Below, one piece after another: positions 1 to 64,000 of a DNA stretch of 64,000 bases. The position numbers and the translations under genes were made by a program. The stretch lies in NCBI GenBank assembly GCA_947172415.1, contig OX359194.1, positions 62,001-126,000 on the forward strand. Direction: 5' to 3'. How positions within the stretch are numbered: the first letter of the stretch is position 1; every line of letters begins with the position of its first letter. This DNA comes from Chondrosia reniformis. Taxonomy: Eukaryota > Porifera > Demospongiae > Chondrillida > Chondrillidae. Below the pieces are notes generated by a model, which saw only the letters and a list, made by a program, of their open reading frames with translations, made no database searches and had not been told where the DNA came from.

Positions 1-190
1 GTCCATAAAAATCTGTGAAATCGTTCTACTTTTTCAGATATATATACATATACACTGCAAGTACGAAATTTATTACTCTAGGTCGGCCATTTATAGTATT
101 ACGCAATTATGAAACTCTACATTTAATACCACAAATGAACATATATCAAGCTGAAACAGCATTCACAGACATCCATAAAACATATCCAAA
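1..190 (+). repeat. Inner end of an inverted-repeat arm (truncated by window edge)
   Basis: This stretch is nearly identical to the inner end of the arm around 4060-4250. It shows that a second copy of the arm-plus-array unit lies to the left of the window. It runs directly into satellite monomers. No gene is seen. Confidence 0.85.
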
Positions 191-3000
191 GAGTTCTGCA
201 AATTTTGATGTTCATTCATATTTGCCCTACGTAGATATAGTACCATACATTAAATTTAAATGGCAGAATCTAATGTACATTAAATTCTGCAACTCATTCA
301 AATGGACAGATATCAAGCTGAAACTTGGTGTCAGCATTCACAGACATCCATAAACCATTTCTAAAGCGTTTTGCAAATTTTGATGTTCACTCATATTTGC
401 CCTACGTATATCTCACCATACATTACCAGAATCTAATGTACATTTAATGTTCCAGCTCATTCAAATGGACAAATATCAAGCTGAAACTTGGTGTCAGCAT
501 TCACAGACATCCATAAACCATTTCCAAAGCGTTTTGCAAATTTTGATGTTCACTCATATTTGCCCTATATCTCACCATACATTTACTTTGTATACCAGAA
601 TCTAATGTACATTTAATGCTCCAGCTCATTCAAATGGACAAATATCAAGCTGAAACTTGGTCAAAGCATTCACAGACATCCATAAACTATTTCCAAAGCG
701 TTTTGCAAATTTTGATATTCACTCATATTTGCTCTATATCTCACCATACATTTACTTTGTATACCAGAATCTAATGTACATTTAATGCTCCAGCTCATTC
801 AAATGGACAAATATCAAGCTGAAACTTGGTGTCAGCATTCACAGACATCCATAAACCATTTCCAAAGAGTTTTGCAAATTTTGATGTTCACTCATATTTG
901 CCCTACGTATATCTCACCATACATTACCAGAATCTAATGTACATTTAATGTTGCAGCTCATTCAAATGGACAAATATCAAGCTGAAACTTGGTCACAGCA
1001 TTCACCAACATCCATAAACCATATCCAAAGAGTTTTGCAAATTTTGATGTTCACTCATATTTGCCCTATATCTCACCATACATTTACTTTGTATACCAGA
1101 ATCTAATGTACATTTAATGCTCCAACTCATTCAAATGGACAGATATTAAGCTGAAAATTGTTCCCAGCATTCACCGACATCCATAAACACTATCCAAAGA
1201 GTTTTTACAAATTTTGATGTTCACTCATATTTGCCCTATATATATCTCACCATACATTAACTTTGTATACCAGAATCTAATGTACATTTAATGCTCCAAC
1301 TCATTCAAATGGACAGATATTAAGCTGAAAATTGTTCCCAGCATTCACCGACATCCATAAACAATATCCAAAGAGTTTTTACAAATTTTGATGTTCACTC
1401 ATATTTGCCCTACGTATATCTCACCATACATTTACTTTGTATACCAGAATCTAATGTACATTTAATGCTCCAGCTCATTCAAATGGACAAATATCAAGCT
1501 GAAACTTGGTCAAAGCATTCACAGACATCCATAAACCATTTCCAAAGCGTTTTGCAAATTTTGATATTCACTCATATTTGCTCTATATCTCACCATACAT
1601 TTACTTTGTATACCAGAATCTAATGTACATTTAATACTCCAGCTCATTCAAATGGACAAATATCAAGCTGAAACTTGGTGTCAGCATTCACAGACATCCA
1701 TAAACCATTTCCAAAGAGTTTTGCAAATTTTGATGTTCACTCATATTTGCCCTACGTATATCTCACCATACATTACCAGAATCTAATGTACATTTAATGT
1801 TGCAGCTCATTCAAATGGACAAATATCAAGCTGAAACTTGGTCACAGCATTCACCAACATCCATAAACCATATCCAAAGAGTTTTGCAAATTTTGATGTT
1901 CACTCATATTTGCCCTATATCTCACCATACATTTACTTTGTATACCAGAATCTAATGTACATTTAATGCTCCAACTCATTCAAATGGACAGATATTAAGC
2001 TGAAAATTGTTCCCAGCATTCACCGACATCCATAAACACTATCCAAAGAGTTTTTACAAATTTTGATGTTCACTCATATTTGCCCTATATCTCACCATAC
2101 ATTAACTTTGTATACCAGAATCTAATGTACATTTAATGCTCCAACTCATTCAAATGGACAGATATTAAGCTGAAAATTGTTCCCAGCATTCACCGACATC
2201 CATAAACAATATCCAAAGAGTTTTTACAAATTTTGATGTTCACTCATATTTGCCCTACGTATATCTCACCATACATTTACTTTGTATACCAGAATCTAAT
2301 GTACATTTAATGCTCCAGCTCATTCAAATGGACAAATATCAAGCTGAAACTTGGTCAAAGCATTCACAGACATCCATAAACCATTTCCAAAGCGTTTTGC
2401 AAATTTTGATATTCACTCATATTTGCCCTATATCTCACCATACATTTACTTTGTATACCAGAATCTAATGTACATTTAATACTCCAACTCATTCAAATGG
2501 ACAAATATCAAGCTGAAATTTGGTCACAGCATTCACAGACATCCATAAACCATTTCCAAAGCGTTTTGCAAATTTTGATGTTCGCTCATATTTGCTCTAT
2601 ATCTCCCCATACATTAACTTTGTATACCAGAATCTAATGTACATTTAATGCTCCAACTCATTCAAATGGACAGATATCAAGCTGAAACTTGTTCACAGCA
2701 TTCACCGACATCCATAAACCATTTCCAAAGAGTTTTTACAAATTTTGATGTTCACTCATATTTGCCCTATATTTCACCATACATTTACTTTGTATACCAG
2801 AATCTAATGTACATTTAATGCTCCAGCTCATTCAAATGGACAAATATCAAGCTGAAAACTTGGTGTCAGCATTCACAGACATCCATAAACCATTTCCAAA
2901 GAGTTTTGAAAATTTTGATGTTCACTCATATTTGCCCTATATCTCACCATACGTACATTAACTTTGTATACCAGAATCTAATGTACATTTAATGCTAGAA
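190..3000 (+). repeat. Satellite array A, ~165-170 bp monomers
   Basis: About 17 tandem monomers are present, each with the landmarks TTTTGATGTTCACTCATATT, CTCACCATACATT and CAGAATCTAATGTACATTTAA. A higher-order period of about 845 bp (five monomers) is visible: the stretch near 660 recurs almost unchanged near 1505 and 2352. Short open frames are by-products of the repeat. The array ends at the outer end of an inverted-repeat arm. Confidence 0.92.
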
Positions 3001-4190
3001 CTTGGTTAAATGGATAATGGAGATAAACTCATTGGACAAGCTTTTATGGATGCCTATGAAAGCTGACACCAAGTTTAAGCATATTTGCCTATTTGCAGAG
3101 TTACAGCACTAAAGTATATACGAATTTATGAAGTAAAGAATATTTATAATTTTATATCGTGCGATACTTTCATACAAAAATATCGGAATACCTCAAAAAG
3201 TTTTTACATGCTTAGACTAGAAAGACACAAAACAGTCCAAAATACAGCTATCAGAAGGTATCTATATATAAATAGGTAGCCATCATCCTTTTACAGCACT
3301 TGAAATTGAGTGTGGCTGGTTATAGTGTTAAACGTTGATATCGGAACTCCTCTCGCTAAAATCGTTTCTACATGGGACCAGAAAAGCTGCTCTCCTCGGC
3401 CTATGAAGTGGCACACAGGGTTTTATCCATTTTTCTCAGTTTGGAGACGAACCACAAATACTGAATATAGGTGTAAAATTGCTTGAAACGATGCGTTGAT
3501 CTGTAATTACCTTGAAATAATTGGACTATATTTTCTCGCAAATACCCTATTCTTAAGTATGGAAATGCGCCAACCACAACCGTTTTCTTCCTAAATTTTG
3601 TTGTTTAAATAGGAGCGAAAAACCTTATAAAGTAGGCCTACCTGGACACATCTCTATGGTGGTAGCGGTTCCCATAGAGGTTGGTAGTGCTTAGACTCTG
3701 AAGCTGTCTCCTAATCGGTTGGTGCCATAGAGACGTGCTCACCAATAATCCGGATTTCGGGGGGGTTCCACGTAATGTGGGATTGGCATCTGATATCTTA
3801 GGATTCATATGAGTCGGCCATATCGAGAAGAACTGGTTCTTCTCACGCAAGTGACACCCAAAGCTCAACTCGGCAGAGCGTTACCACCGATCCCGGCCTC
3901 TGAGCGTCGTGGATGGTAGCGTTCGGTGTGGTCCAACTTTTTTTCTTTGGAGTTTCGTTGGCTATCGATTGGTGAAATTTGACTTTAACGACATTAATAA
4001 AATATATATGGATAGATACTACTTCAACAAAAATCAAGTACTACTGAGTGAATATCCATGTCCATAAAAATCTGTGAAATCGTTCTACTTTTTCAGATAT
4101 ATATACATATACACTGCAAGTACGAAATTTATTACTCTAGGTCGGCCATTTATAGTATTACGCAATTATGAAACTCTACATTTAATACCA
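2915..4190 (+). repeat. Left arm of a ~1.2-kb inverted repeat
   Basis: This arm is the reverse complement of 7217-8497 with few differences, for example the segments at 3085-3120 and 8310-8345. The outer ~85 bp is satellite sequence, so the palindrome is embedded in the satellite. Both arms contain short open frames (3638-4037 minus, 7350-7679 plus). The frames have no motif I recognise and differ by indels between arms, so I do not call a gene. The two arms bracket array B, giving a composite unit of ~5.6 kb. Confidence 0.88.
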
Positions 4191-7100
4191 CAAATGAACA
4201 TATATCAAGCTGAAACAGCATTCACAGACATCCATAAAACATATCCAAAGAGTTCTGCAAATTTTGATGTTCATTCATATTTGCCCTACGTAGATATAGT
4301 ACCATACATTAAATTTAAATGGCAGAATCTAATGTACATTAAATTCTGCAACTCATTCAAATGGACAGATATCAAGCTGAAACTTGTGCACAGCATTCCC
4401 AGGCATCCATAAACCATATCCTAAGATTTTGCAACTTTTGATGTTCATTCATATTTGCCTTATATCTCTCCATACATTAACTTTGTATACCAGAATCTAA
4501 TGTACATTTAATGCTCCAACTCATTCAAATGGACAGATATTAAGCTGAAACTTGGTCACAGCATTCACAGACATCCATAAACCATATACAAAGCGTTTTT
4601 CAAATTTTGATGTTCATTCATATTTGCCCTATATCTCACCATACATTAACTTTGTATACCAGAATTTAATGTACATTTAATGCTCCAGCTCATTCAAATG
4701 GACAGATATTAAACTGAAACGTGGTCACAGCATTCACCGACATCCATAAAACCATATCCAGAGAGTTTTGCAAATTTTGATGTTCACTCATATTTGTCCA
4801 ATATCTCACCATACATTAACTTTGTATACCAGAATCTAATGTACATTTAATGCTCCAACTCATTCAAATGAACAGATATCTACCTGAAACTTGGTCACAG
4901 CATTCACCAACATCCATAAACCATGCATATCCAAAGAGTTTTGCAAATTTTGATGTTCACTCATTGCCATATATCTCACCATACATTTACTTTGTATACC
5001 AGAATCTAATGTACATTTAATGCTCCAACTCATTCAAATGGACAGATATCAAGCTGAAACTTGGTCACAGCATTCACCAACATCCTTAAACCATATCCAA
5101 AGAGTTTTGCAAATTTTGATGTTCACTCATATTTGCCCTATATCTCACCATACATTTACTTTATATACAAGAATCTAATGTACATTTAATGCTCCAACTC
5201 ATTCAAATGGACAGATATTAAGCTGAAACTTGTTCACAGCATTTACAGAAATCCGTAAAACATATCCAAAGAGTATTGCAATTTTTGATGTTCACTCATA
5301 TTTGCCCTATATCTCACCATACATTAACTTTGTATACCAGAATCTAATGTACATTTAATGCTCCAACTCATTCAAATGAACAGATATCTACCTGAAACTT
5401 GGTCACAGCATTCACCAACATCCATAAACCATATCCAAAGAGTTTTGCAAATTTTGATGTTCACTCATTGCCATATATCTCACCATACATTTACTTTGTA
5501 TACCAGAATCTAATGTACATTTAATGCTCCAACTCATTCAAATGGACAGATATCAAGCTGAAACTTGGTCACAGCATTCACCAACATCCACAAACCATAT
5601 CCAAAGAGTTTTGCAAATTTTGATGTTCACTCATATTTGTCCTATGTCTCACCATACATTTACTATGTATACCAGAATCTAATGTACATTTAATGCTCCA
5701 ACTCATGCAAATGGACAGATATTAAGCTGAAACTTGGTCACAGCATTCACCAACATCCTTAAACCATATCCAAAGAGTTTTGCAAATTTTGATGTTCACT
5801 CATATTTGCCCTATATCTCACCATACATTAACTTTGTATACCAGAATCTAATGTACATTTAATGCTCCAACTCATTCAAATGGACAAATATCAAGCTGAA
5901 ACTTGGTGTCAGCATTCACAGACATCCATAAACCATTTCCACAGCGTTTTGCAAATTTTGATGTTCACTCATATTTGTCCAATATCTCACCATACATTAA
6001 CTTTGTATACCAGAATCTAATGTACATTTAATGCTCCAACTCATTCAAATGAACAGATATCTACCTGAAACTTGGTCACAGCATTCACCAACATCCACAA
6101 ACCATATCCAAAGAGTTTTGCAAATTTTGATGTTCACTCATATTTGTCCTATGTCTCACCATACATTAACTTTGTATACCAGAATCTAATGTACATTTAA
6201 TGCTCCAACTCATGCAAATGGACAGATATTAAGCTGAAACTTGGTCACAGCATTCACCAACATCCTTAAACCATATCCAAAGAGTTTTGCAAATTTTGAT
6301 GTTCACTCATATTTGCCTTATATCTCACCATACATAAACTTTGTATACCAGAATCTAATGTACATTTAATGCTCCAACTCATTCAAATAGACAAATATCA
6401 AGCTGAAACTTGGTGTCAGCATTCACAGACATCCATAAACCATTTCCACAGCGTTTTGCAAATTTTGATGTTCATTCATATTTGCCCTATATCTCACCAT
6501 ACATTAACTTTGTATACCAGAATCTAATGTACATTTAATGCTCCAGCTCATTCAAATGGACAAATATCAAGCTGAAACTTGGTCAAAGCATTCACAGACA
6601 TCCATAAACCATTTCCAAAGCATTTTGGAAATTTTGATATTCACTCATATATGCTCTATATCTCACCATACATTAACTTTGTATACAAGAATCTAATGTA
6701 CATTTAATGCTCCAACTCATTCAAATGGACAGATATCAAGCTGAAACTTGTTCACAGCATTTACAGAAATCCGTAAAACATATCCAGAGAGTTTTGCAAT
6801 TTTTGATGTTCACTCATATTTGCCCAACGTATATCTCACCATACATTAACTTTGTATACCAGAATCTAATGTACATTTAATGCTCCAACTCATTCAAATA
6901 GACAAATATCAAGCTGAAACTTGGTGTCAGCATTCACAGACATCCAAAAACCATTTCCAAAGCGTTTTGCAAATTTTGATATTTGCCCTATATCTCACCA
7001 TACATTAACTTTGTATACCACAATCTAATGTACATTTAATGTTCCAGCTCATTCAAATGGACAGATATCAAGCTGAAACTTGGTCACAGCATTCACAGAC

Positions 7101-7217
7101 AACCGTAAAACATATCCAAAGAGTTTTGTTAATTTTGATGTTTACTCATGTTTTGTTAATTTTGATGTTTACTCATATTTGCCTTATATCTCACCATACA
7201 TTGTATAATACTTAATA
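4190..7217 (+). repeat. Satellite array B between the inverted arms
   Basis: About 18 monomers of the same family and orientation as array A, somewhat more diverged from one another (several monomers start with CAACATCC instead of CAGACATCC). It fills the space between the two inverted arms. Near 7130-7170 the last monomer is scrambled by a short internal duplication just before the right arm. Confidence 0.92.
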
Positions 7218-8497
7218 AATGTGAGTTCACAATTGCGTAATACTATAAATGGCCGACCTAGAGTAATAAATTCCGTACTTGCACTGTATATGTATATATA
7301 TCTGAAAAAGTAGAACGTTTTCAAAGATTTTTTATTCACTGTGTAGTACTTGATTGTTGTTGAAGTAGTATCTATCCATATATATTTTATTAATGTCGTT
7401 AAAGTGAAATTTCACCAATCGACAGCCAACGAAACTCCAAAGAAAAAAAGTTGGACCATACCGAACGCTACCATCTACGACGCTCAGAGGCCGGGATCGG
7501 TGGTAACGTTCAGCTTGTCGAATCTGCCGAAGCAAATTACTACCGAGTTGAACTTTGGGTGTCACTTGCGTGAGAAGAACCAGTTCTTCTCGATATGGCC
7601 GACTCATATGAATCCTAAGATATCAGATGCCAATCCCACATTACGTGAAACCCCCCCCCGAAATCCGGATTATTGGTGAGCACGTCTCTATGGCACCAAC
7701 CGATTAGGAGACAGCTTCAGAGTCTAAGCACTACCAACCTCTATGGGAACCGCTACCACCATAGAGATGTGTCCAGGTAGGCCTACTTTATAAGGTTTTT
7801 CGCTCCTATTTAAACAACAAAATTTAGGAAGAAAACGGTTGTGGTTGGCGCATTTCCATACTTAAGAATAGGGTATTTGCGAGAAAATATAGTCCAATTA
7901 TTTCAAGGTAATTACAGATCAACGCATCGTTTCAAGCAATTTTACACATATATTCAGTATTTGTGGTTCGTCTCCAAACTGAGAAAAATGGATAAAACCC
8001 TGTGTGCCACTTCATAGGCCGAGGAGAGCAGCTTTTCTGGTCCCATGTAGAAACGATTTTAGCGAGAGGAGTTCCGATATCAACGTTTAACACTATAACC
8101 AGCCACACTCAATTTCAAGTGCTGTAAAAGGATGATGGCTGCCTATTTATATATAGATACCTTCTGATAGCTGTGTTTTGGACTGTTTTTTGTCTTTCTA
8201 GTCTAAGTATATAAAAACTTTTTGAGGTATTCCGATATTTTTGTATGAAAGAATCGCACGATATAAATATACTTCATAAATTCGCATGTAACGTCGATTA
8301 TCCATACTTTAGTGCTGTAACTCTGCAAATAGGCAAATATGCTTAAACTTGGTGTCAGCATTCATAGGCATCCATAAAAGCTTGTCCAATGAGTTTATCT
8401 CCATTATCCATTTAAACAAGTTCTAGCATTAAATGTATATTAGATTCTGGTATACAAACATAATGTATGGTGAAATATAGGGCAAATATGAGTGAAC
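7217..8497 (-). repeat. Right arm of the inverted repeat
   Basis: Reverse-complement partner of 2915-4190. It ends in ~65-85 bp of inverted satellite monomer around 8430-8497, about 250 bp from the 3' end of the cyclin gene. No transposase or terminal duplication could be recognised. Confidence 0.88.
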
Positions 8498-8743
8498 ATC
8501 AGATATGCGTGTCAGCATTTAGTCACATGAAAGGATGTGTAATGAATATCTCTGATGCATTGTACATTAACTTTGTACACCACTGATATAATATGTACTA
8601 AGGGTATACTGATTTGAGTACTACTGCTAAGTAGTTACTTTCAGAAGCCTATGTAAGAATTCATATATAAATAAATAAACAAGTAATAAACAGTATATAG
8701 ACTATAAGCAATAATATACAATACCAGTACTGAACAGAAAATA

Positions 8744-10188
8744 TTAGTTTGATTGGCCGATAGTGTCCCATACATCTCGCAGCTGAGTTGGAGTTGATAA
8801 TTCAGTGGGCGGAGTCTCACAAGTCATATCTAAGAGGTTACCATGGTTACCCTTTTCTGAAGTGCCTCCACTAGATGGAGGTAGGTGGTACAAATAAGGT
8901 CTTTTGATAGAAGTTATACAAGCTCTATATTCTTCCATAAAGGAATCCTAGGAGACAGAGAAAAGTAAAATTAAAGGAATCATTTCACACTCGAGAGACT
9001 GCAATAATATGTGTAGCAATTGCAGGACTTACATATTCACTTTCTGTGGAATCAAGGAACAACTTCAGTGCAAATTCATAAAAAGAAGACAATTTCACTT
9101 CAACCGCATACAATACGCAGACACAGGCCAAAGTTGAAGGAAGAATACCAATACGATTTGAATCTGTTAAGAGAAGGGAAATGTTCATTCAAAAGATGGG
9201 TAGCTAGATGGATGGACAAATATGTTTACCTAAAATTAAAAAATTGCAAATGTCTGTAGAAAAAATATTGACATTTGCTGCTGTATCAACTGGCAAATTC
9301 AATTGTGCAATAAGTTCTTGTATAAATTCCACCGGTGTCACGGAGATACCCTCCCACTTGAGGCCATGGCCAACTTGACTCTCATAACTCTACACGAAGG
9401 GTTGGAGAGAGGTAAACCGCTTGTAAAATGCATGGCTCTAATTTCTGTGACTCACTATCAAGGATTCTAAGGGTACTTCACCAAACCTTGCAACATCTCC
9501 CAGTCTTTCCTCTCCATGCAAGACTTTCAATGCCATTGTTAAACAACCAAGGGTTAAACCCTGCAATTCCTTCCTCTGGGTGGGACACCTTGACAAGTAA
9601 CGGTCCAAAAAGTTGGCAACTGTTTGAAAGAGTTCATTGTGACGTCCACTGGTGACAACTTGAACACACAAGTTTGGGTTGGCACTTGTAATGGTCTGCA
9701 ATGTTCTAGCGTCAACCTGTAGCCTAGTCAACACCTAAAATTGGAAGTGTGAGGGGAGGGGCAGGGAGGGTGAGGGGAGGGGAGAGATGAAAGGAACAGT
9801 GAAGTGATTTTTGCATTTTGCATCAGTCATGCAGTAGAAATAATTAGATATATACACAATGCATCCTACTCGTGCCTGTACCAACATCTTTGGTGCAGCA
9901 AGCGATAAAATTTACCTTATTGGCATATTCAAGGCAATAGTATCGATCCAACGGTGTAACCAAATCCTTTTGCACTGCATGAAAGTAATTGGGCGTACAC
10001 GTATAATGACGTTCGAGCTGTAATAATCGTTTCAACTGTTGCGGATCTCTCGTAAGTGCATCGTCACTTGCAATATTCGACTTGTGGAAAAGTTCTTGAA
10101 AAGTGGTGGCATTCTCTACAAGTTTGTCGAAATCAGGAAACGGGCTTTCTTCACATATAAGTGATAAATTATCACTCATCGCGTGCAC
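8744..10188 (-). CDS. D-type cyclin
   Basis: Regulatory subunit expected to activate CDK4/6-type kinases and target Rb. Five exons (10188-9916, 9734-9456, 9389-9230, 9163-9033, 8947-8744) join in phase to 348 aa. The N-terminus has LICEE, an LxCxE Rb-binding motif. YFHAVQKDL, NFLDRYLSR and LKWEGISVTPVEFI match D-cyclin boxes (YFKCVQK, NYLDRFL, LKWNLAAVTPHDFI). The CDK-contacting Lys (ALK) and the Glu nine residues before the LKW Trp are kept. The second cyclin fold has ILPSTLACVCVLYAVEVK. The tail STPTQLRDV matches the TPTDVRDV phosphodegron holding cyclin D1 Thr286. The start of cyclin box 1 carries about 20 extra residues compared with vertebrate D cyclins (~295 aa). An ATG three codons downstream is an alternative start. 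Confidence 0.88.
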
Positions 10189-10554
10189 TTTGATCTTCTA
10201 AATAAAAATATCAAGTAAGTTGCTCGGATCAGTGTTTGGTTGCGGACGACTAGCTAGAATCCCCTTGATGACGTTTCTTCAACCTGTTCAATTACGATCC
10301 TTGATAACAGCTGGGCCTGAAGATCTTCCAATGTCGTCGCAACCAACCAGTTGCAGCTGCAGAAACCTCTTATTTATACATGTGTACGACGCGCAGAGTG
10401 GCGATTATCGATATTATCCTTCAACAAAATCAATCGAAAACATCGATGGAACCTCTATCATATTATATTAATTACGCGATTACTCGAACTGTACAGCGAC
10501 TCCAATCATGATCACGAGGAGAAGGCGATTCGTGAATTTCGTGCGCATAATGCA

Positions 10555-11003
10555 CCACCTCTCTAGTGTGACCACCTCTCTAGTGTGACCGTCTCTCTAG
10601 TGTGACCACCTCTCTAATGTGACCACCTCTCTAGTGCGACCACCTCTCTAGTGTGACCACCTCTCTAGTGCGACTGCCTCTATAGTGTGACCACCTCTCT
10701 AGTGTGACCACCTCTCTAGTGCGACCACCTCTCTACTGTGACCACCTCTCTAGTGCGACTGCCTCTATAGTGCGACTGCCTCTATAGTGTGACCACCTCT
10801 CTAGTGTGACCACCTCTCTAGTGCGACCACCTCTCTACTGTGACCACCTCTCTAGTGCGACTGCCTCTATAGTGCGACCACCTCTCTACTGTGACCACCT
10901 CTATAGTGCAACCACCTCTCTACTGTGACCACCTCTCTAGTGCGACCACCTCTCTAGTGCGACCACCTCTCTAGTGCGACCACCTCTCTACTGTGACCAC
11001 CTC
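10555..11003 (+). repeat. 17-bp minisatellite (GACCACCTCTCTAGTGT)
   Basis: About 26 imperfect copies lie between the 5' end of the cyclin gene and the 3' end of the RWD-RING gene. Variant units differ by AGTGCGACTG and TACTGTGACC. The reverse complement of the same unit occurs at 17761-17882. The flanking 10189-10554 shows no gene. Confidence 0.95.
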
Positions 11004-11133
11004 AGTATTGTTACTTTCAATTTTTCAGAAATATATTGTAACATAAATTGAAACTTTTCTATTGCAATTGTACAGTGTACAGTGCACTGTTACAAGTATA
11101 AATAAAGATTGTGATGAAAAAGAGAACATCGAA

Positions 11134-14100
11134 TTAGACTCCCAGGAACTCTGCCACCTCAGCAATCTCCCTTTTCCTTGCCTCTTGATGAGCCCATCTC
11201 TCCTCGGCCACACGGGGGCTGATCTTGAACTTGTCATGGAAGATTCTCTCTCCACAGGATGGACACTTCTTTCCACCTGTAGAAGGTCATGAGGTACATC
11301 TGAGTGCGTTCAGCCCTCCTCTGAGAGGCTAGGAGAGTGTGACCCAGGGAGGAAATGGCATTGTGTGGAACTGTTTCAAAATTATTCACCTTTGACAAGA
11401 GCTGATTAAAGCCACAAGCATCTCATTACTGATTAACAATTAATCTAAATACACAATATATTATGGGTACCTTTATAGGTGGATGGTATAGGTAGGTGAT
11501 AGGGAGTTTTTCCAACAGAACCAAATTATCTTTGTTATGGTTCATCTTTAGTCTTTTGAGGGTCTAGATATGTCTCTAGACGTTCAAAAGACTAAAGATG
11601 AACCATCTGAAAGATATATTATACCCAACAGATATCCCATACCTTGCGCTACTCTGCTAAACATTATTTATTCTGCTAAACATTGATAACACCCATCAAC
11701 TGCTTGTAATAAACATTTTATAGCTGCTATTAAACATTATCTAGTCATGAGTAGTATCAGCAATACTAAATCTCAGAAACAAACAAGCGGAGGACTGATT
11801 TCTGTGTCTCTCTTTCTCATTAACAGCATCTGTGATATGATTGTTATTAAAAGACTATCCACAGTGGCTTCAGTGACCACATTAGGTGAGTTAGTGAGAG
11901 TCTATAGTCCTAAGCCCTCCTACCAGCATAGATCATACTGCCCATACAGACACCCTTACATAAAATGGCTGCCCTCTCTGGGCTAGCTGAGAGGAGTACA
12001 ATAAAACAGCCACCCTCACATGAACAAACACATGTTGTATTACCAGTAATAATGAAACAATCTCTCTCTACTAATTATTCACTTAACACTATCTACAGAC
12101 CTGCTATTAGTTGCAGTGTGTTGAGCACTCTCAACTCTCTCTCCCCTGGTACCACAGGTAGAGGTAGTGTACCAAAATATTTAGGGAACGTGAATCATGA
12201 ATACTATTATATGGTATATGAATGTAATTAGTGGGCATTCCAATGAATTTTGTTATTGAGGGAATATAATACATTCCTGAACCCTTATACTACCTACACA
12301 CAAGTACACAATTATTATTATAACTATGAGTATGTAACTGTATGTAATCTGATAAATACAATTAGCACAGCTCCAAATACAGGATGTAGCATCGACCTCT
12401 CCCTCTTCTAGTCTCTGTTGCCCTTGCTAATGTCATTAGGTCACTTCTTGTCAGACACACCTCACTGGTGCCACATAGCTTACAGCGGAGATCACAACCA
12501 GCTCCTGCAATTAGGGTCAGTTAGCTACAGCTTAAGTTACATGAAACCTTCCTCACACATTTAACACTTAAAGTGACAATGTTAGAAAGGATTTCAAAGT
12601 GTACACCAACTGACTGCACAACTACATGTACAAAAGGTCACACAGCTAATCAACTAGCAGGCCAAGGAGGTTGCAAGGCTTTGACTGACTACAAGCACTT
12701 ATTACAGCCCTATGGGGTGGGGGTAGGGTATTCCAGTATCCCTTAGCAGTGAACACAGCCCCTATGGGGTGGGGGTAGGGTATTCCAGTATCCCTTAGCA
12801 GTGAACACAGCCCCTATGGGGTGGGGGTAGGGTATTCCAGTATCCCTTAGCAGTGAGCACAGCCCCTATGGGGTGGGGGTAGGGTATTCCAGTATCCCTT
12901 AGCCACAATAGAGCACAGCTCTACTGAAGAAATTCCATTCATTGTTAACATCAATTATAAAGCATAATGCAAAAGAGATTGAGATTCTGGAGATGAATAG
13001 TGTTTTCCATACAATAAACAATACCTACGGAGTCCACAATAAATTTCATGTTGCTAGGCAACCACAGTTTGAGTCCCTTTTAAACATACAACAGTTTCAA
13101 TTACATTTGAAGGTCAGTGTTGGAGCCACAGAGAAGTAAATACATTCATAACTGGTTAATTATATTCATGTCTGCATCCCTTAAACTGCAAGTGTGTGGA
13201 GACTGGAAGACCAGCTTCTACAGTTGGTGACCATGGCAACCACTTGTATGGCCACAGTTTCCAAATATGATCTCTCAGTCCGTGTACACTATATATTTCA
13301 TGAGGTTGTAACCCGGTTTTCCATTAGAGATAGTGAGGTGTGTTCAGGACTTATAACCACCAGAAGTCTTAGGAATGCTTGAGAAGAAGGGAAATTGGAT
13401 TAAAGATAATTGACAGCTGAAGACCTTAGAAATGGGAATAAGCAACTAACAATTAAAAAACTCATTTAAAGGTCGATTTTTAACATGCTTTATATACTAA
13501 GAATATGCTGAGAATATACTAAGACTATACGTACTAAAATATACTAAAATATACTAAAATATATATACTGGACTTGATTGGAGAACAAACAAAATATCAT
13601 ATTGGTCATTGTCATAAAGATCGGTCACTTGATGGTGTCTACAATTATGTCACAGAAATACTCTGCAGAAGGAGGACTTGAGTTTTCCTGATAATATGAA
13701 GGTACTTTATGGCTGCTCTTGTTAAAGTGTGAATTAATACAAATTATACACTGTCTGAACCAACATGTCACACATGTAAAGAAATTATAATATATTTTGA
13801 AGGTCAGCACATTTATATAAAGACCAATGACATTCAAACAGTATAATGCCAAAGGGCCTAGGGCTACACACATTACTGTTTTCCAAGTTAAACATTCCTG
13901 AGGTCCAGTGCCTGAAAAACAAACTATGAATCTCATTATGTGTATTTTACTGTGGTGATTATGCAGTGACATGTGATTGTAGTCCCCCTTGATTCCATAG
14001 TCATTGCAAAACATTTACAAAACTTAGAGCCAGAGACTGCTAGACTGTGTCATTATAATTCATTGCTAGATCAGGACCTGAAGGCCTTGCCTTATATACA

Positions 14101-17100
14101 GTGACCTTAAGCAACCTCTCCAAACAGAGAGCAGAGAAGGACTGCACCTTTGAAGTATAAAGATGATGAAACACTAAATGCTTCTTTAGCAATATCCTCC
14201 ATTGTGAACACGGGCATTTTATGTCTTCTGCTCAATTAGCAACACTTCATCTCTTATCTGTCATAAGAGCTATGCTGTTAAAGGGTTTACATACAAGTAA
14301 TACAAGAATTGTGGAATTAGCCAATGGGATTATCTGGCTGAGGTCACATGACCAAAGAGAGCAGAGATATTCCTTATTCTATTCCTTTCACAGACGTTAC
14401 CATGGAAACAGGCAAAACATTCACTACAGCTTCAAACTAAGTCATCTTTTGAAAGGATCATCTTTCAACTTTTACAGCATTTAAAGATGCAGTTTTGTTG
14501 TCTCTCTGGAGCATCAGAGGTTTCAGCTCCGAGGATCTTCTTCAGCGACCCAGAAAGATGATCCTTTCAAAAGGTAAGTTTGATGCAGTTAGAAGAAATC
14601 CTCAAACACTACGTAACTCCAAATGATATGAGGTATACAAGTGAGGCAGAGACCTACAGAGGAGTACAATTTCAACTAATCAATTTCATTGGCTGATAAC
14701 AGAACTTGGGAAGCCATTTATAGGAGACATTTGAGGAGGGGACATTTGCTAATTCTATAATACATCACTTGTTGAGACACTGTGGTATGTGATGATGGCT
14801 TTGAGTAAACCCTACATGTAGTTGATACAGCTTGGTATCTTACCAGCTTCTTCCTCTCACATGCTAACAACAGGATGAGGTTCAAAGGTCAACCTAACAT
14901 TAGATGGGATAACTGAATGGACAATATTTACACAATATTCATCCTCTCAGAGGAGCAGGGGGCGGACCAAGTGTGTGTAGTGTGTGTAGGAGCACAACCT
15001 TTTATCCAAACAGTTCCGCTAATTACTACTAAATTCATTCACTTAGACCTTTTAGTTTTGGCAGTGCCTTGTACATACAAAAGACAGAGAACACTGCAAA
15101 CATGCCTACTACATAGGTGAGAGTGAGATCTACAGCTAAGGGGAGGGGCATAGTGGAAGGGGAGGGGCACATTGGAAGGGGAGGGGCATCAGTGGAAGGG
15201 GAGGGGCACATTGGAAGGGGAGGGGCACATTGGAAGGGGAGGGGCACATTGGAAGGGGAGGGGCACATTGGAAGGGGAGGTGCACATTGGAAGGGGAGGG
15301 GCATCAGTGGAAGGGGAGGGGCATCAGTGGAAGGGGAGGGGCACATTGGAAGGGGAGGAGCATCAGTGGAAGGGGAGGGGCACATTGGAAGGGGAGGGGC
15401 ACATTGGAAGGGGAGGGGCATCAGTGGAAGGGGAGGGGCACATTGGAAGGGGAGGGGCACATTGGAAGGGGAGGGGCACATTGGAAGGGGAGGGGCACAT
15501 TGGAAGGGGAGGTGCACATTGGAAGGGGAGGGGCATCAGTGGAAGGGGAGGGGCATCAGTGGAAGGGGAGGGGCACATTGGAAGGGGAGGAGCATCAGTG
15601 GAAGGGGAGGGGCACATTGGAAGGGGAGGGGCACATTGGAAGGGGAGGGGCACATTGGAAGGGGAGGGACATCAGTGGAAGGGGAGGGGCACATTGGAAG
15701 GGGAGGGGCACAGTGGAAGGAGAGGGACATCAGTGGAATGAAAAGATACAGGACACAAAGATGTTTAGGACATATAAAGTTATTTCTGTATCCAATCAGC
15801 TACACCTGTTTCGCATAATAAGCACACAAAATTCAGCGGACAATTCATCTTATTATTCTAATAAGGGACCTCCAAATATGTTTACATGCATAATTACATC
15901 ATTGAGCCATGAATATCATTAATAAAGAAAGGAACCATATGTACAAGATGGGATGGGATATGCTGGCTCATGAAGTCATGAATACAATTAATTAGTCTAG
16001 AGGTGATCAGCTGTTGGTTCCCAGGTTGGAGGAATGTGGGTCTATGAATACAATTATCAGGTTGGGGCTGTCTCATTGGTGAGTTTGGTCACAACAATGG
16101 CAAGGATGGTAGATGGAAGTGAGAGATATCCTTACAAGCAGAGATAGAGAGCCCTCAAATGTAAATCTGACACTAACTACAGTCTCTTCCACAGCCTACC
16201 ACATGTGACCAGCTAGAGACACAACTTGAGAGGAGTGCCCCAGCCAGCAGAGTGCATGTGATGTGATGTCTGAGGCAGTGCAAACGAGTGCATGCAAAGA
16301 TGTTACAACTCTAAAGTCATAAAATGACTATAAATTGATACTGTAATGATCAGGGTTGCTATTGCCAAATATGGAAATGAGGTCACAGAGATCACTTGAT
16401 TTATATGGAGGACTGGATGGAGGACTGGATGGAGGACTGGATGAAGGACTGGATGGAGGACTGGATGAAGGACTGGATGGAGGGCTGGATGGAGGACTGC
16501 ATTGCCTGCTACAGTACTCTGTTCCACTAGACCTAATGAAGATGGTATACCTTGAAATGGAGGTATCTTCAAGTACTCTTCCAGACACTGTCGATGGTAG
16601 AGATGGCCGCAATACACACGATGGACATAGCGAGGGTGCTTCTCTTCCTTAATTACTTCCTGTGCAATGAATGGAGAGAGATTAGGCTTTTTAGTGTGGT
16701 GGGCTCTTATATTAAGAGTCAAAAGGCTCTTATTTTAACACCAAATCAATGATAATATAAGATGTACTAGCCATGTTTGTGTGACTCTTAAATAAAGGCC
16801 CACATCTCTTATTTGAGTTTGCTTCTTAGCTCACATCAGGATTGGCTGGCAGTCCCAGCTCATTACAGAGTGGGCACTTCTCACTTGGGTACCTCCGCAC
16901 ACACTCTGTCACCAGAAACTCTGCAACTCTCCTCAGAGAAGGTTTGGGCTGAAAGGGAGGAGCTCTACAGGAGAAGGAGGATGGTCACATCAGTGGAATA
17001 ATAATTGAAATAAAATTTAAAAAGATTCAGTTTTATCACTCATTAAACTCATTGAAATCAGTTATTTTTTCTACTTTGAATTCTTGAGTGATATAAGAGT

Positions 17101-18554
17101 ACATACACATGTTTGTGCTGAATCATTTGAGCTATAAATCTCCAGCCACTCCAGCCACTCCAGTCACTCGAGCCAGTCCAGTCACTCCAGCCACTCAGTC
17201 CATCAAACCGCTTAGACACACTTCCCATCACACCATTGCCATGCCCTCCGCCCACTCACCCTTTCTTCTTCATAGCCGGTGGCTCAACGCACTTGCGAGC
17301 CATCTCTACTGCTCTGCCAGTGAACACTTGAACTAACTCACTTGGGAAGTTGGACCCTCTCAATGCTATCCTATTTCAATTAATACAGAAGTTATGCCAT
17401 TGGAACTGTACTTGATTTATATTAGGACCATATAAATACTTACTGCACTTGTGTTATGGGATAGTCTTCTTTGATGGAAAGTCTGTACTCTGCAAAGTAC
17501 CTACAAAATATATGTTAACACTCTGTATAACTCAGTAAATCTTAGTAAATCTCTGTACATGTGACTCACTGCTCTTGCTGTGCCTTGTAGTCAATGTATC
17601 CATTCTTCTGTTTGACCCTAACTTCGTCTTTGCTGCCAACACTCAACTCCTTCTTCACAAAGGACAGCTCCTCTGGGCATACTACAAACGGATTGTCCTT
17701 TAGAAACTGAACAATAAACTCCAATGCTGCCTTTATCTGAAAATACAGAAATAATCACACTAGAGAGGTAGTCACACTAGAGAGGCGGTTGCACTAGAGA
17801 GGTGGTCACACTAGAGAGGTGATCACACTAGAGAGGCGGTTGCACTAGAGAGGTGGTCACACTAGAGAGGCGGTCACACTAGATGTAATTGTTACCTGTA
17901 ATCTTCCAATATATTTTTCTCTCAAATGCTCTTCACAGACTTTCTCCAAACCCGATAGGAACTTGTCATAAATAGTTTTACTTCTAATGTCAATAATTAA
18001 CAGTTCATTTGGGTAGGCGGACGGAAATTGAAAGCTGACATTTAATTGCTTGTAATCCGTTAATCTAAAGTCAGAAATAGTTATAAATATATATCTTCCT
18101 TTCAAACAGATTTAGTGAAACATATTATATAATTATAAAAAATTGTAATGTACAATAAATCATTAAAACAGGTTGGTGAATAGATTATACAACAAATAAG
18201 AATGCAAAATATTTAAATGCATACATGTACATCAGATGACCTATATAGCTATTGACATTAAAGTGAGGAATTAGAAAACTAATTTTATTTCGACACACAG
18301 CCTTAAGAGAATACAATTGAACAAATACTTTAATAGCTGACACTATCACATTGGCGACCATACTTAGGGTTGAACTGATTGGAGCTTCTGACCTAAATAC
18401 TGCGCTCTTACAATAGCATTGCTTACTTGACATTGTACTTGACCATAGAAGAGTGACACGTGACTAGTGTCGCTTCAGGACACTGTTGCGCTACTTTTCC
18501 GCTACTAACAGACGATAATTCACTTTCTTTCGAATAAGCTACACTGGCAGCCAT
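11134..18554 (-). CDS. RWD-RING-H2 protein, probable E3 ubiquitin ligase
   Basis: Eight exons (18554-18427, 18064-17896, 17736-17570, 17500-17444, 17340-17260, 16964-16835, 16659-16551, 11276-11134) join in phase to 327 aa. The N-terminal half looks like an RWD fold (FQFPSAYPNELLIIDI, then the helical IKAALEFIVQFL). The C-terminal half has a RING-H2 pattern: KCPLC, then YCGHLYHRQC, then KKCPSC, i.e. C-x2-C...C-x-H-x2-H-x2-C...C-x2-C with a long first gap. RWD-RING proteins typically recruit E2 enzymes, so a ubiquitin-ligase role is inferred. The last intron (16550-11277) is 5.3 kb and full of repeats; the others are 56-340 bp except for two of ~175-360 bp. I do not recognise a specific vertebrate orthologue. 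The divergent TULP gene starts 436 bp away. Confidence 0.8.
11538..11604. repeat. Perfect 22-bp-stem hairpin
   Basis: The arms 11538-11559 and 11583-11604 are exact reverse complements (TGGTTCATCTTTAGTCTTTT...), and the loop has a further TCTAGA/TCTAGA pairing. The arm resembles the TCATCTTT hairpins at 14446 and 62629. Confidence 0.85.
12703..12905 (+). repeat. 52-bp tandem repeat, 4 copies
   Basis: The unit contains CTATGGGGTGGGGGTAGGG followed by TATTCCAGTATCCCTTAGCA. The copies are nearly identical, indicating recent expansion within the intron. Confidence 0.93.
14446..14573. mobile_element. Hairpin element, TCATCTTT family
   Basis: The 21-bp arms 14446-14466 and 14553-14573 are exact reverse complements. 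The loop and 3' flank (TTTGATGCAGTTAGAAGAAATCC) recur in the element at 62497-62887, so this is an older copy of the same non-autonomous family. Confidence 0.75.
15135..15735 (+). repeat. Purine-rich minisatellite (GGAAGGGGAGGGGCACATT)
   Basis: About 33 units of 17-20 bp in two alternating types (CACATT and CATCAGT). Segments of several units are themselves duplicated, so about 15250-15400 resembles 15480-15640. It is open in several frames on both strands, an effect of composition, not coding. Confidence 0.95.
16408..16500 (+). repeat. 12-bp minisatellite (GGATGGAGGACT)
   Basis: About eight copies, just downstream (in gene orientation) of the RING exon 16551-16659 of the minus-strand gene. 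Confidence 0.9.
17761..17882 (-). repeat. Same 17-bp minisatellite as 10555-11003, inverted
   Basis: Seven copies of CACACTAGAGAGGTGGT fill the intron between exons 17736-17570 and 18064-17896, ending 14 bp from the 5' splice site. It is the reverse complement of the unit at 10555-11003. Confidence 0.92.
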
Positions 18555-18989
18555 TTTGTTCGATCATAGCCTTCGATATTGATAAAAAAATTGTAAGATT
18601 AATATTACCATAATTATTCAGTTCAATACAAGAAAAATCTAAGATACCATTTTCCTACATGCTATGCCTATTCTGTAAAAGAGCCTATAGGGGAACTAAA
18701 CCTAAAGAGAGCTTTGGATGAAGATACAGGAGTCTTTTCTTCCTTCTTTTATCTTCTTCTCCACTGGGTCAAGCATAACCCATGACCAATACTATAGGGT
18801 GTTATTCCAAATATAATGTTGTACATTATTCTTGTGAACGAATTGATCAGTTACTACACGCACAACGGCAGGCAAAGCTAGGGAAACACCCTAAAGTGGG
18901 CGTGACCATATCTGTTTAGCGACTGCCATCCGCCTACAACCTGCTGGTCGTTGAACATGAAGGGAAAGTGAAGTGTTGAATGTAGCGAG
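18555..18989. promoter_or_regulatory. Divergent intergenic promoter region (RWD-RING / TULP)
   Basis: 435 bp separate two divergently transcribed start codons. No TATA box is convincing. The region contains a half-copy of the MITE seen at 48181-48470. A shared promoter is inferred from position only. Confidence 0.4.
18646..18775 (+). mobile_element. Half-copy of the 48181-48470 MITE
   Basis: It begins ACCATTTTCCTACATGCTAT and continues with CTATAGGGGAACTAAACCT and AGCTTTGGATGAAGATACAG, colinear with 48182-48295. It breaks off after CTCCACT, i.e. just where the ribozyme-like core begins in the full copy. Confidence 0.85.
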
Positions 18990-21900
18990 ATGCAGTATGA
19001 ACGGGAGCTATCTTCCATCGGCAGGTGAGTGCGGGGGCGTGCAAACGGGCGCATCTACCCGTCAACGACAATGGAGCAATTTACACTAACTTTTTGTGTT
19101 TGTGTTGCTAATAGCGACACTGGTCCGATTGGTCGCCAGTAGCTGCGAAACGCATTAGTTGTTTATATTTTGAAGCAGAAGCTATAGACTTCCATTGTTT
19201 ATTGAAGAGCCAGAGGATCCGCCCTGAAACATCTAGTAGCTGTTTAGATAACCGAACCATTAGTGACAGAGTTCAATAAGTTTTATTCACTGGCAGACGA
19301 CACAGAATATTCCATTGTTTACGAGAGATGGCAGTCATCATTGACAATAGCTGGTCTGTAAACAATGTATTAGTAATTAGTGTATTGACTTTGTGATCTA
19401 AACCATATGATATGTGGGTACAATACCTTTTTTATCAGATATATAGAAGTTATCCCTTTCCTCCTCCTCCTCCCTCTCCTCTCCTCTCCTCCCATCCCTC
19501 CCCCTCTCCCTCTCCCTCTCCCTCTCCCTCTTCCTCTCCCTCTCCCTCTCCCTCTTCCTCTCCCTCTCCTCTCCCTCTCCCTCTCCTCTTCCTCTCCCTC
19601 TTCCTCTCCCTCTCCCATCCCTCTCCTCTCCCTCTCCCTCTACTCTTCTATGTCTCTTCCCTTCATCTCTGGTGGTACAGGGCAAATGATTTGGATCAAT
19701 CACACTCTTCAGTTCATCAAATGAGACAACAGAAGTTGGATCGACAGAGAAAACTGCTGGAGCAAAGAAACAGACAGAGACGAATGCAAACAGGTCCCAA
19801 CTCCATTCATGCCATCTTTACACACAATTCCCAAAAATGTTTTACTGAAGCATTCATGTTTAATTTCCATTACTTACCAATCTCCCCTCCCCTCCCCCTC
19901 CACCTCCCCCAGGTATGGTAATCTCCAATCACAGTGCCAGTAGTACAAGGCCACAGTCTCGTGCTTCTCGCACAAGCAGTCGACTGTCTAGTGTGACGCA
20001 GGCAGAACCAGTTGAGGAGGGTGCGCATGGAGAAGTGTTTAAGAGCAGTAGTGAGAGTTCTTTGGAAGAAGTCATTCTTGAGTCTCCAGTCACGTCTCGT
20101 AAAAAGAAGACTATCAGAGTCACTTCAACTGAAATGCCATCTTATACTAAAAAGTGTGTACATACCAATTTATACAGTATTTATATACATTATTATGTCT
20201 AACAACATCAGTCTGCCTGTATACGTACATCAATGGAGCACTTATACGTATATTTAACACATTTTAGCAATATAAAGTAATCTTCACTGACAGCAGGTAC
20301 TCTATGTATCCCTATTTAACTGATATATAGAGCACTCATTAGGAATAGTAGCATGTCAGTAGATGGAACATGTGCTTAGTGATACAGAGATGTGTTTAGT
20401 TAGTGGTGTGTACATTGTGTTAATGTCTTCACGTCCACTGTCATTTAGGCTGATGAGTGGAAGTTGTTCTGATGACGAGGACAAACAGGAACTCATCAAA
20501 GGAAGCACCGAAGTGAGTCTAGTTTGCAGCACATCCACCAGCTCCTCTAGTGCCATAGCAGTTGGTCGTATGTACATGTGTAAGTGATCCTACGTACATA
20601 AGGTGGTACTGAACATGTGTATTTAACGGTAGTGTATGTGAAGGTAGTGCATTTAAGGGCAAATATATCCAATGTGCATACATACACATGTACATACATA
20701 TACTTTGTGTTGAGTGGTTAAATTTGGTAACTGTTTAATTAGCAAACAATCAGACATCGCTTGGAGAGCATTGGTCTGGCCCCAACTGAAGACTACACTG
20801 TCAGTTCGGATGAGGAGGCTGATAGAGCTGTCGTTCCCTTTATTGGATGGGAGGCGTCACAACCTGTCAACGAAGAGAAGGAGAACGTGTCCAGTGTAGA
20901 TCCCCTCCCTAATGTCAAGGTCGTCTCCAAGGCAACCAAGCTAGCAGAAGATAAAGTGGTAGCAATAAATGAGCCTCCAAGGGAAATCCCCTTCATACCC
21001 TCAGACAGCAACTTTCCTAAAGAAGTCAAAAATGTACATCATCTCACATACGTATGTGTACTTACATGATGACATGCTGACTGATCACATACTCTTATTG
21101 TAAAGTGTTTTTATGTGTGTGTTTAGGAGAAGATTGAGCCACCCACCTTGGAAGCCCCGCCTCCAAGCTTAGAGACAGTGGATATTGGTCATTTGAAGGA
21201 CTTTGTTATGAAACCTGCTCCAGAGGGTGTCATCATCAAGTGTAGGATAACTCGTCAGAAAGGGTTTTACCCCACATACTATTTACACCTTGATGACGAC
21301 ACTGTTAATTCAAAGGTGAGCTTGGAGAATTACTTTATATGAAATGGTCCTTTAAGTCACCTAAAATGTTATTTGTAGCGTTTTTTGTTGGCTGCACGCA
21401 AGAGGAAAAAGAGTAAGTCATCATATTACATAATCTCAATTGACCAAGCGGACCTCTCAAAGGACGGACCAGACTGTGTTGGAAAGCTAAAGTTAGTTGT
21501 ACCCTGGGCACACCAGATCCACTCAGTTCATCCAGTGCCACTCTCTGTTGGTGTGTTTAGGTCCAATTTCGTGGGAACCAGCTTCACTGTGTTTGACAGC
21601 GGCACTAACCCATCAAAGGTAGTCAATGGCAACTACAATCCCCGGGAGGAACTAGCAGCTGTCACTTATGTGAGTGGACCCAGTTCCAGTTTGAAATGGA
21701 ACTGAAAAGATGACAGTGTATTCCTTTTCTTTGTCAGGAAACCAACGTACTGGGATTCAAAGGACCTCGCAAAATGTCTGTTATTATACCAGCTATGACT
21801 ACTCATCACGAACGCATTGCAGTCAAGCCTCTTAAGGTGCGTTACTAGAATGGATGGAGTGAGGAGGGGTGGGTGGAGGAGAGATGTGTGGGCGGGCAAG

Positions 21901-22728
21901 TGAGGAGAGATGTGTGGGCGGGCAAGTGAGGAGAGATGTGTGGGTGGGCAAGTGAGGAGAGATGTGTGGGCGGGCAAGTGAGGAGAGATGTGTGGGCGGG
22001 CAAGTGAGGAGAGATGTGTGGGTGGGCAAGTGAGGAGAGATGTGTGGGTGGGCAAGTGAGGAGAGAGGTGTGGGCGGGCAGGCTGTTTAATATTAAAAGG
22101 ATTCATGTTCAGTACATACATATGTACGTACATGCTGTACATTAGGAATCCGAGACCCTCTTGGAGAGGTTCAAGGTCGGACACATGGAGGACCTCCTGG
22201 AGCTCAAGAACAAGCAACCACAATGGTCCAATGGTACGTATGCCTGATCTACATTTAGATGATAAGGATTTATTCTAACTGTACCAAACTCATGTTTGAT
22301 ATTTTTAACCCTGTGGGAGTCTTCTACGGTGACTGATGGTGACTGCTGGAGGTTGCCTTTTGTATAGACCTAAGTACATACACACTATAGCTGTCTAGCC
22401 ATTTGAGAGGTACTTGTCATGTGTTCCCGGCACTTGTAGATTCGCAGGCTTATGTTCTGAACTTCCATGGAAGAGTAACAGAAGCTTCCGTAAAGAACTT
22501 TCAGTTGGTGCACGAGTCAAGTGGTATGTTTACCACATCCCGTTAACTTGCATGGTATTTGACTTCTTCTCCTCCCCCTCCCCCGGTCCACCAGCCGATT
22601 ACATAGTGCTCCAGTTTGGCCGTGTCTCCAGCGAGATCTTTACCATGGATTACAGCTTCCCTCTAAACGCATTGCAAGCGTTTGCAATATCGCTGAGCAG
22701 TTTTGACTCCAAATTGGCTTGTGAATAA
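18990..22728 (+). CDS. Tubby-like protein (TUB/TULP family)
   Basis: Twelve exons (18990-19024, 19681-19793, 19913-20153, 20449-20512, 20743-21033, 21127-21315, 21379-21491, 21561-21669, 21738-21836, 22146-22233, 22440-22520, 22595-22728) join in phase to 518 aa. Residues ~265-518 form the Tubby domain: [60 protein letters not shown] and the C-terminal [17 protein letters not shown]...[10 protein letters not shown], all close to TUB/TULP1-3. The ~260-residue N-terminus is Ser/acid-rich with a Gln/Arg-rich helix ([20 protein letters not shown]) near the start, like the IFT-A-binding region of TULP3. TULPs bind PI(4,5)P2 and carry membrane proteins into cilia. I chose [11 protein letters not shown] because only this ATG frame joins exon 2 in phase. 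Confidence 0.92.
19455..19645 (+). repeat. CCCTCT-type pyrimidine tract in TULP intron 1
   Basis: Simple (CCCTCT)n repeat with CTCTTC interruptions ending ~35 bp before the exon 2 acceptor at 19680. It probably overlaps or extends the polypyrimidine tract. Confidence 0.95.
21876..22080 (+). repeat. 26-bp minisatellite in TULP intron 9
   Basis: Eight copies of GCAAGTGAGGAGAGATGTGT plus GGGCGG fill most of the 309-bp intron. Each unit contains CAAGTGAGG, which resembles a 5' splice site. Confidence 0.93.
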
Positions 22729-23092
22729 TTGCATGTTCTCAACTTAATGAGTGATTAGAACCAACTACATATCATATTATATATATTGTACAGATATCGA
22801 TGAATTAGTAAAAGTAGTACGGTCATTGAATTATAGTAACATGTTCATCACAAATTTGCTGTATACATATTAACAGAAAAACATAAAAGAGATAATGTAA
22901 AATAAAATAAAATAAAATAAATATTGCAACATATATGAGACAGAGTCGTACAGCAGTATTTGTGAGTACACTTGCACATATTACAAAACATATCAGCTCC
23001 AATAGCAAGTCAGCATATGTTATGCTCGTGCACAATACAAATATATAAATTGATTGATTCCATAGACACAGTTTTCCATATAAATGTCCACA
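22729..23092. other. Tail-to-tail intergenic region
   Basis: AT-rich 364 bp between the stops of TULP and the seven-TM gene, including an (AAAAT)n run near 22898-22918 and AATAAA-like signals. No gene is seen; it presumably holds both 3' UTRs. Confidence 0.5.
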
Positions 23093-25596
23093 CTATTGTA
23101 CATTATAAGAAGCATATCCGGAGGACACTTGTCGAGCAGAGTGAAGCGGAGGAAAGGCATCGTACCCGCTGTTCTGGCTAATCCCATGAGGGTTTTCAGG
23201 GCAGGACTGTTCCGCTCCAGAGCTGTATCCATGGCCCCGAGGTGGCATTTGGTTGATGGAGACTGACACAGGAGTGGTGGTAGGTCTGGAACATGTAAAT
23301 ATATTACATCACCGCAGCTGGTTACCTAAGCAACACTGGTTACCTTAGCAACGGAGTGATTTCATCATCCTCTTCACTGACAAAATGACTCTTAAAGTTC
23401 TAAGGTATTACATTTTATATTATACAAATGGCATATAAATAGTACAAATGAATGTACATACCTTATTCTTTGCCCAATTGTTGGAACTGTCACTAAAGTC
23501 ATCAGTATTACCTGGAGCCACGCCCACTCCAGCCGGAAGGAGGGACTTGTTTGGATGGATGAATAAAATGGCCGTCCAAGCAGGTATAAAGTACTTGACA
23601 GTGCGGTGCACAATAAATATAGTCACATACACACCTTTGTCAACAGACTGTAGAAGGGAGAGGCAAAGGGAGTGGCAGAGGGAGTGGCAGAGGGAGTGGC
23701 AGAGGGAGGGGCAGAGGGAGGGGCAGAGGGAGTGGCAGAAGGAGTGGCAGAGGGAGTGGCAGAAGGAGTGGCAGAGGGAGTGGCAGAAGGAGTGGCAGAG
23801 GGAGGGGCAGAGGGAGTGGCAGAAGGAGTGGCAGAGGGAGGGGCAGAGGGAGGGGCAGAGGGAGTGGCAGAGGGAGTGGCAGAGGGAGGGGGAGAGGGAG
23901 GGGCAGAAGGAGTGGCAGAGGGAGGGGCAGAGGGAGTGGCAGAGGGAGTGGCAGAGGGAGTGGCAGAGGGAGGGGGAGAGGGAGGGAGAGAGGGAGTGGC
24001 AGAAGGAGTGGCAGAGGGAGGGGGAGAGGGAGTGGCAGAAGGAGTGGCAGAAGGAGTGGCAGAGGGGGCAAAGGGAAGAGCAATGTCACATCAAAATGCA
24101 CCCACTAAAGGGACTATAGTGGGTGTGGCAAGTGAGAAATTGGGAGGGGTTGAAAGGGGGAGGGGTTGAATGGGGGAGGGGTTGAATCAGGCTCAAGATG
24201 AGGGAAATGAAGTATTCAACTCACAAAAATGGCAGAGCAGTTACTAGTCCCTGAAAACTTGACATAAATGTCATAGATGAATGCAAGTAGAGTGGACACC
24301 AAATATCCTATAATAAATCTACAAAAGAGATTATATAGTAAATACTACATAAGAATAATACAAATTAATAGATACATAAGCCTACTTACCCGACTAATTG
24401 TATTTTAACAAAAGACTTGTGGTTGTTCCGCACATCTCTGAGATGTAGCAAGATGTAGATACCAGAAACAACGAAGAGCAATGCAAGGACAAAGTTAGAT
24501 ACACTAAACATGACCCACTGTGTCTCTAAAGAGAAAGAGGAAAACCCTCAGTAATGGGGGCACGGTTGTGTGGGTGTGGTCGTGGTCGTGTGGGTGTGGT
24601 CACGTGGGTGTGGGTGTGGTCGTGTGGGTGTGGTCACGTGGGTGTGACTTACCATAGCATGCAGTTTTACCATCTTCAACAACGACACCTGCCCATATTA
24701 TAACTCCAGTGAAATACAGAAGGAGAGCTCCGAGGCAAGGAAGGACTAAACTACAGTTTGTAGGAATGTACAAATATATAGTTCAAATTAAAGTTTATAT
24801 TCTGGAACAACTAAACGTACTCATTTTTTAGTTGGAATGTGTGTGTACCAAATTGTACACAGGTATAGTATTTATACAGTTCCTATGATAGTACTTACAA
24901 TTTAAATATCTTGTGGTGATGTTGACTTCGTGCAGCCCAGCCGACATAATAGTGACACAGAACTAGTATCTGGGTGGGCAGTAATTGGGTCAGTAACCGT
25001 TCCACACTAACACTGCTAACGGCTCTCTTACCTGTACTGCTAAAATGTACGTCACAACCAAATCAATAATAGCAGATTTATGGATCTCCACCATCCAATG
25101 CACAGCCCTGGGGGCGTGGTCAGAGAAATATGGCTGACATGTCAGAATAGACCAGTTATATAACTCACAGTAGAACAAACTGCACTGCCACACTGTAGAG
25201 GACAACGTAATGATGGTATATCTTGTGCTTGCGAATGTGACAATGAATCACCTTAGGAGAATGGAGACATTTGAGAGACACATCTTAACAATATTCCTAC
25301 ATCTATGTACATTTCCTTTGTAAGTCACCCAATTCAGTAAAAATAACTTACTCTAACAATACTCAATATCACTGTCAGCACTGACATTGCAAATGCTAGT
25401 CCGATTCTACATACAACATACAAGTACACTCAACAGTTGTACATCTGCTGTATATTTATATGCAACAGGAGAGGGTGCGAATATCGCTGCCAACTCGCCT
25501 CACACACGAATCAACATCGTGTTCCTTCAAGCAACTACTGACATCTCCGAGGTAAGGGGTCGAGTTGGCAATGAAAGAGATGTTATTGGAGTACAT
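23093..25596 (-). CDS. Seven-transmembrane protein, family not assigned
   Basis: Eleven exons (25596-25508, 25406-25352, 25251-25169, 25107-25032, 24969-24899, 24750-24653, 24525-24390, 24318-24225, 23647-23462, 23399-23344, 23285-23093) join in phase to 378 aa. The N-terminus is short with NIS and NST glycosylation sites. Seven hydrophobic segments follow: [133 protein letters not shown]. The cytoplasmic tail of ~100 residues is polar and Pro/Ser-rich. I do not recognise GPCR class A landmarks (DRY, NPxxY). A TOM1/GPR137-like membrane protein is conceivable but unproven. The first donor (TC|GTGTGA) is weaker than the rest. The start codon lies 492 bp from the divergent USP gene's. Confidence 0.72.
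23655..24075 (-). repeat. 12-bp minisatellite (CAGAGGGAGTGG) in the seven-TM gene
   Basis: About 34 units, some with CAGAAGGAGTGG. On the gene's sense strand it is pyrimidine-rich and ends about 8 bp before the acceptor of exon 23647-23462, so the array also serves as the polypyrimidine tract. Confidence 0.94.
24560..24650 (+). repeat. GTGGGTGTGGTC short tandem repeat
   Basis: Imperfect copies of GTGTGGGTGTGGTC and CACGTGGGTGTG in the intron next to exon 24653-24750; the array touches the exon's donor site. Confidence 0.85.
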
Positions 25597-26088
25597 TGGT
25601 AGACTACAGAACTAAGGGAACCTCAGCCAGCGAAACCTCTTATCGATCATTCAAGGATAATAACAGACAATCAGTTTTCTAAGAATTGTTTATAATCCAA
25701 CTATTTCAATTACTTCACGAAGGGCATTTTGTGATCTAACGCTTACTCCAGTCACGCGTCTCTTAAGGGTATTCCCCCAACCTTATTGTTTATGCAAGCG
25801 GTTACTCTATATTCAGAAGAGAAGAGAAGAGACGAGACGAGACGGATCGAAACCAAAGTGACACCACCACATTTGTGTTAGAACAGTGAGGACCATTTTC
25901 TTTCCATTTCAATTTGAAGTTAGTCGTAATTTGAAGTTAGTGTTTGTAATTGTTCGCTGAGTAATAGCGTTAGATTGTCAAAGCAGTCGCCATTTTCCCA
26001 CTTTTATACGGTGAAACTGATCACTCGTTGCACCGTATCATCGCCTCTGTCTCTCTACAGGTCACGTGAGAGCTGTCTTTACTGAGCG
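25597..26088. promoter_or_regulatory. Divergent intergenic promoter region (7TM / USP)
   Basis: 492 bp between divergent start codons, with a purine run (GAGAAGAGAAGAGACGAGAC near 25817) and a duplicated AATTTGAAGTTAGT near 25910-25940. No core promoter element is convincing. The role is inferred from gene arrangement. Confidence 0.4.
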
Positions 26089-29000
26089 ATGGCGCTGAGT
26101 GTGACACCGAACTCTGCCGCCTTCTTCAACTCGACCAGAGGTACGCGCCATCTTTGAATAATGCCTGTTTCTATCTGAGACGGTCGGACTTGTGTGTGAC
26201 TGTCTGAATGTCTCTATCCAATTGTGGTAATCCCCGCCCCGCCCCGCCCCCTCGGTAGGTGACAAGCGGGAGCTCCTGGTCCACCAAGAGTCCATAGTGA
26301 TTGGGGACAACAAGGGGCTCACCAACAGACCGGGAGAAAACAACTGCTTCCTTAACTCTGCCATACAAGTTAGTAAGAATCATAAGTGGGTGTGTCCAGA
26401 AGTTGGTGTTTTCAGGGTTTGAAGTGTCTGCATGTGACTGTATAGTGTATGGAATAATTAATATGACATTGCTCAGGCTGTTTGTGTATAAATGGATTGC
26501 ACTATTAAATAGGTATTGTGGCATATCTCTGTTTTGAGGAGAAGTGTTCGAAAGTTCAAAGGTCATTTCTGTGATGGAGATTCTTGTATATTTTGTGCAA
26601 CTGAGGTGGGCTATATTTGGAGATGAGCCATTTGTGGTTTTTAATGACTTTACTTGTTTTAGAGTTTATTTAAGGAATTCCGTTACAGTGGTCAAAGTTC
26701 ACTGCCTCCGGATATGCTCCGTGTTGCCATGGCAATGTGCTTTGAGGTAAGTAAGTAGTATAATTGTGGGATAATGAATCATTTGTTGTGTTGTATATTC
26801 CCATTGTAGGATCAGAACCGTTTTCAGCTCGGGTTAATGGATGATGCTGCCGAGTGTTTTGTAAGTTTTCCACTATTGGTATACAATGGTCACTGGTTGC
26901 TAAGCAACCCTTCTACCACAGGAGAAGATCCTGGAGCGACTGCACTACAATGTGACTGGACAAGTGGACCCTGACACTTGTAATCTGAGGCACTGCATTA
27001 CTCATCAAAAGTTCTCACTGAACATTCTTGAAAATGTTGGTATTCCATTTTGTGGTCATGTGATGAAATGACATAATCTAGTCACATGACCCAGTCACAC
27101 CATCCAATCATCATTCTCTTCTCTCTGTTTCCATGGTAACAGACCATGTGTCCTCCGCCATGTGGTGCTACATCAGAACCATTTTCCTATTCAACACTTG
27201 TCCACTACATTTCAGCCAAGGCCATTGTGTGAGTGTCTTACTAGCCCAAGGCCATTGTGTGAGTGTCTTACTAGCCCAAGGCCATTGTGTGAGTGTCTTA
27301 CTAGCCCAAGGCCATTGTGTGAGTGTCTTACTAGCCCAAGGCCATTGTGTGAGTGTCTTACTAGCCCAAGGCCATTGTGTGAGTGTCTTACTAGCCCAAG
27401 GCCATTGTGTGAGTGTCTTACTAGCCCAAGGCCATTGTGTGAGTGTCTTACTAGCCCAAGGCCATTGTGTGAGTGTCTTACTAGCCCAAGGCCATTGTGT
27501 GAGTGTCTTACTAGCCCAAGGCACGAGTAATGAACCATTAATATATGCAGTGTATATAACATGCTATACGTATATACTGCCCATCAATTCACTTCAAAAG
27601 GTTTTTGTGTTACTTTAGAGAGGAAAGTTCTGGACGAAAGAATCGACTGTCATTTGGCGAGCTGTTAAAGAAGGCGGGGTCCATTGATGATGAGAGGGAA
27701 TGCCCCAATTTTGTATGTAATCAGTACAACTTCTTAAGTTTGGTACATTTAGATGCGTACATGTTTTGTTTTTATATAATTAGAAAAACTGTAGAAACAT
27801 ATTAAAGTTGAAGAAAACTCTAATGAACTCACCAGCTGTTGGTGAGAATATAAAGTGTTTTCTATAATGAGAGGTTTTATACTGCGTTTCCATTTCAGTT
27901 TCAGTTGGCATAATATGGGACTCGGACCAGCCACCAGTTTCTCAAATCAAACAATTTATAGAAAAAATTGGATTAAAGATAAAGCTAACACAGGTTAGTA
28001 TCCATAGCAACAATAACCATGGTAACACAGTTATTATACCACTGTTAATAATTCTATGTGTTATCTATTGTATATACGTAGATGTTTAACAGCTGTCTTG
28101 ATGATGCACTTGAAAAGACAGAATATTCTCTAAAGGCAATTGTCACATACTATGGAAAGCATTATTCCAGTTTCTGCTACCATTCTGCTCAGAAGGAATG
28201 GGTATACTTTGATGACACCATTGTCAGACCTGTGAGTGATGTCACATGATGTCATATGATGTCATATGATGTCATGCAGTGTCATCCCACCCCCTATAGG
28301 TAGGGTCAGCTTGGTTGTATGTGAAGGAGATGATTTGCAAAGGTCACTTTCAGCCCCTCCTGCTGATATACATTGACGAGGTTGGGAAGCCTGTTGATTG
28401 CGCAACAGCTCCACAAGATGTCGTAATAGCTAAAGGTACAAGTGACCCTTGTATCAGCAGATGTCAATATTAGGTTATCAATTCTTATCCTTTAGACACT
28501 TCTCCAGTGCCACCTCACAAAGAGGAAGAGGAAGATCTTATAAACCTTCTGTCCCTCAGAATAGGTCCTTCCGCTACTGGGTCGAGTTCTACCCCTTCTG
28601 GGTCAAGTTCTACCCCTTCTGGGTCAAGTTCTACCCCTTCTGGGTCGAGTTCTACCCCTTCTGGGTCAAGTTCTACCCCTTCTGGGTCAAGTTCCAAAAC
28701 TAAATTGTATCCATCACTAAAGGCTCCACTCAACCCCTCCCCGGAGCCCAGGGATTGTGAAGATTTGATTAATCTTCAGAGTCTCCCAGTCTCAGATGTT
28801 AATAAGCTTGTTCCTAAGCCACTTGCTCAAAGGCCTCTTGTTGCCCCTTCCTCAACTGCTGTGGGTCACTCCCACCAATATACTGCAGGGACATACCCTC
28901 TGACCTCTGAGAATTCTTGGCAACTATTAGAGTTAGATCCTTGTGCAAAGCCACACCCTCAACAGGGACCACACCTCCAGCAGCAGCAATACCTCCAGCA

Positions 29001-30968
29001 GGGACCACACCTCCAGCAGGGACCATACCTCCAGCAGCGGCAACACCCTCAACAGGGACCACACCTCCAGCAGCAGCAATACCTCCAGCAGGGACCACAC
29101 CTCCAGCAGGGACCACACCTCCAACAGGGACCAAGAGCTAGTGAAGCTTGGACTGGTACTCGTCCGCCTGTCTTTTTTCACTCAGAGTGGCAGGGGACAC
29201 ACCCACCTGTGTTGTCGCAGCCTAGGCAGCTCCCTGCCACACCCCCTATGACCACATTCCCTATGACCACACCCCCTATGACTACACCCCCTATGACTAC
29301 ACCCCCTATGACCACACCCCCTATGACCACACCCCCTATGACCACACCTCCTATGACCACACCTCCTATGACCACATCTGACATCATTTCAGCTAAGCAA
29401 GCATTGCCTAGGGAGGAGGACAACTTGGCCGCAATACATGGATGGGTAGTACCCTCTCCATTAAGTACAAGCCCCACCCCCTCGAGGAAACTTGACCATG
29501 AGCTGTTACAAGAGGCCCTCCAGCCAGTTGCTGTAAAACCAATGGTGCCAACCACAGCAGGCAATCCTCTCCAGAAGTGGGAGGCATTTGGCAGCAGTAA
29601 GATATCAGATAGACCACACCCGCCCCACAGGGAGCCCGTGCTGGAATACAGTTCTGAAAGAATCCCTTCACAAGAAGCTCCACTTCAAAGACCAGCCTCT
29701 AATACTGACTCTCACACAAGAAAGCAAGAATTGAATGCCAATCATGGTTAGTGTATCAACGTATGGTTAGTATATTAATGTATGGTTAGTATACTAATGT
29801 ATGGTTAGTATACTAATGTATGGTTAATATACTAATGTATGGTTAGTATACTAATGTATGGTTAATATACTAATGTATGGTTAGTATACTAATGTATGGT
29901 TAGTATACTAATGTATGGTTAGTATACTAATGTATGGTTAATATACTAATGTATGGTTAGTATACTAATGCTCCTACACTGCAGAGGTACCAAAGTTGTA
30001 TCATCAGATAATGGAGGACTGGAGGAGAGCTGAGTCTGTCAAAAGCAGCGACACTACTGTTGCAGTGCTTCTGTACAGAAGAGTTATCAGTGAGTTACAA
30101 GATTTGGAAGGTGATAGATGCTACGTGGTTACTATCACCTTAGACCAGTTTTGCAGACTTGATTTGATGCAATTATTCTTATGTAACAAATATTTGTGTT
30201 TATAGGTAACATTCACAAACTGCAGACAAAGTATTGCAACATCATAAGAGATCCAGGTCCTTTGCAAAAATTGGAAGAAGATTGCCAAAAGAGAGTTCTT
30301 TCCCTCAACAAAGAAAGAAGTAAACCCTCCAATAGCCACACCCCTCCCCAACCACACCCCTCCCCCAGCCACACCCCTCTCCTAGCCACACCCCTCCCCT
30401 AGCCACACCCCTCTCATAGCCACACCCCTCTCCTAGCCACACCCCTCTCCTAGCCACACCCCTCCCCAACCACACCCCTCCCCCAGCCACACCCCTCCCC
30501 AGCCACACCCCTCCCCTAGCCACACCCCTCTCATAGCCACACCCCTCCCCTAGCCACACCCCTCTCATAGCCACACCCCTCCCCTAGCCACACCCCTCTC
30601 ATAGCCACACCCCTCCCCTAGCCACACCCCTCCCATAGCCACACCCCTCCCCTAGCCACACCCCTCTCATAGCCACACCCCTCTCATAGCCACACCCCTC
30701 CCCTAGCCACACCCCTCTCATAGCCACACCCCTCTCCTAGCCACACCCCTCCCCTAGCCACACCCCTCTCATAGCCACACCCCTCCCCCAGCCACACCCC
30801 TCCACCTACCCCATTCACACTCACTGCCACACCCTCCCACTGATCCTATTTGCTTGTATGCTTTTTCTTGTAGCAGCAAAGTGTTCTCACTGCGGGAAAC
30901 GTAGCAGATCACACAACAGTGACCTGTGTCGGCCATGTTACTTAAAACAATCATTAGGCATTGTGTAA
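26089..30968 (+). CDS. USP53/USP54-like ubiquitin-specific protease
   Basis: Sixteen exons join in phase to 902 aa: 26089-26140, 26259-26368, 26513-26605, 26663-26746, 26810-26860, 26922-27035, 27143-27228, 27619-27712, 27784-27841, 27899-27993, 28082-28231, 28300-28435, 28496-29746, 29985-30110, 30206-30319, 30874-30968. Residues ~25-370 are a USP domain: GLTNRPGENNCFLNSAIQ holds the catalytic Cys, VLWHISVLRRS and FQLGLMDDAAECF follow, and TYYGKHYSSF holds the catalytic His. Zinc-site cysteines (CDGDSCIFC, TMCPPPCG) are also present. This signature is specific to USP53/54. The single 1,251-bp exon 13 encodes a low-complexity linker with three coding minisatellites. A helical segment (DWRRAESVKSS..., EDCQKRVLSL) resembles the C-terminal helices of USP54. 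The protein ends in CSHCGK...LCRPCY, a small zinc ribbon I do not know from vertebrate USP53/54. Catalytic Cys and His are both retained, so activity is plausible. Confidence 0.92.
27217..27522 (+). repeat. 30-bp repeat that duplicates a 5' splice site, 10 copies
   Basis: Ten near-perfect copies of a unit containing AAGGCCATTGTGTGAGTG. The first copy is the end of the USP exon 27143-27228 plus its donor (ATTGT|GTGAGT), so every unit carries an intact donor. The unit is divisible by three, but in the exon's frame each read-through would meet TGA immediately. Confidence 0.97.
28575..28690 (+). repeat. Coding 21-bp minisatellite (GSSSTPS)
   Basis: Six in-frame copies in the long USP exon encode Ser/Thr/Pro-rich repeats. 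The reading frame is maintained by the 21-bp period. Confidence 0.95.
28965..29130 (+). repeat. Coding Gln/Pro repeat (LQQGPHLQQ)
   Basis: In-frame repeat of 15-bp and 24-bp units encoding Gln-rich segments in the USP linker. Confidence 0.92.
29245..29375 (+). repeat. Coding 15-bp minisatellite (PPMTT)
   Basis: About nine in-frame copies encode PMTTP repeats. Synonymous differences between copies (CCCCCT, CCTCCT) suggest some age. Confidence 0.95.
29741..29970 (+). repeat. 19-bp repeat derived from the exon 13 donor
   Basis: About twelve copies of ATGTATGGTTAGTATACTA begin at the 5' splice site itself (CATG|GTTAGT at 29743-29752) and fill the 238-bp intron to within ~15 bp of the acceptor. 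Each copy contains ATGGTTAGT, i.e. a donor-like sequence. Confidence 0.93.
30340..30815 (+). repeat. 17-bp minisatellite (AGCCACACCCCTCTCAT)
   Basis: About 28 copies occupy nearly the whole last intron of the USP gene, between exons ending at 30319 and starting at 30874. Confidence 0.95.
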
Positions 30969-32086
30969 CAGTCATTAAGTTAATGTTTGCAATATTGCAA
31001 TTGGATTCACAACTGTAATGTCCATCATACATATGTGTAATTCTGTTTAGTTTGTAAATCATTATATATGCAACAAATCATTAATTAGTGTATATATCCA
31101 TGTAGTTTTATAAATGCATGCAATTCACTTTCCCCCTCACACTCCAATCCAAGCGCTGCTCTGATGAGTGTATATAATATGTGGTCATGGATAGGCGTGG
31201 CAAGTGCCATCACGTGACTGACAGCGCTAACGGGGTATACACCTAGTGCTGGCAGAAGGCGTTAAACGTGTGGGTAGGCAGTTAACAGCGCGTTACAGTG
31301 GTAGTGACGATCGCATTGAATTACCTTGTCTGATGAATAGAAATGGTGAGTTTAAATTGTCACTTCTACGCACATCACTTCACATCTTCAGTAAATCTTC
31401 ATTTGTACATTATTGGGATGTGTCCTTCGGTAGAGCGTTAATGGTTGAAACGTAGAGTAGCGTACCTGCTCGTTACTGCTATCCTGTAGAGGATAATTTA
31501 ATAAACACCATTGAATCATTCATCGAACCGAAAGTCTAATTTACAATGTAAGATCTAAGACCTAATAGGAAGAGCGATTCTTCATCAGTCGCTTAGGGCT
31601 TGTACAGACGTGAGGATGTATGAGAGGAAAGTTAATAGAATTAGAGAAGCACTTTGAATGTCATAACAATTAAGGGAATCATCTAACTGATCATGCATGT
31701 ACGTATATATGAGTATGTGTGTATGAGTAACGTAATTCTAGTTATTAAAATTTTATATCATTTTATATTGAAAGAGGAAAATATTTTTCTGTTATTTGTT
31801 AATCGATAAATTGTTTCAGTTTTCAAAGGCAGTGGTATTGGCAGGTACAATATTCACTTGTGATCCACTGTATTCATTTTCATGAATGTTGAAATAGGGA
31901 AATTGTATACACAAAGTGGAGTGTTATTAAAGGTGGTCACTCAATTGCTAGTGATTGAATGTTTATTTGTTATGCTTCACTGTCATTTGATCAATTACGT
32001 GTACCAGTTGCTAGTACACGTCCTTTTAGCCAGAATATTTTCATATTTTAAGCAGTCTCCTTTTATGATAGTTGGTACTTAACCAG

Positions 32087-37656
<5,570 letters not shown>

Positions 37657-38205
37657 TTGGTTTAAAAATATCATTACATTTGTGACAAATTTGTAATGTC
37701 ACCAGTTTGTTTTTAAGCATGCTGCAGAGATAATTGTAGATATTAAGATTATTCTCCAAACAACACATAAATATGAACAAATAATGGGATTTTGGTCCCA
37801 GGCGGAATGGCCAGAAACAGCTGTCTGACCCAGTGGAATTAGGTAAACTACACCCTCTGCATCCAGAGGTGGGTGTGGTTTGGAGTGGATGACACAGTCT
37901 GGTCTGGCCATTAATAAAGAGTTTGTGTCCCTACTTCCTCACTTACCTGGTTCTGCTACCTCCTCTTTAGTAGCTAGAAGTGTTTTGAATGAGGATGATA
38001 GAGGAACTGGAACAGAGCACTATTAAAGTTTTAATGTTATTTCCTGTCGATATTCATCATCCGGCGCGGGTTATTTCATTCACACTATGAATATAATTGT
38101 CCTTCCATGAATCTAGTTATAGAATCTTGGGGCGGAAGTGCCGAATGATTTTAAGTCGATTGTCCTTTTAGAGTGAATGTTTTAGTTCAATTTAGAGAGC
38201 TAGTG
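37657..38205 (+). other. Intergenic region between PH kinase and DGK
   Basis: Contains the kinase 3' UTR, a partial hammerhead-like repeat (37781-37835) and the DGK 5' UTR. An in-frame ATG at 38173 lies upstream of the favoured DGK start at 38206. No other gene is seen. Confidence 0.5.
37781..37835 (+). ncRNA. Partial hammerhead-like repeat (copy C)
   Basis: Retains the 3' half only: CCAGAAACAGCTGTCTGACC followed by CAGTGGA. The CTGATGA box is missing, so it cannot fold into a complete hammerhead. It is recognised by similarity to 48301-48365. Confidence 0.35.
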
Positions 38206-41200
38206 ATGGCGGCGAAGGCGATTAGCAAAGGATCGTCATTAGACGAAGTGGACCCATCGGAACAAGAGTTTCGTCCCCGCCAAGACTCTTCGTTCATCTC
38301 CTCAAACCTTCCCAATCGACCCCGCGGTCCCCTGGACAACCCTCACTACGACATACGGCCAATGCAGAATGACGAGTCAATGTTGGACTTTCTACGCTAT
38401 TTGGAGCAAGTTTCTGATAAGGAATTGTGAGTTTCGCTACATTCATTTCTGGTACCTCTCTCGCCATCTTCAACAAATCAGTTCTAGTATATACACACAC
38501 ACAGAGAGAGATAGATAGTGTGTATCTAGGGATGGGCAACTTGTGAGTACATTGTGCGGTGCGTGTCACTGGATTCTCAATGACTAGGCGAGACTGTTGC
38601 GTCTGCTGTCCGCTGTCCTGTAACATCCATTTTCTATTGTTCGTAGTAATTTAATAATCACTTCAAAGGAGAATGTTAAATATTTAAGAGTCATTGAACT
38701 TTAATAGTATTTGTGTTCCACAATGTGTGAGCGTGGAAGTGGTAGTTGGTTGGGCTGAATGGAGTCTGGAGTGGTCGAGTATTGAGACTCCAAGGAGTAT
38801 TTGGAGAGGCCTGGCAGAGAATGAATTGTCCTCCAATCCATTCTAGGCAGGTCTTAGAGACGTAGTGCATCACTTGAGACATTCTTATCAGTTGTATAGG
38901 GTGGGATGGGTGGAGTGTTTATAGTATTCAATAAATTGTCACTTGATAGTAGCGTATATGTTACAACATATGTTGCAGCAGATATCTGTCTCTTATATTC
39001 AACTATATACATACGTAGGGGTATTCACTATACTTCTCCACTAGGTCAGACAATTATTTCTGGGAATTGCTCCCTTCATCAGTGACCTATTGACCTATCG
39101 ACCTCTTATGACCTTAATATATCCGATCAGCAAGAAGAATCTTTGAATGGACAGTTGTATTGTGTTAGGAAGCACTTTGGTAGCTGAATTGACACTTGCA
39201 CTTTGAACTTGTAATCATTGCTCCTGCTTAGAGTAGATTACTTCTCTGCCAAGTGTCACTGCCCTTAAATCAAAGAGGTGCCCCACCCACATTGTAGAGG
39301 TGCCCCACCCATATTGGAGAGGTGCCCCACCCACATTGGAGAGGTGTCCCATCCACATTGGAGAGGTGCCCCACCCACATAGGAAAGGTACCCCACCCAC
39401 ATTGGAGAGGTGCCCCACCCACACGGGAGAGGTGTCCCACCCACATTGGAGAGGTGTCCCATCCACATTGGAGAGGTGCCCCACCCACATAGGAAAGGTA
39501 CCCCACCCACATTGGAGAGGTGCCCCACCCACATTGGAGAGGTGTCCCACCCACATTGGAGAGGTGCCCCACCCACATAGGAATTGTAGTATTTAAGTTA
39601 TATAATTTACTTAATAGACTTAAAGTTGAAAGTCTGTATCTATATAAGCATTCTGATTGGCCAATTTCCTGTCTATGAACTAACTTGACTTATCAACAAG
39701 ACCACATTTCTTTGCATGTCCATTTATGAGCAAGTATTGATTGCCTGAGCAAGTATTGATTACCTTGTAGAACTGAACTGAAATATAATATAGAATTTAG
39801 CATTTTGTCAGCTGATGATTTACAACAATTGACATTCTCCAATTATATTCATTTAACTGTCATAACTTCTCCATGAGGAGATCCCTTTAATCAAGGGTCC
39901 TTATTGCCAATCTGTCTGCTACCTCCAATTTAACAATTATTTCATTACTGTGTCATGTGTCCAATCAGTGGGTCTATATTTTCTCTAAAACATTTGATAG
40001 CCATAACATTGTAAATGGCTGCCTTTATTAGAATATTTTAAAACTAAAGCATTTCCTCTATCCTGCTAAAGTTGCAATTAATGGAGGATGTGTGAATCCT
40101 TTCAAATGTACGTATCCTGTATAGTCCTTGATTGAATTGCAGACACTTATAATCAGTTCCACAAATACACATGTTTTAGATGGTAGGAGTATATAGTGTG
40201 CAGAGATGCCATACTCTACCTCTGGAGTGACTAGATGTTGTGCCAGAGCACTTGTAGGACCTTTGTGCACTGAACTGGGTGGCACCAGACTATTGTGAAT
40301 CATAAATTGTATTCTCACCAGACAACACAACTCTTTAGAAGCTACACCTTTAGATAGTTTTCTACTTTAGTTATTGTTGGTCAAGTATCTATTTAATTCT
40401 CTTCAACCAGAGAAGACTTGAGGCTGTTGCTTAGCAACCATCACAGTATGTCCTATGGCTGCTTCAGTATGTGTTATGCAACTGAAACTGAATTAGTGTT
40501 TTAAAATGATTTTGCCAAGGTTAAGAGTTGAAGGATGTTGTGATGTTGTAAGTTTTCCTTGACACTCCTTACTAGGGAGCTCATAGCAAACACTTAGTGT
40601 TTGTGGAATGTCTGCAGCAGTACTTAGATGATCACTGATCACTGGATCTGTATACTATAAATATTTAGAATAATTATTTTGAAAACATTGAAGATTTTGA
40701 GGTCGTTGTCTTTATGTCCATATGGTTGCTAAGTAACTACATATGGTTGCTAAGTAACTACGTACATATGTCTTTGGACCTCTGTTGACGAAGACCAACT
40801 CACTGATGTGTGTAATGGTGTACTGATATTGGAACTGCCATCGCATACTTGTTACATTGCTGAGTATAATTGTCTCATAACTGCCATCCATTTTCGACTA
40901 ATTTTATGAATTTGAAAGTGTATTATAACAAGTTAAGGAAGTGCTATATACACAATGCACAAGATTGCGTGGGTGTGTTGTTTGAATCTGCTGTGTAGTG
41001 TTACAAGTGTATCAGATATGAGAATTGGAAAATGAGTGTCTTGTCAAGTCTCTCTAAGTGTTTATATGTGTTTGTATGCCATGTAACCAGTATAAATGTG
41101 TCTCTTGTGTTGGAGAATACACTGTTTTGTGTGCTCCATGTTACACAGCTGCTATACTGTATGTGACATCTGTCCTACAAGAGTGGTTACAGAACTGTGG

Positions 41201-44200
41201 GGGGTGGGGTGGGGTAGAGCAACTAGCCTGTCCACAACTGTGGGGGGTGGGGTAGAGCAACTAGCCTGTCCACAACTGTGGGGGGTGGGGTGGGGTAGAG
41301 CAACTAGCCTGTCCACAACTGTGGGGGGTGGGGTGGGGTAGAGCAACTAGCCTGTCCACAACTGTGGGGGGTGGGGTGGGGTAGAGCAACTAGCCTGTCC
41401 ACAACTGTGGGGGGTGGGGTGGGGTAGAGCAATGCTATATACGTATGTAGTATGTATGTCTAATAGTATTTCACTCTTCCTGTTTGCTGAGAGTTAAATG
41501 AATTTGTGTCCCTTCTTTACTTTTAGTGGGCGGGTCTAGGAGCTAAGGGGTAGTGGGCGGGTCTAAGGGCTAAGGGGTAGTGGGCGGGTCTAGGAGCTAA
41601 GGGGTAGTGGGCGGGTCTAGGGGCTAAGGGGTAGTGGGCGGGTCTAGGGGCTAAGGGGTAGTGGGCGGGTCTAGGAGCTAAGGGGTTGTTGGCGGGTCTA
41701 AGGGTAGTGGGCGGGTCTAGGAGCTAAGGGGTAGTGGGCGGGTCTAAGGGCTAAGGGGTAGTGGGCGGGTCTAGGAGCTTAGGGGTAGTGGGCGGGTCTA
41801 GGAGCTAAGGGTTGGGTAGGTATCAGTTATGTCAGCAAACTCATAATTTTGTAATTATTGCAAAAAGGAAATTGTACTCTCTCTTCATTGTTATTGTGTC
41901 ATGGATGAGGTATATACACTTGACCGCATAGAGGAAGTGATGTATGGAATACAATATACAGGAAATTTGTTATACAGTCACATGACACTGCTGGACGGAT
42001 GACCTATTTAGAATTCCTTTATTAATAACAGCTGACAAATGACAATAGTAAAGGAATTTTAGGTAGTGCAAAACATCTTTCAATTCTAACCTCAAAAGTA
42101 TTGAACTCAATGAGTGTAGAATATTTTATGAATACTTATACTGAATAGCCTCTAGCACTATTATATGGAACGGGCACTTTAATGGCAGCAGATGGTGATA
42201 TCAGCAATAGTGTGCACTTTATATGTGACAGTTATCAGATGTCCTCCTTAGAAGTGGTGACACCTCAAATGTGTGAGGTTTCCTCAGTAGGAATATTCAC
42301 TTCTTGTTCAACTGTTCTGATACAGGTAGTCCATCTTGGAAGCCACACTACTGCCTGATCTGAGCTAGCTACTTTAGATCCTGCCAGTTGCCATGGTAGT
42401 GAAGTGCCAGTTGCCATGGTAGTGAGGTGCCAGTTGCCATGGTAACAAGATGCCAGTTGCCATGGTAGCAAGGTGTTAGTGTGTGTTTGTAATCACACAT
42501 TCACAGATAATAACATTTTGCTAAACAGGATGTCCATATTTGGGTGGTTTTCCAAACAATGTCCTCTATATACAGATATCATATGAACCATGACGTGACC
42601 ATGTCCGTTATAGTGAGTGTCACCATCGATCCGGTAGTTGTGTCACCAATATTGTAGAAACCAATTGATTGATTAGATTATTAACCCGATAGATTACATT
42701 TATATACATTTATATGTGTATGTATGTATGTGTATGTTTATATGTAGTAAATCAAAAGCAGTGATGAAGATGGTACAGAATGTCCCAATAGAGTCTGTTC
42801 TCAAATCCCAGCTAATGGACTGGAGTGTGAGTGTTTTGAAATACCTAGCCATTGCTACTTTGACCCCTGACCTCTGACCCCCAGAGCACTGCCATCCCTG
42901 ATGAACACTTATGGGCTATAACAGACTCAGGTTCGGACATGTGCCACTTGGCAGAGACTTTTGAATGTCAAGTGAGCATTTGGCATATACAGTGTGTCTT
43001 CAGTTGTTTATTTATTTATTTATTTACATATGTATGCATCACTTGTATGTGTTAACTGGTAGTCTGTTATGATTTTTAGGATCAAAAAATAGCTCATCAG
43101 AAACGGCCAAGGGTCAAGTGCACAGGTTGGTCATCCATCCATCCATCCAACCTTCCATTCATCCATCCATCCGTCTGTCCATCCATCCGTCTGTCCATCC
43201 ATCCTTCCGTTTGTCCATCCATCCATCCATCCGTCTGTCCATCCATCCATCCATCCATCCATCCATCCATCCATCCATCCATCCATCCGTCTATCCATCC
43301 ACCCACCCACCCACTTAATTAACCCCTCCCCCACTGGTGCAGGATGTGGTATAGTTGTTCATCCTGGTTGTGTTTATTCTTTGGAAAAGAATCTGATTGG
43401 CTGTAAAGTGACATTTCGGGACGCTGGAAAGAAAGTTAGAGAAGTAAGAGAGACACACCTTCTAATCACCTTTACCTCACATCTAACCACGCCCCCTGTC
43501 CCACCTACAGCTCTCCAAACAGTGTCACCATTGGAATAAAGTGAGAAAATGCAATTCTGACTGCAAGAGATGTAACAGAGTAAGTACTATTATAGATACT
43601 TAATGACCTACATGAATTGATAACAACAAACCACAACTGTTGTAATCATGTTTTCCTCTTTGACCAATAATCTTGCTTTAGGGATTTCGAGGAATGAGTT
43701 ACTTTCAGAAAGACTTTGCTGGAATGCACTGCAGCTGGTGTCATGATGCAGTGAGTAACAACTGACCTGCCCTCCCTGTCACACTCCCAACCCCTCTCAC
43801 CCTGCCGTACTCCCAACCTCTCTCACCCTGCCACACTCCCAACCTCTCTCACCCTGCCACACTCCCAACCCCTCTCACCCTGCCACACTCCCAACCTCTC
43901 TCACCCTGCCACACTCCCAACCCCTCTCACCCTGCCGCACTCCCAACCTCTCTCACCCTGCCGCACTCCCAACCTCTCTCACCCTGCCACACTCCCAACC
44001 TCTCTCACCCTGCCACACTCCCAACCCCTCTCACCCTGCCGCACTCCCAACCTCTCTCACCCTGCTGTACTCCCAACCTCTCTCACCCTGCCACACTCCC
44101 AACCTCTCTCACCCTGCCGCACTCCCAACCCCTCTCACCCTGCCGCACTCCCAACCTCTCTCACCCTGTCGCACTCCCAACCCCTCTCACCCTGCCACAC

Positions 44201-47200
44201 TCCCAACCTCTCTCACCCTGCTGTACTCCCAACCTCTCTCACCCTGCCACACTCCCAACCCCTCTCACCCTGCCACACTCCCAACCCCTCTCACCCTGCC
44301 ACACTCCCAACCTCTCTCACCCTGCCACACTCCCAACCCCTCTCACCCTGCCGCACTCCCAACCTCTCTCACCCTGCCGCACTCCCAACCCCTCTCACCC
44401 TGCCGCACTCCCAACCTCTCTCACCCTGCTGCACTCCCAACCCCTCTCACCCTGCCACACTCCCAACCTCTCTCACCCTGCCACACTCCCAACCCCTCTC
44501 ACCCTGCCACACTCCCAACCTCTCTCACCCTGCCGCACTCCCAACCTCTCTCACCCTGCCGCACTCCCAACCTCTCTCACCCTGCCACACTCTGTAGTAT
44601 CACTTGAACTGTTTTGATGATGATGCCAAAAAGAGTCACTGTACATATGGTATTCTACATCAATCTATTGTTCCACCCCCCTGGATAGTCAAACTCCCTC
44701 CAGCTGTGGTAAGTTGCTTTTCCCCTCTCTCCCCTCTCCCTCTCTCCCTCCCTCTCCCTCCCTCTCTCCCTCTCCGTCCCTCTCTCCCTCTCCGTCCCTC
44801 TCCCTCCCTCTCCCTCCCTGTAAACTCATGTATCTCAGTGTCTGCAGTGGATATTGTTATCTTTCCCCCAGGACCACCAAAAAGACGGTTCCTTCTCAAG
44901 GAGGAGAAGGGCCACTGTAAGGAGGAGTGGAAGAAAGAAGTGTTATGACGACAAGGCCTCTCCCTACTTCAAGGTGAAGGCCTCTGGGTATGGAAGGGAG
45001 AACAAGACGCCACTCCTGGTCTTTATCAACCCCAGGAGTGGTGGTAACCAGGGTGTTCGGCTGCTAAGCACCTTCCAATCATTACTCAATCCTAGACAGG
45101 TTGGTGCCGTGAGATGTACACAGTTAGGATACTCTAGTATAAGTCAGGATACTCTAGTAAAAGTTTGTATACTCTAGTATAAGTCAGGATACTGTACGTA
45201 GTTTACTGCGAATTCAGGATACTCTCTTATAGTATTCATGGTTAGGGTTGTATATGCTTATAATTCTCTATTGTTATTCATTGGATTGGTTCATCTAGAT
45301 CTTTGATCTCAGTCAGGGAGGACCTGAATTTGGCCTTAGAATGTTTTCTCACTTGAACAATCTACGTATTCTAGTGTGTGGAGGGGATGGTACAGTGGGA
45401 TGGGTCCTTTCCAAGCTGGACGATATGAGAGAGGAGCTGGACCTGACGGACAATCCTCCCATGGCCATACTTCCCTTAGGGACTGGAAACGACCTTGCAA
45501 GAACACTTGGTTGGGGAGGGGTTAGCATTACATCATATCTGTTTGGTATTGCGCAACACTTGTGGTTTACTGCCTCTCTGCAGGGATACTCTGATGAGCC
45601 AATTGAAAAGATAATTCGTCATGTGTCTTCTGGTGCAGTCATCACGCTGGACAGATGGTTGCTGGGCATCAAAAAGAACAATGAGATTCCTAGCTACCAG
45701 CACTTAAACTCTGCCGGATGTGCTGATGTGAGTTGTTTTGTAGTGTTTCAATGACTTGTGTTCCTAAGTAATGTAGACTTTGATAGATTAGTATATTAAG
45801 AGTACCTCCATATGTCCATTGTATATTAAGGTTGATGGTCTATTAGTAAGAGCCCGTCCCTCTTATCTTTCTTGCAGGCTCCACTGCATGTTGTCAACAG
45901 TTACTTTAGTATAGGAATGGATGCTGGAATAGCGTTGGAGTTTCATGAGTCTAGAGGTTTGTCCTCCATCACTCCATTCAGTTCATCATACATCTTTAAC
46001 CTTATATGACAGCCTCTCTCCCTCTCTCTCTCTCCTAACTTTAGAGGCGAATCCGTCCAAGTTTAACAGGAGATATAAAAACAAGTTTTTTTATGCTAAT
46101 GTACGTAATTCCATACAACAGAAACACACCAATCATGACATAATTTGACTAGATCTTGCTAGCACTTTCATTGCCATGGTTACGTAACCTTGCTTTAGTG
46201 GATAGCCATTGCTTAGCAAATGAACTAAAAATGAAGTTTCATTTAAATCCTCTCTCTCTCTCTTCCCCATCCTTCTACATGTAGCAATCTGGGAAGGAGC
46301 TCATCTTGAGGAAATATCAAGATCTCTGTGCCAACCTCAGACTTGTAGTGAGTAATAATCACAACTTGCACACAAACTGTTCTTCATGACCTTTCTTATA
46401 CTTCTATCGTTGTTGTTCACTTTGATAGGTTGATGGAGTAGATTGGACCGACAGGATTAGAACTGAGGGATTTGAGGCCATTCTGTTTCTGAACATCAAC
46501 AAATACGGATCAGGATGCACCCCCTGGGGCGTTCCCTCTCACAGAGACTTTAAACCACAATCTTGTAGCGATGGATACATTGAGATAGTTGGACTCTGGT
46601 CCCGAACCTTAGTAAGTATAGAGGTTTAAAATCAGCCGTTGTTGACATAGAAATTATCACTTTACCCTCTCTCCATCTCTCCCTCTCCATCTCTCCCTCT
46701 CCATCTCTCCCTCTCCATCTCTCCCTCTCCATCTCTCTCTCCATCTCTCCCTCTCCATCTCTCCATCTCTTTCTCCCTCCCCTTTCCCTCTCCCTCTATT
46801 AACAGCCCAAGCTCTTATTAGGAGGTCACGGTGAGAGATTGGTTCAGGGTACAGAGATCAAATTAACCACTGCAAAGTCTCTACCAATACAGATAGATGG
46901 AGGTGGGTGTGGCTTGCAGAGTTGTGGGTGTGGCCTGTGGATTTGTTTGTTTACTATGAGCATGCACTGAACACTGAACATGTTATTTGAGTACCTGTAG
47001 ACTACGTATGTAGAGTATTGCTACAATTGTGCCACACCCCTCTCCCCCACAGAGGCATGTCTGCTGAAACCATCCGTAATAACCTTCAGCCTAAAGAACC
47101 AGGTGCCAATGATTCAAAAGACTCAGCAGCTGTCAAGCGGGAGGAGGAAAGGGACCACACTGCACAGCCCCTTTGCCTCCAACACTGAAGTGATCAAGCT

Positions 47201-50156
47201 GTGTGTGGAGACCATTTCTGTGGAGGACTACAAGAAGTACAAAGAGGATTTGTACGGAGCCAACAAGAATGGTAGACCTCACTTCACCAGACTAGAGACT
47301 GCAGAAACATACTCGTATTCCACATACACACAGAGAATCTCTAGCTATCAATCTTCATTCTCTTCTGTTACATTGTCGTGATATGTTTGCATTCTAGAAT
47401 AATGCGATTTGTATTTCAATATTTGCCAAAGTGTGAGATGTAAGTCATTATTTGTGAGGTGTGACTGTCCCTTTGTAGCTAAACACATCGGTCTGATAAA
47501 TACTAAGGCATCTGATACTTTGAAAAAGCTGAGAGAGAATTTGCTTGAGAGATATGGAAAAGAAGAAAAGTTACCAAAGTTTTGGTGTTTTGTTGATGGT
47601 GAGACAGCAACATCCGTCTGTCCATCTGTCTGTCCGTCCATCCATCCATCCATCCATCCATCCATCCATCCATTCATCCATCCATCCATCCACCCACCCG
47701 TCCATCCGTCCCATATTCATCCTCACAGTTGCCCATCAGAACAGGCGTCAGGTCCTCTATCAGCTGGAGGAGGATCAGGAGACTGATATGACAGTGGCTG
47801 ACATGTCATGTGACGGTATCCTCCTGTTGGAACTCTTGTATGACAGTTCTGATGAAGACTTCTGTACATTAGTGTAAGCCTACGTATATGAACCTTATCC
47901 TATTATTACAGTTATCATGCAATACCTTGTGTATAATAATGTATAATATTTATATAACACTCACAATATCAAGATGACCTATAGATATGTATTTACATGC
48001 CAGGTTCACTCTATGCACACATTTATATTATCCTTTACTACCAATGCATACATATGTGTATAAGTGGTCTGTACAATGTAGACGTTGCCAGAGCACACCG
48101 ACTGGACAGCTCATACAGATGAGGAAGGATGAGAAAGGCAGAAGGTTGTCTGCTCGTAAGTCTCCATGAATAATATAATACACCATTTTCCTACATGCTA
48201 TGCCTACTCTATAATAAATTAAAAGCCTATAGGGGAACTAAACCTGGAGAGAGCTTTGGATGAAGATACAGGAGTATTCTCTTTCTTCTGCTCCACTTGG
48301 CCGTACATGCCAGGGTCACTGATGAAGGGTGGAATTCCCAGAAACAGCTGTCTGGCCCAGTGGAGAAGAGAAAACTCTTGTATCCTCATTCAAAGCTCTT
48401 ACTAGGTTTAATTCCCTATAGGCCTCTATTCTAAAGTAGATGTAGCATGTTGAAAGATGGTGTGCTAGATTATTAACATATACTAGTAACATATTTCTTC
48501 ATTCTTTCTGCCAACAGCTGCTGAAGAACCTGAAACTGAATTTTCAAGGTGTGTATTTCGTGTACTTTTTAAGTAAAACTAATCAGAAAATGGACTTGAT
48601 TGTGTATATAGACCAATTTAAAATTGAGAATTGTGATGTAGTATATTGAGTGTTGATACAAGAGTCAGCGCAATCACTTTAGGTTTGTATTTGTATCTCA
48701 TAGTAATGGGGACCTCAGCAATGGAAAATTGCAACACTTGAAGGAGGTATTACGCAACAAACCAGTTCCTTCCAGGGACTCGCTCATTGCCACTGAAATC
48801 CACGAGGAAGATGAGAACCAAGACGAGTGAGTTACACTGCAACCTCCCTCACATACCCACTTCCTGAACTTCAAGTGTAGCAGGAAGTGTAATTATAGAT
48901 TAACAGGAAGTGTAATTATAGATTAACAGGAAGTGTAAGATATTTCATAACTACATACGTACGTACTGTTGATTATATCTTTGTCCATATAGTTCTGAGC
49001 TACCAATTATGTCTGATTCCAGCAGTGGAGATCTCTAGTAAGTTGAACTGTGTTGTTACTAGCACATTGTTACTGAACTTATTCCATTTGCTCTGCTCTG
49101 TTGTAGCTTTCCTTCAGATGAGGAGAGGTAAGCTGATTCATAAAGAAGGTGTCAATGAATCATGTGACTGTCATGTGATGTCTGACTACAGCCCCAGTCC
49201 ACCTCCACAACTGCAAGATGTAAATATCAAGTTAATTGAAGCAGCTAAAAGAGGCAATCTTGAAGAAGTGAGAGCATTTATGTCACCACCATGGCTCCCA
49301 TGTCACCATCACTGCTACCATTTCACCATCACTGCTCCCATGTCACCACCACGGCTCCCATGTCACCACCACGGCTCCCATGTCGCCATCACGGGTTCCA
49401 TTTGTATTATGTGCATATGGTGTGTAAAGCTAATGTGTTTATTCAGTTGTATTCTGGTCTGGTCAGGTTGTGAAGTGTTGTGTAGAGAAGAGTTGTAATT
49501 TGGGGTACACAGACATTGAAGGATTCACAGCTCTCCATCACGCAGCCAGACACGGGAAGAAGGAGATTGTGCGCCATCTTGTTCAGAAGCTCTCCAAGGA
49601 GCAGTTAAACTATCAAGAGAAGATCAGGTGAGTCTACAGCACTACTAGACAGTTGGACATGAATGTGTCTTAAGCGTAAAGTGATTGAAAAATAGATCTC
49701 TAGTTGATAGCTCTCTAGTACTTGTGTGGAAACATTAGTAATACATCTAGTTACTGTCCAGCTGTACAGTCTTCATTTTGATTTGTTGCTAGGCAACAGA
49801 CTGCTCTTCACAAGGCTGCTTGGTATGGATACAGAACCATTTGTGTACTTCTTATTGAAGCTGGAGCCTCACTCGTTGTGCAAGACTATCAAGTTTGTGA
49901 CTTTCATGTGACTGTCATGTGACTGGTTCCCTTAATATTTTCTTTTTCTTTTTCAAGGGTTTTACTCCTCTTCAAAGAGCTCGACAATCGGATGACAATG
50001 ATTTAGAAAGATATTTGGAAGGTGAATGTCTTTATCAACTTTCTGAAACAGAACCTTGCTTCTTTCTTTTGTCACCGTCTCTTTCTCTCTCTTTTCGTTG
50101 CAGAGAAAGAGAAGATGGAGCAGTTACGATCTCAGGGTTCATCAACACAATGCTAG
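38206..50156 (+). CDS. Diacylglycerol kinase, zeta/iota type (class IV)
   Basis: Phosphorylates diacylglycerol to phosphatidic acid. Twenty-nine exons join in phase to 1,028 aa. Exon starts: 38206, 42748, 42885, 43080, 43343, 43511, 43682, 44598, 44872, 45299, 45584, 45878, 46045, 46285, 46429, 46806, 47053, 47479, 47729, 48082, 48518, 48704, 48993, 49107, 49192, 49467, 49793, 49958, 50104. Order of domains: C1-type Cys/His modules ([23 protein letters not shown]...[10 protein letters not shown]); a basic MARCKS-like patch ([17 protein letters not shown]); the catalytic domain ([42 protein letters not shown]); the accessory domain ([33 protein letters not shown]); an Asp/Glu/Ser linker; and ankyrin repeats ([51 protein letters not shown]). 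This is the DGK zeta/iota layout. The C-terminus STQC differs from the vertebrate PDZ ligand ETAV. Intron 1 is 4.3 kb. An upstream in-frame ATG at 38173 would add 11 residues. Confidence 0.92.
39041..39096 (-). ncRNA. Hammerhead-ribozyme-like motif (copy D)
   Basis: On the minus strand, AGGTCA (39088-39083) precedes CTGATGA (39082-39076). Then follow AGGG, a 7-nt loop, CCCA, GAAAT, AATT and GTC (39051-39049), then TGACCT (39048-39043). AGGTCA/TGACCT pair perfectly as stem I. Compared with copy A, two stem positions change with pairing kept. The conserved A·A opposition at the base of stem II is unusual for a hammerhead. Confidence 0.5.
39270..39585 (+). repeat. 22-bp minisatellite (GAGGTGCCCCACCCACATTG)
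   Basis: About 14 copies in DGK intron 1; variants include ACCCCACCCACATAGGAAAG. Larger two- to four-unit blocks are also repeated. Confidence 0.95.
41195..41430 (+). repeat. ~43-bp G-rich minisatellite with G4 motifs
   Basis: Six units, each with GGGGGGTGGGGTGGGG followed by TAGAGCAACTAGCCTGTCCA (one unit lacks a GGGGT). Every unit could in principle form a G-quadruplex on the sense strand or in the DGK pre-mRNA. Confidence 0.94.
41527..41812 (+). repeat. 27-bp minisatellite (GTGGGCGGGTCTAGGAGCTA)
   Basis: Eleven units with AGGGGTAG spacers in DGK intron 1, one shortened near 41700. Confidence 0.94.
42385..42475 (+). repeat. GCCAGTTGCCATGGTA tandem repeat
   Basis: Four copies of a ~23-bp unit (TGCCAGTTGCCATGGTAGTG) in DGK intron 1. 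Confidence 0.9.
43128..43315 (+). repeat. CATC microsatellite in DGK intron 4
   Basis: (CATC)n with CGTCTGTC interruptions starts within 5 bp of the exon 43080-43125 donor and nearly fills the intron. The same motif recurs at 47612-47705. Confidence 0.97.
43770..44590 (+). repeat. 26-bp minisatellite (CCACACTCCCAACCTCTCTC)
   Basis: About 31 copies fill DGK intron 7 from ~20 bp after the donor to 8 bp before the acceptor at 44597. Pyrimidine-rich on the sense strand. Confidence 0.97.
46670..46795 (+). repeat. CTCCATCTCTCC repeat
   Basis: 12-bp pyrimidine repeat just upstream of the DGK exon 46806 acceptor. Confidence 0.93.
47612..47705 (+). repeat. CATC microsatellite in a second DGK intron
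   Basis: (CATC)n with CGTC interruptions between DGK exons ending 47598 and starting 47729, just upstream of the acceptor. Confidence 0.96.
48181..48470. mobile_element. MITE-like palindromic element carrying a hammerhead-like core
   Basis: The ends CACCATTTTCCTACATGCTA and the reverse complement of TAGCATGTTGAAAGATGGTG form ~110-bp imperfect inverted repeats. CCTATAGGGGAACTAAACCT pairs with AGGTTTAATTCCCTATAGG. The centre (48291-48365) is a hammerhead-like motif. It lies in the DGK intron between 48155 and 48518. A half-copy occurs at 18646-18775 and core-only copies at 35894, 37781 and 39041. Confidence 0.82.
48291..48365 (+). ncRNA. Hammerhead-ribozyme-like motif (copy A)
   Basis: CTCCACT (48291-48297) pairs with AGTGGAG (48359-48365). 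GGGTCA (48313-48318) pairs with TGGCCC (48353-48358, one G·U) as stem I. The core box CTGATGA is at 48319-48325. Stem II is GGG/CCC with a 7-nt loop, GAAA is at 48341-48344, and a 2-bp stem III (AC/GT, loop AGCT) follows. The cleavage triplet GTC ends at 48352. The 15-nt bulge on the 5' side of stem I is where hammerheads usually have a loop-loop contact. Weak point: an A·A at the base of stem II where G-C is normal. Confidence 0.5.
49285..49395 (+). repeat. CACGGCTCCCATGTCACCAC tandem repeat
   Basis: About six imperfect ~20-bp units in the DGK intron between ankyrin exons ending 49267 and starting 49467. Confidence 0.9.
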
Positions 50157-50949
50157 ATCTCCAGAATGCAAAGTGCAATTTACTTGTCTTTAATTTTCCC
50201 TTAGTGAGATTATACTCATGCAGAAAATGTTTATATTGAACTCTCTTATTAAGGACACCAGTTATATGTACTATTCTATAAATGTATTGTCACATTATTT
50301 GTAAACAGAGACTGCACTTTACAGTAGGTGTACATAAACTTATATACGTACGTAGGATTATACATACAATGACACAGTGTGTACACAAATAGTACATGTG
50401 GCTTGCATGTGGCTAATATACGTATAGATGGTGGGCTCCTTGTAAAGTAGCCAATTTGGCTAATAGGCCCTCCCACCTAAAATAAGATTGATTGATTGAT
50501 AGATAGTGTTTGAAAAATGTAAAAGTGATGTGTTAGGTGAATCTTTGGAAAAGGTCATCTTTCGACTTTGGGAGCATCTAGACAGTTTATAGCAGTGTTA
50601 GGTGAAGTCTAAAAATTTGGTTGGTTGGCTTCTGAATAGTTAGCCTTATCACATGCACATACGATGACTTTTCAGATATGCTAGTCACTATTACTATTCC
50701 TACTTTAACTTGTATTTTGGCTGGTTCAACTATTTGAGCAAAAGATGAAATTTGGTAAATCTTTTGTTAGATGTGAAGACCCTTGCAGTTAAAAGAAATT
50801 TACACCTTGTTCGTAGTTACAGCATAAGATGTACAAGTATCGCATAAATTTGAAATAAACTAATTTTCTTTATTATATATATGAATGTTAGTAAATATTG
50901 CCAAGAAAACCTAATATGTTTGTCATGCATCAGTTGTGTGTTCTGGCAC
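50157..50949. other. Tail-to-tail intergenic region (DGK / CCT2)
   Basis: Presumed 3' UTRs of both genes. A fragment of the TCATCTTT hairpin family (AAAAGGTCATCTTTCGACTT at 50551-50570) is present, and (ATTG)n near 50487-50500. No coding exon is seen. Confidence 0.55.
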
Positions 50950-53900
50950 CTAATGTCCTCGATCTGGCACTCGCTCTCTAACAGGAAGGAAGGTGAGAAT
51001 TTATAATTTAACCAGATCTTTTAAAGTTCCATGACACTCTGTAGAGTTTACAAATTAAGGGCCAGCCAAGTGTGTTGAGGTCAACCTTACCTCGGAGCAG
51101 ATTTTAAAATGTTGTCGACTCGAAGGATCATTTCTGCTGCTTCCGCAGCATACAGAAGAACTTTACTCTTAACTTTGTAAGCTTCTGTTACACACAACCT
51201 CTCCATACTCCCAACTTTACCATTGTTCATATCTGGAGGAAGGAGAGGTCACATGATCATCATGTGACCATGCATTGGACTACATTCTATTAACTGCCCA
51301 ATGAAATCACGTGACAGTCACACCATTACCTAATCCAGCAGTCTTGTCACCCTTTGCATGAGCTGCCCTCAAATTGGCGATGAGCTCTGAGCTGTCATAA
51401 CCAGCATTGTCAGCAATTATGGTTGGCAACTATAAACGTAGAACAGACACTCAAGTACTACTGCAGTCCCAATATTAGGGTACAGTATCACTCCAGTAAA
51501 GTGAGTATCGCAGTGAGAGTGATGTCAGTTGTGAAGTGGACCTACCATTGAGAGAGCTCTAGCAAAGGACTCTATTGCTAGTGCCTCCTTTCCTGCAGTT
51601 TTGGTAGCAAGCTGGTGCACCGCGTCTGCCATCAGCATCTCACTGCATCCTGACAGAGGGTAGGGGAGGGGAACCAGGGTAAGAGGGGTGGAGCAGATCC
51701 AGAGGGGGAGAGGAGGGGAACCAGGGTAAGATCCAGAGGGGAGGGGAGGGGAACCAGGGTAAGATCCAGAGGGGGAGGGGAGGGGAACCAGGGTAAGATC
51801 CAGAGGGGAGAGGAGGGGAACCAGGGTAAGATCCAGAGGGGAGGGGAGGGGAACCAGGGTAAGATCCAGAGGGGAGGGGAGGGGAACCAGGGTAAGATCC
51901 AGAGGGGGAGAGGAGGGGAACCAGGGTAAGATCCAGAGGGGAGGGGAGGGGAACCAGGGTAAGAGGGGTGGAGCAGATCCAGAGGGGGAGAGGAGGGGAA
52001 CCAGGGTAAGATCCAGAGGGGAGGGGAGGGGAACCAGGGTAAGATCCAGAGGGGAGAGGAGGGGAACCAGGGTAAGATCCAGAGGGGAGGGGAGGGGAAC
52101 CAGGGTAAGATCCAGAGGGGAGGGGAGGGGAACCAGGGTAAGATCCAGAGGGGGAGAGGAGGGGAACCAGGGTAAGATCCAGAGGGGAGGGGAGGGGAAC
52201 CAGGGTAAGATCCAGAGGGGAGGGGAGGGGAACCAGGGTAAGATCCAGAGGGGAGGGGAGGGGAACCAGGGTAAGATCCAGAGGGGAGAGGAGGGGAACC
52301 AGGGTAAGATCCAGAGGGGAGGGGAGGGGAACCAGGGTAAGATCCAGAGGGGGAGGGGAGGGGAACCAGGGTAAGATCCAGAGGGGAGGGGAGGGGAACC
52401 AGGGTAAGATCCAGAGGGGGAGGGGAGGGGAACCAGGGTAAGATCCAGAGGGGAGGGGAGGGGAACCAGGGTAAGATCCAGAGGGGGAGGGGAGGATCCA
52501 GAGGGGGAGGGGGAAGTTGATTCATATGGAAGAAAGTGCATATTTGAGTGAGTGGTGGGTTTGGCTAAAGGAGTGGAATGGAGGACTTGCCTCCTCCATA
52601 TACTGTTCTGGCATCAGTGACTGTTTGCTGTAACACGGCTAGTGCATCATGAAGTGACCTCTCCGCCTCATCCAAGATCTGCTGTGTAGCTCCTCTGAGC
52701 ACAATAGTACATGCTTCTCCACCAGCACACCCTGAAACAAACACTTGTGGTTAGAATAGTATCAGACCTGCTTGATAAGAAACCTTACCAGAAAATCGTA
52801 TAAGCTTGTCCTCCCCAATGAGGACTTGTTCAATGAGCTTACAGCGACCCAATCTTACCTTCTCCGGGTCACCAAACGTACTCACTATCTCACCATCTAC
52901 ATTCAAAGGGGAGGGGCTAGTGGGTGTGGTCAATAGAAGGTCAAGTGGGTGTGGTCAATAGAAGGTCAAGTGGGTGTGGTCAATAGAAGGTCAAGTGGGT
53001 GTGGTCAATAGAAGGTCAAGTGGGTGTGGTCAATAGAAGGTCAAGTGGGTGTGGTCAATAGAAGGTCAAGTGGGTGTGGTCAATAGAAGGTCAAGTGGGT
53101 GTGGTCAATTTGCTATCCATTACTCACCAAGAACTAGACCCAGTCGTTCAATTCCCTCAAAGTCAGCATGCTCAATGGCCATCACTTTGGCATCGGCAAA
53201 CAGCTGCTCTGGGTAGTTGTAGATGAGCTGACGATTAATGAAGCAACTGATATTGTGTTTCAAGATCAAGTCGACCTTGTCCTTCATTTTCTCCTGAATA
53301 CACATGAGATTTGTAACAAAAAGAAATCCACTTTGGATCTACATATCCAGCTACAGCCAGCTACAGATTACGACATAAAGAACTTGTTAAACTGACCTTT
53401 TCTGCTTGCTCAATCTCGGCCAGTTTGGCGGTGGATTGAACTCTGACCTTTGACCCAAAGACTTTGATCTTGTCGTGGTCCATGGCAGTGTTAGCCAACA
53501 AGATCTTGGCGTCAGTTATCCGCTGCGGCTGGTACACGCCAACTGACTTCTCCAGTAAGAATCCTACACACACACAAGTACATCTGATAACCCATAACAT
53601 AATTAATACGTAGCATGAAAGATGTCACAAGTGCTGTACATGAGTGGAATTGCTCTACCAGAAGTTACTGCTAACTATAGCGTGTAGGGAGGTTAATCAT
53701 ACGGAGGTTCAGCGATTGTACACACACGCACACGCATGTATTCACAGAGTAGAGGATGGAAGGAGGACTTGGTTGAGAGGGGCAGCAGATGTACTGAAGA
53801 GCTGACCTTCCTCAAGATAAGAGTCACTGAGATTTCCTCCTAGCTTCTTTATGACTTGAATGGCCTCCAGTTTTCCAGACCCTTTTAGCCTCAAAATGGC

Positions 53901-55045
53901 TTCCACAGCAAGATTGGCAAAGAGGTCCCTGAATAAGAAATGAGCCAATCAGATTCAGACTTGTCTTCATACACTGGATATACACTTTGTAAAACTCTGT
54001 ATAACTCTGTAAAACTCTGTATAACATGATTACTGATCTCCTAACCTATGTTGAGTGAGTATCTTTGAGCTCAATGTGGTCCGAGCAATGTTCAGCAAAT
54101 CCTCTCTGAACTTGACCAGATTAGAACTACATTCAGTACAAGTGGAGCATCACGGCGCAGACATGTTAGAACATCACTGATATAAGCATATAACAGATTC
54201 AATACAGTTGCCATGGTTACAGCAAAACACAGCCACAAGACACATTCACAACACATCATGCAACAAACCTATTATCTTTAGTGACTGCAGTTAGAGCATC
54301 TCTTGCGCAATCGGTGGCCAATCTCCAACCAGCTATGATGGTCTGTGGGTGGAGCTTCCTAGCCACTAGTGACTCCGCCTCCCTCAACAGCTCAGCAGCC
54401 AACACTACAACAGAAGTAGTGCCATCACCTACTTCAGCATCTTGTACCTTGGAAATATCTACAAGGGGAGGGGCAAGAGGCGTGACCGGGGAGGGCGTGG
54501 CAATGACATGGGGGGTGTGGCACATACCAACAAGTATTTTAGCAGCGGGGTTATCAATTCCAATGCTCTTCAAGATGGTGGCTCCATCGTTAGTGACCTC
54601 CATTTTGTTGCCACCTCCCGGGGCTGTACTGAGGAGAATCTTATCCTGTACACGAATACATTGAAATGTGTTCAATAATTCTATTCTGCAGTCTGACACC
54701 GTCTGCCACTTCTAGTATATTCCAGTATATTCTAGTAAACTTACCATTCCTTTGGGTCCGAGTGTAGACTTGACTAGATCTCCAACAGCTATGGCTCCTA
54801 CAAAGGAGGACTACAAAACCAGACCGGACAAATATTAACACGAACATGTTCTAGTGCTGTACTTCAGCTCAACTCGCTAACCATTCTAGCGGTCTCTGCT
54901 TTCTCTTCATCAGCCCCTCGCTTGAATATATCCACCGGGTTCAACCGCACCATCGCCTTTCAAAACGCGAGAGACGTACAAACGACGTAAATGACATTAT
55001 AAGCCAAATAGATTCGCTCTTACAATTCTGTATACCACTTACCAT
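50950..55045 (-). CDS. CCT2: Chaperonin TRiC/CCT subunit beta
   Basis: Subunit of the cytosolic ATP-dependent chaperonin that folds actin, tubulin and others. Fifteen exons (55045-55043, 54956-54882, 54810-54745, 54645-54528, 54458-54269, 54126-54046, 53928-53807, 53563-53397, 53293-53128, 52896-52789, 52731-52591, 51649-51546, 51429-51330, 51232-51091, 50977-50950) give 536 aa, against 535 in human. Landmarks are colinear with human CCT2: [135 protein letters not shown] and the tail RERVPDRGH. The first coding exon is the ATG alone. The exon 52731-52591 donor is GC (G|GCAAGT). The 941-bp intron after it is filled by a minisatellite. The promoter and first exon are duplicated upstream. Confidence 0.96.
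51657..52512 (-). repeat. ~34-bp minisatellite in CCT2
   Basis: About 25 copies of GGGGAACCAGGGTAAGATCC plus AGAGGGGAGGGGAG. The array lies 8 bp from the acceptor of exon 51649-51546 and is pyrimidine-rich on the gene's sense strand. The spurious open frames of ~300 codons across it are repeat artefacts. Confidence 0.96.
52920..53110 (+). repeat. 25-bp minisatellite (TCAAGTGGGTGTGGTCAATA)
   Basis: Eight nearly perfect copies fill the CCT2 intron between exons 53128-53293 and 52789-52896. Confidence 0.96.
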
Positions 55046-55310
55046 TGCTGAAGAAAATTCGCTCTTTCTAGAATTGGAAAATTAGCATGCACGTGGTATC
55101 ATTTGATAAGTAAACCACAACTATTTCTGTAAACGGTCTACTATTTTATACATGAGAAATTAAACTGCAAGACTAAATGTACACTAAATTATGTATGCTG
55201 AAGGGGTTACAAGATGGCAGTGCTAGTGCTTCCAACAGTCACTAGCAAATCTGGAAAAAGTAACAAACATCATGTGACAAGGAGAAGTGGCATACTTATA
55301 TACAAACTTA
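55046..55310 (-). promoter_or_regulatory. CCT2 promoter region
   Basis: Sequence upstream of the one-codon first exon. The stretch to about 55127 is preserved in the duplicate at 55449-55642, including GAAAGAGCGAATTTTCTTCA-type sequence around the start. No TATA box is convincing at a standard position. No gene is seen in 55128-55310. Confidence 0.45.
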
Positions 55311-55448
55311 AGTGTATGGTGAGATATAGGGCAAATATGAGTGAACGTCAAAATTTGCAAAACTCTTTGAATAGGTCTTATATATGGATGTCTGTGAATG
55401 CTGTGACCAAGTTTCAGCTTGATATCTGTCCATTTGAATGAGTTGCAG
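55311..55448 (-). repeat. Solitary, inverted satellite monomer
   Basis: GTATGGTGAGATATAGGGCA ... CTTGATATCTGTCCATTTGA is the reverse complement of one monomer of the 1-8.5 kb satellite, ~47 kb away. It ends exactly where the duplicated CCT2 sequence begins. Confidence 0.93.
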
Positions 55449-55642
55449 CAACCGCACCATCACCTTTCAAAGCGTGAGACAGGACTAAAAAGACGTACAC
55501 ACGATGATAGCAACACAGATATCCGCACACATCATAATCCAAATACCTTCGTACCTATAATTGTATACTTACCATTGCTGAAGTAGATTCACTCTTTCTA
55601 GAATCACGGGTGTGGTATCATTTGATAAATAAACCACAACCG
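55449..55642 (-). pseudogene. Truncated duplicate of the CCT2 promoter, first exon and start of exon 2
   Basis: It is colinear with 54943-55127. AACCGCACCATC (start of exon 2), the exon 2 acceptor region, the donor ACTTACCATTG around the ATG (55573-55575) and upstream TGGTATCATTTGATAA are all kept, with point changes and small indels. Only the first ~12 bp of exon 2 survive, so it cannot encode CCT2 itself. It could still act as an alternative promoter and ATG exon for the main gene. Confidence 0.85.
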
Positions 55643-55957
55643 TTTAAGTATACCAAGAACTACCTATATATATACACTCCGTTGCTAGGGCAACCAAGGC
55701 AAATTATATTCCACAACCGTAGTAGATGTATTAATTTGAATTCTGATTGATTGGTAAATAATATTTCTTATTTTTGTTGTTTAATATAAATAAGCACAAT
55801 GATTCATCTCAGCAAAAATAATCAAACTTGTACATGCAAATATGTCAGAAAACTAGAGGAACAGTAGAAAAATTTATACTAAATCATATCTTATTACAGC
55901 AGTCCAAGCTCCTAGTCTCATTCCATGCAAATTATGAATTATAATTAAGAAAAATAA
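55643..55957. other. Gap between CCT2 duplicate and caspase gene
   Basis: AT-rich 315 bp that should include the 3' UTR and polyadenylation signals of the caspase-DD-FN3 gene. No coding sequence is seen. Confidence 0.45.
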
Positions 55958-58900
55958 TTACCTACAGATCTTAAGTAACTTGCACTCTATCTTTTGAGAA
56001 AGACAGCCATAGCCGCTTTTACAAAGGGCCCTCAGTACTGATATCCATTTTCCTAGAATAAGAAAAATTGCTATACTTAGTCTTAATTATATTTGGATTC
56101 CAACAAAACCTGAAGTTGCTGTTGCCTAAAATACTCAAAACTAATGCTAACCCGACATACTTTCTTTATTGATCAGCCAGTCCTTTGTTTCCTCAAAGCA
56201 AACTTCAGCTTTATTTTTTGCTATTGCTTGAATAAACTCAGTTCTAATACCAAGATGCTCTCCAAACCTTTCCCAATTAAAATACCCTAGTTCACATAGC
56301 CACTCTGACAGCATTGGCTCAGGGTTAGGATTCTCTCCTGCATTAATGTGAAATGTATACTCTTACTATAAAAAGTAGCTAGATGTTACATATTATTATA
56401 TTATACTTTACCTGCACTTTTCAGTTTATCTTGTAATTTCTTGGACATCTCTAAATGATACACTTTCCAGATAGCTGCTAAAAGTGTCCCCCATTGACGA
56501 GGTTTAGCTGACAAAAGATCAAGTATAAGAGTATACATACAGTACATATTAACATTTAAAATTACAAACCTTCTTTTGTATTATCGTTCAACCATTTTTC
56601 TATCATGTCTTTGAATGCTTTTTGCGTTATGTCACTTCTCTGCTCCTCTTGGGTGCTCTCACTTCTCTGCTCCTCTTGGGTGCTCTCACTTCTCTGCTCC
56701 TCTTGGGTGCTCTCACTTCTCTGCTCCTCTTGGGTGCTCTCACTTCTCTGCTCTTCTTGGGTGCTCCCACTTCCCTGCTCTTCTTGGGTACTCCCACTTT
56801 TCTGCTCTTTATACAAACATTTTCTGAATTCCTTTATATCATCTAAACCATAGTCAAGGCTTTCAACCAAGTACCATGCTTCCTCTGAAGATAGCCGGGA
56901 GAATTTGCCTATTCATTAGAACATCAATGAAATCACTGTCTGTGCTTTGGTTTATGAGTGCGTGCAGGACTTATATGCTGTGTTCCTAGGACAGCATGAA
57001 TTTGGATTTGGGTTCATATTTTAACTGGGAAGCCTTTAGCCTGAAGGCTACTCTTCCAGTGAACATGTACGTACACAATGTCATACACAATTAGTAAATC
57101 AGCTAATAATCAGTCAGTACTCAGTCTGGTGTTGATGCTATTTATGTATATTCGTACCTTCAAACTTGCTCTGAAGCACTGCTTTAGTATATACTTGAGC
57201 AAAATCATCTTCTAATGCTAGATCTGGTTTAATATTCTTATAAACACCAAATACAGTGCTCCATTGATGATTGCCTTCTAGTAAGTAAGTAACACAATTT
57301 TATATATGCAGTAAAATTGTACAGTAATACTTGTATAATTGCTTCAATGCCATGGCATAATGAAAAGACAACTGTACAACTTAGAAAAATTACCTGTTTC
57401 TAACCATTTGTTCATTACTTCCTTGTGGCATTGTTTGTTGTTTTCTAGTACTTCTAACTTTCTCCCGAGTTCTTCACAATTAAGAGCTCGTATATAAGAG
57501 CATACTTCATCCACAGATGATTTAGACAGCTCAACTAACATAAATGATGAGATTAACGATATAGCAGCTCCTATGAACTATATGATATGACATAGTGAGT
57601 GAGTATATAATTTATACATTGACCTACATTGACCTACGTAGCTACAAATACAACTGGATTGAACTGCATTTTATATTGATGACATACAAAAACTAATTAC
57701 TAAACAAGGCTTTGACATGCATACATATGCTTGCTTGTTGGAAACAATTTCAATCTCATCACCTATCAAAACAGCCATGATATAAGTTGTTTATATTCTA
57801 ATGTTAGTTACATGAAGGGTAGTCTTTTTAGTGGCAATGTGATGCATTACTTATGTATGTACTGTACCTTCAAAGTTCCTTTTCTTTACTGCTTCAGAAA
57901 GTATTTTAGCCAAGTCATCTTCAGATACTTTATCTTTTGCCATTTTCTCCAAGGCTTTTACTGCCGAGTCCCACATCAGACCTTGATTAAAGACAATATC
58001 GTGTGCATGTGTTGTGCATGAATACAATCTGCTATATTGTGATTTGCTCTATAGTATGGTTACCCTTACATATTAAGTATGTATTCTAATCTATACATAT
58101 TTAATACTGTATATGTTCATATGTCATTCGGCATGCAAGGTTCCTTCTCCCACAGAGCTTTTACAAGGATACTCTACAGTACACAAGTATAGTGTGTATA
58201 TAATACCTGCATTTGTAGTCCAGGACGCTCTTGTACTGTAAGGTCCTCGTCCATCTGATGAAAAAGCTGCTACCCAAATGAAGTATTCTATACCTTGTTC
58301 AAGTCTACTCAGTTTAGTTGATGTACCAGCAATTCTTTCCACTGTTGATGCTTCAGATGGTGGTTCTGTTATAGTACCACTACTTGTTGAATACCTCACA
58401 GTGTAGGTTATTCCAGATTCATCAGATACTGCAGCCCAAGAAACTGTCAAAGACAGAGATCCATCTGATACACCGCTTATAGTGACATCTTGGACTTGAG
58501 GAAGAACTATGGAAGTATAGTACAGTTCCAGAAAATAAAATGTAATAACTTCAATTTTATATAATATATAGGTGAGCCAATACTGTGTGTATAGTCATCT
58601 GAAAAAAAAATGATTTCAATTTTCATAGTATATACAATAGATATTAGGTGTGATACACAGCTTTGAGCACAGTGATCCTTTTACAAGGATACTCTACAGT
58701 ACACAAGTATAGTGTGTATACAATACCTGCATTTGTAGTCCAGGACGCTATTGTACTGTAAGGTCCTTGTCCATCTGATGAAACAGCTGCTACCCAAATG
58801 TAGTACACTGTACCTTGTTTAAGTCTACTCAGTTTAGTTGATGTACCAGTGATTCCTTCCACTGTTGATGCTCCAGATGGTGGTTCTGTTATAGTACCAC

Positions 58901-61900
58901 TACTTGTTGAATACCTCACAGTGTAGGTTATTCCAGATTCATCAGATACTGCAGTCCAAGAAACTGTCAAAGACAGAGATCCATCTGATACACCGCTTAT
59001 AGTGACATCTTGGACTTGAGGAAGAACTATATGGAAGTATAGTACAGTTCCAGAAAATAAAATGTAATAACTTCAATTTTATATAATATATAGGTGAGCC
59101 AATACTGTGTGTATAGTCATCTGAAAAAAAAATGATTTCAATTTTCATAGTATATACAATAGATATTAGGTGTGATACACAGCTTTGAGCACAGTGATCC
59201 TTTTACAAGGATACTCTACAGTACACAAGTATAGTGTGTATACAATACCTGCATTTGTAGTCCAGGACGCTATTGTACTGTAAGGTCCTTGTCCATCTGA
59301 TGAAACAGCTGCTACCCAAATGTAGTACACTGTACCTTGTTTAAGTCTACTCAGTTTAGTTGATGTACCAGTGATTCCTTCCACTGTTGATGCTCCAGAT
59401 GGTGGTTCTGTTATAGTACCACTACTTGTTGAATACCACACAGTGTAGGTTATTCCAGATTTATCAGATACTGCAGTCCAAGAAACTGTCAAAGACAGAG
59501 ATCCATCTGATACACCGCTTATAGTGACATCTTGGACTTGAGGAAGAACTATGGAAGTATAGTACAGTTCCAGAAAATAAAATGTAATAACTTCAATTTT
59601 ATATAATATATAGGTGAGCCAATACTGTGTGTATAGTCATCTGAAAAAAAAATGATTTCAATTTTCATAGTATATACAATAGATATTAGGTGTGATACAC
59701 AGCTTTGAGCACAGTGATCCTTTTACAAGGATACTCTACAGTACACAAGTATAGTGTGTATACAATACCTGCATTTGTAGTCCAGGACGCTATTGTACTG
59801 TAAGGTCCTTGTCCATCTGATGAAACAGCTGCTACCCAAATGTAGTACACTGTACCTTGTTTAAGTCTACTCAGTTTAGTTGATGTACCAGTGATTCCTT
59901 CCACTGTTGATGCTCCAGATGGTGGTTCTGTTATAGTACCACTACTTGTTGAATACCTCACAGTGTAGGTTATTCCAGATTCATCAGATACTGCAGTCCA
60001 AGAAACTGTCAAAGACAGAGATCCATCTGATACACCGCTTATAGTGACATCTTGGACTTGAGGAAGAACTATATGGAAGTATAGTACAGTTCCAGAAAAT
60101 AAAATGTAATAACTTCAATTTTATATAATATATAGGTGAGCCAATACTGTGTGTATAGTCATCTGAAAAAAAAATGATTTCAATTTTCATAGTATATACA
60201 ATAGATATTAGGTGTGATACACAGCTTTGAGCACAGTGATCCTTTTACAAGGATACTCTACAGTACACAAGTATAGTGTGTATACAATACCTGCATTTGT
60301 AGTCCAGGACGCTATTGTACTGTAAGGTCCTTGTCCATCTGATGAAACAGCTGCTACCCAAATGTAGTACACTGTACCTTGTTTAAGTCTACTCAGTTTA
60401 GTTGATGTACCAGTGATTCCTTCCACTGTTGATGCTCCAGATGGTGGTTCTGTTATAGTACCACTACTTGTTGAATACCTCACAGTGTAGGTTATTCCAG
60501 ATTCATCAGATACTGCAGTCCAAGAAACTGTCAAAGACAGAGATCCATCTGATACACCGCTTATAGTGACATCTTGGACTTGAGGAAGAACTATATGGAA
60601 GTATAGTACAGTTCCAGAAAATAAAATGTAATAACTTCAATTTTATATAATATATAGGTGAGCCAATACTGTGTGTATAGTCATCTGAAAAAAAAATGAT
60701 TTCAATTTTCATAGTATATACAATAGATATTAGGTGTGATACACAGCTTTGAGCACAGTGATCCTTTTACAAGGATACTCTACAGTACACAAGTATAGTG
60801 TGTATACAATACCTGCATTTGTAGTCCAGGACGCTATTGTACTGTAAGGTCCTTGTCCATCTGATGAAACAGCTGCTACCCAAATGTAGTACACTGTACC
60901 TTGTTTAAGTCTACTCAGTTTAGTTGATGTACCAGTGATTCCTTCCACTGTTGATGCTCCAGATGGTGGTTCTGTTATAGCACCACTACTTGTTGAATAC
61001 CTCACAGTGTAGGTTATTCCAGATTTATCAGATACTGCAGCCCAAGAAACTGTCAAAGACAGAGATCCATCTGATACACCGCTTATAGTGACATCTTGGA
61101 CTTGAGGAAGAACTATGGAAGTATAGTACAGTTCCAGAAAATAAAATGTAATAACTTCAATTTTATATAATATATAGGTGAGCCAATACTGTGTGTATAG
61201 TCATCTGAAAAAAAATGATTTCAATTTTCATAGTATATACAATAGATATTAGGTGTGATACACAGCTTTGAGCACAGTGATCCTTTTACAAGGATACTCT
61301 ACAGTACACAAGTATAGTGTGTATACAATACCTGCATTTGTAGTCCAGGACGCTATTGTACTGTAAGGTCCTTGTCCATCTGATGAAACAGCTGCTACCC
61401 AAATGTAGTACACTGTACCTTGTTTAAGTCTACTCAGTTTAGTTGATGTACCAGTGATTCCTTCCACTGTTGATGCTCCAGATGGTGGTTCTGTTATAGT
61501 ACCACTACTTGTTGAATACCACACAGTGTAGGTTATTCCAGATTTATCAGATACTGCAGCCCAAGAAACTGTCAAAGACAGAGATCCATCTGATACACCT
61601 CTTCGAACAGTGATACCTTGGACTTGAGGTAGAAATATGGAAGTATAGTATAGTTCCAGAAAATAAAATGTGATAAATTCCATTTTATATTAGGTGAGCC
61701 AATACTGTGTATAGTCATCTGAAAAATGGTTTCAATTTTCATAGTATATAAAATAGATGTTAGGCATCATTAAGTTCACAAATCACACTATTTCATAAAT
61801 TATGGGAGTCAGTCAGATAATGGGTAGAAAATAGCTTTATATATTGAAAGTTGATTAGAACTTTAAAGTGGAATTAATCCCCAGGGGGCATTTCTCTATA

Positions 61901-64000
61901 GCCCTGAAAGATCCTATACACTTAAGAAGATAAAATCAAAACTGACATGGTGTAAACATTAAATATCAAAACATTGATATCAAAAGAAATGACATTGTAA
62001 AAATATCTACAAATAATATAGACAGGCCTTCTAATTACCTTACCATTACTCAACCAAATCTGTGTCAACATTTCTAAACATTCCTTAATTTCTATGTTTT
62101 CTTTTTCCTTCAGTGATGCTTGGTCAATACCAAGATGTTTTCCAAACATCTTCCAATCCAAGCACACGTGCTCCTTAATTTCAGACCATATCTCTTCTTG
62201 TTCCCCTATCTGCATATCTTCAAGGTTTTTAAATTTATCTTCAAAACCAAGAAGCCTAGCTAGAAAAGCAAATAAAGTAGACTCCACTTGCATTGGTCAT
62301 CACAATTCTTCATTCTTTCAACTTTGTAGTGGCCTAATTACATATAGCTATATACTATGTAAGAATACATTAGTGTCGGTATAGGTAAATATTGGTTAAA
62401 AGAATGTGAGATGAAGTTTAAGGTGTCAGGTATCAATGTGCATCAAAAGATTGCAGATGTGGGCATTCAATTCCTGATATACGTACAGTAATATGTGTCA
62501 AAAGTAACTTACAGTTTTCCGCAAAATTCCGCACGTATTTTTACGGAATATCCGTGTACGTCTGCACTCCTATCCGCAATTACCCGCACTGCTTTCTGCA
62601 GCTACGGGCGTTATATACCTTTATAAAAGGTCATCTTTCGACTTTTAGAGCGTCTAAAGACACAGTTTTTATTGCTTCTTCTTGCTGTGTGACGCTCTAA
62701 AAGTCGAAAGATGACCCTTTCTAAAGATAAGTTTGACGCAGTTAGAAGAAATCCTTACGTACGTACGTACTAGTGCAGATTTCCGCGGACGGCTGTGTAG
62801 AATTCTGTAAAAGTCCGTACAGGCAACTGCGGTTTACAGCATCCGTGGTTTCCAGGAAACTGCGGAAAACTGTAAGTTACTTTTGACTTGTACTGTACAT
62901 GTCTATAGTGCAATAATATGCACGATTACCTTCATTCTCTTTCAATAACAAATCTAATTTGACCTCATCTTTATGAGCTGTTTCAGCACATTTTTTGAGG
63001 GTTTTGTGTACAATTGCCCAATTTTGTTTTTTGTCTGCAGACAAATATATAAATACAATAAAAACCATAAATTGTGCTACACAATTAATAGTTTTGTACC
63101 ATATTAGGCATTTAAACCTAAAAATAGATGTTTGCCACCCACACATTGACTGTGTCATGTTGGTATGCATTAAAATAATTTACCAGGCTTAGATGTACTG
63201 GTCCAGACTTTTATAGCTTCATTAAACTGTTCTTCTGTTAATTCTTTATTTGATGTGGCTGAAACGTTGGTGCCTTGCAAGGTTTCCAAAAAATATGTCC
63301 TGTCTAAGTCAGATGACTTGACTAATGAACAAATGTCTTTAGCTTCTGGTTCACATCTTGAAACTACAGTGATTAAGTAATTGAAAAATTATGAAAAACA
63401 TTATTATAGCATTAATTTAAAGTGACAAATCATATAATACTATGACACTGCATTAATTTTACCCTTTTCTTTAAAATTCTTCAAATTTTTTATATAGCTT
63501 TTTATTTCCTTCTGGAGGTCGTTTCTCAGCTCATGGACTTTGTTACTTGAATAAAGGACCAATGGTGTCACTATACCATTAGTAATTACTTGGATGCTTT
63601 CGTTAGATTCTTTTTTTTTTGAAATGTTTAGTTGTACATTAGAGGCTATACCACTTAGGCTACAGGGGAGTTCCCGTAAAGATTCCAAAAGTTGATTCAA
63701 AAAAAGGCCATACGGAGAGGGACTGTCCTTTGTAGACTTTCCCACTTTGGATGTGTGATAGGGTAGACAAGAGTATACAAAACAACAGCTTTCACCATCT
63801 GGTATCACTAGCTTTTCCTTTTCTCTAGGGGGGTTATCTACTGATCTGCAGGCTCCCAAAAAGAAAAGTTTTATTACATTTTTACCCAAGACATCACAAA
63901 AAGGCTCAACAACATCAAATCTAAGGTTAATGTGTTGGTTCTGTTCATATCCAATAGTATCATTGTGCAAATACTCTCCAGCTCCATGTCCATTGAACAC
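55958..64000 (-). CDS. Caspase-like protease with death domains and seven FN3 domains (5' end beyond window)
   Basis: Nineteen exons give 1,379 aa within the window; every internal intron is phase 1. Exon 64000-63463 encodes the C-terminal part of a caspase-fold peptidase. FNGHGAGEY holds the catalytic His, and FFLGACRS holds the Cys 46 residues later, the usual caspase spacing. A YGLFLNQLLESL segment resembles a p10 region. Next comes a death-like domain (63363-63184, 63034-62930), then a death-domain front half (62259-62044: DWKMFGKHLGIDQASL...MLTQIWLSNG). Seven FN3 exons follow (61622-58207), then a death-domain back half (57981-57868: GLMWDSAVKALEKMA), and three more split death domains (57534/57277; 56908/56507; 56337/56052). 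The last ends LRALCKSGYGCLSQKIE, then a stop. An apoptosis or immune-signalling role is inferred. It could be two genes, but phases and splice sites fit one. Confidence 0.8.
56635..56806 (-). repeat. Coding 27-bp minisatellite (STQEEQRSE) inside a death domain
   Basis: Six in-frame copies lie in exon 56908-56570, between the first helices (WYLVESLDYGLDDIKEF) and the later helix (FKDMIEKWLNDN) of one death-like domain. They insert a charged ~55-residue loop. Confidence 0.93.
58207..61622 (-). repeat. Seven tandem FN3 exon units, ~520 bp period
   Basis: Exons 61622-61332, 61100-60813, 60578-60291, 60056-59769, 59536-59249, 59014-58727 and 58494-58207 each encode one fibronectin type III domain (SLTVSWTAVSDESGITYTVR, STKLSRLKQGTVYYIWVAAV). 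All are phase 1-1. The intervening introns are as similar as the exons, so whole 520-522-bp units were copied recently or homogenised. The first and last units are the most diverged. Confidence 0.95.
62497..62887. mobile_element. MITE-like element with 27-bp terminal inverted repeats
   Basis: The ends GTCAAAAGTAACTTACAGTT... and the reverse complement of ...AACTGTAAGTTACTTTTGAC match for 27 bp. Inside, 62629-62654 and 62691-62716 form a perfect 26-bp hairpin (GGTCATCTTTCGACTTTTAG...). It lies in the intron between caspase-gene exons 63034-62930 and 62259-62044. Related hairpins are at 14446-14573 and 50551. Confidence 0.85.

Follow-up and report, generated by a model that had tools for sequence, protein, structure and literature searches.

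The question raised by this locus is whether a caspase-like protease, a row of death-like domains and an array of FN3 modules can belong to one animal gene, and what such a protein would do. The window, that is, the whole stretch of DNA analysed, comprises 64,000 nucleotides of the sponge Chondrosia reniformis. The in-phase exon chain of the original prediction stands up: between the caspase exon (CASP) and the last exon (D5b), all 17 introns have GT..AG borders and lie in phase 1, and the joined frame is open as far as the TAA at 55958. Our gene model extends 6.3 kb past the window, where seven additional in-frame exons (E1 to E7) lie upstream of CASP, one of them CARD-like and another coding for a ROC-COR-like GTPase. 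The protease had been placed at the N-terminal side; this holds inside the window, but the upstream exons make it central in the predicted chain (residues 1325-1605 of 2805), and the layout of a caspase followed by its accessory domains has to be abandoned, since both the GTPase and the CARD-like exon precede it in frame. Over the whole model 23 of 24 introns are in phase 1, which we read as a gene built by exon shuffling.

From sequence alone, we see about an even chance that all these exons form one gene on the minus strand, with about 14.4 kb between its start and stop codons (the former an ATG), 25 modelled coding exons and 2805 residues. The predicted order of its parts (CARD-like exon, PPQKE repeat, putative death-type half-exon E4, ROC-COR-like GTPase, caspase, death-like domains) is put forward with the same balanced confidence, and the placing of seven FN3 modules inside the second death-like domain of the predicted chain could equally go either way. 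The features are listed below; coordinates above 64000 carry the window numbering on, position x of L006 being window position 63000+x.

70342-70030, minus strand: E1, CARD-like (beyond the window, modelled)
69841-69209, minus strand: E2, PPQKE repeat (beyond the window, modelled)
68865-68767, minus strand: E3 (beyond the window, modelled)
68594-68454, minus strand: E4, putative death-type half-exon (beyond the window, modelled)
68306-65632, minus strand: E5, ROC-COR-like (beyond the window, modelled)
65565-65490, minus strand: E6 (beyond the window, modelled)
65426-65391, minus strand: E7 (beyond the window, modelled)
63463..64000 in the window, continuing to 64305 (L006:1305), minus strand: CASP exon
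63184..63363, minus strand: D1a, first half-exon of putative death-like domain 1 (splice borders and phase; no Pfam Death match)
62930..63034, minus strand: D1b, second half-exon of putative death-like domain 1 (splice borders and phase)
62044..62259, minus strand: D2a, first half of death-like domain 2 (related to D5a; Pfam Death once joined to D2b)
58207..61622, minus strand: FN3 array of seven exons, within the phase-1 intron that separates D2a from D2b
61622-61332, 61100-60813, 60578-60291, 60056-59769, minus strand: first four FN3 exons
59536-59249, 59014-58727, 58494-58207, minus strand: last three FN3 exons
57868..57981, minus strand: D2b, second half of death-like domain 2 (related to D3b)
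57394..57534, minus strand: D3a, putative half-exon (splice borders and phase)
57158..57277, minus strand: D3b, putative half-exon (related to D2b)
56570..56908, minus strand: D4a, putative half-exon that contains a 27-nt minisatellite within its coding sequence (STQEEQRSE)
56412..56507, minus strand: D4b, putative half-exon (related to D5b)
56161..56337, minus strand: D5a, first half of death-like domain 5 (Pfam Death below cut-off)
55958..56052, minus strand: D5b, last exon, with the TAA end (splice borders and phase)

The caspase reading itself was borne out. The untrimmed CASP exon gave no Pfam match and no useful PDB match; trimming and a family profile yielded the matches it had missed. 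The trimmed exon scores 37.2 bits against Pfam Peptidase_C14 (PF00656; curated cut-off 21.4), with the motif His and Cys at H94 and C140 (trimmed numbering), that is, at the predicted spacing of 46. A PDB sequence search gave 131 matches, the 60 listed being caspase-3, -6 and -7, and the predicted structure is of good quality over much of the core; these results support a caspase fold. MALT1, proposed earlier as the closest known mix, does not clearly hold that place: a MALT1 chain leads the Foldseek matches of the model, but in a tie with procaspase-7, and procaspases fill the top rows of VIA-align 2. MALT1 combines a death domain, Ig beta-sandwich domains and a caspase-fold protease. The likeness lies in these kinds of part; the domain order differs, and MALT1 has Ig rather than FN3 domains. 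A single-sequence protein search found nothing beyond the query itself; a profile search returned seven proteins, six of them to all appearance the same as frames already known from this genome, as judged by eye, and the seventh (P0006) a close relative of L030. NCBIfam assigned no useful name.

The catalytic His and Cys are both kept in nine of nine aligned family members, drawn from 11 family matches (CASP included) with two truncated ones on C3 omitted; proteolytic activity of the domain is a prediction. By eye, one of the two omitted matches has Tyr at the His position. It is conceivable, if doubtful, that the domain is instead a catalytically dead scaffold or has a non-caspase, perhaps paracaspase-like, preference: in the HMMER alignment Gly138 and Val175 stand opposite the caspase-7 Gln and Arg that we take to form the S1 pocket for Asp at P1 (L030 retains the Arg), and an acidic residue stands two positions before the Cys in four of the nine members. 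The intact dyad and the well-modelled core speak against such a loss. A third S1-pocket residue falls outside the HMMER alignment.

Upstream, the core residues of what we take to be motifs G1, G3 and G4 are invariant in all 13 aligned ROC-COR-like sequences; GTPase activity here, like protease activity in CASP, is a prediction that likeness of fold does not establish. E5 scores 15.7 bits against Pfam Roc, the best of five such frames reaching 21.3 (cut-off 27), and the COR-A profile gave 14.5 bits (cut-off 35.3) among five frames scanned; we therefore write 'ROC-COR-like'. All 13 Foldseek matches at E<=0.001 are Roco proteins, the underlying model being poor (pLDDT 54.3). Similarly, E1 has no match to Pfam CARD (PF00619) and its distant relative L033 reaches 17.1 bits against a cut-off of 23.9, hence 'CARD-like'.

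Do these upstream exons and the caspase belong together? They might be two same-direction genes, a CARD-like/ROC-COR gene ending after E7 and a separate caspase/death-like/FN3 gene that begins with an unseen short exon inside the 1.1-kb gap, an arrangement we consider rather unlikely. A possible end for a ROC-COR transcript is the AATAAA at 65279, 112 nt after E7, which lies in a segment that the C3 copy conserves. The same order of a ROC-COR-like frame and a caspase recurs on C7, apparently as separate genes: in our reading the former closes with a stop codon, followed after about 250 nt by an AATAAA, and the latter starts from an ATG of its own. Moreover, seven of eight aligned caspase paralogs have their own Met shortly before the core, and a loose donor rule gives a candidate ATG mini-exon (65233-65200) in the 1,085-nt gap between E7 and CASP. 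Two features of the locus nevertheless favour a single gene. No in-frame Met precedes the core in the CASP exon, whose acceptor is in phase 1, although the missing Met alone is no proof, since paralog L037 also lacks one nearby; and both copies retain a GT donor behind E7, so that E7 is probably spliced onward. Against a single gene, the C3 duplicate stops short of the caspase. A protein search with ROC-COR and caspase joined gave 23 proteins, with query coverage of 72% at most, and no second fusion; as the matches suggest that the database perhaps holds mainly unspliced frames, this absence is weak evidence.

Of the 'about five' death domains first proposed, five half-exon pairs (D1 to D5) are indeed present after CASP, but Pfam Death (PF00531) is matched by just two of them, D2 at 14.0 bits (E 0.059) and D5 at 13.5 bits (E 0.08), D1, D3 and D4 giving no match; because all stay under the cut-off of 22.6 bits, we call them death-like. 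D2a and D2b match across their joint and neither half matches alone; D2a joined to D3b scores nearly as well (13.8 bits). Relatedness was found between D2a and D5a (z 6.7), D2b and D3b (z 9.8) and D4b and D5b (z 5.0), none of 300 shuffles reaching the score in each case; this applies to two of 15 pairs among the b half-exons plus E4 and to one of ten among the a half-exons. With a local death-domain profile (10 sequences from this genome, the three seeds included), native pairs score 7.3 bits at best. Out of 500 shuffles of the second half, 210, 3, 199, 89 and 25 reach the native score for D1 to D5, respectively, compared with 4, 1, 50, 0 and 5 for shuffles of the whole pair. Four non-native pairs, at 10.5-13.5 bits, exceed every native pair, and this profile cannot therefore prove the pairing of half-exons.

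The seven FN3 domains were correctly recognized: seven units are spaced 519-522 nt apart, the one copy submitted matches Pfam fn3 (PF00041) with 41.7 bits (cut-off 25, E 1.4e-10), and the other six are 87-97% identical to it. That the array splits death-like domain 2 had been overlooked. Its introns I1 to I6 have no substitutions between them, so this is a very recent tandem array; its closest near-full-unit relatives lie about 200 kb off on the same chromosome and strand, and that cluster is probably the source. The insertion is a very recent and still readable case of exon shuffling. Variable columns include 18 nonsynonymous and 2 synonymous ones (P 0.03-0.06, depending on the assumed transition bias). 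FN1 has its private differences at the 5' end and FN7 has them in the 3' half, the pattern to be expected of units at the edges of an array; the selection signal is therefore at most a hint, and positive selection was set aside.

A rival reading, which we put below even, is that the array is an intron passenger: the normal transcript would join D2a to D2b, and the FN3 exons would rarely or never be translated. Its position exactly between the two halves, their Pfam match once joined and the youth of the array all agree with this, and an unsystematic look noticed no signal-peptide or membrane exon beside it. On the other hand, all seven FN3 exons are open, in phase and provided with splice sites; FN1, which reads ATAT where the other copies have ATAG, still keeps the CTCAAG acceptor modelled for all seven. 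Each exon is symmetric (phase 1-1) and could therefore be skipped without a frame shift.

The linkage of a caspase with FN3 and death-like exons, held to be unusual at the outset, is supported by the predicted exon chain. A ROC-COR module followed by a caspase is already described in bacterial defence proteins: in AP-GTPase(ROC)-COR conflict proteins, the C-terminal effector position is occupied by at least 24 domains, caspase among them, and also by adaptor domains (EADs) (Kaur et al. 2021, PMC8195603). The order GTPase switch, COR, effector is shared, but the bacterial proteins begin with leucine-rich repeats, whereas the sponge gene begins with a CARD-like exon and has a death-like/FN3 row after the caspase. 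This precedent narrows the novelty and makes the mechanism proposed below more plausible. Among metazoan Roco proteins, DAPK1 carries a ROC-COR GTPase and a death domain on the same chain, as two reviews describe (PMC6337361, PMC6320773); the sponge gene has a caspase in place of the kinase, and CARD-like and FN3 parts in addition. The word 'caspase' is absent from the main text of these two reviews. The actiniarian gene NG3, described as lineage-specific, immune-type and due to domain shuffling, joins Roc/COR and a death domain to kinase, TIR and SH3 parts instead of a caspase (PMC5094078). Initiator caspases and the shuffled caspases of amphioxus, whose domain layouts are reported as novel (PMC3196919), share a His/Cys-dyad caspase and death-fold domains on one chain; in the sponge gene the death-like parts come after the caspase and a GTPase before it. 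Sponges themselves have lineage-specific sets of Death-like proteins whose effectors vary and include caspase: the Death-like/TRADD-N expansion of Amphimedon, for which section 10 of PMC8195603 gives neither ROC-COR nor FN3, and the NLRs of Dysidea avara, where a figure legend gives CASc and COR among the domains, genes unspecified (PMC12909245). Unlike in these sets, TRADD-N and NACHT were not recognized here. Our searches of the open PMC literature met no animal ROC-COR-caspase fusion in titles or abstract openings.

As a tentative proposal, and one that is less likely than not, we suggest that a single animal chain might unite a recruiter of CARD-like type with a GTP switch and a caspase of the initiator type, as a counterpart of the bacterial ROC-COR-caspase conflict proteins, and that alternative splicing of an imported FN3 cassette, present in a copy number that would vary within the species, would assemble or break its death-like domain. 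In the most likely mechanism for the one-gene model, the resting caspase would be monomeric and inactive; GTP-dependent dimerization through ROC-COR, together with CARD-like and death-like assembly, would bring caspase domains together and activate them, much as apoptosomes and inflammasomes activate initiator caspases. Having switch and protease on one chain would follow the design of those bacterial proteins that end in a caspase. In this model, the FN3 cassette might act as a spacer between the two ends of the protein; alternatively, its skipping might restore an unbroken death-like domain and so provide a splice-controlled switch. The protein could then be a scaffold-protease in death or immune signalling, as first suggested. 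In the well-known animal death pathways, the nucleotide switch and the caspase reside on different proteins, which come together in an assembly. If true, the single-chain arrangement would be a natural one-protein version in which induced proximity could be usefully tested, and an animal gene would then stand close to a design of bacterial defence.

Finally, a decaying, unexpressed locus appears very improbable. Repeats have grown within exons E2, E5 and D4a, and E4 is a putative half-domain without a partner, which would fit decay; yet the 25 modelled exons contain no stop or frame shift, and the C3 duplicate preserves the frame through indels in E6 and E7.

The exons beginning with the caspase exon (CASP) follow one another on the minus strand in the order CASP, D1a, D1b, D2a, FN1-FN7, D2b, D3a, D3b, D4a, D4b, D5a, D5b, where the D exons are halves of five death-like domains and FN1-FN7 are FN3 exons. 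The introns from CASP to D5b have GT..AG borders and are in phase 1 at all junctions, and the joined frame is open as far as a TAA at 55958. The CASP exon starts outside the window; in the DNA fetched beyond it, seven extra exons share the strand and frame of the CASP chain:

E1, 70342-70030, minus strand: carries the first ATG
E2, minus strand: PPQKE repeat exon, upstream of CASP, in frame
E3 and E4, minus strand: upstream of CASP, in frame
E5, 2,675 nt, minus strand: upstream of CASP, in frame
E6 and E7, minus strand: upstream of CASP, in frame

Joined from E1 to D5b, this predicted 25-exon gene, a model built from the sequence, encodes 2805 residues with a single terminal stop; phase 1 is found in 23 of 24 introns, the E5-E6 intron being in phase 0. 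In-frame coding minisatellites are present in E2, E5 and D4a (PPQKE, SGSEHGGSEP, STQEEQRSE), and PPQNV frames adjoin the caspases of two other loci, L032 and L036.

The question arises as to whether E1-E7 are spliced onto the CASP chain or belong to an adjacent gene. A single gene is suggested by the lack of an in-frame Met ahead of the caspase core in the CASP exon, unlike seven of the eight aligned caspase paralogs, where a Met lies close before the core, and by an acceptor in the right phase at CASP. Moreover, a duplicate on contig C3 covers E1-E7 (87-97% in the main DNA blocks) and has kept E6, E7 and the GT donor after E7. However, this duplicate ends within the E7-CASP intron, an AATAAA lies 112 nt beyond E7 inside the part conserved in the duplicate, and contig C7 shows the same order of ROC-COR-like frame and caspase, yet apparently in separate genes. 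E7 measures 48 nt in the duplicate versus 36 nt at the window locus. Right after E7, the duplicate (L042, L041 and L070; C3:1058463-1068700) has an insert of about 350 nt with a 99-residue frame. On C7 (L034/L072, C7:384090-385721), the caspase is followed by a 544-residue open frame, COR-type-looking by eye.

E5 matches Pfam Roc weakly (15.7 bits, cut-off 27), and the best of five frames scanned reached 21.3 bits for Roc, with a weak COR-A match. Core residues of G1, G3 and G4 are kept in the 13 family members aligned, whose profile has the LRRK2 Roc domain as top match (E 0.001). With Foldseek (E<=0.001), all 13 matches were LRRK1, LRRK2 or prokaryotic Roco proteins, the E5 model itself being poor (pLDDT 54.3). 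We therefore name this putative GTPase 'ROC-COR-like'.

Relatives were searched in 117,379,552 bases on 15 contigs, among which the window occupies bases 62001-126000 of contig 6 (C6); the genome note gives 14 chromosomes and a mitochondrion (PMC12181767). The E1 family has at least 150 scored matches among 332 candidates. A distant E1 relative matches CARD below the cut-off, and at least five E1-family matches overlap such sub-threshold CARD matches (coordinates compared by eye), so that E1 is a putative CARD-like exon. E1-like exons are spread over many contigs, many relatives being more than 50% identical among about 150 scored; judged by sequence, they are a large lineage-specific family. 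Adjoining CARD and C14 matches at C3:7302395-7303732 and C2:1728999-1730204 are apparently ordinary CARD-caspase genes.

When D2a and D2b are joined, a Pfam Death match below cut-off spans the joint (residues 30-90 of 110); neither half alone matches Pfam Death. With a local profile, the joined score was reached by 3 of 500 D2b shuffles. D2a is related to D5a (z 6.7) and D2b to D3b (z 9.8). However, D2a joined to D3b scores 13.8 bits for Pfam Death, nearly equal to the native pair, and several non-native half-exon pairs outscore native ones in the local profile. D1, D3 and D4 are putatively death-like by exon pattern alone. Genome-wide, at least 150 death-domain matches among 220 candidates were scored, all above the Pfam cut-off, some with an internal stop.

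The FN3 array lies between D2a and D2b. Its seven units are spaced by 519-522 nt, and no substitutions separate the six internal introns (I1-I6), which differ from one another by no more than 1-3 gap positions. The FN3 exon has at least 150 scored matches among 606 candidates (E<=1e-6, its own seven copies counted), the majority of those listed being on the same chromosome (by eye). Most DNA matches outside the array end near exon borders; C6:325970-326436 and C6:331387-331856, however, match both the exon (87%) and flanking intron (81-82%). The FN3 block thus most likely inserted, via recombination between introns, into an intron within a death-like domain and multiplied afterwards. In the FN3 exons (window 58207-61622), variable columns are 18 nonsynonymous versus 2 synonymous, beside the substitution-free introns.

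Proximity activates initiator caspases, and death folds assemble. Roco proteins link nucleotide state to dimerisation, with conflicting models (PMC6320773), and the bacterial AP-GTPase-COR unit has variable C-terminal effectors, caspase included (PMC8195603). By analogy with these families, a ROC-COR-like, caspase and death-fold chain could switch on its own protease, and the symmetric FN3 exons would permit skipping without a frame shift.

The locus fits a theme seen in the species-specific Death-like protein sets with caspase effectors of Amphimedon (PMC8195603), in the 128 DEATH genes of Dysidea avara (PMC12909245) and in a sea-anemone gene combining Roc/COR and a death domain (PMC5094078). 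In the open literature searched, we found no description of an animal ROC-COR-caspase chain, nor of a death-like domain split by FN3.

A 169-nt satellite array occupies window 156-7153 in two blocks of about 17 copies each, with a diverged unit copy near 55300-55400 (by eye). The minus-strand exons at window 53100-54950 presumably encode chaperonin CCT2, which they resemble; one open frame there reads through a stretch of about 69 nt that may be an intron. The upstream neighbours (L006:9170 to L007:1190 and L007:5700-7800) we take to be a TTBK-type kinase and a catalase, from their resemblance.
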